NCBI GenBank assembly: GCA_021815405.1
Contig: JAKAGV010000002.1
Location: forward strand, 62,001-126,000
Source: Bacteroidota bacterium
GTDB taxonomy: Bacteria > Bacteroidota > Ignavibacteria > Ignavibacteriales > Ignavibacteriaceae
Length of the DNA: 64,000 nt
Direction of reading: 5' to 3'
The notes beneath the pieces were generated by a model that was not told the origin of the DNA, searched no databases, and worked only from the letters and a program-made list of their open reading frames with translations. The first letter of the stretch is position 1; each line of letters begins with the position of its first letter. The translations under genes were made by a program, and so were the position numbers. Positions 1 to 64,000 of the stretch are shown in pieces.

Positions 1-2966
1 TCTCCAAACATTATTGCGTTTGTATTGCATGCTTCTTGACATGCAGTTTTAACGTCCGATCCTTTGAACTCACGATGTTCTTCAATTGCCAGCGAACGGG
101 CATCCATAATTCTCTGAATACAGAATGTGCATTTCTCCATAACACCGCGGGACCTTACTGTTACCTCAGGATTTGCAGCTAAACTAAATAACTGGCTCTG
201 CTGGAAATGATCTTTAAAATGATCTCTATAATTGAAGAAATTGAATCGCCTAACTTTGTAAGGACAGTTGTTTGAACAGTATCTGGTTCCTACACAACGG
301 TTGTAAATCATCTGATTTAATCCATCCGGGCTGTGTGTTGTTGCGGCAACCGGGCAAACATTTTCGCATGGCGCATTGTCGCACTGCTGACACAACATTA
401 ACTGGTTGCTTACAGTTGGTTCTTCGATAGTTCCTGAATAATAACGATCAACCCGAAGCCATTGCATTTCCCTGCTAACCAATACTTGGTCCTTACCGAC
501 TATCGGAATATTATTTTCGGATACACAAGCAATGACACAATCACCGCATCCAATGCATTTATTTAAATCGACAACCATCCCCCACTTAACACCCGGATAA
601 GGATGCTTATGGTATAATGATTCTTCTTCGTTTGGTTTAGGCGCGTTTAAGAAATTTGGATCCTTCTTATATTCTTCGACTGTACCTTCTTGAATAATTT
701 TTCGCTTCTGAGCAACGTTCGTTGTCAATTCATTGTCGAACAAATGATGTTCCATTGTTGAAGCAAGTTTGTAACTTCCACTTCCTTTAGTAATATTTGA
801 CCCTTCGTATATCCAAGGAGAGAAGTCTCCAGCTTTACTCATAAGAACACTCGCATCAAATCCAACACCGGTACCAACAATTCCAACAACTTTTCTTCCG
901 AAGCCAAGCTCAATAGTTACCGTATTATCTGCAGCTCCTGGTTGAATGAAAGCAGGAATTTCCAATTTTCGATTTCCAACTTGAATGGAAATAAAATCTC
1001 CATCATCAACATTTAAGCTTTTTGCAGTTTTATTTGAAATAGCCGCATAATTGTCCCAAGTTATTTTAGAAACCGGATGCGGAAGTTCAAGCATCCAGCC
1101 GTTGTTTAAAAATTTTCCGTCCCCGGCTTGATAACTTTCTCTTAACGCGACAACAAAACCTGAATGATTACTGGAAGGTTTTGGTAAACTATTGCCGGCA
1201 GATTTATCAAAGCTTCCAAGACTTGGTACAGATTCTTCAAAAATCACTACTCCGTCATGAAGAGCAGCATTCCAGAACTCAGTAAAATTCATTTTTGAAT
1301 TTATTCCGGGATAAATATTCTGTTCCCAGTTGTTCTTCAAATAATTATGATAGATTTGGTCATCATAAACTACCGGTTTGCCTTTAAGCCAGGTAAGAAG
1401 AATAACTTCTTTCTGTCTTGTATCGAAGATAGGATCGATAACAGGCTGCTGCATTGAATAAAATCCGCTTCTCGGTTTAAAATCACCCCAGGATTCAAAG
1501 TCATGATTGATAGGAAGAATATAATTACCTAAAGCAGAAGAATCATTCTTACTTCCTACCATGCTGATTATCATCGGAACTTTTTTAACTGCATCGGTAT
1601 AACTAAAATCTTTCGGCAGATGATAGACCGGATCAGAATCATAATGAATAACAACAGCAACATTACCAGAATTAATATCCTGAACGAGTCTGGCTATATC
1701 ATCTTTTGACGTCAAAGATAAAACCGGTGTTTCAGCAGCATCAGTTCTATAAAGCTTGGTATTGCTCAAAGCCTCATTCAAAATATTTGCCGCAACATGT
1801 ACTTCCTCAGGCAAAGTTCTTCCAGGATAAACCAATGAAGAGCCTTGATTTTTAATTAAATCTTTAACAAGAAGATTAAGTCTATTTTTTGAAACTGAAT
1901 ATTTTTGTGCAAACGAATCAAGAGAATAGCCGCTGTAAGCCTGACTGCCAGCAGGAATGCTGATTCCTTTTTTATCAAGTTCATTTAAAAGGCTCAGTAC
2001 CAATTCATATTGTGCATCAGGACGAAGCTTAATTCTATAATCGGCATTCATCCCGGTAACAGAAATGCTGCCTTCAAAAATATAAAGACGATTAAAGTTA
2101 TCTGTCTGATGAAAATTTCTGCCGTCGGAAAATAATCTGGTGGTTTCAACTTTGTTTCCATCTATTCCGAGGAAATCTGTTTCCAACCCGACAATTATTT
2201 TTGCCTGATCCCAATTAATCAACGGGAAATTATCCGTGCCATAACATTTCTTCCATGCCGAATTTCTAATTTGTTCATTGAATAATTCGTAAGAATAAAT
2301 TTTCGTGTTAGGATATTTCTGAACAAAATCATCCAAAACTTTTTTACTTGTCGGCGAATTTACAGTATGAGTTATAATTGCAATCTGTTTGCTGGAGCTG
2401 TTGTTTAAAGCGGAGATAATTGCGTCATCTACGACTTTCCAATCCCTCTTTAGAAACTCATTGCCGGATCTTTCAAGAGGAAACTCTAGTCTGTCCGGAT
2501 CATAAAGATTTATAATGCTTGCCTGACATTTTGCGCATGTTTTACCCTTGCTTACAGGATGATCAGGATTGCCGTCGACTTTTATTGGTCTGCCCTCACG
2601 TGTTTTAATTAATACTCCACAGCTATGAGTGCAAGAAGTACTTGTTGAGGCATAATAGGTCGGGTTGCCAACCGTAACTTCTTCCGGCATTTGATTGTAA
2701 GGGACTATAAATCCTTTACTTCGATAATCAGAGCATCCGGCTCCTGCAAGCGCAGCAGATGCACTAACCAGCGCAATGAATTTTCTTCTGGAAATTCCTT
2801 TAAGCTTCGAAGGATCGAAATCTTCAGTAACACTTTTGCCAAATTCATTATGACTTGAATCAATTGTCGAAGTATCTTTAAATAATTCTTTAAAGCTTCG
2901 CCAGTAATCGGTATCCAGCGCTTCTTTTTTATCTTTTGGATCCATTTCGTTTTTAATTTCCACCAT
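1..2966 (-). CDS. actB: Alternative complex III molybdopterin-like/Fe-S subunit ActB (3' end cut by window edge)
   Basis: Large Fe-S subunit of alternative complex III, the quinol-oxidising complex that replaces bc1. I translated about 988 codons from the ATG at 2966; the C-terminus lies outside the window. A Tat-like SRRKF motif is at residues 59-63, before a hydrophobic stretch ending near Cys78. The molybdopterin-oxidoreductase-like part carries Cys112, Cys116, Cys144 and Cys147. A ferredoxin-like domain follows from about residue 800, with CIGCGDC, CQQCDNAPC, CVGTRYC and CTFC clusters. This fusion of a molybdoenzyme-like domain with a four-cluster ferredoxin domain is the usual ActB architecture. 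It lies 4 bp after the small gene and follows actA, the expected gene order. Family assignment is secure; the missing end is only a window effect. Confidence 0.93.
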   Translation of the reverse strand, partial: MVEIKNEMDPKDKKEALDTDYWRSFKELFKDTSTIDSSHNEFGKSVTEDFDPSKLKGISRRKFIALVSASAALAGAGCSDYRSKGFIVPYNQMPEEVTVGNPTYYASTSTSCTHSCGVLIKTREGRPIKVDGNPDHPVSKGKTCAKCQASIINLYDPDRLEFPLERSGNEFLKRDWKVVDDAIISALNNSSSKQIAIITHTVNSPTSKKVLDDFVQKYPNTKIYSYELFNEQIRNSAWKKCYGTDNFPLINWDQAKIIVGLETDFLGIDGNKVETTRLFSDGRNFHQTDNFNRLYIFEGSISVTGMNADYRIKLRPDAQYELVLSLLNELDKKGISIPAGSQAYSGYSLDSFAQKYSVSKNRLNLLVKDLIKNQGSSLVYPGRTLPEEVHVAANILNEALSNTKLYRTDAAETPVLSLTSKDDIARLVQDINSGNVAVVIHYDSDPVYHLPKDFSYTDAVKKVPMIISMVGSKNDSSALGNYILPINHDFESWGDFKPRSGFYSMQQPVIDPIFDTRQKEVILLTWLKGKPVVYDDQIYHNYLKNNWEQNIYPGINSKMNFTEFWNAALHDGVVIFEESVPSLGSFDKSAGNSLPKPSSNHSGFVVALRESYQAGDGKFLNNGWMLELPHPVSKITWDNYAAISNKTAKSLNVDDGDFISIQVGNRKLEIPAFIQPGAADNTVTIELGFGRKVVGIVGTGVGFDASVLMSKAGDFSPWIYEGSNITKGSGSYKLASTMEHHLFDNELTTNVAQKRKIIQEGTVEEYKKDPNFLNAPKPNEEESLYHKHPYPGVKWGMVVDLNKCIGCGDCVIACVSENNIPIVGKDQVLVSREMQWLRVDRYYSGTIEEPTVSNQLMLCQQCDNAPCENVCPVAATTHSPDGLNQMIYNRCVGTRYCSNNCPYKVRRFNFFNYRDHFKDHFQQSQLFSLAANPEVTVRSRGVMEKCTFCIQRIMDARSLAIEEHREFKGSDVKTACQEACNTNAIMFG

Positions 2967-2970
2967 TATT

Positions 2971-3177
2971 CTAACCTAATTTTTTTCTGCTCACAGCAGA
3001 AGGATTTATTCTTACTTTTATTTTATTATTCGAACTTGATTTTGATTTAGAAAATCTTTTGCTTAAAAATCTAAACGGCAAGGATCGCATTAACAAAAAG
3101 CTTCCAGCTCCAACTCCTAGAGTAATAAAAAAATTCTTCCGTTTTATTTTGTTGTTAAAAATATTTTGTAATTCCAT
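2971..3177 (-). CDS. Small single-pass membrane protein between actA and actB
   Basis: Short 68-residue protein. A basic N-terminus is followed by one membrane segment (about residues 15-32, FFITLGVGAGSFLLM), then a Lys/Ser-rich polar tail ending INPSAVSRKKLG. It lies 12 bp after actA and its stop is 4 bp before the actB start on the same strand, so it is very probably co-transcribed and may be translationally coupled. I do not recognise a named family. The tight packing and sensible topology argue for a real gene, perhaps a small accessory or assembly subunit of alternative complex III; that role is inferred from context only. Confidence 0.6.
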   Translation of the reverse strand: MELQNIFNNKIKRKNFFITLGVGAGSFLLMRSLPFRFLSKRFSKSKSSSNNKIKVRINPSAVSRKKLG

Positions 3178-3189
3178 TTTATCTCCTAA

Positions 3190-3762
3190 TTACCGGTGGC
3201 AAGCAAAGCAATTGTCAGGACCGTGTTTTACATTTTTTAAATAAGGCAGATTTTCTTTTGGATGACGATGGCAGTCTAAACATGCTGACATCGTAAATGA
3301 ATGGACTTGAGTTATCCTATCCATTTGTCTTACATCCCCGTGACAGCTTTCGCACTTTATTCCGGAATTAACATGAACACTATGATTGAAATAAACAAAG
3401 TCCGGAACTCGGTGAACCCTTACCCACGGCAAAGCAATATTGTTGAAATAATAATTTCTAAGTTTTTTGATTTCCGGCTGGTCCTTTCTGGCAATCGAAT
3501 GGCAGTTCATACATGTTGAAACTGCAGGTACCATTGCGTTGCGGGATTTTTCTACACCTGTGTGACAGTACTGACAATCAATTCTCATTTCTCCTGCATG
3601 GAGTTTATGCGAAAAAGCAATCGGCTGAACAGGAGAATAACCAATTCCTTTATCTACTCCCCTCGATGCAAAATATGTTACAGCAAAAGCAGCAATAATT
3701 ACGAAAATAGTAATAGGCAGACGAACGCGAAGGATATAATCAAGTAGCGATTTATTCATCAT
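3190..3762 (-). CDS. actA: Alternative complex III pentaheme cytochrome c ActA
   Basis: Multiheme c-type cytochrome that takes part in electron transfer within alternative complex III on the periplasmic face. The 190-residue protein has an N-terminal membrane anchor (about residues 14-32) and five CxxCH heme sites at residues 63-67, 84-88, 137-141, 161-165 and 185-189. Extra histidines (H52, H55, H127, H130) in a cytochrome c7/NrfH-like spacing are plausible distal ligands. The last heme motif sits at the extreme C-terminus. It is the first gene of the act cluster here, with a TAnnTTTG-type promoter element about 35 bp upstream. Five hemes and the position directly before actB fit ActA. Confidence 0.92.
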   Translation of the reverse strand: MMNKSLLDYILRVRLPITIFVIIAAFAVTYFASRGVDKGIGYSPVQPIAFSHKLHAGEMRIDCQYCHTGVEKSRNAMVPAVSTCMNCHSIARKDQPEIKKLRNYYFNNIALPWVRVHRVPDFVYFNHSVHVNSGIKCESCHGDVRQMDRITQVHSFTMSACLDCHRHPKENLPYLKNVKHGPDNCFACHR

Positions 3763-3796
3763 GAACCTTTGAAAATTAAACCAAAAAATTTTTGGT

Positions 3797-3804
3797 CAAA
3801 ATTA
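3797..3804 (-). promoter_or_regulatory. Candidate Bacteroidota-type -7 element upstream of actA
   Basis: The minus strand reads TAATTTTG, a perfect match to the TAnnTTTG -7 consensus of Bacteroidota primary sigma factors, about 35 bp before the actA start. I see no convincing TTTG -33 partner at the usual spacing. A near-perfect palindrome (CCAAAAAATTTTTGG, 3781-3795) lies between it and the gene and could be an operator or simply AT-rich sequence. Confidence 0.35.
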
Positions 3805-3999
3805 AAGTCTACAAAAAGATTGACAGCTTTAGACTAAGACAATCTTATGCACTGAAAAATTATTTATTTATAAAAATAGATCGGCGGACTAAAGTAGTTT
3901 CCGCAAGTAAACTAAATGAGTATTTTTTAATTACGATTCCAAACATAAAAATTCTCGAATATAAATCAAAAATTTGCGATGAAATTTTTTTATTTTTTT

Positions 4000-4050
4000 C
4001 GGTAAATATTTTTTAAAGCCCTTTGATAAGCTTTATAAAAAATATTGCCG
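4000..4050. repeat. Inverted repeat in the 3763-4178 intergenic gap
   Basis: The 416-bp gap between glcF and actA holds no credible gene. Its one clear structure is an inverted repeat: a left arm at 4000-4018 starting CGGTAAATATT and a right arm at 4031-4050 ending AATATTGCCG, around a 12-nt loop. It lies downstream of glcF on the minus strand and could end that transcript, but it lacks a clean U tract on that strand. Confidence 0.4.
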
Positions 4051-4178
4051 AATTATTTTTTGATTGGACATGTTCAAAAGTATTTAAATCAGAGTAATGC
4101 AATAGTGATTTGAGTCATTATAAAGGAAGGATGTTGCATTGAGCAGTTGAAAAGTATATAAATACTCGTCTCGAAATT

Positions 4179-5483
4179 CTACTCTGTTGTTTTTTGTAAT
4201 GCTTTTTTAATCAAACTTACAGGATGAATCACTTCGACAGCAACATGAAATTTATCTGCACCGTATTGCAACTGAGCAAGGCAGCCATGATTAGCAGCTA
4301 AAACAATGCTCGCACCTGTCTTTTTTATATTGTCCATCTTTCTTTCAAGAATCTTCATTGAATCATCATAATGAACAATATTGTAAATGCCGGCACTTCC
4401 GCAGCACCAAGTAGATTCATTCATTTCATTTACATCTAAATCTGGAATTGCTTTCAAAATATTTCTTGGTTCATTAATTATTTTTTGTGTATGAACGTGA
4501 TGGCATGCGTCGTGGTAAGTAATTTTATCATGCAATTTGTTAAAATTAATTTCACCTAATTCATTATTGACGAACTCAAGGATATCTTTAATCTTTGAGG
4601 AAAAAACTTTTGCCTTCTCCGAGTAGCTTGGATCATCCCTCAGTAGATAAGCATACTCCTTCATAAAAGCACCGCAGCCGGATGAATTTACAATTAAAAA
4701 TTCATAATCTAGTCTTTCAAATGCGTCGATATTTTTCTTTGCAAGCTTTCTTGCAGATTCATAATCTCCGTTATGTCCCGGCAAAGAACCGCAGCAAACT
4801 TGTTCAATGGGATTTTGGATTTCACATCCGCATAATGAAAGGACATCAATAGTATCTTTGTTAATATTAGCAAACATTACGTCCATAAAACACCCCAAGT
4901 GAATTGCTGCTTTGTGTTTAACTTTATTCTCTGTTAAGGTAATCTCCGGGATTAATTCACTGCTAAATTTTTTTGATACTTTGGGAGAAAGGTCATCTAT
5001 CTCACTTAGCTTTGGAAATATTAAATTGATGATTCTGGAACGATGTAAGACTTTTTGTACGCCAGAATTTTGATAGAAGTATAATATTCTTGAAGCGATT
5101 TTCAATAATCGTTTTGAGATTACAATCTTCATAGTAATTTTTCTGATAATACGTCTAAGGATAGAATTTAATTTTGAATCTTGTACTATTACCCTTGCAG
5201 CTTCAACCATAGACCCGTATTTAACCCCTGCAGGACAGGCTGTTTCGCAAGCTTGGCAATCCAGACAAAAATTCATCTCGTAGGCAAAGGTATCTCCGAT
5301 TTCAATTTCTCCCTTGGCAGCCGCATTGATTAGTTTTATCCTGCCTCGAGGCGAAGATCTTTCAAATTGAGTTAACGAATAAGTGGGACATGTTGTCAAG
5401 CATAATCCGCAATGAATGCATTGGTTTAGTACATCTTCATCAGGAAGAACTGAGAAAAGAAGATTTTTGTGATTACTTTCCAT
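4179..5483 (-). CDS. glcF: Glycolate/2-hydroxyacid oxidase iron-sulfur subunit GlcF
   Basis: Iron-sulfur electron-transfer subunit that accepts electrons from the flavin subunit GlcD and passes them to the respiratory chain. The 434-residue protein has two N-terminal [4Fe-4S] sites, Cys22/25/28/32 and Cys73/76/79/83. Two CCG-type cysteine-rich domains follow (VCCGSLPG near residue 230 and WCCGSAG near 357, each with an upstream cysteine/histidine motif such as CHHVH). This is the usual GlcF/heterodisulfide-reductase-D-like layout. It lies downstream of glcD on the same strand with a gap of about 120 bp. The exact substrate (glycolate or lactate) cannot be read from the sequence. Confidence 0.9.
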   Translation of the reverse strand: MESNHKNLLFSVLPDEDVLNQCIHCGLCLTTCPTYSLTQFERSSPRGRIKLINAAAKGEIEIGDTFAYEMNFCLDCQACETACPAGVKYGSMVEAARVIVQDSKLNSILRRIIRKITMKIVISKRLLKIASRILYFYQNSGVQKVLHRSRIINLIFPKLSEIDDLSPKVSKKFSSELIPEITLTENKVKHKAAIHLGCFMDVMFANINKDTIDVLSLCGCEIQNPIEQVCCGSLPGHNGDYESARKLAKKNIDAFERLDYEFLIVNSSGCGAFMKEYAYLLRDDPSYSEKAKVFSSKIKDILEFVNNELGEINFNKLHDKITYHDACHHVHTQKIINEPRNILKAIPDLDVNEMNESTWCCGSAGIYNIVHYDDSMKILERKMDNIKKTGASIVLAANHGCLAQLQYGADKFHVAVEVIHPVSLIKKALQKTTE

Positions 5484-5602
5484 TTAAGAAATAAAATTCT
5501 TTTTAAAAGATCTATTCTATCTAAAAACTTTTTCCAGATATATTATTCGTGAACTCAAATTCCAAATTTGAAGCGATCATGCAGTATAAAGAATCCCGAT
5601 TA

Positions 5603-7042
5603 TTAATTCTGAAAATCTTTTATTTGTTCTCTGCGGAACGGAAGAGAACCTTCACACCTCGGGCTTATCGAAAATATTTTTCCCGGATTCAAAATATTAT
5701 TTTCATCAATTGACTGTTTAATCTTTTTCATCATTTCTACACCGGGAATGCCGGCAACTTTTTCAAGAAATTGTTTCTTTGCCAAACCGGTACCATGCTC
5801 ACCGGTTATAGTTCCGCCTAATTTTATTGCTTCATTAAAAATAAAATCAAATGCTTTATGTGCTTTATTAATTTCTGCCATATCTCTTTCATCTGTCAAA
5901 CAAGTTGGATGAATATTGCCGTCTCCTGCATGACCGAAATTTCCAAAAGTAACATTAAATTTTTTACCTGCTTCAGTTACCTTTTCAATAATAATTGGCA
6001 GCTCGCTTCGCGGAACGGTTGCATCTTCAAGTATTGTTGTCGGTCGCCGTCTTGCCAACGCACTAAAAGCACTGCGCCTTGCAGTTTTAAGAAGCAAAGC
6101 TTCATTTATGCTATCAGCAACTCTGATAAAAGAAGCATGGTTCTTCAAAAGAATATTTTTAACAGTCTCCGCATCCTCATTAACAATGCTACCCCTACCA
6201 TCAATTTCTATCAAAAGAACAGCTTCGCTTTGCCTTGGCAATCCAACATGAGTAAAATCTTCAACGCAGTTTATTGTTGTGTTGTCCAAAAATTCCATCA
6301 TACATGGAAGAATTTTTGCCGCAATAATTTCAGAAACTGATTCTGCACTGTCATGAAGCCTATCGAAGTATGCAAGAATCGTAATCGATTCCGACGGTAA
6401 AGGTATCAACTTCAATAAAATTTTTGTAATAATGCCAAGTGTTCCTTCACTGCCGACAACGAAGTCTCGCAGGTTATACCCTGCTACATCTTTCACATTC
6501 TTACCACCGGTTTTTAACAAATCACCGTTAGGTAAAATCATTTCTGTCCCCAAAACATAATTTTTTGTTACACCGTATTTCAATGCTCTCAAACCGCCGG
6601 CATTGTTGGCAACGTTTCCTCCGATAGTACAGACGTTCATGCTTCCAGGATCAGGCGGATAAAATAGTCCTATCTTCTCCACTTCACTTTGAAGATTCGC
6701 AGTAATAACTCCAGGCTGAACAGTTGCTGTAAGATTACGAGTATCAACTTCCAGAATTTTATTCCAGCGAGTCATTACAATTACAATTGAGTTTTCAACC
6801 GGAATAGAACCTCCGCTTAAACCGGTTCCGGATCCTCTTGGAACAATATTGAATTTGGTTTCGTTGGCAAGCTTTACTAAACTTGAAATCTGCTCTTCAT
6901 TTTCAGGAAAAGTGACTGCTTCCGGAAGTTGATGAAGAAGTGCAGTTGCATCATAAGAATAGCAGAGCCGGTCTTCGTAAGAATCGGAATAATTTCTTTC
7001 CCCAACAATTCTTTTAATTTTTTCTTTTACAGAGTTTTCCAT
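5603..7042 (-). CDS. glcD: FAD-linked 2-hydroxyacid oxidase subunit GlcD
   Basis: FAD-binding catalytic subunit of a glycolate/lactate-type dehydrogenase. The 479-residue protein shows the PCMH/VAO-type FAD domain with PRGSGTGLSGGS (about residues 68-79) and a GGNVANNAGG segment near 145. The C-terminal FAD-linked oxidase domain has FGHAGDGNIHP (histidines at the active site in this family) and GEHGTGLAKK. The length is normal for GlcD. It precedes glcF, giving a two-subunit membrane-associated oxidase. D-lactate dehydrogenases of the same family look alike, so the substrate is uncertain. Confidence 0.9.
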   Translation of the reverse strand: MENSVKEKIKRIVGERNYSDSYEDRLCYSYDATALLHQLPEAVTFPENEEQISSLVKLANETKFNIVPRGSGTGLSGGSIPVENSIVIVMTRWNKILEVDTRNLTATVQPGVITANLQSEVEKIGLFYPPDPGSMNVCTIGGNVANNAGGLRALKYGVTKNYVLGTEMILPNGDLLKTGGKNVKDVAGYNLRDFVVGSEGTLGIITKILLKLIPLPSESITILAYFDRLHDSAESVSEIIAAKILPCMMEFLDNTTINCVEDFTHVGLPRQSEAVLLIEIDGRGSIVNEDAETVKNILLKNHASFIRVADSINEALLLKTARRSAFSALARRRPTTILEDATVPRSELPIIIEKVTEAGKKFNVTFGNFGHAGDGNIHPTCLTDERDMAEINKAHKAFDFIFNEAIKLGGTITGEHGTGLAKKQFLEKVAGIPGVEMMKKIKQSIDENNILNPGKIFSISPRCEGSLPFRREQIKDFQN

Positions 7043-7049
7043 ATTAACT

Positions 7050-7862
7050 CTAAAAGCTAAATAGAATTTTTATCACTGCTATAATTAGAAGAACAGAGAA
7101 TACTTTTTTTATTGTTTTTGCCTGAAAGCCCAATACAATTTTTACTCCGAAGTACGCACCGGCGGCAGCGCCCAATGCAAGTGGAAGACCGGCGATAAAA
7201 TATACATATCCCAATTGGAAAGGGGCAATAATTCCCGATGGTTTATGAAACGAATATGCAAGCGCAGCAGCAACTCCGGTTGCGCTTATAATCAAGGAAG
7301 AAGTGCCAATTGATTTTTTAAATTCTACACCTAACAGATAGTTTAAAACAGGAACGAACAAAATTCCACCACCTAATCCTGTAAAAGCAGCAAAAATTCC
7401 TGCCGCAAATCCGAACGGTATTCCTAAATAATCACTTAAGATTTTAGTATTTTTCTTTTCCTGCTTCTTCGCTCTGCCCTCTGTTAACATTTTAATGGCA
7501 ATTACAATAAACACAAATGCAAAGATAATTTGAAGTACAAACGGATTTATTTTAATAACTAAAAATGAAGCTAAAATTGATGAGGTTATACTTCCTAATG
7601 CAAGAAAGAAAGCTTTTCTCTTATCAACATTATTTCTGAAATAATGATTTGCCGCTGAACTGATTGAGGTTATTGCCGCAGCAAATAAAGAAGTACCAAT
7701 TACAATATAAGAAATTTGAGATCTATCAATTGGAGTAAAAGGAAGCAAAAAATAAAGCATCGGTACAAAAATCACTCCGCCGCCGACGCCTAACATCCCA
7801 GCAAAAATCCCGGTTATGAAACCGGTCAATAAAAAAATTATTGACAATAAAACAAAGCTCAA
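7050..7862 (-). CDS. Sulfite exporter TauE/SafE family membrane protein
   Basis: Predicted permease of 270 residues with about eight hydrophobic segments arranged as two related halves. Each half opens with the family's glycine-rich motif: GIFAGMLGVGGGVIFVPML near residue 18, and GIFAAFTGLGGGILFVPVL near residue 158. That internal duplication is diagnostic of TauE/SafE (formerly DUF81). The transported anion is unknown; relatives move sulfite, sulfoacetate or other organosulfur anions. Its start overlaps the stop of the upstream protease gene by 4 bp, and it lies 7 bp before glcD, so it may be co-expressed with the oxidase. Confidence 0.88.
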   Translation of the reverse strand: MSFVLLSIIFLLTGFITGIFAGMLGVGGGVIFVPMLYFLLPFTPIDRSQISYIVIGTSLFAAAITSISSAANHYFRNNVDKRKAFFLALGSITSSILASFLVIKINPFVLQIIFAFVFIVIAIKMLTEGRAKKQEKKNTKILSDYLGIPFGFAAGIFAAFTGLGGGILFVPVLNYLLGVEFKKSIGTSSLIISATGVAAALAYSFHKPSGIIAPFQLGYVYFIAGLPLALGAAAGAYFGVKIVLGFQAKTIKKVFSVLLIIAVIKILFSF

Positions 7863-9511
7863 TTAAGATTTAATAATTTGTTGTACTCGGTTGTGTCAGA
7901 CAATATTTTGAATGCAGTTTGAAATTGATTATCGTGCTTTAATTCTTGTTGTACCTTGCCGTTGTTTCCCAAATACCTTGATGCAAGTTCAATTTTAATT
8001 TCTCGTAAAATTTCGTTCTTATATGCCTTCAACTCATTGTTTGCAAGCTTTTCAAATTCACTTTTAATTCTTGAAAGATTATCAACAATATCTTTTTCGG
8101 AGCTCTTACTACCTACTTCCGCCATTAGTTGATCAACCTGTTCTTCGGCAACCGGACGAAACTTATACTTTTGTTCAGTCAGATAATTTTTGAAATCCTC
8201 AAGTAGTTTATCATCATTTAATGAACTGAACTTGCCATCTGAATTTTTATAATAATAATGATCGGCAAATTGAAAGAACATTCCTTTAGCTAAGAGGTCT
8301 CTAACAATTTCACCTTCTTTAGCTTCCTTGACTGTTGAATCAGGAGTAATCCCTCCGGCACTGTAAACCACTCTTTTGTGGTCAGTAAGAAATGAAGTTT
8401 TAACCACCGAATCAACTTCAGAGATAGCTTTATTGTTTGCGGCGTAGTCGATTTTCTGAATGCATCTCCCGCTTGGAGTATAGTATTTTGCAGTTGTAAT
8501 TTTTAACGAAGTATTATAATCGAGTGGAGTAATAGTTTGTACTAAACCTTTTCCAAAAGATTTTGTTCCTACAACAATTCCTCTATCATGATCTTGAATT
8601 GCACCCGTAACAATTTCAGATGCGGAAGCAGAATTGCCATTAATTAATATTGCTAACCGTGTATTTCCTAAAAGAGGATCTTGCCTTGAAAAATAACTTT
8701 TAGTGCTTTCAGGATCTCTGCCTCTGGTGGAAACAACTAAAGAATTTTTAGGAAGGAAATTTTCGCAAATGTCAACTGCAACATCAAGCAGTCCGCCTGG
8801 ATTTCCTCTAAGGTCAAGAACAATTGAATTAATTTCTTTCTCGGATTTTAATTTCTTCAATGCTTGAAGAACTTCATCTCCAGCAGCACGGCTAAAGTTA
8901 GTCAATCTTAAATAAACATTATTACTGTTTGGAGGATAGAATCCGGCATAGGTAAGACTTTTTACTACGATTTCTTCACGTACAAGGTTAAAGCTCAACG
9001 TGTCTCTATCTCCATCGCGAAGAACTTTAAGATTTACAATCGTTCCGGGTTTGCCTTTTACCAACGAAGAAATCTCATCAACATTTTCCGGTGTAATTTT
9101 ATTACCATCGGCTTCTATAATTTGGTCTCCAACTCTAACTCCTTGCTTCTGTGCTGAATAACCATCGAGAACATCAACCACAGTAACTTTATTTCCTCTC
9201 ACTCCAATTGATATTCCAACTCCGCCGTATTTTCCGTTAGTTATTAAATCAAAATCTTCTTTTTGACTTGCGTCGATAAAGACTGTGTAAGGATCAAGCG
9301 AGCCAAGCATGCCGCGAATTCCCGCACGCATAAATTCTTTTGGATCAATTTTATCAACATAGTTGAAAGTGACTTCTTTATAAATCTTTCCAAACAGATC
9401 GATGTTTTTATTTATCTGGAAGTAGAGATCATCCTTCCCGGAAAAGAATCCGGAAAAAATGAAAACAACTAAACCAGCGATAATAAATTTCTTAAAATTA
9501 TTCTTGATCAT
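7859..9511 (-). CDS. S41 family C-terminal processing peptidase
   Basis: Periplasmic or envelope serine protease of 550 residues with a signal/anchor segment at residues 8-24. A PDZ domain spans about 85-175 (YGGVGISIGV, then DGYSAQKQGVRVGDQI). The S41 catalytic core has LRGNPGGLLDVAV, the nucleophile in INGNSASASEIV near residue 300, and the general-base lysine in KSFGKGLVQ near 325. A long helical C-terminal region follows. Its start overlaps the tmk stop (ATGA) and its stop overlaps the TauE gene, indicating an operon. Relatives trim C-termini of envelope proteins; the substrate here is unknown. Confidence 0.92.
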   Translation of the reverse strand: MIKNNFKKFIIAGLVVFIFSGFFSGKDDLYFQINKNIDLFGKIYKEVTFNYVDKIDPKEFMRAGIRGMLGSLDPYTVFIDASQKEDFDLITNGKYGGVGISIGVRGNKVTVVDVLDGYSAQKQGVRVGDQIIEADGNKITPENVDEISSLVKGKPGTIVNLKVLRDGDRDTLSFNLVREEIVVKSLTYAGFYPPNSNNVYLRLTNFSRAAGDEVLQALKKLKSEKEINSIVLDLRGNPGGLLDVAVDICENFLPKNSLVVSTRGRDPESTKSYFSRQDPLLGNTRLAILINGNSASASEIVTGAIQDHDRGIVVGTKSFGKGLVQTITPLDYNTSLKITTAKYYTPSGRCIQKIDYAANNKAISEVDSVVKTSFLTDHKRVVYSAGGITPDSTVKEAKEGEIVRDLLAKGMFFQFADHYYYKNSDGKFSSLNDDKLLEDFKNYLTEQKYKFRPVAEEQVDQLMAEVGSKSSEKDIVDNLSRIKSEFEKLANNELKAYKNEILREIKIELASRYLGNNGKVQQELKHDNQFQTAFKILSDTTEYNKLLNLN

Positions 9512-10134
9512 AAATTCTCCTTGGCTTCTGCACTCATCAACTCATTTATAATTTGATAGTGAATTTCTATTATACTTTTTGTCCCGTTAATTATTCTAAA
9601 CCGTTTTTCTTTACTAGCAAGATATGAATATCCTTTCTTTACTCTTTCATAAAATTCCTTTTCCGAAACTTCTATTCTGTCTAACTCATGCTTATTTTTC
9701 AATGACTTTCTCCGCTCCGCTTCTTCGACAGAAATATCAATAAGGAAAGTTATGTCGGGAATTGTTTCTTTAATAGCAAGTTTATTTATTTTCTCAACTA
9801 CTTCTAAGGGAATTCCTCTACCAAAGCCCTGATAAGCAGTGGTTGAATCATGAAACCTATCCGAAATTACATAGTATCCACTTTCCAAATATGGTCGAAT
9901 TTTTTCCCTAACTAACTGGGCTCTGCTTGCCGAGAATAAAAATATTTCAGTTTCCATAAACATCTTGTTATGGTTTTTATCTAGAAGAATATCGCGGACT
10001 TTTTCAGATATTTCAGTACCACCCGGCTCTCTTATTATTTCGACTTTTTTCTTTCTTTCTAAAAGATATTTTTTTAAAAGTTCAACTTGAGTAGACTTGC
10101 CGCAGAAATCGATTCCCTCAAAGGATATAAACAT
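9508..10134 (-). CDS. tmk: Thymidylate kinase
   Basis: Phosphorylates dTMP to dTDP in the cytosol. The 208-residue protein has the P-loop FEGIDFCGKSTQ at residues 5-16, the dTMP-binding REPGGTEISEKVRDIL motif near 37, and the DRFHDSTTAYQGFGRG motif near 93, all in the expected order. The P-loop carries Phe-Cys where many homologues have Gly-Ala, but the essential GxxxxGKS pattern is intact. It overlaps the downstream S41 peptidase gene by 4 bp. Confidence 0.95.
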   Translation of the reverse strand: MFISFEGIDFCGKSTQVELLKKYLLERKKKVEIIREPGGTEISEKVRDILLDKNHNKMFMETEIFLFSASRAQLVREKIRPYLESGYYVISDRFHDSTTAYQGFGRGIPLEVVEKINKLAIKETIPDITFLIDISVEEAERRKSLKNKHELDRIEVSEKEFYERVKKGYSYLASKEKRFRIINGTKSIIEIHYQIINELMSAEAKENL

Positions 10135-10208
10135 TTTTCTTTAATTAATAATAAATTATTTCTTAAATATAAATTTAACAAAACATTCTAGACAACTTAA
10201 CATTGCAA

Positions 10209-11123
10209 TCAAAACTTCTTGATGATATAACGCAAACGATCAGGTTTAATGAAAAGAAGTGTTGTATTCTCAGGCATATCTATATGAGGAACAACGCTTC
10301 CCAGAGTATCTAAAACTACTTCTCGATAGTTTACGTATGCATTAAATTTAGTTGTATCCAATTTTCCCAGAACATCAATTCCGCCTCTGACTCCAATACT
10401 TATCCGGTTAGGCATTAGAAGAACGCTTCTATCTTTCGGAACATCAACTACATTTACAAGAAGATTATCAAAATTTTTATCAACTATCTTCTGCACATCA
10501 AGCGTTACCTGTACAGAATTATCATTATATTCCATACCGAAAATTTTTTTAAGCGGTACTCGTCTGGTTATCAACGTCTCTAGGTTCTCAAATTCTATTG
10601 CCTTAGTTGGAATTGAAGTAAGCTTTTCAACATAAGTTGCCGGACCTGTTACTATTGTAGAATCCGGATTAATTGATATCGGTGAAGCTAATCCATATCC
10701 AGATCGAAAAACATAATTTAAATCCGGTGATATTGGAAGTTTCCTAGAAATAGTCTTTTCAACAATAAAAGAAAGCGTGTCAGGTGAAATACTGGAAACG
10801 TCAAGATCGGAAGTAAGCCATTGGTTATCAACTAAATAATTAGAAAGCCTGACACTCCGTTTACCAATCCTGGTCCCGACAGGCACGAGAAAATAATCCG
10901 CTGAACTCAAATAGAAAGTAATAAGCTTCCAACCCTTTCCTCTAATTTTTACAGATACTGATTGAGGGGTTAGTGAACCAGTCGAGTAACCGCTAGGAAA
11001 ATCAATTAACTTGACTGGAATATCGAGATTTGTATAATAATCGCTTGACAAAGAAATTGAAATCCAAAGTATTATTGAGAAAAGAAGAGATATAATAATT
11101 ATGTGGAGATTTTTCTTCATCAC
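10209..11123 (-). CDS. YbbR-domain protein
   Basis: 304-residue protein with one N-terminal membrane anchor (about residues 7-27) and an extracytoplasmic part made of repeated YbbR-like beta modules. Visible markers are LDIPVKLIDFPSGYS followed by PQSVSVKIRGKGW, a DPDTLSF-like segment (ISPDTLSF), and later ENTTLLFIKPDRLRYIIKK. YbbR proteins occur as CdaR-type regulators of diadenylate cyclase in Firmicutes, but no cdaA is visible here and family members elsewhere have no known role. It lies upstream of tmk with a gap of about 75 bp. The family call is good; the function is open. Confidence 0.75.
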   Translation of the reverse strand: MMKKNLHIIIISLLFSIILWISISLSSDYYTNLDIPVKLIDFPSGYSTGSLTPQSVSVKIRGKGWKLITFYLSSADYFLVPVGTRIGKRSVRLSNYLVDNQWLTSDLDVSSISPDTLSFIVEKTISRKLPISPDLNYVFRSGYGLASPISINPDSTIVTGPATYVEKLTSIPTKAIEFENLETLITRRVPLKKIFGMEYNDNSVQVTLDVQKIVDKNFDNLLVNVVDVPKDRSVLLMPNRISIGVRGGIDVLGKLDTTKFNAYVNYREVVLDTLGSVVPHIDMPENTTLLFIKPDRLRYIIKKF

Positions 11124-11225
11124 TCAAATATAAAAGAAATCGGGAACAAAAAAACTCCACAACATGTGGAGCTAAATTCTAATCTAAAATAGGTTAAGTA
11201 GGTTTTACCTGCTTTCAAGTATAAC

Positions 11226-11981
11226 TCACTTGATCAAATTATTAAAATGTTCTACCAATTCCTTCCTGCTTGCTTTTGAAATTTGCCTACCTTGAATAGG
11301 AAAGTTGGAAATATTCCTTGCCAGATGTCGAAGCTGATGGACATCGAGATTATTAATTTGCAAATCACTCAATTGTTTTTCCGAGGTAACCTCTATCATT
11401 TCACGCTCAGCTTTAGGTACAAACTTAAATGCAGCCGCCTTCTTGGATTCTTTAACTCCTAAAGCTTCTTGGCGAAGTCTTGAGATTGTATCATTTCCCT
11501 GCTCAAACAATGTTGCAACTGGTTCATTTACTTTTTTAGGTCGTTTCTCATTTTGTACTTTAACCGGTTCCAGAGCTAGTTCTTTTTCCTTTTTTATTTT
11601 TTCAGCTTCTGTGGAAATTTCCCGCTCTTTTCCTTTTTCAGCAATTTTGTTTACAGTTAATTTAGTTTGCTGAATAGGTTCTTCATTTTTTTTAACAACA
11701 TCTTGAATTGAAATTTCTGGAAGGATTTTTATAAGTTCGTCATCAGGTTTAGGAATTACGTGAATTGAAATTACTTCTCCGACTCTTTTTGCGGAAGCAG
11801 CTCCGGCATCGACAGCGGACTTTACGGCAGCAACATCGCCTAAAATTTTAACCGTAACCAGTCCTCCGCCTGTCAGTTCCTTGCCAGCAAGATGTACATT
11901 AGCAGCTTTAACCATTGCATCTGCTGCTTCTATCGCGCCAACCAAGCCTCTGGTTTCAACTAAACCCAATGCTTCCGGCAT
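11226..11981 (-). CDS. BMC-domain shell protein with long C-terminal extension
   Basis: Bacterial microcompartment shell protein of 251 residues. Residues 1-85 form one BMC (Pf00936-type) domain: [20 protein letters not shown], then [21 protein letters not shown] and [10 protein letters not shown]. This matches hexamer-forming PduA/EutM shell proteins. A highly charged Lys/Glu-rich linker follows (about 100-200). A compact C-terminal segment (about 203-251) contains [16 protein letters not shown] and ends in [13 protein letters not shown], which looks like a small SAP/Rho-N-like helical module. Fused tails of this sort suggest a cargo, cytoskeleton or nucleic-acid contact, but that is inference. 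It lies 11 bp downstream of a second, tailless BMC gene. Confidence 0.88.
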
Positions 11982-11992
11982 ATATTTTAATC

Positions 11993-12271
11993 TTATTTCT
12001 TTTTGGGAAGAATAGATTCAACTTCAGAATGCGGACGCGGAATTACATGAACAGATACCAGTTCGCCTACTCTTTGAGCAGCGGCAGCACCTGCATCAGT
12101 AGCGGCTTTTACAGCACCTACATCGCCTCTTACCATAACAGTTACATAACCACCACCGATGGTTTCTTTTCCGAGTAATTCAACTTTTGCGGCTTTAACC
12201 ATCGCATCAGCTGCTTCAATTGCACCAACCAATCCTTTGGTTTCAACCATACCAAGTGCGTCAAGCGTCAT
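11993..12271 (-). CDS. BMC-domain shell protein, PduA/EutM type
   Basis: Single-domain bacterial microcompartment hexamer protein, 92 residues. It has the family's core: [40 protein letters not shown] and [15 protein letters not shown], ending in a short Lys tail. The KIGGG-like pore loop (ETIGGGY) and the conserved lysine in [11 protein letters not shown] are present. These proteins tile the shell and allow metabolites through a central pore. It is paired with the extended BMC gene downstream. No signature enzyme, pentamer (EutN/CcmL) or trimer gene is nearby, so the compartment type cannot be named from this window. Confidence 0.95.
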
Positions 12272-12367
12272 AAGAATGCTCCCTTAAAATTTTTTATATG
12301 TGCCAAAATAATTTAAGCGATTGCAAATGTCAATCAAAATCAAGGACTTACTAAAATATTTTTTTGA

Positions 12368-12799
12368 TTACCGTTCATCTAAATAATTCTGAAGAATAAT
12401 TGCGGCGGCTCCCATGTCTATCAATCCTTTTTCTTTCCTTTTTGATTTTTTTGCAACCGATTTAATGATAATATCATTTGCGATAGAAGAACTATACCGC
12501 TCATCTCGCAGCAAAACTTCAAGATGAAATGTATCTTCAAGTTTTTGTTTAAACTTTAATACTTCACCAATGATTGATGCAGGTTCTCCATTTTCTTTTT
12601 TAGGAAATCCTAAAATGATCTTGCAAACACCTTGCTCGTCGATAATCTGCTTTAGTTCTCTAAGAGAATCGGAATCATTAGGAATGGTTTTGTATGGATA
12701 TGAAAAAATTAAAAGGGGATCGCTTAAAGCTAAACCGATTCTCTTCAAACCAAAATCAATTGCAAGGTATCTTTTGAATTGTTCTTCGCTGCCGGTCAT
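12368..12799 (-). CDS. ruvX: Holliday junction resolvase-like RuvX/YqgF
   Basis: RNase H-fold putative Holliday junction resolvase, also implicated in 16S rRNA 5' processing in E. coli. The 143-residue protein starts the fold with LAIDFGLKRIGLALSDP near residue 13, has the conserved ILGFPKKENGE segment near 60, the RDERYSS motif near 98, and a final IDMGAAAIILQNYLDER. The catalytic acidic residues (Asp15, the Glu of RDERYSS, the Asp of IDMGAA) are visible. It overlaps the end of the RelA/SpoT gene by 4 bp. Confidence 0.93.
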   Translation of the reverse strand: MTGSEEQFKRYLAIDFGLKRIGLALSDPLLIFSYPYKTIPNDSDSLRELKQIIDEQGVCKIILGFPKKENGEPASIIGEVLKFKQKLEDTFHLEVLLRDERYSSSIANDIIIKSVAKKSKRKEKGLIDMGAAAIILQNYLDER

Positions 12800-14967
12800 G
12801 CGCTTTCAAATCTTTCGACTGAATAAACTCCTTTAAGCTTTTTCAGCCTATCGATAATTCTGGAAAGATGCTCAAGGTTCTGGACATAAAGAGTAACGCT
12901 TCCTTCGAATGTAGAATCGCCTGTGTTGATGTTTATCGACTTGATGTTAGTATTCTGGTAAGAAACAATCGCATGAGAAATATCATTTAATATACCCGGC
13001 GTATCCTCTCCCATTACGCTTAAACCCGCAACAAATAACGATCCTTCGGATGCGGGCCACTGAACCGGCACCAATTTGCTTACATCCTTTTCCGATACGC
13101 GGATTAAATTGTTGCATGTCTTACGATGAATTTTTATCCCTTCACCAACAGTAATATAACCAATGACTGGATCACCGGGAATTGGATTACAGCATTTTGC
13201 GTATGAGTATAAGATTCCAGACTTCTTGCCATCAACAAGCACACCTCCAACATCATCTCGAGCAATATTTGCAAAGTTGTCAAACTCCAGTACGGCAGAT
13301 TTTTCTTTCTTTTCTTTTTCTTTTGTGGCTGTAAGAACTTCATCAAGATTTATTTTCCCCTGCGCGATTGATTTAAAAAATCCTCTCGGACTATCAAATT
13401 TCAAATTTCCCGAAAGCTTTGCGATATCGCTGGTAGTAAAGGATAATTTAAGCTTTTTTATTTTCTTTTCCCAAATTTCTTTTCCGGCATTTATTATATC
13501 TTCTTCTTCCTTGTTTATCCATTTGCGAATTGCTGTCTTTGCTTTATGAGTCGTTACATATTTTATCCAGTTTTTATTCGGATGCTGATTTTTTGAAGTT
13601 ATAATTTCTACCTGATCTCCGCTGTGAAGCTTGGTATCTAGAGGAACTATCTTTCCATTTACCTTCGCACCGATACAATGGTAACCTACTTTACTATGAA
13701 TTTCGAAAGCAAAATCAACAGGCGTAGAGCCAACTGGCAGCCTTCTCAAATCGCCGGTAGGAGTGAATACGTAAATTTCATCCTGATAAAGATTTAGTTT
13801 GAAGCTTTCTAAAATATCTTTACGTGCTTCATCCTTGGATGCGCTTTCAAAAATATCGCGAATCCAATTAACCCAGTTTTCCATATCCTTTTCGGTAGCA
13901 ACTTTATTTTCTTTATACCGCCAATGCGCCGCAACACCTTTCTCGGCAACCTCGTGCATTTTTTTTGTTCTGATTTGAACTTCAACCAATCTTCCTTCGG
14001 GACCAACAACCGTGGTATGAATAGATTGATAATTATTAGTCTTCGGTATTGAGACGTAATCTTTAAATCTATCTGGAACCGGCGGATACATTTGGTTTAC
14101 TATCCCAAGAGTAGTATAACAGTCGTTGTTATTTTCGGTATCAAGTATAATTCTGATTGCAAACAGGTCATAGATTTCCTCGAACGGCTTATTACGTGTA
14201 ACCATCTTTCGATAAATACTGTAAAGATGTTTCGGTCTACCGTTAATTTCAAACTTAAGATTGTATTCGTTTAATTTTTCAATTACAGGATCGGTAAATT
14301 TTTTAATGTAAGATTCCCGTTCTCGTCTTTTGCTCTTTATCTTCCTTGCAATTTCATCGTAAGCCTCTTTATTTAGATATTTAAAAGAGAGATCTTCAAG
14401 TTCCCATTTAATGCGTCCTAAACCGAATCTATTTGCAAATGGAGCGTAAATTTCAAGGGTTTCCTGGGCTATTCTTCTTTGCTTATCCGGATTAACGTAT
14501 TCAAGAGTCCGCATATTATGCAATCTATCTGCAAACTTAACAAGAATTACACGGACATCTTTAACCATTGAAAGCAGAAGCTTCCGATAATTTTCTGCTT
14601 GAGTAATTTCCTGACCTTTAAATATTCCGCTTATTTTAGTAACCCCGTCTACAATTTCTGCAACTTCTTTCCCAAATTCTTTTGACAAAATATCTAGATT
14701 AAATTCGGTATCCTCAACAACATCATGAAGTAAAGTACTAACGATTGTAATATCGTCAAGAGGAATTTCTTTCGCTACAATCATTGCTACTTCATACGGA
14801 TGTGTAAAATATGGTTCACCGGATGCTCGAAGATCATTTTTATGCGCTTCGAGACAGAACTCAAATGCTTTTGCTATGAGAGCTTCGTTCACGCTTGGTA
14901 AGTGCTGTCTGCATGCTTCCAAAAGCTCATCAAGCATCTTTTTATGTTTAGGATTTGTTATGCTCAT
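12796..14967 (-). CDS. RelA/SpoT bifunctional (p)ppGpp synthetase/hydrolase
   Basis: Stringent-response enzyme of 723 residues. The order is the standard long-RSH one: HD hydrolase domain (YFTHPYEVAMIVAKE, TLLHDVVEDTEF, KFADRLHNMRTL; about 50-150), synthetase domain (YDLFAIRIILDT, PDRFKDYVSIPKTNNYQSIHT; about 230-340), TGS domain (YVFTPTGDLRRLPVGSTPVDFAF; about 390-450), a conserved-cysteine region (CCNPIPGDPVIGY) and a C-terminal ACT domain. The HD histidine/aspartates and the synthetase motif both look intact, so both activities are expected (Rel/SpoT type). It is the first gene before ruvX. Confidence 0.95.
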   Translation of the reverse strand: MSITNPKHKKMLDELLEACRQHLPSVNEALIAKAFEFCLEAHKNDLRASGEPYFTHPYEVAMIVAKEIPLDDITIVSTLLHDVVEDTEFNLDILSKEFGKEVAEIVDGVTKISGIFKGQEITQAENYRKLLLSMVKDVRVILVKFADRLHNMRTLEYVNPDKQRRIAQETLEIYAPFANRFGLGRIKWELEDLSFKYLNKEAYDEIARKIKSKRRERESYIKKFTDPVIEKLNEYNLKFEINGRPKHLYSIYRKMVTRNKPFEEIYDLFAIRIILDTENNNDCYTTLGIVNQMYPPVPDRFKDYVSIPKTNNYQSIHTTVVGPEGRLVEVQIRTKKMHEVAEKGVAAHWRYKENKVATEKDMENWVNWIRDIFESASKDEARKDILESFKLNLYQDEIYVFTPTGDLRRLPVGSTPVDFAFEIHSKVGYHCIGAKVNGKIVPLDTKLHSGDQVEIITSKNQHPNKNWIKYVTTHKAKTAIRKWINKEEEDIINAGKEIWEKKIKKLKLSFTTSDIAKLSGNLKFDSPRGFFKSIAQGKINLDEVLTATKEKEKKEKSAVLEFDNFANIARDDVGGVLVDGKKSGILYSYAKCCNPIPGDPVIGYITVGEGIKIHRKTCNNLIRVSEKDVSKLVPVQWPASEGSLFVAGLSVMGEDTPGILNDISHAIVSYQNTNIKSININTGDSTFEGSVTLYVQNLEHLSRIIDRLKKLKGVYSVERFESA

Positions 14968-15057
14968 TGCATTTAATTATCCGTATAAATCCATCCTAAT
15001 TTAAATCTTTTAATTGAATAGTTAAAGTCACCTAAAGCACGAAGAGATCGTTATCTC

Positions 15058-16089
15058 TTATTTTGAAAGTTCCCTTAACAAATTATCCCTTAGTTTTCTT
15101 ACTCGCTCAAGTCTTTTGTCAAGTTTTTCTTTCTCAAAGCTTGTAAGATTTTTCACACTAAAAATTTCATTGCAGAGTTTTAATGCCTCATTGTATTTGC
15201 CGATCTTATAATACTGTTGAGCAATAATATGTTCCAGCCTGATTTCGTTGCACCGGTTAAGGTTCTTTATTTTGCTGTAAGAATTTAAGACTTCAGAATA
15301 TATTTCAATTGCTTTTAAAGGATCTGAATCTTCAAATGATCTTGCTAATTCGAGTTTAAATTGGCGATTATCCGGAAATTTTTTTAATGCAGACTCTGCA
15401 AGTTTCTGCGCTTCAACATATTTTTTTTGATCTATATAAATCCAGACCAATGAGTTCAAAGCAAAATATCTGGTGTAAGATGCATGATCAACAGCGAGCT
15501 TTAGATACTTAATTCCATCTTCTTCACCATCCGGAAAAAAAGGATGCCAGTTGAAAACCTGAGTTTTCCGGCTTCTCCAGTACATGTAAGTTCCAATTGC
15601 CGTGTATGCTTCGTAAAAATCAGGATCAAGTTTTAAACATTCCTTAAAATCATTTATTGAATTAAGCCCGTTCGAAAATGCCGAAATCCAATTATCCTTA
15701 AGTGCTTGAAAGTATGAGAAAAATCCTTCCGCAAGTGCAAGCGAATACCAGTCCCAAACATTTTTGTCATTTTCATCGACAAGTCTTGCTGCTTCATTTT
15801 TAGCAGTGGAAATTGAATATTCTATTGAATCTGTTTCATATGGAGTTGAATAATCAAATGCTTCGGTAATATAAACGGAGGTTGCAAATATTTTTCCAAG
15901 CGGATTCCCTGGATAATTTCTCTCTAATAATTTAAAAGTAGATTTTGCTCCATCATAGTTTTGATTAATAGTTTCTCTTATACCAGCTTCAACTAAAGAA
16001 TCAACAACATGATCCGGATACCTTTGAGAAAACGACTTCCCATTGAAAAAAATAATTAAAATAAAAATAATAAGACTAAAGCGTACCAA
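15058..16089 (-). CDS. Secreted TPR-repeat protein
   Basis: 343-residue protein with a cleavable-looking signal peptide (residues 1-21, ending GKSFS). Helical tetratricopeptide-type repeats are suggested by A-x-x-x-Y/F-A patterns such as NQNYDGAKSTFKLLERNYPG, KYVEAQKLAESALKKFPDN and KYNEALKLCNEIF. It probably acts as a periplasmic scaffold; no catalytic domain is visible. Its start codon overlaps the end of upp by 14 bp. No specific role can be given. Confidence 0.75.
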   Translation of the reverse strand: MVRFSLIIFILIIFFNGKSFSQRYPDHVVDSLVEAGIRETINQNYDGAKSTFKLLERNYPGNPLGKIFATSVYITEAFDYSTPYETDSIEYSISTAKNEAARLVDENDKNVWDWYSLALAEGFFSYFQALKDNWISAFSNGLNSINDFKECLKLDPDFYEAYTAIGTYMYWRSRKTQVFNWHPFFPDGEEDGIKYLKLAVDHASYTRYFALNSLVWIYIDQKKYVEAQKLAESALKKFPDNRQFKLELARSFEDSDPLKAIEIYSEVLNSYSKIKNLNRCNEIRLEHIIAQQYYKIGKYNEALKLCNEIFSVKNLTSFEKEKLDKRLERVRKLRDNLLRELSK

Positions 16090-16726
16090 AAGTTCTATCT
16101 CCTGCGTCGCCTAATCCCGGCAAAATGTAGCCTTTATCATTCAATTCTCTATCCAAAGCGGCACCATAAATTTGAACATCCGGATGCAAGGTTTTAAGTT
16201 TATAAATTCCTTCCGGTGCTGCGACTAAACATGCGAAAATTAAATTATTAACTCCGCGTTTCTTTAAATAGTTTATTGCTTCTGCCCCGCTACCGCCGGT
16301 TGCAAGCATCGGATCAATTAATAATACCTTTGCCGAGTCAATATTTTTAGGCGTCTTATAATAATACTCCATCGGCTTCAAAGTTGTTTCATCACGCTGG
16401 AGACCAATATGACCGACCTTTGCTTCGGGAATAATTTCAAGGAAGCCGCTAACCATGCCAAGCCCCGCACGCAGTACTGGTACCAAAACAATCTCATGGC
16501 TCAGTTTGTATCCGGTGGTATTTTCAAGTGGAGTTTGCACTTCAAATTTAGTAAGTGGTAAATCTTTACTTATTTCAACAGCAAGTATATTTGAAATCCT
16601 CTTGACTGCCGCTCTGAAAATTTCCGGTTCAGTTTTTACATCACGGAGCACAGTTATATCTCTTTTAACTAAAGGATGATTAATTAGATGAAAATTATCG
16701 TATTCAACTTGCATATTTATCTCCAT
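16076..16726 (-). CDS. upp: Uracil phosphoribosyltransferase
   Basis: Salvages uracil to UMP using PRPP. The 216-residue protein carries the PRPP-binding loop VLLIDPMLATGGSGAEAI near residue 133, the dimer/activator region VPVLRAGLGMVSGFLE near 82, and the uracil-binding end with LNDKGYILPGLGDAGDRTFGT. The length matches the family. It lies 3 bp after the flavoprotein gene and overlaps the TPR gene. Confidence 0.95.
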   Translation of the reverse strand: MEINMQVEYDNFHLINHPLVKRDITVLRDVKTEPEIFRAAVKRISNILAVEISKDLPLTKFEVQTPLENTTGYKLSHEIVLVPVLRAGLGMVSGFLEIIPEAKVGHIGLQRDETTLKPMEYYYKTPKNIDSAKVLLIDPMLATGGSGAEAINYLKKRGVNNLIFACLVAAPEGIYKLKTLHPDVQIYGAALDRELNDKGYILPGLGDAGDRTFGTL

Positions 16727-16729
16727 TTT

Positions 16730-18085
16730 TTATGATATTTTTCTACCCAAAATTGAAAGCAGGTTTATTAAAGGCGACAACGGCGGGGTGTAATTATAAT
16801 TTAGCTTTGACAAAATATCTGCAGTCTGGCGCGTCTTTATTAAGCTTGAAATAATATCTCCATAACCAGAGACTTCTTTACTCCCAAAGAATGATGCGCC
16901 TAAAATCCTTTTATTTTCTTTTTCAAAAAGAATTTTGCCAAACACATTTTCACTTCCGGGCATTACCTTAATAAGATTAGGGACAGCCTGGCTGACAGAA
17001 GAAAAATTATAGCCGTAATTCTCCGCTTCTTCCGTAGTAATACCTACCGACACATAAAAATTATCAAAAATTTTAACCGCAAGGTTTTTAATTACTGGAT
17101 CAACATGAATATTCTCACCGGCAGCGTTCGCACCGGCAATATGTCCAAATTCATGAGCCGCAGTTGCAAGCGGTATATAATCATTTTTATTTGTTACTGC
17201 ATTTTTAACTTCAATGCAGTCACCCGCTGCAAAAATATTGTGGTCGGAAGTCTTTAATGTATTGTCAATTTTAATTCCGCCGAACCGTCCTAATTCAAGT
17301 TTCGACTTTTCCGCTAGAAAATTATTTGGGAAAAATCCCGCCGCGGTAATTATCAAATCTGTTTCAATTTTTCTGCCTTCAACTTCAATACTTTTAATTT
17401 TCTGTTTACATTCTGATAAATGGACGATAGGATCTTTCACATCGTAAAAAGCTCTTATTCCTTTTTCCTTCAACAATTCTTTAATCAGAAAACTTATTTC
17501 AACTTCGGCAGCAGGCATAGGCAGCTTTTTCTTTTCAATTAAAATTACTTCAAGATTTAATTGAGATAATGCTTCTACGATTTCTAATCCGACATAGCCG
17601 GCACCAATTACTGCACACGTCCTGGATTTATTTTCATGGATGTACGAGCTGACTTTTATTAAGTCTTCTACCGATTTAAATTGAAAAACGTTCTTCGCAT
17701 CAGATGGCAGGTAAGAAATCTTTTTAGAAATAGAGCCTGTTGCGAGAATTAATTTATCGTAAGAAATCTGTCTGTAAAGATTTTCTTTTAAATCCTTAAC
17801 AGTAACCTGCCTTTCTTTTCTGTCTATTGATTCAACTAAATGGTTAACAAATACTTCCACTCCCTTTTCATGTTTGAACTTATCCGGATTGTAAAAAACT
17901 ATTTTCTCATAATTTGAAATTTCTTTTGAAAGCACATACGGCATCTCGCATGTGCCGGTGGAAATAAAATTTCCTGATTCAAACATCGTTACTTCCGCGT
18001 CTGGATTGACTCTTTTAGCTTTAGCAGCGGCAGCGGGTCCAGCAGCATTTCCGCCAATTACAATTATTCTTCTCGCTTTTATCAT
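16730..18085 (-). CDS. FAD/NAD(P)-dependent disulfide oxidoreductase, CoA-disulfide reductase/NADH oxidase-like
   Basis: Flavoprotein of 451 residues in the single-cysteine branch of the pyridine nucleotide-disulfide family. An N-terminal FAD Rossmann motif (IIVIGGNAAGPAAAAKAKR) is followed by the redox cysteine in GTCEMPYVLS near residue 46, where CoA-disulfide reductases have SxCGLPY. A second NAD(P) motif is CAVIGAGYVGLEIVEAL near 158. FAD-binding IFAAGDCIEV is near 290, and a dimerisation domain follows. Substrate may be CoA disulfide, polysulfide or oxygen. It overlaps der by 4 bp. Confidence 0.88.
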   Translation of the reverse strand: MIKARRIIVIGGNAAGPAAAAKAKRVNPDAEVTMFESGNFISTGTCEMPYVLSKEISNYEKIVFYNPDKFKHEKGVEVFVNHLVESIDRKERQVTVKDLKENLYRQISYDKLILATGSISKKISYLPSDAKNVFQFKSVEDLIKVSSYIHENKSRTCAVIGAGYVGLEIVEALSQLNLEVILIEKKKLPMPAAEVEISFLIKELLKEKGIRAFYDVKDPIVHLSECKQKIKSIEVEGRKIETDLIITAAGFFPNNFLAEKSKLELGRFGGIKIDNTLKTSDHNIFAAGDCIEVKNAVTNKNDYIPLATAAHEFGHIAGANAAGENIHVDPVIKNLAVKIFDNFYVSVGITTEEAENYGYNFSSVSQAVPNLIKVMPGSENVFGKILFEKENKRILGASFFGSKEVSGYGDIISSLIKTRQTADILSKLNYNYTPPLSPLINLLSILGRKIS

Positions 18086-19392
18086 TTCTTTTTAAAAGAT
18101 AAAGTGAACGGAACTCCGATAAATCCAAATTGCTTCCTTATCATTCTCTCAAGAAACTTTCTATAGTGTTCTGGGATATCTTTGGGATAATTCGAAAAGA
18201 ACAAAAACACAGGATAGTGAGTACCTGCTTGCGTAATGTATTTAATCTTAACCTCTTTACCGGTTGCAGTTGAAGGTGGCGGCATCTTTTCAATTTCAGG
18301 GAGCAATGAGTCGTTCAAAACATTAGTCGGAATCTTTTTACGGCGTTCTTCGTTTATTGTTATACATTGCTCTAACAACTTAAAAATTCTTTGCTTTGTT
18401 AATGCAGAGATAAAAATTATGGGAAGGTAATCCAATGATCCTGCGGCATCTCTAATTGTATCTTCAAATTTTTTCGATGTGTTGTTGTCCTTCTCAATCA
18501 AATCCCATTTGTTAACGGCAAGAATGATTCCCTTTCTTCGCCGTATTGCTTCATCGATTATTTTAAGATCTTGATTCTCAAGACCTTTTTCAGCATCAAT
18601 CATTACAACTGCTACATCGCATTCGCCAATTGCTTTTAAGGTCCGCACCATTGAGAAGAATTCGATGCTTTCTTCAATCCTTTTCTTTTTACGAAGTCCA
18701 GCCGTATCGATTAAGACAATTTCTTGACCGTAATATTTTAAAATGGAGTTGATGCTGTCGCGCGTAGTACCGGGAATATCGGTTACAATGCTTCTGTCGT
18801 ATCCAAGTAATGAGTTAGTTAATGAAGATTTGCCAACGTTTGGTCTTCCAACAATTGCAATCTTCAATCTCGAATCTTCTTCATCATCATTTGCGGCTTG
18901 AAAATCTTTTGTAAGCTCATCAAGAAGATCTCCAATATTTCTTCCGGCAAGCGCAGAAACCGGATAAACGTTTTCAACACCAAGTCGATAGAATTCTGAA
19001 ACTTCCGGTTCGAAATTTTCTGAATCAACTTTATTTACAAGAAGAAAATAACTTTTACCCGAAGTTCTAAGTAAGTTTGCAATTTCAATATCAATCGGAT
19101 TAATCCCTGTACGGACATCCACTACAAATAATATAGCATCAGCTTCATTGATGGCAATTTCAACCTGCTCTCTTATTGCGGTTTCAAAAAGGTCATCCGA
19201 ATTCGGCACATAACCGCCGGTATCTATAAGCTGAAAATCTTTACCGTTCCATTCAACTTCACCATAATTACGATCGCGGGTAACTCCGCTTACATCATCA
19301 ACAATGGCTCCTCTCTTTCCAACCAACCTGTTAAAAAACGTCGATTTTCCGACGTTCGGTCTTCCTACTATTACGACAACGGGTGTACTCAT
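18082..19392 (-). CDS. der: Ribosome assembly GTPase Der (EngA)
   Basis: Tandem-GTPase factor needed for 50S assembly. The 436-residue protein has two complete G domains: G1 VGRPNVGKSTFFNRL near residue 9 and VGRPNVGKSSLTNSL near 180, each with DTGG or DTAG in G3 and NKVD or NKWD in G4. A C-terminal KH-like domain covers about 350-436. It begins the operon that continues into the flavoprotein gene. Confidence 0.96.
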   Translation of the reverse strand: MSTPVVVIVGRPNVGKSTFFNRLVGKRGAIVDDVSGVTRDRNYGEVEWNGKDFQLIDTGGYVPNSDDLFETAIREQVEIAINEADAILFVVDVRTGINPIDIEIANLLRTSGKSYFLLVNKVDSENFEPEVSEFYRLGVENVYPVSALAGRNIGDLLDELTKDFQAANDDEEDSRLKIAIVGRPNVGKSSLTNSLLGYDRSIVTDIPGTTRDSINSILKYYGQEIVLIDTAGLRKKKRIEESIEFFSMVRTLKAIGECDVAVVMIDAEKGLENQDLKIIDEAIRRRKGIILAVNKWDLIEKDNNTSKKFEDTIRDAAGSLDYLPIIFISALTKQRIFKLLEQCITINEERRKKIPTNVLNDSLLPEIEKMPPPSTATGKEVKIKYITQAGTHYPVFLFFSNYPKDIPEHYRKFLERMIRKQFGFIGVPFTLSFKKK

Positions 19393-19529
19393 AAACCTAA
19401 AAAAATTTTACAAAATTATTATGCAAGATACTTTATAAACACAAAAAAAGCGATTTTACTTTATCAGATTTTAGTCTCTCTCCCAACTTTAGATAATATT
19501 ATCTTTCATCTCTTTGTATTTAGATGCCG

Positions 19530-20421
19530 CTATATAGGTAATAAATCAAAAGAATGCTTGTTATTTTGAAAGTTGATCGCCTTTTTATTTCTTTTACTGA
19601 ATAGAATGGAGTTAATCGCAGATTCGGAAAGATAGAATTTTAACGATAACTGATATACTGAATCTCCTGCAATTAAATTATTGCGAAGAATCCTATACTC
19701 ACTCTTTATCATCAAGTTTCGTAATGTAATTTCATCTATCAATCCGTAAATAATGCCAAATGACAAAGAAAGTAAGTAATTGGGTACCTGTTCAATTTCA
19801 TTTTTAATAAGTTGATATATTGTTTGATAACATGTTTAGCAATTCCGGTTTCCAAGTGAATAAAAGTAATATCTTGGTTTTGTTCATAAACAGTTTTTAC
19901 TCTGTTGTAGTCTTTAAGATAACGGTCAACAGCTCTTTTTTCCTATGAGCAGCAGACTTAAAGTCCTTGTAAATATTGAAGTATTCTTCGACTAACGGCG
20001 CTGAGATTTTAACAAGAAAAGCAATAGTATGAATGTCGTGATTTTCTTCCGATAAGGGAACAACACGTTTGAATTTATAGATGTAGTTTCTGACGGAATG
20101 GACAGAGTGAAAAGTGTTCCTTGAAATATCAGTATACTCTTTGCCTTCAAGCCACTGTTTAACGATTATAGAGCGGTGAGAAATTGTTCGCTCCATATCC
20201 TTGATTGTTGAACGAAGAGAAACAATGATATGCTTTTTTCTCATCCCTTGAAGATCGCGGCAGATGGTTATTTGACCGCAGTTGAATAATCTGTTAGCTA
20301 AATCCTCAACTGTAAGAAGACCACCTTGCTGATAGGCTTCATTGCAGACTCTTTGTATTCTGAACTGACGAAGACCAATGACTCCGGATTTTTCTATTAC
20401 CGGAAAATCTACATTAGTACC
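19530..20421 (-). pseudogene. DUF1670-family gene remnant, N-terminally truncated and frameshifted
   Basis: The main open piece (20421 to 19897) reads through CNEAYQQGGLLTVEDLANRL, CGQITICRDLQGMRKKH, SLRSTIKDMERTISHRS and HSVHSVRNYIYKFKRVVPL, features I associate with the DUF1670 family. At the A6 run near 19935 the frame is lost. In the -1 frame the protein continues as AVDRYLKDYNRVKTVYEQNQ, then FIHLETGIAKHVIKQYINL, a repeat of the same helix-turn-helix-like pattern. A second slip at an A5 run near 19823 leads into the 78-codon piece ending at 19530. The N-terminal part of the family is absent upstream, because stops occupy all of 20422-20460 in that frame. Decay is the simplest reading; homopolymer sequencing error could explain the slips but not the missing start. 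Confidence 0.7.
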
Positions 20422-20461
20422 TTATCAATAAAATTAAAAACCAAATCTGGAAAGAAATAAA

Positions 20462-20971
20462 TTAAACATTAACAAAATTTAGACTTGGTATAATAACTAA
20501 ATTCTTCAACTTCAAACATGTGATTATTATTTATCTTCCAAATTCAGTTATGTAATATTTATAGGTATTGCCAACCTTCATAATTAATCCATGTAGGTTT
20601 AGTCTTTTTATTACCCTTGATATTTGACTACTACTTTTACACAGTATAAATGGCTTTATGTTTTTATTACGAAAACCGCTGATATTAAATTCACCTCTTA
20701 AAATAGCGCTTAATATATTGTAGTCATGCTCATCAAAAATATTGAAGCCTTTGTAGCTCCCGCCGGTTTAAACTTCCGAATGTCTTAATTTCTTTATATT
20801 ATTTTTGCCGACCTTGCCGTCTTCGATAGTTGAGAAGAACCCTAAATAGCGATGATTTGATGCTTTCAGATTATCTTGAAGTATATTCAGTGAATAATTG
20901 TTCTTCTTGAGTGGCGCTAATTTTTCTTCCAGACTGAAGTCTATGCTGCGATAATTGTATTTAATCGGCAA
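20462..20971 (-). pseudogene. Winged-helix-like hypothetical gene with two in-frame stops
   Basis: One frame runs 170 codons from the ATG at 20971 (MPIKYNYRSIDFSLEEKL) to the TAA at 20462-20464, interrupted by TAA at codon 68 (20768) and codon 147 (20531). Sequence on both sides of each stop is coherent: SYKGFNIFDEHDYNILSAI, then GEFNISGFRNKN, a helical SSSQISRVIKRLNLHGLI, a beta-wing GNTYKYYITEFG, and after the second stop CLKLKNLVIIPSLNF. From memory this resembles a hypothetical-protein family common in Bacteroidota, usually uninterrupted. Its start overlaps the last codons of hutI by 11 bp. It is most likely inactivated by point mutations. Confidence 0.65.
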
Positions 20972-22205
20972 TATAAATTACATTGCCGTTCTTAACGGTC
21001 ATGTAATTCATATTTCTACCGACATTATAAACTATATCCGCGTAATCGTTTGTATTGAAGATTGCCAGATCAGCCTTTTTACCAATCTCTATACTTCCTT
21101 TGTCTTCGCTAATCATAAGAGCTTTTGCAGCATTGATTGTAAAGGCAGAGATTGTTTCTTCGATCGTCATTTTCATCTTAAGAGCGGCAATGCTCATAAT
21201 CAAATTTATATTACTGATGTTTGATGAGCCTGGATTATAGTCTGTAGATAAAGCTAATATTGCATTGTTGTCAATTAGTTTTCTTGCAGGTGCATATGGA
21301 ACATTCAAAAAGAAAGAAGTACCAGGCAGAAGTACGCAAGCTATTTCCGAATTGCCGAGTTTCTTAATGTCTTCGTCATCTACAACTTCAAGATGGTCAG
21401 CACTGGCAGCTTTTAAGTTTAAAGCTAGGTCTATTCCTCCGAGATTTCTAAATTGATCTGTGTGAATTTTAATTGCTAAGCCGTGGGATTTAGCTTTCCT
21501 GAATATCTCTTCAAGTTCTGTAAGTGAGAAAGCTGTTGCTTCGCAAAAGCCATCGCAAAATTTTGCAAGGTCATTATGGGCAATATAAAGAAGCATATCA
21601 TTTTCAATGAGATCAATATAGGCTCTATGATTGTCTCTGGCTTCAGGCGGAAAGGTATGAGCTCCAAGGAAAGTAGGGATAATATCTATCTCATAATTAC
21701 TATTTAAAAATGAAATAACTTTTAACATTTTTACCTCATTTTCAAAATCCAAACCGTAACCGCTTTTTATTTCAAGTGAGGTTACACCTTGGGAAATAAA
21801 ATAATCTATCCTGGGAGATATTGTATTAATCAACTCTTCGGTACTTGCTCTTCGTACCGCAGCTACTGTTTTATTTATGCCTCCTCCAGTCTTTGCAATT
21901 TCTTCATAAGTTTTTCCTTTCAGTCTATCTCTAAATTCATCTGAACGTGTCCCAGCGAAGGCAGTATGGGTATGGCAGTCTATTAATCCCGGAAGAATAA
22001 TTTTATCTTTTACATCTATTATTTCATCAGTCTCATAGTTTTTTACTGATGTATTAGGTATAAAATCTTTAATGATATCATCTTCAACAACCAGCGAATA
22101 ACCGGAAAGCAATCCGATATCGTTATGTTCTTTTCCGCGTTTGTAATTTTTACCGGATGTATTTACAGTAACTATTTGAGTAGGATTAGAAAATACTTTT
22201 AACAT
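20961..22205 (-). CDS. hutI: Imidazolonepropionase
   Basis: Third step of histidine degradation: hydrolysis of imidazolone-5-propanoate to formiminoglutamate. The 414-residue amidohydrolase has the metal site CHTHTAFAGTRSDEFR near residue 77, YGLDFENEVKML, LGAHTFPPE near 180, the later metal histidine in IKIHTDQF and ALSTDYNPGSS near 330. It stands alone: no hutH, hutU or hutG is within the window. Decayed genes lie immediately downstream and its last codons overlap the start of one of them. Confidence 0.93.
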   Translation of the reverse strand: MLKVFSNPTQIVTVNTSGKNYKRGKEHNDIGLLSGYSLVVEDDIIKDFIPNTSVKNYETDEIIDVKDKIILPGLIDCHTHTAFAGTRSDEFRDRLKGKTYEEIAKTGGGINKTVAAVRRASTEELINTISPRIDYFISQGVTSLEIKSGYGLDFENEVKMLKVISFLNSNYEIDIIPTFLGAHTFPPEARDNHRAYIDLIENDMLLYIAHNDLAKFCDGFCEATAFSLTELEEIFRKAKSHGLAIKIHTDQFRNLGGIDLALNLKAASADHLEVVDDEDIKKLGNSEIACVLLPGTSFFLNVPYAPARKLIDNNAILALSTDYNPGSSNISNINLIMSIAALKMKMTIEETISAFTINAAKALMISEDKGSIEIGKKADLAIFNTNDYADIVYNVGRNMNYMTVKNGNVIYIAD

Positions 22206-22218
22206 AAAACTTAAACTA

Positions 22219-22758
22219 TCAAAAAATATTTATTGTTTCATTTATAACTCTGGCATCACTAAAGCCAAGCTGCTTAAGCTGAAAACTGAGGCTTTTTGCG
22301 TCAGCCATATTCTTGAAATCGCCGACTTCAACTTTATAAAAAGGAGGATCGAAAACAATGTATACCGCTTTCTGGTTCGATTTAAAATAAATATCAGAAC
22401 GCATATTCTTTGCTTCATCAAGGTTATCGGTTATAAGAACCTGCACTCTATATCCAGGCATCGTTTTTATCGGTATTTGGGTAGTGTCTAAACTGCTCGA
22501 TGTATTATTATATCCATACCAAATATCAAGTGAATCAGAATTATTTTTTTCGTTTGAGGGGGGGACGTGAAATTCTGCATGATAACCTGAAAGGTTAAAA
22601 TTTTCAGGATATTTTTTTACTGTGGTTTTTTCCTTCTTAGTCTTTTCTGGTTGCTTTTCTTCCTGGCTATATCTGCTTCCGGTTGAGGTACCGCAGGAGT
22701 AAAATATTAATATAATTGTTAAAGAAATGAAGTAAAGTAAATACTGTATAAATTTCAT
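22219..22758 (-). CDS. SPOR-domain lipoprotein
   Basis: 179-residue protein with a lipoprotein signal (hydrophobic residues 5-20 followed by FYSC, predicted lipidated Cys22), a charged Lys/Glu linker and a C-terminal SPOR-like domain from about residue 103 (GYRVQVLITDNLDEAKNM, then FYKVEVGDFKNMADAKSLS). SPOR domains bind denuded peptidoglycan, so a cell-wall or division-associated role is expected. It lies 13 bp before hutI on the same strand and is divergent from glgA. Confidence 0.82.
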   Translation of the reverse strand: MKFIQYLLYFISLTIILIFYSCGTSTGSRYSQEEKQPEKTKKEKTTVKKYPENFNLSGYHAEFHVPPSNEKNNSDSLDIWYGYNNTSSSLDTTQIPIKTMPGYRVQVLITDNLDEAKNMRSDIYFKSNQKAVYIVFDPPFYKVEVGDFKNMADAKSLSFQLKQLGFSDARVINETINIF

Positions 22759-23000
22759 GTAATCAAGATCGAATTTTTTAACTGCTTTCAGCTAATATAT
22801 AACTTTTACACGTTTACCGAAAGACATAATTAGGAAAAAATGAATCCCCTAAGTAAAAAAAATCATTAAAATGCTGAATATCATTTTTTTGTATTATATG
22901 AAAATGAAATTTTAAGAAAAGATTTCGACTGATTATTAAAATTCACTAATGAATCAGGAAGCTGATAGCTAATTGGATGTACTTATAGACAAGAAGTTTT

Positions 23001-23032
23001 TTTGAGAAAGTATTTTTATTTTCGTAACTTGC
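23001..23032 (+). promoter_or_regulatory. Candidate promoter for glgA in the 22759-23060 gap
   Basis: TTTG at 23001-23004 and TAACTTGC at 23025-23032 are separated by 20 nt, close to the Bacteroidota TTTG/TAnnTTTG arrangement, about 30 bp before the glgA ATG. The -7 box is imperfect. The rest of this roughly 300-bp divergent gap is AT-rich and I see no gene in it. Confidence 0.35.
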
Positions 23033-23060
23033 GACGTTATTCATAAAAAGTTTTGTATTT

Positions 23061-24554
23061 ATGGCTTCAAAAAAGTATAAAATCCTTTATGTAACATCCG
23101 AAGTTGTACCGTTTGTAAAAACAGGCGGCTTGGCTGATGTTTCTTCTGCTTTACCCCAAATGCTGATGGAATTAGGACACGAAGTCAGGATAGTTGTACC
23201 GAAGTATGGTGCAGTTGATGATAGAAAGTTTAAGATACATGAAGTTGTTAGATTAAAAGATATTCATGTAAAAATAGGAGAAAAAGACGTAGTATTTTCT
23301 CTTAAATCTTGTTTCCTGCCGGGTCAAAAAGTAAGGGTGCAAATATATTTTCTGGATAATCATGAATATTTCGGCAGCCGGAACAGCCTCTATGTAGATC
23401 CTTATACAGGAGAAGATTATCCTGATAACAACGAAAGATTTATTTTACTAACTCATGCAGTTTTTGAATTGATTTCCAAGCTTGGCTGGATACCTGATAT
23501 AATTCACTGCAATGATTGGCAATGCGGACTTATACCTGCTTACTTAAGAAATTTATATAAAGATAATGAACAGTTTACAAAGTTTAAGACTGTATTTACT
23601 ATACACAACCTTGCTTATCAAGGAATGTTCCCTAAATCTTCTTTTCATAAGACAGGCTTGCCTGAAGAACTTAATTCCGAAAAAGGGATTGAAATTTACG
23701 GCAAGATAAATTTCATGAAGTCCGGATTGCTTTATGCCGATGTTATAAATACTGTAAGCGAAACTTATGCAAATGAAATACGAACCGATGATGAACTTGG
23801 TGCCGGCTTAAAGAATGTTCTTTCAAAAAGGAAGAATGATCTGTTCGGAATAATTAATGGTATAGATACCAATGTTTGGAATCCGGAGAAAGATAAGCTT
23901 CTTCCAAAAAAGTTTTCTTCAAAGAACCTTGCCGGAAAGCTTGAGAATAAAGAAGAACTTGCCCGGAAATTCGGTTTTGAATTCAAAGAGAATGTTCCGA
24001 TAATTAGTGTAATATCCAGACTGCTTGATGCTAAAGGCATGGATCTTATTTCTGAAATTTTTCCCGAATTGATGAAGTTAGATATCCAGATGATTTTACT
24101 TGGAACAGGCGAAAGGAAATACCATAACTTTTTCGAGAAAATGAGTGCAAAATACCGAGGTAAGTTTGCGTGTTATTTAGGCTTTAATGATGAGCTAGCT
24201 CATTTGATTGAAGGCGGTTCAGATATTATGCTTATGCCGTCAAGATATGAACCGTGCGGACTTAACCAGATGTATAGCCTTGTTTATGGTACAGTCCCTC
24301 TAGTACGGGAAACAGGCGGGCTAGCAGATACGGTAACTCGATTTAGTGAGAAGAATGAAGAAGGCAATGGCTTTGTCTTTAAACCATATGAAGGTGAAGC
24401 GTTGTTGAAGGAATTGAAAAGAGCATTGAAGATTTTCGAGGATAAGAAAACCTGGGCAAAGATAATTCGCAATAGTATGAAGTGCGATTTTAGCTGGAAT
24501 GCTTCTGCAAAGAAATATATAGAATTATATAAGACAGTGTTGAATAACGAATAA
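23061..24554 (+). CDS. glgA: Glycogen synthase (ADP-glucose type)
   Basis: GT5 glycosyltransferase that elongates alpha-1,4-glucan from a sugar nucleotide. The 497-residue protein begins with the diagnostic EVVPFVKTGGLADVSSALP (residues 14-32; KxGGL binds the nucleotide sugar). It has HCNDWQCGLIPAYLR near 150, IINGIDTNVWNP near 273, and the C-terminal SRYEPCGLNQMYSLVYGTVP motif near 395 followed by RETGGLADTV. It starts a plus-strand run and its stop overlaps the next gene by one base (TAATG). Confidence 0.95.
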   Translation: MASKKYKILYVTSEVVPFVKTGGLADVSSALPQMLMELGHEVRIVVPKYGAVDDRKFKIHEVVRLKDIHVKIGEKDVVFSLKSCFLPGQKVRVQIYFLDNHEYFGSRNSLYVDPYTGEDYPDNNERFILLTHAVFELISKLGWIPDIIHCNDWQCGLIPAYLRNLYKDNEQFTKFKTVFTIHNLAYQGMFPKSSFHKTGLPEELNSEKGIEIYGKINFMKSGLLYADVINTVSETYANEIRTDDELGAGLKNVLSKRKNDLFGIINGIDTNVWNPEKDKLLPKKFSSKNLAGKLENKEELARKFGFEFKENVPIISVISRLLDAKGMDLISEIFPELMKLDIQMILLGTGERKYHNFFEKMSAKYRGKFACYLGFNDELAHLIEGGSDIMLMPSRYEPCGLNQMYSLVYGTVPLVRETGGLADTVTRFSEKNEEGNGFVFKPYEGEALLKELKRALKIFEDKKTWAKIIRNSMKCDFSWNASAKKYIELYKTVLNNE

Positions 24555-25129
24555 TGCTTAACAATGCTGTATTCCTTGATAGAGATGGAACTCTGAATGA
24601 AGATCCAGGGTATTTAGGTGATCCGGAAAAAGTTAAGCTATTTTCCGGCGTTGGGGAAGCGTTATCAATTCTTAAAAACAAATTAGGTTTTAGGTTAATT
24701 GTTATTTCGAATCAATCCGGAGTTGCGCGCGGTTTAATAAGCAAGGAGATGGTTGAGTCGGTAAACGAAAGAATAAATGAATTACTTGCTCAATTTAAAG
24801 TTTCGATTGACGCCTTCTACTATTGTACAACTCATCCGGACTATAACAGCGAAGAAGAATCGCGCTGCCGTAAACCTTCGCCAGAAATGGTACTGCAAGC
24901 CGCAAAAGATTTGAAGATTGATCTTTCAAGATCATATTTTGTCGGTGATACTGTATCGGATATTGAATGCGGTTTAAATGCCGGTCTTAAGACAATTCTT
25001 GTAAAAACAGGTTACGGTAAGGAAAGCTTTTCTAACTTGAAAAAGCGAAATAAATTTCCCACTTTTGTTGCTCAAAATTTATCCGAAGTAAGCTCAATAA
25101 TTGAAAATGATTTAATGGAGAAAAACTAA
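24554..25129 (+). CDS. HAD-IIIA phosphatase, GmhB-like
   Basis: 191-residue HAD phosphatase with the GmhB/HisB-type motif I FLDRDGTLNEDPGYL (nucleophile Asp9, Asp11), motif II VISNQSGVARG, and motif III/IV KPSPEMV then FVGDTVSDIECGLNAG. GmhB removes the 7-phosphate of heptose bisphosphate in LPS core synthesis. The zinc loop is degenerate: CTTHPD then ESRCRKP keeps Cys91 and Cys105 but lacks one canonical His and one canonical Cys. The substrate may therefore differ. It is translationally coupled to glgA. Confidence 0.82.
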   Translation: MLNNAVFLDRDGTLNEDPGYLGDPEKVKLFSGVGEALSILKNKLGFRLIVISNQSGVARGLISKEMVESVNERINELLAQFKVSIDAFYYCTTHPDYNSEEESRCRKPSPEMVLQAAKDLKIDLSRSYFVGDTVSDIECGLNAGLKTILVKTGYGKESFSNLKKRNKFPTFVAQNLSEVSSIIENDLMEKN

Positions 25130-26308
25130 TTGATTAAATACATATTGCTGTTCTTTCTTTCCGCAGCTTCAATTCTTATTCTAAGTTCATGTAATGATAA
25201 TCCGACCGCAGTCGGTTTAAATCTCTTACAAAAGGATCGTCTTAATCTAAAACAATTAGACTCATACAGCGATTCACTTAAGCAAGTATCTTCCTACTAT
25301 TCTTATTCAGTTCCTCTGGGAAGTGCAAATTCAATAATGATAGGTAAAAATGGAAATGTACAGGCTGCTACGCTTATCAACTTTTACGGATCGGTGGCAG
25401 ATACAATGGGACAAGATATTGCAAGCGGCGCTGCTTCAGTTATTTATTCGGAAGTAATTCTGGTAAAGACAAATGTGTATGGTGATTCGAATGCAACCTT
25501 AGATTTTTCAGTTCACAATGTTCTCAATAACTGGGATCCTACAACAATCGACGGCAGTAATGTTTCAAGCCTTTCATACGACCAATCGGATATAAGTTCC
25601 AATAAAACCATAACTGATTCATTAGTTTCTTTCCAAGTTAGTAATTCAGTTACTGCTCAATGGCTTGAACATATTGCAGACACAACTCAGGCTTCTAACA
25701 ACGGAATATATATTACACCAAGTTCGAATTCTCAAAAAGTAGTTTCGTTTCAAAATATAAGTTCAGGATCAACCGGCGAAACACAATTGATGGTTGTTGT
25801 TCAAAAGTCCAATGTTTATTTAGACACTTTATATTTTTATCCATTAACCTATACCTCAATTGTTACGGGTTCGCTGCCGACACTTCCCGCAGGAGAGATT
25901 GTAGTACAAGGCGGTTTGGTTGTTAACTCCAAGCTTTGGTTTGATATTTCAGCACTTCCCAAAAATTCAGTTATTAATAATGCTACTTTAATTTTTACGG
26001 AAGATACTGTAGCTTCGATAAAAAGCCAGACGCCCATAAATGCACTTACGCTTTTTAATCTTACTGATTCTTCAGCAGTTGCTTACGATAGCACTAATCC
26101 GATTGTCTTGAATCTATCCGGGAATACGTACTCAGGCAACATTGCCTCATTCGTTCAAAGCTGGGTTGATAAGGGAACTAACCAAGGCATTTTAATTCAG
26201 CTTTATGATCAGATTGATGCATTAGACTTATATGCACTTAAAGGCAGCAATGCAGCGGATAGATCTTTGCGTCCGAGATTAATCATAACATATACAACAA
26301 GAAATTGA
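25130..26308 (+). CDS. Surface or periplasmic lipoprotein with DNRLRE-like end
   Basis: 392-residue protein starting at a TTG directly after the GmhB stop. A signal peptide leads to the lipobox ILSSC (Cys21). The body is beta-rich, Ser/Thr/Asn-rich, and ends RSLRPRLIITYTT, the typical finish of DNRLRE/DUF4270-like domains that pack as beta-sandwich modules on Bacteroidota cell surfaces. I do not see catalytic residues. It lies directly before an outer-membrane protein gene, suggesting a surface complex. Confidence 0.68.
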   Translation: MIKYILLFFLSAASILILSSCNDNPTAVGLNLLQKDRLNLKQLDSYSDSLKQVSSYYSYSVPLGSANSIMIGKNGNVQAATLINFYGSVADTMGQDIASGAASVIYSEVILVKTNVYGDSNATLDFSVHNVLNNWDPTTIDGSNVSSLSYDQSDISSNKTITDSLVSFQVSNSVTAQWLEHIADTTQASNNGIYITPSSNSQKVVSFQNISSGSTGETQLMVVVQKSNVYLDTLYFYPLTYTSIVTGSLPTLPAGEIVVQGGLVVNSKLWFDISALPKNSVINNATLIFTEDTVASIKSQTPINALTLFNLTDSSAVAYDSTNPIVLNLSGNTYSGNIASFVQSWVDKGTNQGILIQLYDQIDALDLYALKGSNAADRSLRPRLIITYTTRN

Positions 26309-26310
26309 TA

Positions 26311-27567
26311 ATGAAAAATAAAATCATATTATTATTTATAATTTTTTCGGCAGTAGGTTTTTATTCCTACGCTCAAGTCGGTTCTAGTTATTCAAGAATT
26401 GGAATAGGTGATGTTGATTATTCTTATTCTGCTGATGGTCTTGCAATAGGCGGTCTTGGTATTTCGCTTTCGGATCCGCAGGAAATTTCAATTAACAACC
26501 CCGCAACCTGGAATAGATTAAACCTTACTAGAATAGTTGCAAGCTTATCATACGGCGGCATGTACCTTTCAAATAATTCAACAAGCTCATTTTATGGCAA
26601 GGCTCAGTTTGAAGGATTTACATTTGCATTTCCAGTAAGCAGAGCAAATGGAATTGCAATTGCCATGGGAATTGTACCATATACAAGTATAAACTACAAA
26701 GTTGAAGAAAAGAATGTCGGCTTTTCATCAACTTCAGATACGTACAATATTTTATACCAGGGACTGGGCGGATTGTCAAAAACTTTTATCGGCTCTTCTT
26801 ATACACTTCCATTTGGTTTAAGTGTAGGCGGAACTTTTGAGTATTATTTTGGAAACATGAGTTACAACGCAACTACATTACCTAATAACACTGCCAGCGA
26901 CGCTTCAACTTCATATGACAGATCTTATAATCCCAAAGGAGTTGGGACTACATTTGGCTTCGTAAGTCCGGATATATCCAAAATCTTTAATTCAAAATCA
27001 ATTTCGGATTTACGATTGGGATTATCATTCAATTTAATTTCAACACTTAGTACCGATACGTTATTAACTTCTGCATCCAATGTTAGAACGGATACCGTTG
27101 GCATCGGAACAGTAGACATGAAAGTACCGATGCGAATTGCCGCTGGATTAAGCTTTGCCATTGATAAAAAATATTATCTGACTTTCGATGCCGCTTCACA
27201 GGCATGGTCAAACTATACATTCAATAATATTAAAACAGATGAATTGCGTAATTCATTAAAGCTCAGTGCGGGATTTGAAGTTAGACCTATATTTGACATG
27301 AGCATGACGGATTGGCAGCTTATAGTATGGCGTGCCGGAATAAGTTACGAAAGAACACCCTACCAAATTAACGGTGTAGGAATAAATCAATTTTCAGTTG
27401 CAGGAGGATTTTCATATCCGCTAAGTCCAACTAATACTATTGATATTGCAATTCAATATGCAATTAGAGGAACTTTGGAGTCTAATCTGATTCAAGAGCA
27501 TACGATAAGTTTAAACGCCGGTCTTAGCTTGGGAAGTTTATGGTTTTTGCGCAGCGCAACAGAATAA
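26311..27567 (+). CDS. Outer-membrane beta-barrel protein
   Basis: 418-residue protein with a signal peptide (ending SYAQ) and long alternating beta segments rich in Gly/aromatic residues. It opens with SRIGIGDVDYS, then LAIGGLGISLSDPQEISINNPATWNRL, the N-terminal plug-like region seen in FadL/PorV-like barrels of Bacteroidota. I chose the ATG at 26311; a TTG two codons earlier overlaps the previous stop. Cargo or role is unknown. It probably forms an operon with the preceding lipoprotein. Confidence 0.75.
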   Translation: MKNKIILLFIIFSAVGFYSYAQVGSSYSRIGIGDVDYSYSADGLAIGGLGISLSDPQEISINNPATWNRLNLTRIVASLSYGGMYLSNNSTSSFYGKAQFEGFTFAFPVSRANGIAIAMGIVPYTSINYKVEEKNVGFSSTSDTYNILYQGLGGLSKTFIGSSYTLPFGLSVGGTFEYYFGNMSYNATTLPNNTASDASTSYDRSYNPKGVGTTFGFVSPDISKIFNSKSISDLRLGLSFNLISTLSTDTLLTSASNVRTDTVGIGTVDMKVPMRIAAGLSFAIDKKYYLTFDAASQAWSNYTFNNIKTDELRNSLKLSAGFEVRPIFDMSMTDWQLIVWRAGISYERTPYQINGVGINQFSVAGGFSYPLSPTNTIDIAIQYAIRGTLESNLIQEHTISLNAGLSLGSLWFLRSATE

Positions 27568-27602
27568 GTTTTAATTAATTTTCAATCAAAGCAGAGATTA
27601 CA

Positions 27603-28898
27603 ATGTACGAATATTTAAAAAATGATAAAGATATCTTTGATGTTCTTTCGCTGGAAACAAGGCGTCAACAAGATTATCTTGAACTAATAGCATCTGAGAA
27701 TTTTGTAAGTTCGGCTGTTCTGGAAGCTGCCGGAACTGTTCTAACAAATAAATATGCTGAAGGTTACCCTGGTAAAAGATATTATGGCGGTTGTGAATAT
27801 GTTGACATGGTAGAAAATTTAGCTAGAGAAAGATTAAAAAAATTATTCAATGCTGAATATGCAAATGTTCAGCCGCATAGCGGATCGCAGGCTAATATGG
27901 CTGTTCTGATGACTCTGTTAAAACCTGGCGACAAATTTTTAGGACTTAGCTTAGCGCATGGTGGTCACTTAACTCACGGCTCTCCGGTTAACTTTTCCGG
28001 AATTCTTTATCAAGCAGTCGGCTACACTTTGAATAAAGAAACGAAAACACTTGACTATAACCAGATTGAAGACTTAGCTAAAAAAGAAAAACCAAAGTTA
28101 ATTATTACCGGTGCCAGCGCTTACTCGCGAGAATGGGATTATAAAAAATTTAGAGAGATTGCTGATTCAGTCGGTGCATTTTTAATGTGCGATATGGCTC
28201 ATCCGGCAGGCTTAATTGCAAAAGGATTTTTAGATAATCCTTTGAAGTATTGCGATGTTGTTACATCTACAACACATAAAACTTTAAGAGGACCGCGCGG
28301 CGGAATTATACTTATAGGAAAAGACAAGGAGAATCCTTTAGGAATTAAAACTCCAAAAGGTGATAGACTGAAATTGATGTCCGAGATTTTTGACAGTATG
28401 GTTATGCCAGGAATTCAAGGCGGACCTTTAATGCATATTATAATGGCAAAGGCAGTTGCATTTGGTGAAGCCCTGCAAGATTCATTTAAAGATTATGCGG
28501 GTCAGATAATTAAAAATGCTAAAGCTCTTTCTAAACAATTAAGTGAATTTGGATTTGATATAATATCCGGCGGAACGGATAATCATTTAATGCTTATCGA
28601 TCTTACGAATAAAAATGTAACCGGGAAACAGGCAGAAAATGCGTTAGGCGAAGCCGGAATTACCGTGAACAAAAACATGGTCCCGTTTGATCAGCGAAGC
28701 CCGTTCGTTACAAGCGGAATAAGAGTCGGAACCCCAGCAGTTACAACGCGCGGCTTGAAAGAAAACGAAATGTCAATTATAGCTGATTTGATTAACAGAA
28801 CTATTTCAAATTTTGAAAATAAGAATGTACTTTCTGAAATCAGAAACGAAGTAAAAGAGCTGTGTTCGAAATTTCCATTGTATGCTGAGTTTAAGTGA
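27603..28898 (+). CDS. glyA: Serine hydroxymethyltransferase
   Basis: PLP enzyme that interconverts serine and glycine with tetrahydrofolate. The 431-residue protein has [18 protein letters not shown] near residue 52, the PLP lysine in [15 protein letters not shown] near 228, [11 protein letters not shown] near 198, and the ending [11 protein letters not shown]. Length and motif order are canonical. Confidence 0.97.
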
Positions 28899-28942
28899 TT
28901 TTTCGTTTATGACTGAACATTATGTGTTTGATGAGTTAAATT

Positions 28943-29701
28943 GTGGCTACCGAAGAAATAACAACTGAACAAGAAGTAGAAGAAGAAACCGGTAACGAAA
29001 TGACGTTCCTCGAGCATCTAGAGGAATTGAGGTGGAGAATTATTTATTCTCTTTATGGTTTAGGAGCCGGAACCGTTATCGCATGGATATTTATTGATTT
29101 CCTAATTAATGATGTTTTACTTTTACCTGCAAGACATGCAGGAGTTCAGCTTCAAAATCTAAAACCGTTCGGACAGTTAATGCTCTTCTTTGAGGTAGCA
29201 ATTGTCGCTGGTGTAATAATCAGCCTGCCGAATATATTTTATCAACTCTGGAAATTTATTTCTCCTGCGTTAAAGCGTAATGAAAGGAAATATATTTCGG
29301 CTATTGTTGCTTTTTCTACCTTGTGTTTTTTACTTGGAGTTGTGTTCGCATATTTTGTAATGCTTCCAATGTCGCTAAAGTTTGCAGCTCAATTTGGCTC
29401 TGCAGAAATAAAAAATGTTTTTGCAATCGATGAATACATGTCGATAATAATCAGCATAATGCTGGGTTGCGGTTTAGTGTTTGAGCTTCCAATGGTTTCA
29501 TATTTCCTTACCAAGCTGGGAATCTTGACTCCACAATTCATGAGGAAATATAGACGGCATGCAATTGTTGGAATCTTTGTTGTTGCAGCATTTCTTTCAC
29601 CTGGAACTGATCCGGTTTCTCAATTAATTTTAGCTGCACCGCTTATTTTGTTATACGAAATTAGTATAATTATTTCCAAATTAGCCCGTAAGAAAAGTTG
29701 A
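28943..29701 (+). CDS. tatC: Sec-independent protein translocase TatC
   Basis: Core receptor of the twin-arginine translocase, 252 residues, starting at GTG. The N-terminal cytoplasmic motif EMTFLEHLEELRWRI and the periplasmic/cytoplasmic loop FYQLWKFISPALKRNERKY are family hallmarks. About six membrane segments follow, including the FVMLPMSLKF and ELPMVSYFL regions. Its stop overlaps the TTG start of the next gene. A Tat system is consistent with the Tat-like motif in ActB. Confidence 0.95.
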   Translation: MATEEITTEQEVEEETGNEMTFLEHLEELRWRIIYSLYGLGAGTVIAWIFIDFLINDVLLLPARHAGVQLQNLKPFGQLMLFFEVAIVAGVIISLPNIFYQLWKFISPALKRNERKYISAIVAFSTLCFLLGVVFAYFVMLPMSLKFAAQFGSAEIKNVFAIDEYMSIIISIMLGCGLVFELPMVSYFLTKLGILTPQFMRKYRRHAIVGIFVVAAFLSPGTDPVSQLILAAPLILLYEISIIISKLARKKS

Positions 29702-30678
29702 CTAATAAAAATCTAAAAGATATAAGCCTTCCTATACAGATTGAGCTGGAAAAGTTTGATGAGCTTTTTAAGAAGTCGATGAAGTCCGATGTAAAGCTTG
29801 TCGATTTGATTGCCAGGTACATCATAAGACAGAAAGGCAAGAAAATAAGACCGCTGCTTGTTCTGCTTTCAGCAAAAGTAGCCGGCGGCATAACGGAGCG
29901 AACTTATAGAGGTGCTGTTCTAGTAGAACTTCTGCACACCGCCACACTTGTTCACGATGATGTTGTAGACAATGCCGATAAGCGCCGCGGCTTCTGGTCA
30001 ATAAATAAAGTTTTTAAAAACAAAGTTGCCGTGTTGATGGGAGATTATCTCTTATCCCGCGGCTTATTAATTGCTGTTGAAGGGAAGGATTATGACTTCC
30101 TTGAAGTAATTACAAGTACCGTTAAAAGAATGTCCGAAGGCGAGCTTTTACAAATTAGAAAAACTAGAAAGCTGGATATTGACGAAGCAACTTATTTCAG
30201 AATTATATCCGACAAGACTGCATCGCTTCTGGAAACATGCTGTAAGATTGGTGCATTAAGCGCTAGCAGCAATAGCCAGTATCATGAGGCGATGAGAGAG
30301 TTTGGTGAAAAGATCGGAATCGCATTCCAGATAAGAGATGATATCCTTGATTACGACGGCAACACAAGTACAACCGGGAAGCCTGTCGGAGGCGATATTA
30401 AAGAAAAGAAGATTACACTGCCATTGATTTATTCATTAAATCAAGTTTCTAAAAGTGAAGCCGGTGAAATTAGGAAACTGATAAAAGACGGAGAGAAAAA
30501 GGAGAGTGTAAAAGAGATAATTGATTTCGTTAAGAAGAACAACGGAATTAATTATGCACGCGAAACTGCTTTAAGCTATTCGGCAAAAGCGAGAGAACTG
30601 CTTAATATTTTCCCTGATTCACCGGGAAAACTTGCGCTTCAGACTCTTGTAGATTTTGTTATTGACCGCAAAAACTGA
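29698..30678 (+). CDS. Polyprenyl diphosphate synthase
   Basis: Trans-isoprenyl diphosphate synthase of 326 residues that makes the side chain of the respiratory quinone. It has both aspartate-rich motifs: first HDDVVDNADKRRG near residue 80, second FQIRDDILDYDGN near 210, plus GKKIRPLL near 43. The chain length (C35-C45) cannot be read reliably. It starts with TTG overlapping the tatC stop as TTGA. Menaquinone is likely, given the bc1-alternative complex in the same genome. Confidence 0.9.
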   Translation: MTNKNLKDISLPIQIELEKFDELFKKSMKSDVKLVDLIARYIIRQKGKKIRPLLVLLSAKVAGGITERTYRGAVLVELLHTATLVHDDVVDNADKRRGFWSINKVFKNKVAVLMGDYLLSRGLLIAVEGKDYDFLEVITSTVKRMSEGELLQIRKTRKLDIDEATYFRIISDKTASLLETCCKIGALSASSNSQYHEAMREFGEKIGIAFQIRDDILDYDGNTSTTGKPVGGDIKEKKITLPLIYSLNQVSKSEAGEIRKLIKDGEKKESVKEIIDFVKKNNGINYARETALSYSAKARELLNIFPDSPGKLALQTLVDFVIDRKN

Positions 30679-31167
30679 TTATTTCTCCATATGAACTTTA
30701 TAATCGAATCCTTTAATTGGATCTCTTAAGGTTAATACCGGACAAGGCGCCTTCCGAACTACTTTTTCGGCAGTACTTCCAAAAAGAAGATGTTCAACTC
30801 CCGTATGACCATGAGTAGCAATTATAATTAAATCAATACTCTCTTCTGCAGCGGTGTCAATTATTTCTAAAAAAGGTTTTCCGGTTTTGACTATCGGATG
30901 AACTTTTATTTCTTTGGGGATTTCTTTCTGTGCAAGCTTGTTCAGTTCTTCAACTGCGCGCTTATCCATTTCTAAATCCACAGACGGGATTGCAATTTGT
31001 CCCATACTGAAATCAGGAGGATAAATTACCGGTTCAACAACATAAATAATATAAAGCTCTGCATGGAACAACTTTACAAAATTGACGGCAAACCTTAACG
31101 AACTTTTAGAGTAATCGGAAAAATCAATAGGCACCAATATTTTTTTTATTTCAAGTTCCATAAACAT
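30679..31167 (-). CDS. Universal stress protein (UspA family)
   Basis: 162-residue single-domain USP. It starts KKILVPIDFSDYSKSSLRFA with the conserved Asp15, and contains the ATP-binding signature ATHGHTGVEHLLFGSTAEKV near residue 118 (G-x2-G-x9-G-S/T), then APCPVLTLR. ATP binding is therefore likely. The exact stress role is unknown. Its start overlaps the end of the cNMP-binding gene by 17 bp. Confidence 0.92.
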   Translation of the reverse strand: MFMELEIKKILVPIDFSDYSKSSLRFAVNFVKLFHAELYIIYVVEPVIYPPDFSMGQIAIPSVDLEMDKRAVEELNKLAQKEIPKEIKVHPIVKTGKPFLEIIDTAAEESIDLIIIATHGHTGVEHLLFGSTAEKVVRKAPCPVLTLRDPIKGFDYKVHMEK

Positions 31168-31708
31168 CCTCCGATTTTGTTTTTAATTTTATGTGTAGTG
31201 AAATAAGGTCTTCGTTTAATTTTCTTAAACGAGCAATAATAACCTGGTTTAACCCTTGAAGTATTTTTGTACCAGTTTTCGGGAATTTCTCAACAAACTC
31301 ATCAAGATCCGGTTTGAAGATCACTGCAACTTTGGTATCTTCAACTGCAATGCCAGATGCCGATCTTTTTTCACCATCGATTAAGGCAAGTTCACCGAAG
31401 AAATCTCCTTTATTAAGAAGCGCTAAGGATAATGTCTCTTTATTTTCAAAAACTCTTTTTATTTCAACAGTACCTTCCCGAATAATATACATTCCGATTC
31501 CGGGATCTCCTTGGTAAAAGATATATTCACCGGAAAGATAATTTCTTTCGTGCATAATATTAGTAATTAACGAAATCTCTCTTCCGCTTAAGCCTTTGAA
31601 AATAGGAATTGCAAGCAGTGTATTGCGTAAATCCATTGCTCCGGAAGATGTTCCGAATAAGTTTGACCAGAAACTGCTTCGAATTATGTTGTTGTTTTGT
31701 TCATTCAT
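31151..31708 (-). CDS. Cyclic-nucleotide-binding domain protein
   Basis: 185-residue protein from the ATG at 31708 (MNEQNNNIIRSSF). A longer in-frame version would run into hisA, and the 10-bp gap to hisA supports the short start. A single cNMP-binding domain (about 45-155) shows YLSGEYIFYQGDPGIGMYII, then LLNKGDFFGELALIDGEKRSA, the phosphate-binding cassette. No HTH DNA-binding domain follows; the C-terminus is a short helix. It is therefore a cNMP sensor-like protein, not a classic Crp regulator. Confidence 0.85.
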   Translation of the reverse strand: MNEQNNNIIRSSFWSNLFGTSSGAMDLRNTLLAIPIFKGLSGREISLITNIMHERNYLSGEYIFYQGDPGIGMYIIREGTVEIKRVFENKETLSLALLNKGDFFGELALIDGEKRSASGIAVEDTKVAVIFKPDLDEFVEKFPKTGTKILQGLNQVIIARLRKLNEDLISLHIKLKTKSEDVYGT

Positions 31709-31718
31709 AAAAATTTTC

Positions 31719-32468
31719 CTAAAATATTCCCGATTCTGCAACTCTCCACATCTTCTGACACGGGAAACGGTTTTCGTATAAAGCTCTTCCAACAATAACC
31801 GAATCAATTTTATCCGGCATTAAATTTTGTACATCCATAAGTTCGTCTTTGTTTCTTATGCCGCCAGACAGAGTAACTTTTGCGCCTGTAATTTCGGCAA
31901 CTTCTTTGGAATAAGTCAAGTTCGGTCCGCCTAAAATTCCGTTTCTCATAACATCGGTACAGATAAATCTTTCAATACCTATCTGCCGCATTTTTTTTGC
32001 GAAGTCTTTATAATGAATACCTGTCTTAATTGTTCTTCCTTTTATAACTAGTTCTTCATCAACTATATCAAGAGCAATTACAATTTTTGAAGGACCGTAC
32101 TTTTCAAATACTTTTATGAATAATTCAGGATTTTCTATAGCCATCGTATTTACTGCAAGCCTGCTAATGCCGGTATCCATTATAGCTTCAACATCTTCCA
32201 TCCGTCTAATTCCGCCGGCGAATTGGACAGGTATAATTACAGACTGACAGATTTCTCTTATGATAGGAAGGTTTGAAAGGTTATGTTCATGTGCACCGTC
32301 AAAATCCACAATGTGCAGAAGCTTGGCATTCTCTGCGCGCCAAATCCTCGCCATCTCAACAGGGTCGCTTCCATATTCTTTACTTCCAAGCTCAGGAATT
32401 CCCTGAACAACGCGTACTGTTTTACCGTTTTTAATATCAATTGAAGGTATGACTAAAATATATTTCAT
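31719..32468 (-). CDS. hisA: HisA-type phosphoribosyl isomerase
   Basis: ProFAR isomerase of histidine biosynthesis, a beta/alpha-barrel of 249 residues. It begins VIPSIDIKNGKTVRVVQG (catalytic Asp), has FAGGIRRMEDVEAIMDTGISR near residue 85, FICTDVMRNGILGGPNL near 165, and ends with LSGGIRNKDELMDV and SVIVGRALYENRF. No other his genes lie nearby, so in this window it is isolated from the pathway. It is followed by the cNMP/USP gene pair. Confidence 0.88.
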   Translation of the reverse strand: MKYILVIPSIDIKNGKTVRVVQGIPELGSKEYGSDPVEMARIWRAENAKLLHIVDFDGAHEHNLSNLPIIREICQSVIIPVQFAGGIRRMEDVEAIMDTGISRLAVNTMAIENPELFIKVFEKYGPSKIVIALDIVDEELVIKGRTIKTGIHYKDFAKKMRQIGIERFICTDVMRNGILGGPNLTYSKEVAEITGAKVTLSGGIRNKDELMDVQNLMPDKIDSVIVGRALYENRFPCQKMWRVAESGIF

Positions 32469-32552
32469 CTTTATCGCAAAAATTTATTCAAGAACAAGAA
32501 TCTTTTATTGACTACAAATCTTAATAAACAATTTCAATCTTTCTCTTAATCC

Positions 32553-32596
32553 TAATCTTTCTCTTAATCGAACAAATCCGATTAACTGAAAGATTA
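32553..32596. repeat. Long inverted repeat between hisA and the M3 peptidase gene
   Basis: Arms 32553-32570 (TAATCTTTCTCTTAATCG) and 32579-32596 pair at 16 of 18 positions around an 8-nt loop. The left arm also repeats directly just upstream (AATCTTTCTCTTAATC at 32536-32551). The genes are divergent here, so this is not a gene-end terminator. It could be a regulatory structure or a repeat remnant. Confidence 0.55.
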
Positions 32597-32727
32597 AGAT
32601 TACGAAGCTTGTTCAACATTATCAATCAAATTATATAAATGATCTGCAAAAAATCAACATAATTTACAATTTATTTTGATATTTTGTGTTATTGAAAATA
32701 TTTTAATAGTATAAAGGAATTACCTAC

Positions 32728-34872
32728 ATGAATTCAAAATTTTTCAGAAACATTCTTATTTTATTTTCCTTTTGCTTTGCATCTCTTTTGATAGCTAATG
32801 CGAAAAAAAATCTTCCCGCTGATCCAAATAGTGGTAATCAAAATCCATTCTTTGAACCAAGTTCCCTTCCATTCCATGCGATACCGTTCGACAAAATAAA
32901 AGACAGCGATTATCAGCCTGCATTTGATGAAGGAATGAAACGTCAGCTTGCGGAAATTGAAAAGATTGCAGATAACCCTGAGCCTCCGACTTTTCAAAAC
33001 ACTCTTGTAGCTCTTGAAAAAAGCGGACAAACCTTAATGCGTGTTCAATTGGCTTTTAATACTGTAAGCAGCGCAAACACTGATTCTGTTCTGCAAAAAG
33101 TCCAGCAGTATGAAGCGCCAAGGCTTGCTGCGCATAATGATGCGATCTTTCTTAATACAAAACTTTTTGAGCGAGTAAAAACAATTTATAATGAACGAAG
33201 TCACCTGAAGCTTGATCATGAATCAATGAAACTCGTTTCATATTACTATAATCAATTTGTTCATGCCGGTGCAAATCTCTCTGCTGAAGACAAAGCGAAA
33301 CTTAAAAAGTTGAATGAAGAGGAAGCAACTTTGGTTGCTCAATTCGATAACAAACTTTTAGCCGGAACAAAAGCCGGTGCTCTGGTTATTGATAATAAAT
33401 CGGAATTAGACGGACTAACTCCTGCTGAAATTGATGCCGCTGCTCAAGCTGCAGATTCCCGCGGTCTTAAAGGCAAATGGTTAATTTCTCTTCAGAATAC
33501 TACGCAGCAGCCTGATTTAAAAATCTTAAAAGATAGAAAAGTACGTAAAGAATTGTTTGAAGCTTCATGGAACCGCTGCGAACATAATGATGCTAACGAT
33601 ACTCGTTCAGTTATTGAGCAGATTGCAAAAATCCGTGCTGATAAAGCTAAGCTTTTAGGCTATCCGAATTATGCCGCCTGGGCTCTGGTAAATCAAATGG
33701 CAAAAACTCCACAGACAGTTGAAAAGTTTCTTGGCGGTCTTGTTCCTGCCACCGTTGCAAGTGAGAAGAAGGAAGCCGAAGAACTGCAGGCTATCATAAA
33801 TAAATCCGGAAAAGATTTTAAGCTTGAGCCTTGGGATTGGAGCTATTATGCAGAGAAACTCCGCAAAGCAAAATATAATTTAGATGATTCCGAAATAAAG
33901 CCTTACTTTGTTCTTGATAATGTTCTCGAGAAAGGAATTTTTTATGAAGCTCATGAGCTTTATGGATTAACATTCAAGGAGCTTCATGATATTCCGGTTT
34001 ATCAGAAAGATGTCCGCGTATTTGAAGTTTATGATAAAGAAGGTTCGCCGCTTGCTCTTTTTTATGCTGATTATTTTAAGCGCGATAATAAATCCGGCGG
34101 TGCCTGGATGGATAATATGGTTATTCAATCAAAGCTTCTCGGAACAAAGCCGGTGGTTTATAACGTCTGCAATTTCACCAAACCTGCGCCAGGTCAGCCG
34201 GCACTTTTAAGCTATGATGATGTTACAACCATGTTCCATGAATTTGGTCATGCACTTCATGGAATGTTTGCAAGCCAGGAATATCCGAGTCTTTCCGGTA
34301 CAAATGTTCCAAGGGACTTTGTTGAATTTCCATCTCAGTTCAATGAGCATTGGGCGCTTTATCCAAAGGTGCTGGAACATTACGCATTGAATTACAAAAC
34401 CGGCAAACCAATGCCTCAAAGCTTAGTTGACAAAATTAAGAAGGCAACCGTTTTCAATCAGGGATATGATTTTACAGAACTCCTCGAAGCTGCAGATCTT
34501 GATATGGCATGGCATACTTTACCGGCTAGCGCACCAATTCAGAATGCCGATAAATTTGAAGTCGCAAGTCTGCAAAAAGATCATTTGTATATTCCACAGG
34601 TTCCAACCCGTTACCGCTCAAGTTATTTTCTGCATATTTGGGGAAACGGTTATGCTGCCGGTTATTACTCTTATCTATGGACTGAAATGCTTGACGACGA
34701 TGCATTCCAGTGGTTTTTAGATCACGGTGGATTAACTCGCAAGAACGGCGACCGTTTTCGCAATATGATTCTTTCCCGCGGCGCTACAGAAGATTATAGC
34801 AAGATGTTCCGTGATTTTACCGGACACAATCCTCAACTCGGACCGATGCTGGAAAACAGAGGTCTAAAATAA
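32728..34872 (+). CDS. M3 family metallopeptidase (oligopeptidase A/Dcp-like)
   Basis: 714-residue zinc peptidase with an N-terminal signal peptide (residues 1-25, ending ANA), so it acts in the periplasm. The N-terminal helical region includes FHAIPFDKIKDSDYQPAFDEG. The active site is MFHEFGHALHGMF near residue 510 (HExxH), with the downstream glutamate in the FVEFPSQFNEHWA segment. The end HNPQLGPMLENRGL fits dipeptidyl carboxypeptidase relatives. It probably degrades short peptides during nutrient uptake. Confidence 0.93.
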   Translation: MNSKFFRNILILFSFCFASLLIANAKKNLPADPNSGNQNPFFEPSSLPFHAIPFDKIKDSDYQPAFDEGMKRQLAEIEKIADNPEPPTFQNTLVALEKSGQTLMRVQLAFNTVSSANTDSVLQKVQQYEAPRLAAHNDAIFLNTKLFERVKTIYNERSHLKLDHESMKLVSYYYNQFVHAGANLSAEDKAKLKKLNEEEATLVAQFDNKLLAGTKAGALVIDNKSELDGLTPAEIDAAAQAADSRGLKGKWLISLQNTTQQPDLKILKDRKVRKELFEASWNRCEHNDANDTRSVIEQIAKIRADKAKLLGYPNYAAWALVNQMAKTPQTVEKFLGGLVPATVASEKKEAEELQAIINKSGKDFKLEPWDWSYYAEKLRKAKYNLDDSEIKPYFVLDNVLEKGIFYEAHELYGLTFKELHDIPVYQKDVRVFEVYDKEGSPLALFYADYFKRDNKSGGAWMDNMVIQSKLLGTKPVVYNVCNFTKPAPGQPALLSYDDVTTMFHEFGHALHGMFASQEYPSLSGTNVPRDFVEFPSQFNEHWALYPKVLEHYALNYKTGKPMPQSLVDKIKKATVFNQGYDFTELLEAADLDMAWHTLPASAPIQNADKFEVASLQKDHLYIPQVPTRYRSSYFLHIWGNGYAAGYYSYLWTEMLDDDAFQWFLDHGGLTRKNGDRFRNMILSRGATEDYSKMFRDFTGHNPQLGPMLENRGLK

Positions 34873-34898
34873 TAAGTAATTAACTGATGTAATGCAAT

Positions 34899-34969
34899 TG
34901 TTATGCTGAATTTGTTTAGCATCTAAAAACAGCTTAAAAATAAGGATTCAGAAACAAGTCGGAATGACA
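34899..34969. repeat. MITE-like 71-bp element with terminal inverted repeats
   Basis: The left end TGTTATGCTGAATTTGTTT and the reverse complement of the right end (TGTCATTCCGACTTGTTT) match over most of 18 positions. A small internal hairpin (ATGCT...AGCAT) follows the left end. A similar solo end occurs at 38518-38536. It lies just after the M3 peptidase stop, the first item in the 34873-35875 gene-free stretch. Confidence 0.5.
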
Positions 34970-35045
34970 AATGAAATATTTTATTCAATTTGCATAACTT
35001 CAGTTTATTAAATAAATCGTACGAACCGGAACTAAAATAAGCGAT

Positions 35046-35087
35046 CAGAAGCCGGAGATCAGATTTAATGCTGAACTCCGACATCTG
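35046..35087. repeat. Hairpin-forming inverted repeat
   Basis: Arms CAGAAGCCGGAGATCAG (35046-35062) and CTGAACTCCGACATCTG (35071-35087) pair at 14 of 17 positions around an 8-nt loop. There is no strong U tract on either side, so a terminator role is doubtful. Similar imperfect palindromes are typical dispersed intergenic repeats. Confidence 0.5.
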
Positions 35088-35268
35088 ATTTCTAATTTTC
35101 CGCGAGATTTCCCTTCAGTGGCTTTCCTATTTTGCTAAAATTTAACTAACTATACTTACTACCAAAGTTTATTTGATCATTTTAAAAATGAACTCAATCA
35201 TTTTTCAAATTCATTTAATAACCTTAAAAATCATTTCGTCTCCTACATAAGTTTAATATATATTTTTC

Positions 35269-35335
35269 GGAGGTTGGTAATGGCTTTTTAATGTACAATA
35301 AAAAGGGCGCTAGCTTTTTTTATACTAAAAATTAA
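35269..35335 (+). other. Short leader-like segment with SD and two overlapping mini-ORFs
   Basis: A GGAGG sequence at 35269-35273 lies at good spacing before ATG 35280. That opens a three-codon ORF (MAF, stop), whose TAA overlaps a second ATG as TAATG. The second ORF has 14 codons (starting MYNKKG) and ends at 35335. The same frame then stays open into the 21-bp repeat array. It could be a chance arrangement or the remnant 5' end of a gene. Confidence 0.25.
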
Positions 35336-35399
35336 TTGGTTTTCGGAATAAGCAAAAATATAGTTGTGCAACCTTCTCGAAAAACAGTTGCTGTAGACA

Positions 35400-35827
35400 T
35401 GTTCAAGAATAATATTTATCTGTCGAAAGGAAGCAAGTTCATCCTGCAGTACTTTTTGTCATACGGAAGATATTTCCTTTACCAGTTGGATTATTCCTTA
35501 TTGAGAAGCAACATTCCTTTACCGCAAAGGAACTTCCGTTCAAAGCAAAGCAATGTTCCTTATCTGTGAAGGAACTTTGCTTTATTGCGAAGCAATATTG
35601 CTTTGACACCAAGGAACTTTCCTTTGCCTCTAACCATTAATCCTTCGGCTTTAAGCAACTTTGCTTTAAGCATAAAGTATTTTCCTTTACCCGATAGCAA
35701 CTTTTCTTATAATGTAAGAAATGATCCTTCTTCTATAAGCATCAAGGATTCGGTGGAAGGAATGATGCTTCGGCGAAAGGAAAATCCCTTCGGCGAAAGT
35801 ATTTTTAGCTTAAATTCAAAGGATTGA
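35400..35827. repeat. Diverged 21-bp tandem repeat array with palindromic units
   Basis: Fifteen consecutive 21-bp units are clear from 35507 to 35821; weaker units extend left to about 35400. The unit is roughly AGGAA-nn-TTCCTT plus an 8-nt spacer. Arms swap between AGGAA/TTCCT and AGCAA/TTGCT, so units are palindromic in themselves (AAGCAATATTGCTT, AAGGAACTTTCCTT) and also pair with neighbours (TTCCTTTACCGCAAAGGAA). The last clear units share CTTCGGCGAAAG exactly 21 bp apart. Because 21 is a multiple of three, long open frames appear (7-residue period); I do not regard them as genes. The array lies between two convergent gene ends. Function unknown. Confidence 0.8.
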
Positions 35828-35875
35828 TTGCTATGCGTAATGGATGTGTGATGAATTATCAAGCAAGGTTCGTTT

Positions 35876-37288
35876 TTAATAATCCAGTTCCTTGCCGTTG
35901 CTATGAGCACGGCTTATTATTTCCGGCGACTCCTCGAAAGCAAGTATATTTATTTTTTCCGGTTCTCGCATTAAAGTTTTTGCAATAATATAGCCTGCTA
36001 TTGACCAAGTCTGCCTGCTTCTTGCTTCCTTGCCGATTAATCTGTTGTGAATGCCGTCGTAATATTCAGGATAATTATCTGCCTGTAATTTTTCTTCTGC
36101 TATCTTTATTACCTTTTTAAAATGATCGGTGCTTTTCATCTTAACTGATGCTGCCGCAAGATACCACATTAAAACGGGCCAGCCTCCGCCATTATGATAA
36201 GACCACGCAATGTTCTTCGGATCGAAGCCCGTCAGCAGTTCCCACTCCTTTCCCTCTAGTGCCGGATAACAAATCTTGATCGGCATTTCTCCGATTAGTT
36301 CTTTTTCCTTATTAAAAATTAATTTAAGAATTGATTTGGAATGATATTCATCCGCAAGTAAATTGATTATCATAAGTAAATTACCGGCAGTAAAAAATCT
36401 GAAGTCCATCTGCGAAGGACCGAGGTTGCCAACAAAATAACCGTCGTCATCTCTAAGCCAGTTATATATCCAGCCGGGAATAGATTCCGGAAAAATATTG
36501 AATTGATTTAAGGCGTTCTCTTTATATTCTTCAATTGAAAATCGGTAAATCTTATTAATCTTTTCAAAGTCCAGCCAGTAATATTTTCTTATATGATAAA
36601 CTAATTGCCCTAATCTTTTGTCGATGTATTCCAAAAGATTTTTATTCCTGCTATTTTGAATTAGCATTTCTTTTGCGGAAAGCAAAGCTGTATAAAAGAG
36701 CGCTTGTATTTCAAGCGGATAACCATGCACGTTCATTCGCCTGTCAATCATGAAAGAGCCGTCAGGCACGAGCAGTGTCGGGAACATATCGAACCGGTTG
36801 GTAAGTGTAAGCTCGAGGATCAATTTAATCGCATTCTGAATATCTTTTCTTTTTGCAAACTCCAAATCGTTTGTCTTCTTTATATAGGCACGTAAAATAT
36901 AAATCCACCAGAAAGCCGAATCCACCGGAGTGACTCTTGCAATTGCCTTTTCGCCGTAATCTGGAATAAGTATATCTTTTCCTGAAGTTGCCGTAATCTT
37001 AAAGCTTGCAGGCATCAATCCCTTAGGAGGTAAAAAGCAATCCATGCCGTCTTCACTTCCCTGCAGTTTCAAAGTAACTTCAAGAAAGTTCTTTACTATT
37101 TTATGCTCTCCATTAAGAAGAAATGCAAATGCCGAGACCGCGAAATCTCTAATAAAAATCTGGTTGTAATTTAATTTGTTTGATGACTTATCCTCTGCCG
37201 CCAGCGTACCGATCGGCTTACCTTCAAATTCAACAATAGAATTCTGCAGAAGCTTCCAAGCTTCATCAAATAAACTGTTCTTTACCAT
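35876..37288 (-). CDS. GH100 neutral/alkaline invertase-like glycoside hydrolase
   Basis: Predicted cytosolic sucrose hydrolase, 470 residues and no signal peptide. It follows the family sequence closely: NYNQIFIRDFAVSAFAFLLN near residue 40, GMDCFLPPKGLMPASFKI near 80, then IARVTPVDSAFWWIYILRAY near 113, CMIDRR-like FMIDRRMNVHGYPLEIQALFY near 180, FRFFTAGNLLMI near 280, and WSYHNGGGWPVLMWYLAAA near 360. These motifs are those of GH100 enzymes best known from plants and cyanobacteria. No sucrose transporter is adjacent. It is convergent with the M3 gene across the repeat array. Confidence 0.88.
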   Translation of the reverse strand: MVKNSLFDEAWKLLQNSIVEFEGKPIGTLAAEDKSSNKLNYNQIFIRDFAVSAFAFLLNGEHKIVKNFLEVTLKLQGSEDGMDCFLPPKGLMPASFKITATSGKDILIPDYGEKAIARVTPVDSAFWWIYILRAYIKKTNDLEFAKRKDIQNAIKLILELTLTNRFDMFPTLLVPDGSFMIDRRMNVHGYPLEIQALFYTALLSAKEMLIQNSRNKNLLEYIDKRLGQLVYHIRKYYWLDFEKINKIYRFSIEEYKENALNQFNIFPESIPGWIYNWLRDDDGYFVGNLGPSQMDFRFFTAGNLLMIINLLADEYHSKSILKLIFNKEKELIGEMPIKICYPALEGKEWELLTGFDPKNIAWSYHNGGGWPVLMWYLAAASVKMKSTDHFKKVIKIAEEKLQADNYPEYYDGIHNRLIGKEARSRQTWSIAGYIIAKTLMREPEKINILAFEESPEIISRAHSNGKELDY

Positions 37289-37320
37289 TACCTATTCCAG
37301 CTTATTATCCTTAATTATAA

Positions 37321-37446
37321 ATGAGTCCGCTCTAAAAAGATCATTCGCGTAAAAATGAAAACCTAAAGAATTTATATTATCGAATAGATTCCCACTTTCG
37401 TGGGAATGACATTTCGTCTTTTTTAGCTTTTTTCGAGTGGACTCAT
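37321..37446. repeat. 126-bp MITE-like element, copy 1
   Basis: Bounded by ATGAGTCCGCTC and GAGTGGACTCAT (11 of 12 paired). An inner hairpin contains TCCCACTTTCGTGGGA next to ATGACATTTCGTC. The reverse complement aligns closely along its whole length with 63022-63147, which is also 126 bp. It has no coding capacity. It sits between the GH100 start and the SDR stop, accounting for most of that gap. Confidence 0.75.
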
Positions 37447-37463
37447 AAATTTTTATTTGAAGT

Positions 37464-38321
37464 TTATCCGCCGGTAGCGAAGCCGGGATAGAGCGTCATA
37501 CCGCCGTCAACATAAATGCTTGTACCGTTAATATAATCCGCCTGGTCCGATGCAAGCCATGCAGCAACTCTGCCGACATCATCAACTTCACCGATTCTTC
37601 TGTAAGGAATTAATTCCATTAGCTTGTCGTACGCTTCCTGTGTACTCCAGACTTTTGTATTTATCGGAGTTCTTATTGCGCCTGGACTAATGCTGTTCAC
37701 TCTAATTCTGTACGGCGCAACTTCCTGTGCAATGGTTTTCATTAACATCATTATGCCGCCTTTAGATGCGGCGTAATTTGCATGCCCAGCCCATGGAATA
37801 ACTTCATGCACAGAACTGATATGAATAATCTTTCCCGCCGCGCAAGAAATTTCTTTTTTCACTCCCCTTCTTTTGAATTCTTTTATTGCTTCACGAGCAC
37901 AAAGGAATTGCCCGGTAAGATTTATGCTTATTACCTTGTTCCATTGTTCAAGTGTCATGGTTTCAATTGGCGAATCTCTCTGAAGTCCTGCATTGTTAAT
38001 TAGAATATCAATCGTCCCAAATCTTTTAAACATTTCGCCGAACATTTGAATTACTTCATCTTCACTGCTTACATCCGCTTTGAAGGTAAACGCATTTACT
38101 CCTTCTTTCTTCAAATCTTCAACCAGTGCTTCTGCAGTATCAGGATTGACAACATAATTAACAACAACGTCCGCGCCTGCTTTTGCTAACTCTAAAGCTA
38201 TGCCTTTCCCTATTCCGGAATTAGCACCTGTAACCAGGGCTTTTTGTCCGGGTAAAATTCTCGGAGTTCTGCTAGTCGGAATTTCGATATCTGGTAATTC
38301 ACTTTTTATTTCATTAGTCAT
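37464..38321 (-). CDS. SDR-family oxidoreductase, glucose 1-dehydrogenase-like
   Basis: 285-residue short-chain dehydrogenase. Cofactor motif TGANSGIGKGIALEL near residue 33, NNAG near 112, the catalytic triad with IHISSVHE and YAASKGG (Tyr/Lys near 182/186), and an ending with SIYVDGGMTLYPGF, a finish typical of bacterial glucose 1-dehydrogenases. The substrate is not certain. Its N-terminal extension (about 25 residues) is longer than in minimal SDRs. Confidence 0.85.
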   Translation of the reverse strand: MTNEIKSELPDIEIPTSRTPRILPGQKALVTGANSGIGKGIALELAKAGADVVVNYVVNPDTAEALVEDLKKEGVNAFTFKADVSSEDEVIQMFGEMFKRFGTIDILINNAGLQRDSPIETMTLEQWNKVISINLTGQFLCAREAIKEFKRRGVKKEISCAAGKIIHISSVHEVIPWAGHANYAASKGGIMMLMKTIAQEVAPYRIRVNSISPGAIRTPINTKVWSTQEAYDKLMELIPYRRIGEVDDVGRVAAWLASDQADYINGTSIYVDGGMTLYPGFATGG

Positions 38322-38517
38322 GTAATACCTCTCTGTTGGAAAATCAAATTAAGTTAAAATTCATTCTTGTGTAATTATTACGCAAAGTGAAATGACAAAC
38401 TCATTGTAAAGGTCATTAAATCCCGGAAAAGACTTATTAATTTGTATCACATTAAATTGAAGGATGGTAATTTCCAACAAGTAAGCTTATTAACGAAGTT
38501 ACACAAGAGCCTATATA

Positions 38518-38536
38518 TGTCATGCTGAACTTATTT
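38518..38536. repeat. Solo end of the 71-bp MITE-like family
   Basis: TGTCATGCTGAACTTATTT matches the left terminal repeat of the element at 34899. No matching right end is visible within 150 bp, so this is a fragment. The surrounding 38322-38560 gap is otherwise AT-rich and without a visible gene. Confidence 0.4.
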
Positions 38537-38560
38537 CAGTATCTATATACTACTATTAAT

Positions 38561-38590
38561 AAAAAAAAAGCCCGCCATTACGACGGGCTT
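38561..38590 (-). terminator. Rho-independent terminator after hsp20
   Basis: On the minus strand the stem AAGCCCG/CGGGCTT is followed by an uninterrupted run of T (the A9 run at 38561-38569 on plus). It lies 28 bp downstream of the hsp20 stop. Confidence 0.85.
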
Positions 38591-38617
38591 ACATGAAGTT
38601 GTGAAGTGATTTTTGTT

Positions 38618-39019
38618 TTAATTGATATTTATGTTTCTCGGTTTTGCCGAATCTTTCTTTGGAAGCGTAACTAATAATTGACCGTTTTCATATTGAGCTT
38701 CAATCTTGGATCCGTCAATCGAATCTGAAATCTTAAAACTCCTTAGATAATTTGCAAAATAGCTTTCGCTGAAAATGTATTTTCTTCTTACAACATCGTT
38801 GAAATTAATCTTTCCGAAAATTGTCAAAAGTCCGTCTTCCAGTTTCAGATGCACATTCTCTTTAGCTACTCCAGGCATGCTTGCCGAAAGAACAAATCCA
38901 TCCTCCTTCTCATAAACATCAACCAGAGGATAAACGCTTCTTTCGTTTTCAAGAGCAGTTTCCCAGGATTGCTGTGCTTCCAATACTTCTGATCCTTCAT
39001 TTACTACATTGTTATTCAT
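38618..39019 (-). CDS. Hsp20/alpha-crystallin family small heat shock protein
   Basis: 133-residue holdase-type chaperone. The alpha-crystallin domain spans about 32-133: YPLVDVYEKEDGFVLSASMPG, VHLKLEDGLLTIFGKI, FKISDSIDGSKIEAQYENGQLLVTLPK. The conserved A-x-x-x-n-G-v-L pattern is present as AQYENGQLLVTLP. The C-terminal IxI anchor is represented by INI. It is the last gene of a heat-shock cluster with dnaK and a second hsp20. Confidence 0.92.
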   Translation of the reverse strand: MNNNVVNEGSEVLEAQQSWETALENERSVYPLVDVYEKEDGFVLSASMPGVAKENVHLKLEDGLLTIFGKINFNDVVRRKYIFSESYFANYLRSFKISDSIDGSKIEAQYENGQLLVTLPKKDSAKPRNININ

Positions 39020-39080
39020 AGTTTCTCCTTACATATTTTATTTTTTATTTTGAATTTGAATCTCTTAGAATAGCCTTATT

Positions 39081-39112
39081 AAAAAGGAGCTTTACCATTT
39101 AGGCAAAGCTCC
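39081..39112 (-). terminator. Rho-independent terminator after dnaK
   Basis: On the minus strand GGAGCTTT pairs with AAAGCTCC around an 11-nt loop and is followed by TTTTT. It lies about 12 bp after the dnaK stop and before the downstream hsp20, so the two genes can be transcribed separately. Confidence 0.8.
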
Positions 39113-39123
39113 AGAATTCAACA

Positions 39124-41055
39124 TTACTTCTTATCATCATCGACTACTTCGTATGAAGCGTCCTGAACATTTTTATCATCGCCTTTATCTTTACCGCCTG
39201 CTGCGCCTGCAGAAGAAGCTTCTTGCTCTTGCTGCTGCTGCTGAGGTCCTGCACCTGGCTGCGAATAAAGCTGTTGTGCTAATTCGTTCCAAACTTTACT
39301 CAAAGAATCGGTTGCAGATTTTATCTGATCACTGTTATTAGTTGCCAGTGCATCTTCAACCTTCTTTATCTCAGCTTCAAGCTTGGTTTTTGCATCAGCA
39401 GGAATTTTATCTTTCAGCTCTTCAATCTGTTTTTTAGTTTGGAAGACAAGTGAATCAGCCTGATTTCTTACCTCTACGGATTCCTTCTTCTTCTTATCTT
39501 CAGCCGCATGTTCTTTAGCGCTGCTTTTCATCTTTTCTATTTCATCTTTTGATAAACCGCTGGAAGACGTTATTCTGATACTTTGTTCTTTGCTTGTTGC
39601 TTTATCCTTAGCCGCAACGTGTAAGATACCGTTAGCATCAATATCAAAAGTAACTTCAATCTGCGGAACACCTCTTGGTGCCGGTGGAATTCCGTCAAGA
39701 TGGAATCTTCCCAAAGTTCTGTTATCTGCCGCCATCGGTCGCTCGCCTTGCAAAACGTGAATTTCTACAGAAGGCTGACTATCAGATGCAGTTGAGAATA
39801 TTTCACTCTTGCGTGTCGGGATTGTTGTGTTCGCTTCAATCAATCTTGTCATTACACCGCCAAGTGTTTCGATACCAAGCGACAACGGAGTAACATCAAG
39901 AAGAAGAACATCTTTAACATCTCCGGTAAGAACGCCGCCTTGAATAGCCGCACCAACTGCAACTACTTCATCCGGGTTAACGCCTTTATGCGGTTCCTTG
40001 TTGAATATCTTCTTAACTAATTCCTGAACCATGGGGATTCTTGTAGAACCACCCACAAGAATTACTTCACCGATTTCGTTCGCACTTACTCCGGCATCCT
40101 TGATTGCTTGTTCGCAAGGTATTCTTGTCTTCTGTACAAGGTCATCAATTAGCTGCTCGAACTTTGCTCTTGTAAGATTTATGTTCAAGTGCTTAGGACC
40201 TTCCTGAGTAGCAGTAATAAACGGCAAGTTTACATCTGTACTAGCGGAAGATGAAAGCTCTATCTTTGCTTTCTCTGCAGCTTCTTTTAATCTTTGGAGA
40301 GCCATCGGATCTTTTCTAAGATCGATTCCTTCCTGACGCTTAAATTCATCAGCAAGAAAATCAATCACCCGCTGATCAAAATCATCGCCGCCAAGGTGAG
40401 TATCACCGTTTGTGGATTTAACTTCGAATACTCCTTCGCCAAGTTGGAGAACAGATATATCGAAAGTACCGCCGCCTAAATCATAAACTGCAACAATATG
40501 GTCTCTTGTTTTCTTATCGAGACCGTAAGCGAGTGCAGCCGCTGTAGGCTCGTTAATTATTCTTCTAACTTTTAATCCTGCAATTTCACCGGCATCTTTG
40601 GTAGCCTGTCTTTGCGAGTCGTTAAAATATGCCGGAACAGTAATTACAGCTTCAGTAACTTCCTGTCCAAGATATTCTTCAGCGGTTTTTTTCATCTTCT
40701 GAAGAATCATCGCACTTATTTCCGGCGGAGAGTAAAGCCTGTCGCCAATCTTAACTCGTGCAGATCCGTTATCTCCTGCAACTACTTCGTACGGAACTTT
40801 TGTCTTTTCATCCTGCACTTCATTGATTACACGTCCCATGAATCTTTTTATTGAAAAGACTGTGTTCTTCGGATTAGTTATTGCCTGCCGCTTTGCCGGT
40901 TGACCAACAAGTCTTTCACCAGTTTTTGTAAAAGCAACAACCGACGGAGTAGTTCTACCGCCTTCAGAATTAGGTATAACTACCGGATCGTTGCCTTCCA
41001 TTACCGCAACGCAAGAGTTTGTCGTACCTAAATCTATTCCTATGATTTTTCCCAT
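39124..41055 (-). CDS. dnaK: Chaperone DnaK (Hsp70)
   Basis: ATP-dependent chaperone of 643 residues. It has the ATPase signature [17 protein letters not shown] at the N-terminus, [14 protein letters not shown] near 198 and [13 protein letters not shown] near 337. The substrate domain ([14 protein letters not shown]) is followed by a helical lid and an acidic C-terminal tail ending VVDDDKK. No grpE or dnaJ is adjacent; instead it is flanked by two hsp20 genes. Confidence 0.97.
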
Positions 41056-41113
41056 TATAATTCACTCCTTCATGTTTTTTATTTTCGGCTTAATACTGCC
41101 GTTGTTATTATAT

Positions 41114-41560
41114 TTATTTTATTTTAATTTCTTTTTCATCAGCAGTCTTTTTTACTGCTTTTGCAATTGTTACCTTAAGAATTCCATCTTCAAATGAAGC
41201 TTCGATGTGTTCCGGATTCATTTCATCGGAAAGCTGAAAGCTTCTGGTAAAAGTTCCGAAGTTCCTTTCGGCTTTCAATATCTCTTCTGTTTTCTTTCCT
41301 TTTGAATAATCCTTTTTGTCGCCGCTGATCGATAAGACATTATCCTTAAAAGAAATTTTAATGTCTTCCTTTTTCATTCCGGGGACTTCAAGATCAATAT
41401 AAAAATTCTGAGTGTCGCTGTAATAATCTGCTTTAGGCTTAAAAGGATAATTAACTTCAAATCCTAAATTCGGAAGTTCGCCAAAAAAACGGTGAATCTT
41501 TTGATTTATATTATTCACTGTGTCAAAATCACCAACCGGACCAAATTTTACGTATGTCAT
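41114..41560 (-). CDS. Hsp20/alpha-crystallin family small heat shock protein
   Basis: 148-residue sHsp. The alpha-crystallin domain covers about 45-148: YSDTQNFYIDLEVPGMKKED, IKISFKDNVLSISGDKK, ERNFGTFTRSFQLSDEM, then ASFEDGILKVTIAKA. It ends with a Glu-Ile-Lys-Ile-Lys tail containing the IxI-like anchor. A good Shine-Dalgarno (AAGGAG) precedes the ATG. It lies about 60 bp before dnaK on the same strand, possibly one transcript. Confidence 0.93.
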   Translation of the reverse strand: MTYVKFGPVGDFDTVNNINQKIHRFFGELPNLGFEVNYPFKPKADYYSDTQNFYIDLEVPGMKKEDIKISFKDNVLSISGDKKDYSKGKKTEEILKAERNFGTFTRSFQLSDEMNPEHIEASFEDGILKVTIAKAVKKTADEKEIKIK

Positions 41561-41720
41561 TTCATTCTCCTTATAAAAATTTTATTTAATTAAACAATGA
41601 TTATGCCATTTCCCATTTTTCAATTAACTCATTTAATTTTAAGAGATTAAGGGAATATAGCAAATTTATTCTAATACTTACCAATTGTCAGCCATTCTGC
41701 CGGTTTGGCAAAAAGACGAA

Positions 41721-41742
41721 TTATCTGACATCTTATCTGACA
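41721..41742. promoter_or_regulatory. Direct repeat TTATCTGACA in the hsp20-birA divergent region
   Basis: Two perfect 10-bp copies (41721-41730, 41733-41742) are separated by 2 bp, a 12-bp period. A looser inverted repeat, GCCA...TGGC around CCGG, lies just to the left (about 41692-41709). The position between divergent hsp20 and birA starts suggests a regulator site, possibly heat-shock related; unproven. Confidence 0.35.
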
Positions 41743-41792
41743 CATTTACGAATTTTTATTTATTTTTGTTCGCTTAAAATTTGAGGTTATAA

Positions 41793-42566
41793 TTGTTCAA
41801 TTTGGAAAGCTTCGATATAAAACTTAACACTGATTTCATCGGCAGAAATTTTATTTACTCTGAAGAAATAGATTCCACTAATTCTTTCTTACTTAATAAA
41901 GAAAATAAATTTAGCACCGATGGAACAGTGCTTCTTGCTGAAAAACAAACAAAAGGTCGTGGAAGACAAGACCGGGTATGGTACAGCGCTAAAGGTCAAA
42001 ACCTTACCTTCTCAATTCTTCTAACTAGTAAAAAAATATACGCGAAAAAATTTAATCTAATAAACTTTGCTGCTTCGTTATCTGTTGCGTTAGCAATTGA
42101 AAATCTTTTCCAACTTAAAACCGAACTGAAATGGCCAAATGATGTTTTGATCAACGGGAAAAAGATTGCGGGCATTTTATTGGAGTCGACTTCTAAAGGA
42201 AGTAAGATCGAGAGATTAGTAATTGGCATCGGCGTAAATGTCAATCAGTCTGTTTTTCAGGGAGTCTACAATATTCCTCCAACTTCCCTTAAGTCAGAAC
42301 TAAATGAAAACATTGACCGGGAAAAACTACTTGCAGAATTTCTTAATACTTTCGAAGAAATGCTTGAGAAAATAAAAACTAATCCTGATGAAATATTAAG
42401 AGACTGGAAAGCACGCTGCAGGTTAATTGGTGAAAAAATCCTAATCGAAAGTGGCGAAAAGTCACGATATGGTATTTTTGATGATCTGGATGAAGACGGA
42501 TTTTTGCTGCTTAACGTAAGAGGTAAAATAGAAAAAATACATTTCGGCGACGTGAGTGTAGCTTAA
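41793..42566 (+). CDS. birA: Biotin--[acetyl-CoA carboxylase] ligase (BirA class I)
   Basis: Attaches biotin to the carboxylase carrier protein. The 257-residue protein lacks an N-terminal DNA-binding domain. It has EIDSTNSFLL near residue 28, AEKQTKGRGRQDRVWYS near 50 (the biotinyl-AMP loop), LKWPNDVLINGKKIAGIL near 110 and VIGIGVNVNQ near 147. The start is a TTG; no ATG fits upstream. Its last base overlaps the coaX ATG (TAATG). It is a partner of accD in the same region. Confidence 0.93.
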   Translation: MFNLESFDIKLNTDFIGRNFIYSEEIDSTNSFLLNKENKFSTDGTVLLAEKQTKGRGRQDRVWYSAKGQNLTFSILLTSKKIYAKKFNLINFAASLSVALAIENLFQLKTELKWPNDVLINGKKIAGILLESTSKGSKIERLVIGIGVNVNQSVFQGVYNIPPTSLKSELNENIDREKLLAEFLNTFEEMLEKIKTNPDEILRDWKARCRLIGEKILIESGEKSRYGIFDDLDEDGFLLLNVRGKIEKIHFGDVSVA

Positions 42567-43327
42567 TGTTTTTAGCTTTCGATATCGGAAATACTAATAT
42601 CAAGACCGGACTTTTCCACGATGATGATTTAATCGAAATAAAATACTTTAACGAACTGTCGGAATTAAAAAACTATGTGAGGCAAAAAGAAGTTGAACAA
42701 GCAGCAATATCTTCGGTAGTTCCTCAGCAGACAGAAAAAGTTTCTAAAATTTTAAGTGACACGATTAACGTAACTCCTTTCTTAATAGATAAGAGTTCTA
42801 AATTCAATTTGAAAATCAGTTACGAATCTTTCGAGACACTCGGCATTGACAGAGTTTGCTCTGCTGAAGGAGCCTTTGCAATTTTCAAGAGTTCGAATGA
42901 TTTTGAAAATTATAATGAAAGAACTTTCATTCTTTCTATTGATTTTGGAACCGCAACGACAATAAATATTGTTCAATATCCTGGGGAATTTATCGGCGGA
43001 ATGATTGCACCCGGAATCGGCTTAATGTTCGATTCATTAAAATCCAACACTGCTCAATTGCCGGAAGGAAATGCTGAGGGATATGAAAGCCTAATCGGCA
43101 AAGATACTGTATCTTCAATTGCAAGCGGAGTTATAAATTCTAGCATAGGATTGATTGAGCGAGCATTGAATTATCTTAAATCAGAATTGAAAGCCGATGA
43201 TATAAAAATTTTTATAACGGGGGGCAACGCAGAAAGGTTACTTCCCTTCCTTAAATTCAAATATCAGTATGAAAGAGGACTTGTTCTGATAGGTATAAAT
43301 CAAATATCTAAAAGAAATATCATTTAG
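42566..43327 (+). CDS. coaX: Type III pantothenate kinase
   Basis: First step of CoA synthesis: pantothenate to 4'-phosphopantothenate. The 253-residue ASKHA-fold enzyme has FDIGNTNIKTGLF at the N-terminus, the ETLGIDRVCSAEGA motif near 92, SIDFGTATTINIV near 126 and GGMIAPGIGLMFDSL near 145, with a C-terminal ITGGNAERL. It is translationally coupled to birA, with panC convergent next door, so two CoA-pathway genes lie together. Confidence 0.95.
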   Translation: MFLAFDIGNTNIKTGLFHDDDLIEIKYFNELSELKNYVRQKEVEQAAISSVVPQQTEKVSKILSDTINVTPFLIDKSSKFNLKISYESFETLGIDRVCSAEGAFAIFKSSNDFENYNERTFILSIDFGTATTINIVQYPGEFIGGMIAPGIGLMFDSLKSNTAQLPEGNAEGYESLIGKDTVSSIASGVINSSIGLIERALNYLKSELKADDIKIFITGGNAERLLPFLKFKYQYERGLVLIGINQISKRNII

Positions 43328-43364
43328 TCTGCATGAAATTAAATCATGCTCTTTTCTATTCCAC

Positions 43365-44189
43365 TTAAATTTTTAATAGAATATTATCGATAAGTCTTGT
43401 TGTGCCGATTTTGCAGGCAATTAAAATATAATAACTGCTTTTAGAAGAAATTGTTTTTACTGGTTCAAAAGATTCCGCGTTTACTATTCCAATATAATCA
43501 AGATTGGAAGTATCAACGGAAAAAATAATTTTCTTCATCTCTGAAATAATTTTTTTCACGACCCTTTCTCCTTCCTTCACTAGCTGCTCTGCATGGCGAA
43601 GAGATTTGTTCAAGACAAGTGCATCTTTTCTTTCTTTTTCAGACAGATAAACATTTCTGGAACTTAATGCTAAACCGTCTTTCTCACGGACAATTGGGCA
43701 TACTATTAATTTTAGAGTAATCTTAAGGTCTTGCATCATACGCTTTATCACTGCTGCTTGCTGTGCATCCTTCTGACCGAAGAAAGCATAGTGCGGCATC
43801 ACCGCATTAAACAATATCGCAACAATGGTCGTAACGCCGCGAAAATGGCTTGGTCTAAATTCTCCTTCAAGAATTTTTGTTATGTTTTCTACTTCAACAT
43901 GAGTTTGAAAACCGGAAGGATAAATTTCATCCGCTTCAGGATAAAAAAGATAATCGACTCCTGCGGCAGTTAAAATTTTTTTATCACGTTTAATATCACG
44001 CGGATATTTTGATAAATCTTCATTCGGTGCAAACTGAGTAGGATTTACAAAAATTGAAACGACCGTAATATTGCACTTCGATTTAGATTTTTTTATAAGG
44101 GAAAGATGTCCTTTATGCAGATACCCCATTGTTGGCACAAGTCCGATTGATTTGCCCGCGGCTTTCAGCTTGTCGGAGATCCGCTGCAT
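43365..44189 (-). CDS. panC: Pantothenate synthetase (pantoate--beta-alanine ligase)
   Basis: Joins pantoate and beta-alanine using ATP. From the first ATG (44189) the protein has 274 residues: VPTMGYLHKGHLSLI (HIGH motif), VSIFVNPTQFAPNEDLSKYPR, FRPSHFRGVTTIVAILFNAV, FGQKDAQQAAVIKRM and LALSSRNVYLSEKER. The first ATG lies just after the usual N-terminal strand: the codons upstream read IKTISTVKEM in frame, the typical PanC opening. No ATG, GTG or TTG precedes it before an in-frame stop. The true start may be the ATC at 44216, which has a GAGGA just upstream. Confidence 0.93.
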   Translation of the reverse strand: MQRISDKLKAAGKSIGLVPTMGYLHKGHLSLIKKSKSKCNITVVSIFVNPTQFAPNEDLSKYPRDIKRDKKILTAAGVDYLFYPEADEIYPSGFQTHVEVENITKILEGEFRPSHFRGVTTIVAILFNAVMPHYAFFGQKDAQQAAVIKRMMQDLKITLKLIVCPIVREKDGLALSSRNVYLSEKERKDALVLNKSLRHAEQLVKEGERVVKKIISEMKKIIFSVDTSNLDYIGIVNAESFEPVKTISSKSSYYILIACKIGTTRLIDNILLKI

Positions 44190-44223
44190 CTCCTTAACTG
44201 TAGAAATTGTTTTGATAAGTTCC

Positions 44224-45063
44224 TCAGCTTAACAAGGTGAGTACATTAAATATGTTGTTCTTAAGTTCTTTTCTCGATGATATAATATCAACAAAACCCT
44301 GCTCCATCAGGAACTCAGACTTCTGGAATCCTTTAGGCAAATCTTTTCCGATTGTCTGTTTGATAACTCTCGGTCCGGCAAAGCCGATAAGCGCCTGCGG
44401 CTCAGCAATATGAACATCGCCAAGCATTGCATAGCTGGCAGTTGTTCCGCCTGTTGTCGGATCAGTCATAACAGAAATATATGGCACTTTGGCTTCTGCT
44501 AAACGTGCAAGACGCGAGCTTGTTTTCGCCATCTGCATCAAAGAGAAGGCACCTTCCATCATTCGCGCGCCGCCGCTTGCGGAAATGATTACCAGAGGAA
44601 TTTTATTTTTATAGGCACGATCAATTAATCTGGAAATTTTTTCACCTACAACAGATCCCATGCTTCCGCCGATAAATCTAAAATCCATACAGCCGAAAGC
44701 AACATCCATCCCGTTCATTTTGCCGGTACCTGTTTTAACAGCATCATTCAAACCAAGTTTCTTGATTGTTTCCTGAATCCTATCGGCATATTTTTTTGTA
44801 TCTTCAAACTTTAGCGGATCAGCTGACCGCATCTTTTTATCCATCTCCTTGAAACTTCCTTTATCTAGAAGAATATCAATATACTCCTGACTGCCAATCC
44901 TAAAGTGATAGTTGCATTTCATGCATGTCCAGAGATTTGATTCAAGTTGTTTTTTGTGGATTATCTCACCGCATCCAGGGCACTTTTCCCACAAGCCGTC
45001 CGGTAAGTCTTTTTTTTGTGAATCCGGAGAAATATTTTCTTTAGATCTTTTAAACCAAGCCAT
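44224..45063 (-). CDS. accD: Acetyl-CoA carboxylase carboxyltransferase beta subunit
   Basis: Transfers the carboxyl group from biotin to acetyl-CoA, together with AccA. The 279-residue protein has the N-terminal zinc ribbon [12 protein letters not shown]...CMKCNYHF (cysteines near residues 28-50) and the crotonase-fold core with [18 protein letters not shown] near 125, [19 protein letters not shown] near 158, and [19 protein letters not shown] near 190. It sits upstream of panC with overlapping signals at its stop. Confidence 0.96.
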
Positions 45064-45076
45064 TTAATTTCTCTTT

Positions 45077-45826
45077 CTACTTTTGCTCATGCACGTCGGC
45101 ATAAATCTTTAATTGCTCATAAATATTCTTCGGATCGTTAGACATAACTGTAACCTGCCTTACCAGCTTTCCGATTTTTCCCGTTGAATCGAATTGAACC
45201 CTAAGCTCACCTTCTTTTCCGGGAGCTATATTTTTGTCTTTCACAACTGCCGCAGTGCATCCGCAGGAGGTTTGGATATCTCTAATCCTCAATACAGAAT
45301 TCCCTTTATTATAAAACTTAAAAGTATATGCGACAATATCACCCTGCTTCATCACTCCGAAGTTGTGTTGGGTTACAGGGAAATAAATAACTGGAGCAGA
45401 AGAAGGTCCGCCTATCGAATCGCTCGGCATTGAAGATAAAGTCGGTGCATTAGTTGGAATTTTTCGTGTTATATAAATTCTTACATTCGGATTATTTTCA
45501 TCATTGGTTTGAATAGAAACATAATTATCCGTATTCATTGATCCTTTTGTGTTCACATATGTTACATCGAGTCTTGCAGAGTCAGTAGGTGTCAAAGTGT
45601 GTTTGTCAATACTAGCCGTAATACATTTGCACGAAGTATTTACTTCCCCAAGTTTAAGTACACCGCCGCCGCCGTTATAAACCCAATAAGTATGTTCAAA
45701 AGATGAATCTTGAGGAACATGAGTATAATCGAAATTAATTTGTGGTATAGTAACAATAGGTCCAATTGCTTGTGCGGCAACAGCTAAAGAAAAGAATACT
45801 ACTAATAATAAAGCCTTTTTAATCAT
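45077..45826 (-). CDS. DUF1573 secreted protein
   Basis: 249 residues with a signal peptide (ending AVAAQA). Two tandem Ig-like DUF1573 modules follow, each with a Cys pair in the family context: VNTSCKCITASIDKHTLTP near residue 63 and IQTSCGCTAAVVKDKNIAPG near 184. The intervening ITQHNFG-like segment (FPVTQHNFGVMKQGD) starts the second module. These proteins occur widely in Bacteroidota as periplasmic or surface modules; function unknown. The start overlaps the tsaB stop by 8 bp. Confidence 0.85.
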   Translation of the reverse strand: MIKKALLLVVFFSLAVAAQAIGPIVTIPQINFDYTHVPQDSSFEHTYWVYNGGGGVLKLGEVNTSCKCITASIDKHTLTPTDSARLDVTYVNTKGSMNTDNYVSIQTNDENNPNVRIYITRKIPTNAPTLSSMPSDSIGGPSSAPVIYFPVTQHNFGVMKQGDIVAYTFKFYNKGNSVLRIRDIQTSCGCTAAVVKDKNIAPGKEGELRVQFDSTGKIGKLVRQVTVMSNDPKNIYEQLKIYADVHEQK

Positions 45827-46547
45827 TTTTTCTTTCCTTTACAATAAAATTTTTTAGATAATTTGGTTCGAGATAATCGTAATTCTTTGTTGCCAAATCA
45901 TTCCCAAAGAATTTACTCCACCGGGAAACAAATAATGCAGAAGGAGCTTCTATATTAGCTTTATCTGATTTCATTTGTTGCCGGGGTTCAGTTTCAACAT
46001 TACCAAATACCAGGCAGCCTTTTTTTAATACTTGGTATTCAGTACGGTTAACAATTTTCAAATTCTCTACAAATATATAATTATTAGATTTGTCTATCAA
46101 ACCTTGCTTTATCGAAGCTTCCTCCGGAGAGCATGTGCGAAATTTTGCGAAATAAATTTCTTCAATATTTACTTTATTGGCAATAATAAAATCTGTTCCG
46201 GCTGGTAAAAAGCTGGCAATCTGAAATGCTAAAGCTTCAAAAGTTGGAACCGGAATTATTGGCAATGCAGAGCCGAACGCAATTCCTTTTGCAGCTGACA
46301 TTCCTATGCGGAGCCCGGTAAATGAACCGGGGCCAGAAGAAACTGAGACCGCAGCAAAATCTTTTATAGCAACCTCAGATGCTTTAATAACAAAATCGAT
46401 TAATTCGAACAATTTTTCAGCGTGTGAGTTTTTAAGATGAGCAGCAGCTTCAAAATATTTTACTTCGTTGAAATAAGCGCATACCCCGCAAAGACTGCCG
46501 GAGGTTTCAATTGATAATATTGGTTTTTCTTCAAGCATGTTCGTCAA
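45819..46547 (-). CDS. tsaB: tRNA threonylcarbamoyladenosine biosynthesis protein TsaB
   Basis: Partner of TsaD in making t6A37 of tRNAs. The 242-residue ASKHA-like protein has ILSIETSGSLCGVCAYF near residue 10, KNSHAEKLFELIDFVIK, and the signature VSVSSGPGSFTGLRIGMSAAKGIAFG near 67. It overlaps tsaE by 17 bp, so the two t6A factors are co-expressed here. Confidence 0.93.
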   Translation of the reverse strand: MTNMLEEKPILSIETSGSLCGVCAYFNEVKYFEAAAHLKNSHAEKLFELIDFVIKASEVAIKDFAAVSVSSGPGSFTGLRIGMSAAKGIAFGSALPIIPVPTFEALAFQIASFLPAGTDFIIANKVNIEEIYFAKFRTCSPEEASIKQGLIDKSNNYIFVENLKIVNRTEYQVLKKGCLVFGNVETEPRQQMKSDKANIEAPSALFVSRWSKFFGNDLATKNYDYLEPNYLKNFIVKERKND

Positions 46548-46959
46548 AAATAAATTCTCGTGAATTATCGTCTAAAATATTAATACGGATTTCCAATCTT
46601 TTATGGGGTAAAACTTCCGGCAGCAATTCTCCCCATTCAATTAAAGTTACGGCATCTGAGTCATTCAGATAATCGTTAAAACCGATATCAAAAAGTTCAG
46701 CAGAATTTTTAATCCGGTAAAAATCAAAGTGATAAAATTTAAACTTACCGTTGTATTCATTAACAATTGCGAATGTCGGGCTGCTGACATTTTCAATCCC
46801 AAAATTCTTTAAGAGACTTCTGATAAAAAATGTTTTTCCGGCTCCGAGATTTCCATTAAGAATTATCACTTCACCAGAAAAAACTTTTTTCGAGAACCTT
46901 TTTGCAAGCTCAGTAGTTTCTTCTTCAGAAAAAATTCTTTGTTGAATAGGAAATTCCAC
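46531..46959 (-). CDS. tsaE: tRNA threonylcarbamoyladenosine biosynthesis ATPase TsaE
   Basis: P-loop ATPase of the t6A complex, 142 residues. The Walker A is LNGNLGAGKTFFIRSLLKNFG near residue 36, followed by VSSPTFAIVNEY (typical T-F-x-I-v-n-e-Y) and the Walker-B-like FYHFDFYRI then LIEWGELLPEVLP. It lies 2 bp after porX, a neighbourhood also seen in other Bacteroidota as far as I recall. Confidence 0.95.
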   Translation of the reverse strand: MEFPIQQRIFSEEETTELAKRFSKKVFSGEVIILNGNLGAGKTFFIRSLLKNFGIENVSSPTFAIVNEYNGKFKFYHFDFYRIKNSAELFDIGFNDYLNDSDAVTLIEWGELLPEVLPHKRLEIRINILDDNSREFIFDEHA

Positions 46960-46961
46960 TA

Positions 46962-48530
46962 TTATTTTGGTTCCATAGTTATTACAGGTAAAATCATTTC
47001 TTCCATCGATATTCCGCCATGCTGGAAAGTATCTTTGTAATAAGTGAGATACTTATGATAATCAGTTGGATAAACAAAATAAAAATCTTCTTTAGCAATG
47101 ATATAATTAATCGTTACCCCGCGTTTAGGAAGCTTGTATTCTTCAGGACTTTTAATATAGATTGCATGTTTATCATCTACTTTTAAGTTTCTTCCGAATT
47201 TAAATCTAAGATTTGAAGAAGCTTCGCGGTCGCCTAAAACTTTTGCGCCTCTAAGAGAGCGAATACTTCCGTGGTCAGTGGTAATTACAATCTTGGCATT
47301 TTTAACATTCGCAAGAGCCTTGAAAGTTGCGAAGAGTGATGAGTGAGTAAACCAGGTGTTTGTTAAAGATCTATATGCCGGTTCATCAGGTGCAATTTCC
47401 TTAAGCAAGTCCGAATCAGATCTTCCGTGAGCAATCATATCAAGAAAATTTACTACCACTGCAGTAAGATGAGTATTTTGATATGACAAAATATTCTGCT
47501 CAAAATTTCTTCCGACTTCGGGATCTATAATCTTTATATATTTCAATTCGTTTCTTAGCTTGATCTTTTTTCGGTCTAAAAGAAATTGCAGCAATTCTTT
47601 TTCATATTTATTCATACTGTTTTCATCATCGTCTCCTGAGCTCCAAAGCTGAGGATAATATTTTTCTATTTCCGATGGAAACAAGCCGCTGAAGAGCGAA
47701 TTACGGGCATACGGCGTAGCTGTGGGAAGAATAGCATAATAATAATCTTTTTCAATTTTAAAGTAGTCAGTTAACAGCTTTTCCATTACCAGCCACTGAT
47801 CGAGACGAAGACAATCAATAACAAAATAAAAGACAGATGCTTTTTCATCGTCAAGCAATGGCAAAACATATTTAGAAGTTACTTCAGGTGTAAGCGTTGG
47901 TGTGTAGTTGTCTCCTAAAGAATTAGTCCAATTCTTATAATTTCTTTCGACGAATTTTGAAAATTCTTTATTGCCTTCTTTTTTCTGATCATTAAGCGTC
48001 TGCCTCAAATCTATTTCAGGATGATTATCAAGTTCAATATCCCAATTAACCAGCTTCAAATATATTTCAAGCCATTCGCCGAAATCCATATCGTTCATAA
48101 ACGCATGTGCAATCTCTTTGAAGTCCTGCAGATAATCTTTCGCAGCATATTGTTGGGTTATCTTTTTACCTTCGAGAATTTTTTTGCATACAAGAAATAC
48201 CTGGCTGGGATTTACGGGTTTTGTTAGGTAGTCGGTAATCTTAACACCGATAGCTTCATTCATCAAAGTTTCTTCTTCACTCTTGGTAATCATTACAACA
48301 GGAAGATTTTGGTCGATATCTTTTATACGGGCAAGCGTTTCAAGTCCGCCTAATCCTGGCATCATTTCATCAAGGAAAATCAGATCATAATCCTTTTCTT
48401 TAACTAAAGAGACAGCATCTTCACCGTTAGTTACCGTATCTACGAGATATCCTTTTTCCGAAAGAAAAATAATATGCGACCTTAGCAGCTCTATCTCATC
48501 ATCTACCCAGAGTATTTTTTTACCTGTCAT
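46962..48530 (-). CDS. porX: PorX-like response regulator with PglZ phosphatase domain
   Basis: 522-residue two-domain regulator. Residues 1-125 form a receiver domain: ILWVDDEIELL (acidic pocket), LIFLDEMMPGLGG (phospho-acceptor Asp54), VVMITKS and TDYLTKPVNP. The rest is a PglZ/alkaline-phosphatase-like domain with FYFVIDCLRLDQWLVME, PTATPYARNSLFSGLFP and VITTDHGSIRSLRGAK, metal-site-like motifs. This architecture is PorX, which with PorY controls type IX secretion in Porphyromonas and relatives. It lies directly downstream of sprA, a T9SS translocon gene. No PorY-like kinase is in the window. Confidence 0.93.
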   Translation of the reverse strand: MTGKKILWVDDEIELLRSHIIFLSEKGYLVDTVTNGEDAVSLVKEKDYDLIFLDEMMPGLGGLETLARIKDIDQNLPVVMITKSEEETLMNEAIGVKITDYLTKPVNPSQVFLVCKKILEGKKITQQYAAKDYLQDFKEIAHAFMNDMDFGEWLEIYLKLVNWDIELDNHPEIDLRQTLNDQKKEGNKEFSKFVERNYKNWTNSLGDNYTPTLTPEVTSKYVLPLLDDEKASVFYFVIDCLRLDQWLVMEKLLTDYFKIEKDYYYAILPTATPYARNSLFSGLFPSEIEKYYPQLWSSGDDDENSMNKYEKELLQFLLDRKKIKLRNELKYIKIIDPEVGRNFEQNILSYQNTHLTAVVVNFLDMIAHGRSDSDLLKEIAPDEPAYRSLTNTWFTHSSLFATFKALANVKNAKIVITTDHGSIRSLRGAKVLGDREASSNLRFKFGRNLKVDDKHAIYIKSPEEYKLPKRGVTINYIIAKEDFYFVYPTDYHKYLTYYKDTFQHGGISMEEMILPVITMEPK

Positions 48531-48625
48531 GAATTCTTTCCTTTACCTTTTTCTGAAAACAAATATAATTTCTTCTCCTGGTATATTCACCTGGATTAAA
48601 ATTTATGTGATAAAAAATAAAATTA

Positions 48626-51600
48626 TCATTGAATTGAAATATGTACATCCAAACCTGCTTCGTTGGTTGTCGTCGGAGGTATTCTTGATGCACCAACAGG
48701 TTGAATTGTGGATCTTGTAAAGAAGATAGCCAAAGTAACCTTTGAACTCATTGTATATTTAATTCTTGGTTCAATTGTAACTCTGTTTGTTCCATCCTGC
48801 GGAGTGCCGCCTTCCTTAAAATCACTTCCCATATTGTATATAATAGTTGAAGTTTGGCTGCTTGTATATGAGAATGTAAACTCAATATCATTCTTTAACG
48901 AAATACCAAATAAGGGAAGTTCGAAACCGCTCTTTGTATAGCTAGCAGAAATACCTATGTCCTGCGAATAAGACTCGGTAATATTCTGTGTAGAGACTCC
49001 AAGATCATAAGTATCATGGGTTGAATATTTTAAACTTCCACTCATGTTGCCATTCCAAAACTTTGCAAACGTAAGATTCAATCCGACTAGAGGACTAAAT
49101 CCGTAATCAATTCTTTCAGATTGAACTACCTGTTTTCCGTCTGGAGAAATATACCACCCTTCTGTAAATGTTGAAGAATATGCATGCTGTAATGACGCTC
49201 TTTCTGCAAATGATTTGAATGGAAAATATTTTTCAAGACCATCCCAGTTTATAGACCAGTTAGGACGCGGAATTAAATTTGCGAAATTCTGTAGAAAACC
49301 TAGTCGAGAAAGCCACGGAAGAGTTTCAAAACCTTGAACAAATGCATTTGAAAGACTGGATGCAGGGTCGGGTGCATTCGGATTATAAAGTTCATTTACT
49401 CTTTTTATACTACTCTTAAATACGCTGAACATAAGAACTGGCGGCAGAGTAAGAAATGATCTGCTTATAGAACCTGTAGACTGCGGTGCATACAAATTGC
49501 TTGTATTACCAAACTGATCTGACTGCAACGTAACATTTTTATTTAAAGACCAGCCTACTTTCCAATCAAGATCAATTCTTGCACCTTCCCAAAGAGGTCG
49601 TGATGTTTGAATATCAAGATTATTCTTTTGCGAAAATACATCGTTCAAACTGCTTAAATCCGGAGTACGCTTTCCCACATCAGAACTTAGCCCAAGCATA
49701 AATAGCCTAGAAGGTCCGGCATTCTGACTATAAAAAACATTCCAGAAATTACCAAAACCTGTACCGGAGGCTAATAAGCTGCCTTTTGAAACACTGTTGT
49801 CATTCGAGAAATTAATACTAATATTATCGTAATCAAATAAGATGATACGTGCAAAAGATTTCAAGAATAATATCGCATCGCTAATATGAAATTTCTTTTT
49901 AGATATAGCAGCTAATGAATCACGTACTCTGGTGCTGTCATTCAGTTGGGCTTCGGAATTCTTGAGATTCGGATTTTGATTTCCCGGAGCCGCATTAAAA
50001 TTTCTTTCACGGTTATTAGTCTCTCCAGGGAAATTTGGCGTCTGTCTAAATTCTGGCTTCTCAGCAAATAAAGGTGCCATCAAAGATTTAAGAGAAAGTC
50101 TTAAGCCTAAGGATGTCCTGCTTGAAAAACCTGCCGATCTTCCTGCATCTAGCCCTTGTGCATTTTTTTGACTAAAATTATTGCTCCATTGATATGAAAC
50201 AGTATAACCCGCACTTAAGTTAAAATACTTATCGATATCCCACAGACTTGGAAGTCTGGGATTAGTTCTTACATCAACATTTTGGGTATATTGATAATCT
50301 CTCCCGAAAAAAGCTCCACGGAATATTTGACGCCACACGCTGCTTTCGGAATAAGGAATGCCGGTAGAATCAGCTTCCAAATATGCGAGAGAAGAATTAA
50401 TATTAACATTATAAGAAGTAGAAAGATTTAATAATCCACCGTCAGTAAGCATCCATGAAAAATTGAAACCTCTTGTGGTGGTAAAATCATGATTGTAAAT
50501 CGGAGCGGTTGCAGAATTATCAATTTGCCTGTTCACAGTAACAGATCGGTTCCTGCTAGCTGACATGTTAAAAGCGAAGGACTGAGGAGAATAAAATATT
50601 CTTAAATTCTTATAATCCGAAAGTAAACCTAGAATACTTCCAATAACCGGGATTTTTGCAGGATAGAAAAAGTTATTCTGGCTGAAGTTAACGTTATAAT
50701 TCATATTTGCATTCCACACCCACATCTTGCTAGAAATAGTTGTTGGATTGCGGCTGAAAGTTTTATTATAGTTAAAACCTAAAGTAACAGCATTGAAAGT
50801 ATCTTTTATCAGCCAACTATCCGAAGGTATTTTTATTGCGATATTGGAAGCAGCCCAGCTATCCGAAGTACTTATTGTTTGTGAATTAGAAAGTATCTGC
50901 GCAGCAGTTAATTTGCCGGGAGTATGCAACGTATCTCGTGAAGCAGCATCTGCTGCCTGACTGACGAGAATATCAGTCCCGGGCATATAAAGAGGTTTGC
51001 CGATAGATTCTGAATGCGAATAACTAAGTCTAAGCGAACTTCCGGGTAAAGGTATTGGAAGTAATTTTAAAAGGTCAATATCAGCAGATAAACTCCAATT
51101 TTTAGAATCTACTCTTGATCCGAACCTATCGGACAATCCATGGAAGTAAGGATCGGTATGACTCAAATTAAAGTTTATGTTCATTAAATCAGCCAGTTTA
51201 ATCGAAGTAGATAATGTATATGCTGAACCGGGATGGTTATCAGCACCAATAACTCTAAGTTCATCAACCCAAATATCTCCGCTAAGAGTTTGCGGATCTT
51301 TAAACAAACTTCTTGAAACATTAATAATGCCTACAGTAAAATATTTTATCGCAGTAAGAGAGGGATTCCCTCTAACCCCGTAATAGTTACCGGGCAGACC
51401 TTCAACAGGAACTCTATAAGTGGTTTTAAGTGAAGACGAATCAGCTTGCTGCTTAATTGCTGTAAGCTTGCTAAAATCTATTGTAATATCCCTCCATCCA
51501 GGTTTTATAGGCTGCCTGTATTCATAAAAGTTATTTGTATCAGAGCCAAACCTAAAATAAACCTGAGCAGTGTAAGTTCCTTTTGATGTATCATAATTGG

Positions 51601-54600
51601 CTATGTTGGCACCTGTTTCATCTCCATGTATAAACATTTTCATTTGCTTATAATTAAAGACGTCAAGAGGACGGTATAAATAATCCACAGCTTCTCTTGA
51701 TGAATCAGGTTCCAATCCTTTTACAATCAGATCCATTGACTGCTCGTTCTTATAAACAGTAGTTGTGGTCTGAGTTCTGTCTAACTCTCTTGTTAAGCCG
51801 GGAGGCATATAATAATCAGGATTATCTTCAAGGTTTACTACGGAAACTGACATAACGGTATCATAAGGTAATGCCTGCTGCCATTGATTTCCAACTAAAT
51901 CAAATTCGGCAAATCGTACATGAACCATCTGACTGACTCCCTGAACGAATACTCTAATATATTCAATATCAGTTAAAGTAGGATTCCCGATTTGGTTTGT
52001 AAAATTTTGGAGAGGAATTCTATATAAGAACCAATGATATTGATTATCGCTTTCACCGGCAATCAGGTTTTCTTTTTTTGCCTCATTTGAATCAATCGGT
52101 ATTGTATATCTAAAGTAACTGTTAACAAGGTCTATTTTGCCGTTCAAATTTAAATCACCCGTATCAGGTATTCTACCTAAATCTATGTTTGCAGCATTTC
52201 CTTCCGTTCCATTCGCATGGAAATACGCAAACGGATCCGGATTTGCCGTTAGAGGAAGAGCAAAATCATCGTTACTTGGGTCTGGTTTATTTTGGGTGTA
52301 ATAACCACGTTCTTTGCAGTATTGTCTTTCCTGTGCATCAAACATGGTATCAATACCCGTGTCTTCGTTTGCATCAACAACACCGTTATTGTTCCGGTCC
52401 TCAGTTTCATACTCATCGCCGGGAATAACCTCTTCGCTTATTCTACCCAGATCAATATAAAGATTTGCATTCGGCGGCACTGGAGTATTTGGATCTGCCT
52501 GTAGCCAAAACTCAATATATTGTATATTTTGAGATTGAAGGTTATTTGCTCCACTTGAAAGATACTTCATCATTCCACCCCAACTTGAGTCGGAACTTTT
52601 CTTGAGATCTACCGGATTCCAATTATAAGTTCCCGGCGTATCCGGATCAAAAACAAAATCCATTACAGGCACCTGGTTTTGCTGAGTAACAGATCTTTTA
52701 GGCCAGATATACTGAGCCTGGACATCCGACGGAGTAATAGAGTACCACCATGCCATTGCTTTATATCGCATCTTTTCAGCTGGTGTAAGCCCGGGAAGAA
52801 GCTCAAGAGAATCCGGCGGACTTAAATCTTTCCAGCCACCGTATGATACTCCAATCGGAATTATTTTTTTAGCTCCTTCAAAGTCATCTATGTATGCAAT
52901 ACTCTGCCCCTGATCATCCGATATCGTGCTCTTCATTGTATTGGGATCCGGGTTCATTCGAGCATATTCACCGGCTAAAGAAATACTTGACATCTGCTTT
53001 GTGGAAATGATATGGTCCAGAGCATTTGTCAGGAATGGAAGGTCAGCACTGGTATTGAAATCAACTCCCATTATTGTATTGCTCATCGGTTCTTCACCGA
53101 TTCTTACTTTATCATTCAAAGTCTGCTGATTAAGATTTAATATCGAAAAGCCTAACTTTGTTCTATCGGAAATATTAAAAATGCCTCGCGCACCCAGCAA
53201 TGTTTTAGATGCCAAAGAAAACAAATCATTCTGTTCGTAAGTTATTTTCAAGTTTGCGCCGGGAACAAGAGCATCCCTATTTAAGATTGTAACTTGCCCG
53301 ACATTATAATCCACCGAATAGTCCACACCATTTACAAGTTCCCTGCCGTTTAAAATAACTTTTACAGAATTTTCAACAACATTAAATCCGATGTTATATG
53401 TTGAGGAAGATTGACCGGAATATTGTCCGTCAATTTCCCATCTATCGTGGAGTTTATCCTGCTGTGCGGCATAGTTTAAAGTATCATAAATTGATTGATA
53501 TGCCAAAGAATCAGGAATGTTAGTTGGAAGATTTTGCCCGAAGGGTTCAAGATTCGGGAATATAATTTCACCAACATCAGGCAGAATTGTATATTGCGGA
53601 CGCCAATCAAAATTGCCATCTGGATTTGGATTTCCGCTGTTATCGTACAAATCGAGACCAAAAGCATTAAGCAATTGAATCTGCTTACCGTTATCGGCAG
53701 TAAGTACATTAACCGGATCGCCAACTGGCGGATCGTATTTAATATCTAATTTGAATCCTTGCTGATTTATTTGTGTACCACCAAGCGGATAAATATTTTT
53801 TAATAATAATCTCCATGCATCAGTATATGCGCCGCCGGGTTTTAAATTATCCGGTTTTACCAGCTTAAGAACAAGCGTTTGATTTGTAACGGTTGAATCA
53901 GTATTGCCGGCATTTACAAACTCTCCATAATATCTATCATCATCAGCATTACTAGTCGGTCCTTCAATTCTAAATGCAACAGCAATAGCATCTTGATCTT
54001 GAATTTGAGTATTGAAAGTAATGTAGCCGGTTTCAGGATGAACGGTATAGTCAACACCATTCTGAAGCATTACGAAACGTCCGGAGTATTCTAAGCCAGG
54101 AGTTGGATTATTAATTTGCTGCCGAAGGCTGTCATTATATACCAAATTTGGGCTGGTTGCTTTTGTCAATGGAGGAAGATGCATATACGCATTTACAAAT
54201 CTCTCTTTAGATTGATCAACCGTAATCGTATTTACAGATTTCCAAACTTGAATATCCTTAACTGTCCAGAATAAATTATTCTGATTAAGAATTGCAATAG
54301 AATGCCCATAATGATTTTGGAAAAAATTATAATCAGGATAGGTACTTGCATAAGTAGTATCAAGGAAATAATTATTAGTAGCATAGCTGTAAGCGCGAAT
54401 AGAAAAATTTTGTGAAGTTGAACCGCTGTTAACAGCCACTTCCTTTGTCTCGCCTTTCTTCTGGCTTGCTAATGTTGTAAGAGTTAACGGACCAAGCTTC
54501 ATCTCTGCTTTTATACCGAATAGTGCATCGCTGCTTCCGACGAGCGGCGAACCTTGCAAAGAAACGTTTCCGGCTTCTACACTCTGAACAATTTCATCTT

Positions 54601-55615
54601 CATAGCCGGTATATTTAATGTGAAGCTGGTTCTGATATTCGAAGGTGCGCTCGGTATTCCAATCCGCATTTATATTTAATTTATCGCCAATAGTTCCATC
54701 AACATTTATTTGAACTTGCTGTTGGAAATCCGGTTCACTCTGTGTATTTCCTAACTGAGAGGTAGTAACACCTTCAGTAGTTTGACTGCGCCATGCGCCA
54801 TGTATATCAACTGCACCGCCAATCCTTAAACTGATTTTCGGCTTTCCAAAAATACTTAACACTCCAACGCTCGGCAGTGGTATTTCCAAATTAGTAATAT
54901 CTTTAATCAACTCTCCCAGCTCTTTTTTATTACTCTTAATTTGGTAACCGCCTATTAGCGTATTCCAATCCTTTTGTTCATTTAAGGCAAGTTGAAGTTT
55001 TAGGTATTGATCAATTGGTAACCTCAACAAAATTTTTGGTTTTTCGCCTGCAACAACTTCATGTATTTCCACATAGTTCCCCGTTGAGTCAATTGTAACT
55101 GTTCTTGTTGTCCCTTGCGTTGGCTGGGCAAAGAAGCTTGAATGTTTTTGGAGGCTAAGTGTTACATAAGGAAGGTCCGTTCTTTTATAATGGAAATACT
55201 TCAAACGTGCTGTAGAATCAATCGCCATTGAGTCTACCTTAACAGTATCTAATGCAGCTTTTAAGGAATCAACTTTTAGAGTATCGAGTGAAGTTCTTAA
55301 CGAATCTTTTTTAAGTGAATCTATCGGAATTAAATTTGGCGTTTTTCCTAGCTCGATATTTTTCTTTGTAGAATCTGCAGCCGGAATAAGCGGTATTTTG
55401 ATAGACTTGATTAAGTGCTGTTCACTTGAATTATTCTCTTGCACATTACTTGGATTCTGAGATAACTCATCAAGATGCCTGTAATATTTATAAAAGACAT
55501 CAATCCAAATTGAAGGAGTAATTTGGGATTCGTATGGGGAAAGGAAACCGAAATTAATCGAAGCATAAAAGATAATAGCCCCGGTTATTAGAGCACGGAA
55601 AATTTCCCAGATCAA
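48626..55615 (-). CDS. sprA: Type IX secretion outer-membrane translocon SprA (Sov)
   Basis: 2329-residue outer-membrane protein that forms the large T9SS barrel, also required for gliding in Flavobacterium. There is an N-terminal hydrophobic signal (about residues 5-22), then repeated Ser/Lys/Asp-rich segments with LDTLKVDSLK repeats near 100-130, and SprA N-terminal modules (KPKISLRIGGAVDIHGAWRS near 255). Long beta-rich regions follow, with VAYIDDFEGAKKIIPI-like SIAYIDDFEGAKKIIPIG near 915 and ENDLFSLASKTLLGARG near 790. The length is near that of known SprA proteins. The C-terminus is a string of amphipathic strands. porX lies downstream. Confidence 0.95.
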   Translation of the reverse strand: MIWEIFRALITGAIIFYASINFGFLSPYESQITPSIWIDVFYKYYRHLDELSQNPSNVQENNSSEQHLIKSIKIPLIPAADSTKKNIELGKTPNLIPIDSLKKDSLRTSLDTLKVDSLKAALDTVKVDSMAIDSTARLKYFHYKRTDLPYVTLSLQKHSSFFAQPTQGTTRTVTIDSTGNYVEIHEVVAGEKPKILLRLPIDQYLKLQLALNEQKDWNTLIGGYQIKSNKKELGELIKDITNLEIPLPSVGVLSIFGKPKISLRIGGAVDIHGAWRSQTTEGVTTSQLGNTQSEPDFQQQVQINVDGTIGDKLNINADWNTERTFEYQNQLHIKYTGYEDEIVQSVEAGNVSLQGSPLVGSSDALFGIKAEMKLGPLTLTTLASQKKGETKEVAVNSGSTSQNFSIRAYSYATNNYFLDTTYASTYPDYNFFQNHYGHSIAILNQNNLFWTVKDIQVWKSVNTITVDQSKERFVNAYMHLPPLTKATSPNLVYNDSLRQQINNPTPGLEYSGRFVMLQNGVDYTVHPETGYITFNTQIQDQDAIAVAFRIEGPTSNADDDRYYGEFVNAGNTDSTVTNQTLVLKLVKPDNLKPGGAYTDAWRLLLKNIYPLGGTQINQQGFKLDIKYDPPVGDPVNVLTADNGKQIQLLNAFGLDLYDNSGNPNPDGNFDWRPQYTILPDVGEIIFPNLEPFGQNLPTNIPDSLAYQSIYDTLNYAAQQDKLHDRWEIDGQYSGQSSSTYNIGFNVVENSVKVILNGRELVNGVDYSVDYNVGQVTILNRDALVPGANLKITYEQNDLFSLASKTLLGARGIFNISDRTKLGFSILNLNQQTLNDKVRIGEEPMSNTIMGVDFNTSADLPFLTNALDHIISTKQMSSISLAGEYARMNPDPNTMKSTISDDQGQSIAYIDDFEGAKKIIPIGVSYGGWKDLSPPDSLELLPGLTPAEKMRYKAMAWWYSITPSDVQAQYIWPKRSVTQQNQVPVMDFVFDPDTPGTYNWNPVDLKKSSDSSWGGMMKYLSSGANNLQSQNIQYIEFWLQADPNTPVPPNANLYIDLGRISEEVIPGDEYETEDRNNNGVVDANEDTGIDTMFDAQERQYCKERGYYTQNKPDPSNDDFALPLTANPDPFAYFHANGTEGNAANIDLGRIPDTGDLNLNGKIDLVNSYFRYTIPIDSNEAKKENLIAGESDNQYHWFLYRIPLQNFTNQIGNPTLTDIEYIRVFVQGVSQMVHVRFAEFDLVGNQWQQALPYDTVMSVSVVNLEDNPDYYMPPGLTRELDRTQTTTTVYKNEQSMDLIVKGLEPDSSREAVDYLYRPLDVFNYKQMKMFIHGDETGANIANYDTSKGTYTAQVYFRFGSDTNNFYEYRQPIKPGWRDITIDFSKLTAIKQQADSSSLKTTYRVPVEGLPGNYYGVRGNPSLTAIKYFTVGIINVSRSLFKDPQTLSGDIWVDELRVIGADNHPGSAYTLSTSIKLADLMNINFNLSHTDPYFHGLSDRFGSRVDSKNWSLSADIDLLKLLPIPLPGSSLRLSYSHSESIGKPLYMPGTDILVSQAADAASRDTLHTPGKLTAAQILSNSQTISTSDSWAASNIAIKIPSDSWLIKDTFNAVTLGFNYNKTFSRNPTTISSKMWVWNANMNYNVNFSQNNFFYPAKIPVIGSILGLLSDYKNLRIFYSPQSFAFNMSASRNRSVTVNRQIDNSATAPIYNHDFTTTRGFNFSWMLTDGGLLNLSTSYNVNINSSLAYLEADSTGIPYSESSVWRQIFRGAFFGRDYQYTQNVDVRTNPRLPSLWDIDKYFNLSAGYTVSYQWSNNFSQKNAQGLDAGRSAGFSSRTSLGLRLSLKSLMAPLFAEKPEFRQTPNFPGETNNRERNFNAAPGNQNPNLKNSEAQLNDSTRVRDSLAAISKKKFHISDAILFLKSFARIILFDYDNISINFSNDNSVSKGSLLASGTGFGNFWNVFYSQNAGPSRLFMLGLSSDVGKRTPDLSSLNDVFSQKNNLDIQTSRPLWEGARIDLDWKVGWSLNKNVTLQSDQFGNTSNLYAPQSTGSISRSFLTLPPVLMFSVFKSSIKRVNELYNPNAPDPASSLSNAFVQGFETLPWLSRLGFLQNFANLIPRPNWSINWDGLEKYFPFKSFAERASLQHAYSSTFTEGWYISPDGKQVVQSERIDYGFSPLVGLNLTFAKFWNGNMSGSLKYSTHDTYDLGVSTQNITESYSQDIGISASYTKSGFELPLFGISLKNDIEFTFSYTSSQTSTIIYNMGSDFKEGGTPQDGTNRVTIEPRIKYTMSSKVTLAIFFTRSTIQPVGASRIPPTTTNEAGLDVHISIQ

Positions 55616-55664
55616 TTTTGTTTTATTCGAACTAATAAGGATTCCTTGTTGGAATTATTATTAA

Positions 55665-55695
55665 CAAAAGTTAAAGTAAAAAATAACTATTCAAA
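55665..55695 (-). promoter_or_regulatory. Candidate promoter for sprA
   Basis: On the minus strand TTTG (55695-55692) is followed after 18 nt by TAACTTTTG (55673-55665), near the TTTG/TAnnTTTG pattern with one extra base in the -7 box. It lies about 50 bp upstream of the sprA ATG. The rest of the 55616-55854 gap has no gene. Confidence 0.35.
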
Positions 55696-55854
55696 TCCTC
55701 CAATGATTGTTGACAAAAACTATAAATAAAAACCGGCTAAATATATAATCTTTAACAGCGTGAATCAATTTATAATCTACGAAAAATTATCTGCTAAATA
55801 ATACATAAATTTTAGCCTAATCGACCACCAACAAACATTAAACGAAGTAGCAAA

Positions 55855-56370
55855 TCAGCCGATAGATTTTGTAAACTTTCTAATTATTTTTTCATGGTGC
55901 GGGTACAAGCTTAAAAGAAGATCGCGGTTCCCTAATTCAAAATCATCGTAATCAAACCCTGGGGCAACGGTACAACCTAAAAGTGCATATGAATTCTTGT
56001 CTAAAACTTCGGCTCCAAACCAGCTGTTTCTTTTGATTGTTACCTGATGAAATTCCATATCTTCCAAATTTTTTCCGAGCAAAATTTCTGATATTTGACC
56101 ATCATTCGCAAGTATATAAATTTTGACCACACTCCCATCATAAAAATGCCAGGTTTCGTCAGATCTTATTTTATGAAACATCGAAACCTGCTCGCCTTCA
56201 AGTAAAAAATATATTGAAGTAGAAATCGATCTGGCACTATTATATCTTTCTGGAAGACTATCTTTACTTAATTTTTCTTCTGATCGATAGACTTCCTTAA
56301 AATAACCTCCTTCCGGATGAGGAACCAGATTAAGCATTGAAATATAGTCGGCAGCTTTTTCGTTCATCAA
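55855..56370 (-). CDS. Cupin superfamily (DUF985) protein
   Basis: 171-residue cupin. N-terminal LNLVPHPEGGYFKEVYRS is the DUF985 opening, followed by SISTSIYFLLEGEQVSMFH, DETWHFYDGSVVKIYIL and VTIKRNSWFGAEVLD, and an end with LGCTVAPGFDYDDFELGNR. The histidine-containing beta-barrel suggests a small sugar- or metal-binding enzyme, but the reaction is unknown. It stands alone between sprA and gltA, on the same strand. Confidence 0.88.
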   Translation of the reverse strand: MMNEKAADYISMLNLVPHPEGGYFKEVYRSEEKLSKDSLPERYNSARSISTSIYFLLEGEQVSMFHKIRSDETWHFYDGSVVKIYILANDGQISEILLGKNLEDMEFHQVTIKRNSWFGAEVLDKNSYALLGCTVAPGFDYDDFELGNRDLLLSLYPHHEKIIRKFTKSIG

Positions 56371-56420
56371 TCATTTTTTTTAATTGACAAAAATAATATT
56401 CTATGCGAAGTTTCAAAAAT

Positions 56421-56463
56421 AAAAAGCGTGCAATCCTCGTTTTTTTAAACTCAGGTTGCACGC
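56421..56463 (-). terminator. Rho-independent terminator after gltA
   Basis: On the minus strand GCGTGCAA pairs with TTGCACGC around a 22-nt loop that contains an A-rich run, followed by TTTTTATTTTTG. It begins about 30 bp after the gltA stop. Confidence 0.8.
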
Positions 56464-56492
56464 AGATAAGAGTCAGAAGAATACTTCTTTAA

Positions 56493-57791
56493 TTATCTTT
56501 TTTCTAATGGAACATACGAACGTTTAGTTTCGCCAGTATAAATTTGTCTTGGTCTGTAAATCCTTACGCCGGGAGTTTCTCTCATTTCTTTCCAATGAGC
56601 GATCCATCCGGGCAAGCGTCCCAATGCAAACATTACTGTGAACATATTGGTCGGTATTCCGATAGCACGATAGATAATACCACTGTAGAAATCAACGTTT
56701 GGATAAAGTTTCCTCTCGATAAAGAAAGGATCTTTCAGAGCGATCTCTTCAAGATTCTTTGCAATGTCCAGTAACGGATCGTTTACTCCAAGCTGGTTTA
56801 GAACTTTGTCAGCAGAAGCTTTCAAAATTTGGGCGCGGGGATCAAAATTCTTATAGACACGATGTCCGAATCCCATCAATTTGAATTTTGATTCTTTATC
56901 CTTTGCCAAGTTGATATATTTTTTATAATCGCTTCCGTCTGCTTTTATTTTTTCAAGCATCTCAATAACTTGCTGATTGGCGCCGCCGTGTAACGGTCCC
57001 CAAAGAGCGCAGATGCCAGCCGAAATTGAAGCAAACAAATTAGCTTCGCTGCTTCCAACCATTCTAACAGTGGAAGTACTGCAGTTTTGCTCGTGATCAG
57101 CATGAAGAATTAAAAGAAGATCCAAGGCTTCTTCAACTACTTTTGGAACTTCATAATCTTCAGATGGAACAGCGAACATCATGTGCAGCATATCGCCGGC
57201 GTAGCTTAAATCATTTCGCGGATAAACGTAAGGTTGTCCAATGGACTTTTTGTACGAAAACGCCGCAATGGTTTTTAGCTTTGCCAACAGTCTTGTTATG
57301 TTTAACTCGACATCAGCGTTATATCCTGCTTCAGGGTAAAATGCAGATAGCGAACTAACCATCGAAGATAAAATTCCCATCGGATGAGCAGTGCTCGGAA
57401 ATCCTTCGTAGAATTTTTTCATTTCTTCATGAATAAGACTGTGATGTGTTAAATTGAAATGGAATCTTTCCAACTCGGCTTTGCTGGGAAGATGTCCGAA
57501 AATTAAAAGAAAACTGACTTCAATGAAATTTGAATTTTTAGCCAGTTCCTCAATCGGATAGCCGCGGTAGCGCAGTATTCCTTTTTCACCGTCGATAAAG
57601 GTTATTTCGCTCATGCATGAGCCTGTATTACCATAACCGCTGTCAATGGTGATCGCCCCGGTTTTGCTTCTCAATTGAGTTATATCTATACCCACTTCAC
57701 CTTCAGAACCGGTAAAAGTGGATAGGTCATACTCCTTATCGTGGAGTAATAATTTCGCCGTATCGGTGAGAGTCAAATGATCATTTACCAT
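56493..57791 (-). CDS. gltA: Citrate synthase
   Basis: Condenses oxaloacetate and acetyl-CoA at the entry of the TCA cycle. The 432-residue type II enzyme has LRYRGYPIEELAKNSNF near residue 93, LLILHADHEQNCSTSTVRMVGSS near 230 (active His), LWGPLHGGANQQVIEML near 265 and LMGFGHRVYKNFDPRA near 305 (active His/Arg), and the catalytic Asp in NVDFYSGIIYRAIG near 365. Its N-terminal beta region marks it as the hexameric Gram-negative type. Confidence 0.97.
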   Translation of the reverse strand: MVNDHLTLTDTAKLLLHDKEYDLSTFTGSEGEVGIDITQLRSKTGAITIDSGYGNTGSCMSEITFIDGEKGILRYRGYPIEELAKNSNFIEVSFLLIFGHLPSKAELERFHFNLTHHSLIHEEMKKFYEGFPSTAHPMGILSSMVSSLSAFYPEAGYNADVELNITRLLAKLKTIAAFSYKKSIGQPYVYPRNDLSYAGDMLHMMFAVPSEDYEVPKVVEEALDLLLILHADHEQNCSTSTVRMVGSSEANLFASISAGICALWGPLHGGANQQVIEMLEKIKADGSDYKKYINLAKDKESKFKLMGFGHRVYKNFDPRAQILKASADKVLNQLGVNDPLLDIAKNLEEIALKDPFFIERKLYPNVDFYSGIIYRAIGIPTNMFTVMFALGRLPGWIAHWKEMRETPGVRIYRPRQIYTGETKRSYVPLEKR

Positions 57792-57856
57792 TTTGATCCC
57801 CTCTACTATAATTGTTATTAAATTAGTTAATTAGTTAGATAATTGTTTCTACGAGA

Positions 57857-57994
57857 ATGGAACTGTTCCATTTCCCTATTGAATTTATTTTTTTTTGAGG
57901 TTACCTCCTTCTTGAACTTCTCAGCTTTTAGCCGTTGGTTCAAAATATTTTATTTTGTCTTGTAGAATTTAATTACAACGATTGTAACTGTCAA
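57857..57994 (-). promoter_or_regulatory. Promoter and palindromes upstream of gltA
   Basis: The minus strand carries TTGACA (57994-57989), a 17-nt spacer and TAAATT (57971-57966), an E. coli-like promoter. The spacer contains a perfect inverted repeat, TTACAATCGTTGTAA (57973-57987), that could be an operator. Further down the leader are GAGGTAACCTC with a strong Shine-Dalgarno-like AAGGAGGT, and the perfect palindrome ATGGAACAGTTCCAT (57857-57871). The remainder of the 57792-58171 gap shows no gene. Confidence 0.4.
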
Positions 57995-58171
57995 CGAAAT
58001 TATCATGAAAAATTGATTTTATTAACAACAATAAAAATTGTAGATTCGGCTGAAATATGGTTATTTAGAAGATACCTTAACCATTTCGAGAAAATTTAGA
58101 GTTAAAAATGTGTTGTCTTCAATGTTGATGATTTAATCAAAAAATATTTTCCGTTTCAGTTTTTAGAAAAT

Positions 58172-59464
58172 CTATTTTGACTTAGCAGAAAGGATTACGG
58201 ACTCTGACGCAATCCTCCCGCTTTTAACAGCGCTCTCAATTGTTGAAGGTAATCCGGTATCGATCCAATCACCGGCAAGAAATAAATTTTTAAACTTTGT
58301 TTCAGATTTAGGACGAAACGAAATAATATCATTGGAAGGAACAAATGTCGCTCTCTTCTCTTTTATAATTTTGTAAGAAATGATTTTTTCCTTTTTAATC
58401 TTCGTAAACTTCTCCAATTCATAAACGGCTAAGTTAAATAATTCATCTTTGGATTTTTCTGCCAGTTCATTCGCATCGCTTATTACAAGTGTAATATGAT
58501 CCTTATGATTGAAGATCCAGTGTACCGGAGAATCTATCAATCCATAAAAATTTTCTTTGAAAAAATTATCCTTCAGCCAAAGATGGATTGAAATAATAGA
58601 GGAATAATTCAACTTCAATCTATCAGTGAAATCTATCTCAGGTAATATTTTTTCTAAAGAGAAATTTGGAACCGCAGAAATTACAAAATCAAAGTCGGTT
58701 ATTTTTCGTTTTGAAGTTTCCAATCCGGTAACTCTGTTGTCTTTAATGTTGAATCTTTCGATTGATTCCAACAAAGTTACTTTTCCTCCTTTGCTCGCTA
58801 AAAATCTCACAGAATCTTGGCAATATGTTTCAGACAAACCAAGCCGCGGAATAATTATGGTTGAAGCTTTGCTTCCGGCTAAAAAAATTTCCCTCAAAAT
58901 AAATGCAAACGAAGATGCTGAAGCTTTTTTGATGTTACTATTCAAAGCTCCGACTGCGAGTATCTCCCAAAATGCTTTTCTTATTCTTTTATTTTGATTT
59001 TCTCTAACCAGCCAGTCATAAACAGAAAGATTTTGCAGGCTTTTTAGGGAGACAAACGGAAGCTTTAAAAAAAATTTAAGAAAGATTACTCTTTCGGAAA
59101 TTGAAAGAACATTATATCTTAGAAGTGCAGAAAGAAGATTAAAAGGATAAGGAAGCGGCAAGGTTGTTAAAGTAAATATTTGAAAATTTTCTTTTAGAAA
59201 GTTTACCTTCAATCTTTTTTGATAGATTAGATTTTCATCAGCGCCAATTAGTTTGAAATATTTTAATGTCTCACGGTAACAGCCCATCATAATATGCTGA
59301 CCATTATCGACAATGCTGCCGGTTTGATTATCTTTAAAAGAATAAGCGCGCCCGCCAAGCTTTGGCGATGCTTCAATTACTTCAACTAAAAAACCTGAAT
59401 CTGCAAGGTAGGCTGCTGCTGTTAAACCGGCTAATCCCCCGCCGATCACGATGCATTTTTTCAT
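58172..59464 (-). CDS. hpnE: Squalene-associated FAD-dependent desaturase HpnE (hydroxysqualene dehydroxylase)
   Basis: Converts hydroxysqualene to squalene. 430 residues from the ATG at 59464, chosen because it overlaps the hpnD stop as ATGA and starts directly with the FAD motif KKCIVIGGGLAGLTAAAYLA; a longer in-frame start exists at 59491. Other marks are GSIVDNGQHIMMGCYRETLK near residue 55, a central VISAVPNFSLEKI, and the C-terminal LFLAGDWIDTGLPSTIESAVKSG. It is the last gene of hpnC-hpnD-hpnE. Confidence 0.92.
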   Translation of the reverse strand: MKKCIVIGGGLAGLTAAAYLADSGFLVEVIEASPKLGGRAYSFKDNQTGSIVDNGQHIMMGCYRETLKYFKLIGADENLIYQKRLKVNFLKENFQIFTLTTLPLPYPFNLLSALLRYNVLSISERVIFLKFFLKLPFVSLKSLQNLSVYDWLVRENQNKRIRKAFWEILAVGALNSNIKKASASSFAFILREIFLAGSKASTIIIPRLGLSETYCQDSVRFLASKGGKVTLLESIERFNIKDNRVTGLETSKRKITDFDFVISAVPNFSLEKILPEIDFTDRLKLNYSSIISIHLWLKDNFFKENFYGLIDSPVHWIFNHKDHITLVISDANELAEKSKDELFNLAVYELEKFTKIKKEKIISYKIIKEKRATFVPSNDIISFRPKSETKFKNLFLAGDWIDTGLPSTIESAVKSGRIASESVILSAKSK

Positions 59465-60309
59465 CAATAAACTAAGCTGTATTTTGCCCACACACCAAGT
59501 GAGATTCCCACTTTTTCTATCTTCGATACTTTGATATTTTTATTATATATATCAAAATCTGCTTCTATAATTTTCTCAAGTACTTTGTGATAAATATGCT
59601 GCATCGCCCTGGCAGCAAACATAGCATATTTGTCATCTAGATTTAGATTATGCGTAGCACGCTCAAAAAACATTTCCGCACGATTTGCCTGGTACTTCAT
59701 CAGCTCTTTAAAATTATCATTATAAGTTTGAGTCAAAATCTCGTTTTCAGTATAATTAAATATTGCAAGCTCCTTCTGCGGTAAATAAATTCTTCCATTT
59801 TCAGAATCCTTTTTTACGTCGCGTAAAATATTTGTCAGCTGTAGTGCGATTCCTAAATCGACTGCAAAATCTTTTGCCGATTTATGTTTGTATCCAAATA
59901 TTTCAATGCACATTAAACCAACCGTCGAAGCAACCCGGTAGCAGTAAAGCTTTAGGTCTTCAAAAGTTAAATATCTTTTTTTCTGAAGGTCCATCTCCAT
60001 CCCTTTCAGAAGCTCGAAGAAAGGCTCAAGAGGAATATTGAATTGGGAAATTGTTTTGCCAAGTTTGTTCAGAAGCGGATATTCTGAATAACCTTTAAGT
60101 GCACGTTGAAGTTCAGCAGTCCATTTGTGAAGTTTGTCGAATTTTATATCATCCGAAAGATTATCCTGGTCAACAATATCGTCAGTCTGGCGGCAAAAAG
60201 CATAAACCGTATTCATGGCATCGCGTTTTTCGTTTGGAAGCAGATTAAATGCATAATAGAAGCTGCTCTTGCTGTTCTTGGCTATATCTTTTGCCGTTTC
60301 AACCATCAT
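59464..60309 (-). CDS. hpnD: Presqualene diphosphate synthase HpnD
   Basis: Squalene/phytoene synthase family member of 281 residues that condenses two farnesyl diphosphates. First Asp motif in YAFCRQTDDIVDQ near residue 38, YCYRVASTVGLMCIEIFGY near 128, and the second Asp motif in DLGIALQLTNILRDVKKDSENGRIYLP near 150. It overlaps hpnC and hpnE by ATGA. A phytoene synthase would look similar; the trio order favours HpnD. Confidence 0.92.
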   Translation of the reverse strand: MMVETAKDIAKNSKSSFYYAFNLLPNEKRDAMNTVYAFCRQTDDIVDQDNLSDDIKFDKLHKWTAELQRALKGYSEYPLLNKLGKTISQFNIPLEPFFELLKGMEMDLQKKRYLTFEDLKLYCYRVASTVGLMCIEIFGYKHKSAKDFAVDLGIALQLTNILRDVKKDSENGRIYLPQKELAIFNYTENEILTQTYNDNFKELMKYQANRAEMFFERATHNLNLDDKYAMFAARAMQHIYHKVLEKIIEADFDIYNKNIKVSKIEKVGISLGVWAKYSLVY

Positions 60310-61148
60310 TTTAAAAATGATTTTAAAAGTAAAATAAAAAAATCCTTTTTCGTAAGTGCCGGTCTTTGCTGAAGCACATTGTAATTATTTTTTTCTATTT
60401 GCTTTAATATTGATCTACCGCCAAGTATAGTCCATTTGATTTCATACTTTAGACGACCATTCAAATACTCAAGCAGCTTGTTTCCTTCGTTAAAGAGTTT
60501 TTCAGTCCTTTCAACATTATGCTTAACAAGCGCCTTTAAATTAAGATTATTTTCTTTTAACTCAAACATTTTTTCAATGACACCGAAATTTTGCATTTCA
60601 TCTTCCGGGTAATAAATTCTTCCCTTAGCAAAATCAATCGCCGAATCCTGCCAGAAATTTGTAAGCTGAAGAGCCGTACAAATTTTATCAGAAAACTCGA
60701 ATGCCTCGCTCTTTCTAATTTCATTTAATTCTAAAATCAGTCTCCCGACCGGATTTGCAGAATTCTGACAGTAACCAAGAAGTGCATAAAAATTTTCGTA
60801 CCTTTTTTTTACTACATCTTGTTTAAATGCTTTAAGAAGGCTATAAAAATGATCGCTTGATAGATTTTTTACTTTTATTGTTGTGTAAAGTGCTAATTCA
60901 AATGAAGAAGTAAAATTTCCTTTCAATAATTCCAAGAGACGGTTTTCAAATTTATCCAACATTTTTATTCTTTCATCAGAAGAAAGAGAACCCTCGTCGG
61001 CAATGTCATCTGCCGTGCGTGCAAACCAATAAATAATTGCAACATGCTTCCGCAAATGTTTCGGAACCAGTACTGAAACTACGGGAAAGTTTTCATAATG
61101 ATTCTTCGCATAATCTAATGCTTCTTTATAAGCTGAATCTACTTCCAT
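60306..61148 (-). CDS. hpnC: HpnC, squalene synthase family protein
   Basis: 280-residue trans-isoprenyl head-to-head synthase homologue that, in the HpnCDE route, turns presqualene diphosphate into hydroxysqualene. It has IYWFARTADDIADEG near residue 40 (first Asp motif), YCQNSANPVGRLILEL near 126 (HpnC-type), and CTALQLTNFWQDSAIDFAKGRIYYP near 152 (second motif in WQD form). It is the first gene of the squalene operon. No squalene-hopene cyclase is in the window, so the final product is unknown. Confidence 0.92.
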   Translation of the reverse strand: MEVDSAYKEALDYAKNHYENFPVVSVLVPKHLRKHVAIIYWFARTADDIADEGSLSSDERIKMLDKFENRLLELLKGNFTSSFELALYTTIKVKNLSSDHFYSLLKAFKQDVVKKRYENFYALLGYCQNSANPVGRLILELNEIRKSEAFEFSDKICTALQLTNFWQDSAIDFAKGRIYYPEDEMQNFGVIEKMFELKENNLNLKALVKHNVERTEKLFNEGNKLLEYLNGRLKYEIKWTILGGRSILKQIEKNNYNVLQQRPALTKKDFFILLLKSFLK

Positions 61149-61375
61149 GTAAGTATAAATGAATCCATTTTGCCGGATAAGATAAATTGATTAATTTTAC
61201 ATAACTAAAATAATTTAATAGAACAAAAAAAGAATGTACAAAGCAAAACTTTCTAACAATTTACTTTTCGATAGAACTGTATCGCTTGCAATCGAACTCT
61301 TCCATTAGCTATTCTTCGCCTCAATATCTTTACCATAATTTAATCCTAATTTTTAACAATAAAGAATTTTACCAA

Positions 61376-62989
61376 ATGAGTAATTTAAAAGAAATAAACA
61401 GACGAAGGACTTTTGCAATCATCTCCCACCCAGATGCAGGTAAAACAACATTAACAGAAAAGTTTCTGCTTTATGGAGGAGCCGTTCACTTAGCCGGTTC
61501 CGTTACTGCTAGAAAGAATCAACGTGCCACAACTTCAGACTGGATGGAACTTGAAAAGAAACGAGGCATCTCAATTACTTCAACAGTCTTGCAGTTTGAT
61601 TACAAGGGATATAAAATAAATTTGCTCGATACCCCGGGACACCAGGATTTTTCCGAGGATACCTACCGTGTTTTAACCGCTGTGGACGCGGTTGTGATGG
61701 TTATTGACGCTGCAAAAGGCATTGAAACCCAAACTAAAAAATTATTTGAGGTCTGCAGGAAAAGATCAATCCCGATTTTTACTTTTATTAATAAACTCGA
61801 TAGACCGACGATGGATCCGCTTGCCTTAATCGATGAGATTGAAAATGTGCTCGGTATTGGTGCTTATCCGATGAATTATCCGCTGGGAACCGGAATAGAC
61901 TTTAAAGGAGTTTACGACCGGCTGTCAAAAGAAATTCACTTTTTCGAAAAGACTACCGGCGGACAGTATATGGCTCCTGTTTCAGTTCATGACTTAACTG
62001 ATCCTTTAGTAAAGGAAAAATTGAGCGAAGAAAATTATAAAACCCTTTTAGAAGAAATTGAAATGCTCAATACTGCCGGCGAACAATTCGATTCTCAATC
62101 TGTAATAGAAGGTACTCTTACTCCTGTCTTCTTCGGAAGTGCAGCCAACAATTTCGGAGTTCAGCTTCTCCTCGATGGATTTTTGAATTATGCAATTCCA
62201 CCGGCACCGAGAAATAGTTCAGCCGGAATTGTTATTCCTGACGATGAGTTTTTTTCCGGATTTATTTTTAAGATCCAGGCAAACATGGATCCGAAACATA
62301 GAGACAGAATTGCTTTCTTAAGAGTCTGTTCCGGTAAATTTACACGAGACATGCAGGCAACTCATACTGCTAGCGGTAAGAAACTGCGTCTTTCAAACTC
62401 GCAAAAATTATTCGGACAGGATAGAGAAACAGTCGATGAGGCTTATCCGGGAGACATTGTAGGCTTTGTAGGCAATTCAAATTTTGGTATAGGCGATACG
62501 ATAACTGAAAATCCTGATGTGGTTTATCATGAAATTCCGAAGTTCGCACCAGAACATTTTGTCTTCATGAATAATCCCAACCCATCCAACTATAAAAAAT
62601 TTCGCGATGGTCTTGATCAGCTTTTGCAGGAAGGTGTAATTCAAGCATTCTATTTAAAAAATTCAGGGCAAAAAATTCCTCTTCTTGGCGCTGTTGGTCC
62701 GCTTCAATTTGAAGTTGTTCAATATAGATTGGAAAGTGAGTATGGTGCTGAATCAAGACTAGAACAGACCAACTGGAAAGTGCTCAGATGGCTTAGCCCT
62801 TCACTTGATGAAAATGAATTGGGAAAGATTGTACTCCCCGCCGGTGCAGCGTTAGCAAATGATTCTTCGGAAAGAAATGTTTTACTCTTGACTAGCGAAT
62901 GGTCGTTAAACTATTTCAAAGAGAAATATCCCAAAATAGAGCTTTCGGATATTCCATTTGATCAAGTAGCAGTTGAAACAGAGAAATAA
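61376..62989 (+). CDS. prfC: Peptide chain release factor 3
   Basis: GTPase that recycles class I release factors. I place the start at ATG 61376 (MSNLKEINRRRTFAI), giving 537 residues; an in-frame TTG at 61286 would add an unrelated AT-rich extension. G motifs: SHPDAGKTTLTEK, DTPGHQDFSEDTYR, NKLDRPTMDP. The RF3-specific switch RGISITSTVLQFDY and the C-terminal PLQFEVVQYRLESEYGAE are present. Confidence 0.96.
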   Translation: MSNLKEINRRRTFAIISHPDAGKTTLTEKFLLYGGAVHLAGSVTARKNQRATTSDWMELEKKRGISITSTVLQFDYKGYKINLLDTPGHQDFSEDTYRVLTAVDAVVMVIDAAKGIETQTKKLFEVCRKRSIPIFTFINKLDRPTMDPLALIDEIENVLGIGAYPMNYPLGTGIDFKGVYDRLSKEIHFFEKTTGGQYMAPVSVHDLTDPLVKEKLSEENYKTLLEEIEMLNTAGEQFDSQSVIEGTLTPVFFGSAANNFGVQLLLDGFLNYAIPPAPRNSSAGIVIPDDEFFSGFIFKIQANMDPKHRDRIAFLRVCSGKFTRDMQATHTASGKKLRLSNSQKLFGQDRETVDEAYPGDIVGFVGNSNFGIGDTITENPDVVYHEIPKFAPEHFVFMNNPNPSNYKKFRDGLDQLLQEGVIQAFYLKNSGQKIPLLGAVGPLQFEVVQYRLESEYGAESRLEQTNWKVLRWLSPSLDENELGKIVLPAGAALANDSSERNVLLLTSEWSLNYFKEKYPKIELSDIPFDQVAVETEK

Positions 62990-63021
62990 CTTCTAAACAA
63001 TCTCAAAATTCAATTGATATT

Positions 63022-63147
63022 ATAAGTTCGCTCTAAAAAGCTAAAAAAAACGAAATGTCATTCCCACGAAAGTGAGAATCTATTCAATAATCAAAACGTT
63101 TTTGGATTCTTGTTTTCACGGGAATGACCTTTTTAGAGCGGATCCAT
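63022..63147. repeat. 126-bp MITE-like element, copy 2
   Basis: Same length as the element at 37321-37446 and matching its reverse complement throughout, including CGCTCTAAAAAG at the left end, CTTTTTAGAGCGGA at the right, and the inner ATGTCATTCCCACGAAAGTG. It lies 32 bp after prfC, in the 62990-63482 gap, which also holds a terminator and the tRNA fragment. Confidence 0.75.
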
Positions 63148-63254
63148 AAATGATTTTTTATTTTACTTGAACAACTAGACTTCCCTATTTCCTATCTGGA
63201 CGACTCCCTGCAATATATTTTTTTAATTTTATTTTCGCTCAGCTCACTCTTAAA

Positions 63255-63284
63255 TGAAAAAAGCTCATCTTTTATGATGAGCTT
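63255..63284 (-). terminator. Rho-independent terminator beyond the tRNA-Asp 3' end
   Basis: Minus strand: AAGCTCATC pairs with GATGAGCTT around a 6-nt loop, followed by a T-rich run. It lies just 5 bp past the tRNA 3' end and is presumably the original terminator of the intact tRNA gene. Confidence 0.7.
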
Positions 63285-63288
63285 TAAG

Positions 63289-63334
63289 CGGGGCCGACGA
63301 GACTCGAACTCGCGACTTCCTGCGTGACAGGCAG
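63289..63334 (-). tRNA. tRNA-Asp 3' fragment (attachment-site duplicate)
   Basis: On the minus strand CTGCCTGTCACGCAGG is the anticodon arm with GTC anticodon, followed by GTCGCGAGTTCGAGTCTCG (T arm) and CGGCCCCG (3' acceptor strand plus discriminator). No CCA is encoded. The 5' acceptor strand and D arm are missing: upstream sequence (63335 rightwards) is AT-rich and unrelated. A 3' tRNA piece of this kind is what remains at one end of an element integrated in a tRNA gene; the intact gene would be to the right, outside the window. Confidence 0.85.
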
Positions 63335-63453
63335 ATATAATATATTAACATATTAAACTTTCTATAAGAAAATGAGCAAAATTAGCATCTTTTCTATAGA
63401 TATCGAATTATAGATAATTAAAAGCTTTGCCCATCGGTGCCCTAATTGTCGTT

Positions 63454-63475
63454 TTTCAGTGACATTTCAGTGACA
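63454..63475. repeat. Tandem 11-bp direct repeat next to the att fragment
   Basis: TTTCAGTGACA occurs twice without a gap (63454-63464, 63465-63475). It lies 120 bp inside the predicted element, where integrase arm-binding sites are often found. The 63335-63482 stretch is otherwise AT-rich with no gene. Confidence 0.5.
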
Positions 63476-63482
63476 GTAACAT

Positions 63483-63845
63483 TTATAATCTTCCGATGAA
63501 AAATCCCGCCGTTAATCCAGCGATAACGCCAACCCAAAACTTTACTCTGCTCCACCATGTTGGCTGCAAATCCTCATTCTCTTTTGTTAAAAGTTGAATA
63601 TCATTATCTTTATATTTCATTACCGAATCTGCATCCGTAAGCATCCTTTCATAAATCCCCATTTGTTCTTGCATTGCCGGCAGCTTCTGTTCTTTTAAAA
63701 AATTGTAGTCAACAAATACCTGCGTAATATATTTTAATTCTCCCTTGCTTATCTTAGCATAATTACTATCAATTGCCGTTACCTGGGCGGTACTTATAGT
63801 AATTAGTGATAACACTATCGATATCGTTAATATTACTAATTTCAT
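63483..63845 (-). CDS. Small envelope protein of integrated element (phage lysis-like)
   Basis: 120 residues: a signal peptide (1-20, ending STAQ), a helical middle with heptad-like pattern (YERMLTDADSVMKYKDNDIQ), and a C-terminal membrane segment (about 100-117, VGVIAGLTAGFFIG). The start lies 77 bp inside the end of the upstream gene in another frame. Size, topology and overlap are reminiscent of phage lysis accessory genes (spanin-like), but I recognise no family. It is the gene nearest the att fragment. Confidence 0.55.
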   Translation of the reverse strand: MKLVILTISIVLSLITISTAQVTAIDSNYAKISKGELKYITQVFVDYNFLKEQKLPAMQEQMGIYERMLTDADSVMKYKDNDIQLLTKENEDLQPTWWSRVKFWVGVIAGLTAGFFIGRL

Positions 63846-64000
63846 TTTTTACCTCTTCCTTTTTCTGCTCCTGCTTTATAATATTATTATTAATAATCAT
63901 CAAAGTATCTTTTCTTGCAGTTTTTAATTCGTTGAACTTACTTATTATATTTTGATTATTATTTAACTGTATTTGTAGTAAATTTTCCTGCCCCTTATCT
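63769..64000 (-). CDS. Partial coiled-coil protein of integrated element (5' end outside window)
   Basis: The minus-strand frame is open from the right edge to a TGA at 63769-63771, giving 76 codons of the C-terminal part. It is rich in Asn, Gln, Lys and Glu in a helical pattern (ENLLQIQLNNNQNIISKFNE, then KQEQKKEEVKN) and ends NYYKYRPGNGN. Its last 77 bp overlap the next gene. It is likely the upstream partner of a two-gene membrane module. The missing start prevents identification. Confidence 0.5.
   Translation of the reverse strand, partial: DKGQENLLQIQLNNNQNIISKFNELKTARKDTLMIINNNIIKQEQKKEEVKNEISNINDIDSVITNYYKYRPGNGN

Follow-up and report, generated by a model that had tools for sequence, protein, structure and literature searches.

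The window, i.e., the whole stretch of 64,000 nucleotides that was analysed, carries an array of 21-bp repeats between the 3' ends of two genes. These genes, both located outside of the repeat element, encode a peptidase of family M3 (PF01432; 32728-34872, plus strand) and a GH100 alkaline/neutral invertase (PF12899; 35876-37288, minus strand) whose 3' end points towards the tail of the element, and their convergent orientation, with ends at 34872 and 35876, respectively, is as the earlier note had described it. The core of the array (35506-35750, plus strand) was found to consist of twelve 14-bp dyads of the AAGSAA-NN-TTSCTT type separated by 7-base spacers, whereby 11 of 11 unit-to-unit steps measure 21 bp. 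Upstream of it, weak periodicity marks decayed units (35470-35505, plus strand), and downstream the sequence reads as tail-proximal units (35757-35811, plus strand) which follow each other at 20-bp steps (AAGGAATGATGCTT, AAGGAAAATCCCTT, AAGTATTTTTAGCTT) and then at a 22-bp step. The element ends in a conserved tail of ~70 bp (TTTTTAGCTTAAATTC..AAGGATT..ATGTGTGA; 35788-35858, plus strand), common to four loci of the genome from which the window derives (G000; 4.97 Mb, 31 contigs) and to loci of three congeners; the tail model match at G000:C11:97788-97858 corresponds to 35788-35858 of the window.

Over positions 35400-35827 the period-21 score amounts to 0.436 and hence lies above each of 1000 dinucleotide shuffles (mean 0.266, sd 0.011, maximum 0.300), by which the periodicity reported in the earlier note is confirmed as real. 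Among all periods from 10 to 60, 21 scored best within this span, with its double, 42, as runner-up (0.400), and a scan of the 64 kb in 408-base segments moved by 50 bases gave a top period-21 score of 0.335 outside of the array (mean of all segments 0.282, sd 0.019, those of the array counted in). The boundaries given for the feature had to be shifted, as the first ~70-100 bases after 35400 are not periodic (21-lag identity of 0.25-0.30 in 126-base stretches starting before 35427) and the element continues beyond 35827, its tail reaching to 35858. Likewise, of the at least fifteen in-phase units claimed earlier, twelve dyads are strictly in phase, counts of 14-16 being obtained when the 20- and 22-bp steps close to the tail and the weak upstream units are taken in. 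Tandem Repeats Finder reported as few as 3.1 copies (35560-35625). The strongest periodic signal of the window outside of the array, as identified in a scan of periods 12-59, is a weak 45-base periodicity at 11301-11950, possibly a coding repeat.

Four tail-bearing copies of the element were identified in G000, two of which possess AAGSAA arms and two TTRGAW arms. The second AAGSAA-type array, located on contig C7, shares 75% identity with the window array over 236-262 bases, and the tails at C11:344412 and C1:127234 accompany arrays with TTRGAW/WTCYAA arms in which the 21-bp step is retained. Next to these four tails the tail model found two each in the congeners G003, G007 and G012; in total, hits at E<=0.01 came from 7 of 59 genomes, those with the lowest scores being doubtful. 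It missed the arrays of the congener G008, the end of which holds only a short similar stretch (TTTTAGCTT). A four-dyad model covering both arm types recovered arrays at four loci of G000 and five loci of G008, as well as several loci each in G012, G007, G003 and G019, a member of another genus (11 of 40 genomes at E<=0.05, some matches being weak). More than one arm type may occur within a genome, namely AAGSAA and TTRGAW in G000 and AAGSAW, TTCGAA and CCTTAAGG in G012. A 24-base exact match to the tail, intergenic and with no visible array, was seen at L028:618-641 in a genome of another family (G028). Two further repeats accompany the TTRGAW elements: a dispersed palindromic repeat of ~85 bp (ccggtcgct..agcgaccgg) flanks the far end of both arrays (L033:1085-1200, L048) and also occurs alone in G000 (C11:343013-343099, C1:79314-79398), and a small hairpin repeat (gagatggcatctc..) is found just beyond both tails (L033:1570-1605; L034:1475-1490), with short, weak matches elsewhere in G000.

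The genomic sites of these elements vary. The M3 peptidase gene was matched in 9 of 13 genomes of the genus, and at its eight loci in congeners no array was detected by eye, by model or by period; hence, the site of the window copy is not conserved. Loci of the arsC type, collected from 11 of the 13 genomes, carry an array in 3 of 17 cases, whereby the arms are TTRGAW in G000 and the core is TTCGAA in G003 and G012, with the tail being present in all three. The tail faces the 3' end of a gene in 12 of 14 tailed elements as compared to 6 of 13 for the array side (p 0.046, with loci that are not independent). In G008, two copies are identical at 376 of 408 bases without a gap and have different flanks, the strongly similar block of ~360 bp comprising the array and a short tail. 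One of them (C128) follows a gene of the NKVSA family described below, the other (C142) is solo; the ends of the pair fit several readings for a target-site duplication, and an empty site was not found among the sequences searched.

The search for related arrays in other genomes which the earlier note had proposed was extended to 84,980 species, using two exact AAGSAW dyads 21 bp apart as query and hence covering this arm type only. It returned 21 stretches, which upon reading were classified as nine clear arrays, three partial arrays and nine isolated pairs, the clear ones residing in Bacteroidota, in a cyanobacterium (Myxacorys) and in an Acidobacteriota MAG. Per genome, Myxacorys possesses approximately seven and the Acidobacteriota MAG approximately eleven array loci, some being weak or irregular. 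Viral contigs gave no exact match to the two-unit pattern.

Comparison of units and of copies revealed which positions of the repeat are kept. Within the window array, unit-to-unit identity is 0.73 in the dyads and 0.27 in the spacers, the latter equalling the base-composition background of 0.27, and the identity profile is mirror-symmetric around the dyad axis (r 0.88). Between the window and C7 copies (161 bp, ungapped) 23 of 112 dyad positions differ, as compared to 30 of 49 spacer positions (Fisher p = 1.1e-6), and the G008 pair likewise differs at 5 of 210 versus 8 of 94 positions (p = 0.027); the TTRGAW pair shows the same direction without being significant (13/84 versus 9/35, p 0.2; 17/56 versus 9/21, p 0.42). 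Dyad identity exceeds spacer identity in 16 of 16 arrays with units picked by palindromicity and in 17 of 18 loci with units picked by motif (barely so in L196), values in which dyad identity is inflated because units were chosen by these very properties; L195 is contrary, its spacers being more conserved than its dyads. L144, L145 and L060 show little or no mirror symmetry, and the dyads of TTCGAA, CCTTAAGG and TCGCGG arrays are short or imperfect. Steps of 21 bp account for 228 of 278 cases in the 18-locus set, in the scoring of which other steps were penalised. The spacers have drifted freely, with their length mostly unchanged. Old, diverged arrays of this kind may be regarded as a natural mutagenesis experiment, documenting kept positions (dyad and helical phase) next to free ones (spacer).

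A gene family was found to accompany some of the arrays. The gene beside the G000 array at C11:344412 encodes a protein of 157 aa (MAVNKVSATLDQT...), here referred to as NKVSA, the family members of which comprise ~160 aa. No Pfam, NCBIfam or PHROG family matched them at a usable score or curated cut-off; weak Pfam matches are confined to single members (best E 1.3e-4, to Swi5, for one of ten), a single PHROG match has E 0.17, and relatives among solved structures were not found below E 0.3. A single-sequence structure model of the member at L051 was unusable (mean pLDDT 44.9). Within the genus, NKVSA matches 9 loci in 4 of 13 genomes (L235-L243), no match at E<=1e-10 being obtained in the array-bearing G007, and each of these four has its most similar copy next to an array (G000 C11, G012 C227, G008 C128 and G003 C27, the last cut to ~62 matching residues), whereby the other neighbours of these four copies appear to differ. 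Behind the distant copies (30-37% identity) period 21 recurs in units of different sequence: L242 has a clear signal and L243 none, and the weak signals of L238, L239 and L240 score 0.43-0.45, where other periods reach 0.51 in control flanks. L238 and L239 are orthologues in two species and have TGAAC/GTTCA units in common; therefore, the unit sequence may go with the NKVSA paralogue.

For ten NKVSA loci found by protein alone, i.e., the nine of the genus and a homologue on a Thiodictyon plasmid (L244:4001-4468), the flanks were scored for periods of 15-31. At 8 of the 10 loci (three being weak) period 21 came out best within 800 bp on the 3' side, and in the 5' flank it did so at none of the 10; L243 and the plasmid copy have no 3' array. 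Within 450 bp, NKVSA genes had a positive 3' flank in 7 of 10 cases, as compared to four positives among 24 control flanks taken from M3 and arsC genes (Fisher p 0.005); three of the four positive controls correspond to the known arsC arrays, and the NKVSA loci, some of which are orthologues, are not independent. Conversely, the NKVSA profile, applied to the set of collected loci, matched three that had been chosen for their arrays alone, namely L202 of Myxacorys (468-1007, E 6e-50), L191/L187 of the Acidobacteriota MAG (L191:1396-1863, E 5e-46) and L051 of a Bacteroidetes MAG (318-797, E 2e-41), and at L202, L191 and L051 the array lies 3' of the stop codon within 2 to ~250 bases. An array behind the stop codon is much commoner in the NKVSA family than expected by chance. 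At most array loci, and also at the window copy, the stretch examined around the array contains no NKVSA gene. Phages gave no NKVSA match, viral contigs no relative of the L202 protein, and among plasmids a single record was matched (Thiodictyon pTs417), a second query matching none.

Different explanations for these arrays were considered. Most likely, with a probability of about 0.52, the window array is a phased row of protein sites, i.e., one solo representative of a dispersed, non-coding array type in which 14-bp dyads in helical phase are joined to a conserved tail. Two turns of B-DNA correspond to 21 bp, and the constraint on the arms looks more like that on half-sites than like that on stems; a dimeric protein reading duplex DNA from one side of the helix would fit both the half-site arms and the two-turn step. 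The dyads would then be putative sites for a dimeric DNA-binding protein loading side by side on one helix face, with the NKVSA protein as best candidate for the dyad-binding protein or its partner. Gene-linked arrays may serve as sources and solo arrays such as the window copy may be their copies, presumably spread by some recombination or transposition route. The earlier note had offered protein-binding sites on one DNA face as one of two options, and this option provides the best fit, given that dyads are conserved, spacers are free and the step is kept, the sites as such being putative. The four places with the same tail in G000, the duplication of a whole array in a congener and the retention of dyads next to spacers at background all argue for this reading, whereas the weakness of three among the eight gene-linked signals, the two NKVSA loci without an array, the many array loci without NKVSA and the lack of arrays behind the M3 gene of congeners speak against it.

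A further-reaching idea, which is put forward tentatively and judged rather unlikely as a whole, holds that the NKVSA gene and its 3' phased array form a two-part system present in at least three phyla, in which a DNA-binding or array-maintaining protein would be encoded together with its own landing strip. The recognition sequence would turn over fast, the architecture (dyads, two turns, position behind the stop codon) would stay fixed, and solo arrays would be shed, the window copy being one of them. If true, NKVSA and its array would be a counterpart, in bacteria, to centromere or selfish satellite systems that evolve rapidly.

Second in rank, and unlikely on its own account, is a functionless satellite residing in a selfish mobile element comparable to BrickBuilt, whereby units would arise via slippage and recombination, the element would spread and nothing would bind to it. 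The dispersed copies, the duplication of an array as a whole and copies that differ by exactly one 21-bp unit are in line with this explanation, as is the patchy distribution within the class, where 3 of 245 genomes (the window's own included) were positive at E<=1e-4 under stricter filters. Moreover, two of the seven Myxacorys loci (L199:939-1446, L201:812-1244) hold their 21-bp dyad arrays inside terminal inverted repeats (AGGACTTACG..CGTAAGTCCT), resembling a MITE-like carrier. The Ignavibacterial elements differ in this respect, as a comparison of left flank and tail in 10 elements revealed no terminal inverted repeats above the maximum of their own shuffles. Neutral decay would be expected to affect dyads and spacers equally, yet only the spacers are near background, and the link to one particular gene family is left unexplained by a satellite on which nothing acts.

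The third explanation, considered improbable, is a transcribed chain of small hairpins, i.e., a non-coding RNA or 3'-UTR structure that possibly acts on the preceding gene, which corresponds to the second option of the earlier note. RNA folding of the window array is indeed better than that of shuffled sequences on both strands (z -6.0 and -5.1), arrays are located behind genes (NKVSA, and arsC at the loci mentioned), and the tails preferentially face gene 3' ends. With arrays pooled, the arms within a unit match above random dealing among units (z 3.3-3.7 for motif-chosen and 5.1 for pairing-chosen units), so that the pairing within units claimed earlier holds for the pooled arrays but not for the window array alone (p 0.14-0.16); pairing between neighbouring units, also claimed, does not exceed shuffles (pooled z -0.4 to -1.3; -0.6 to -1.3 with motif-chosen units). 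Among 12 arrays taken singly, a within-unit excess below 0.05 was obtained only for L029 (p 0.004-0.006), L067 (0.013 or 0.108, depending on the threshold) and L062 (0.175 or 0.038). A model built on 15 four-unit stretches of both arm types, which counts in favour of phased dyads as well, had 82.8% of its cells paired as compared to 65.8% after shuffling, slid registers being lower, whereby the rows of this alignment (A4, within-array covariation) are not independent because some stretches overlap.

Opposed to this stands the comparison of copies, in which compensatory double changes were found in none of four comparisons: between the window and C7 copies pairing was lost nine times and gained eight times, and the arm changes are one-sided. 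As a consequence, the within-array covariation more probably stems from common ancestry of the units, and sites read in duplex DNA are favoured over RNA hairpins. Furthermore, the favoured register possesses a 2-nt centre, which is poor for RNA, the 7-nt register shows no covariation, and exact 7-nt spacers have no reason in RNA. A search of 34800-36000 against Rfam gave 7 matches at E<=5, all far under their gathering scores.

That the array serves as operator of a local transcription regulator is very unlikely. In its favour, each of four loci of G019 (L146-L149) has five TAGGGAWWTCCCTA dyads spaced at 21-22 bp, and two of these loci lie upstream of near-identical gene starts; against this, the window copy has the 3' ends of convergent genes on both sides, and the majority of tailed copies point to the 3' end of a gene. 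Least credible is the reading that the array encodes, or once encoded, a protein of seven-residue repeats with FSLNSKD as its C-terminus, suggested by 21 bp equalling seven codons, by several arrays that are open in at least one frame (80-aa ORF in the window, 141 aa in L061, 151 aa in L145) and by a tail translating as FSLNSKD-stop in two copies and as close variants in two more, which was dropped as largely refuted because substitutions are without codon-phase skew in every copy pair (16/18/19 by phase for window versus C7, 6/6/10 and 11/7/8 for the TTRGAW pair, 4/5/4 for the G008 pair) and the conservation of the tail continues ~25 nt beyond the stop, the frame in addition being broken by 20- and 22-bp units and the open stretch of the G012 array having no ATG.

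Comparison with known systems places the phased array among described repeats. CRISPR arrays alternate near-identical repeats of ~24-40 nt with unique spacers that are about as long, and are accompanied by cas genes. They were ruled out for the element described here, which holds degenerate 14-bp dyads with 7-bp spacers and has an M3 peptidase and a GH100 gene as its two flanking genes; the earlier statement that the array is neither a CRISPR nor an IS, and not convincingly coding, was supported. Iterons and plasmid centromeres are rows of protein sites at approximately two helical turns beside the gene of the binding protein, an arrangement which an NKVSA gene with its 3' array would resemble. 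The window array differs in having no adjacent rep or par gene, and NKVSA itself matches no family at curated cut-off. REP palindromes are placed at gene 3' ends and are associated with the RAYT transposase. According to the accessible parts of their descriptions, REPs are palindromes of 20-40 bp, most of which are tagged by GTAG or CGTC (PMC3733652, PMC3116915), and REP, BIME and REPIN elements resemble the array in being small, extragenic, clustered palindromes; neither tag occurs on either strand of 35506-35750.

The earlier note knew of no named element of this type, yet at least two related kinds have been described. BrickBuilt of Porphyromonas gingivalis is, as far as its description was accessible, a 23-nt minisatellite carried by a MITE that also comprises a leader and a tail; it possesses one repeat sequence and has terminal inverted repeats similar to those known from the IS5 family, most of its sites being conserved between strains with variable repeat number (PMC4596501). 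On that description, the window-type elements resemble BrickBuilt as tandem repeats of about two turns in a dispersed intergenic element with a conserved tail, dispersed copies with a conserved end being found four times in G000 and twice each in G003, G007 and G012; they differ in their length of 21 bp, in their several arm sequences and in that terminal inverted repeats were not found.

The closest relatives are the bacterial tandem repeats of constant length and variable sequence reported by Subirana and Messeguer, which, in the accessible part of that work, measure 20-21 or 52 nt in Bacillus and 20-23 nt in many groups, their role being unexplained (PMC8161180; further papers on this class are PMC6749651 and PMC8625621). 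In the accessible text of PMC8161180, the authors point out that the helix makes two turns over 20-21 nt, and they suggest either a protein polymerising along the DNA or small RNAs. The window array shows the testable features of this class: at least four repeats with at least 60% of one length (here 12 units with 11 of 11 steps of 21) and a location outside of protein-coding genes (absence of codon-phase skew, frame-breaking 20- and 22-bp units). Further likenesses to the class, as described in the accessible text, are the length of 20-21, several families of the same length per genome, the non-coding and dispersed nature, a short kept signal and the occurrence in several phyla. Unlike these repeats, the window array keeps a 14-bp dyad with the remainder at background, is far more diverged and has a conserved tail at one end, and some arrays are tied to one gene family; in the accessible text of PMC8161180 the words palindrom- and hairpin are absent. 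The signal reported for Bacillus weihaiensis, TCGCGG, was arranged in three 21-bp units and compared with 397 genomes of a Bacillus order; it matched 25 of them, as compared to 11 of 397 for the reversed control. At most of 16 loci examined (from L206-L225) a core is conserved and the rest of each 21-bp step varies, L216 looking different; the core of these arrays is only a quasi-dyad, unlike that of the window array.

Neither the dyad-versus-spacer pattern nor a gene partner of such repeats was found in the literature searched, most of it outside subscription papers. NKVSA represents a first candidate partner for repeats hitherto called enigmatic and, if the link holds true, bacterial repeats of 20-21 nt would gain their first protein partner. 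The window array is a diverged form of already described, unexplained bacterial repeats, to which the dyad/spacer pattern and the link to NKVSA are added as new features.
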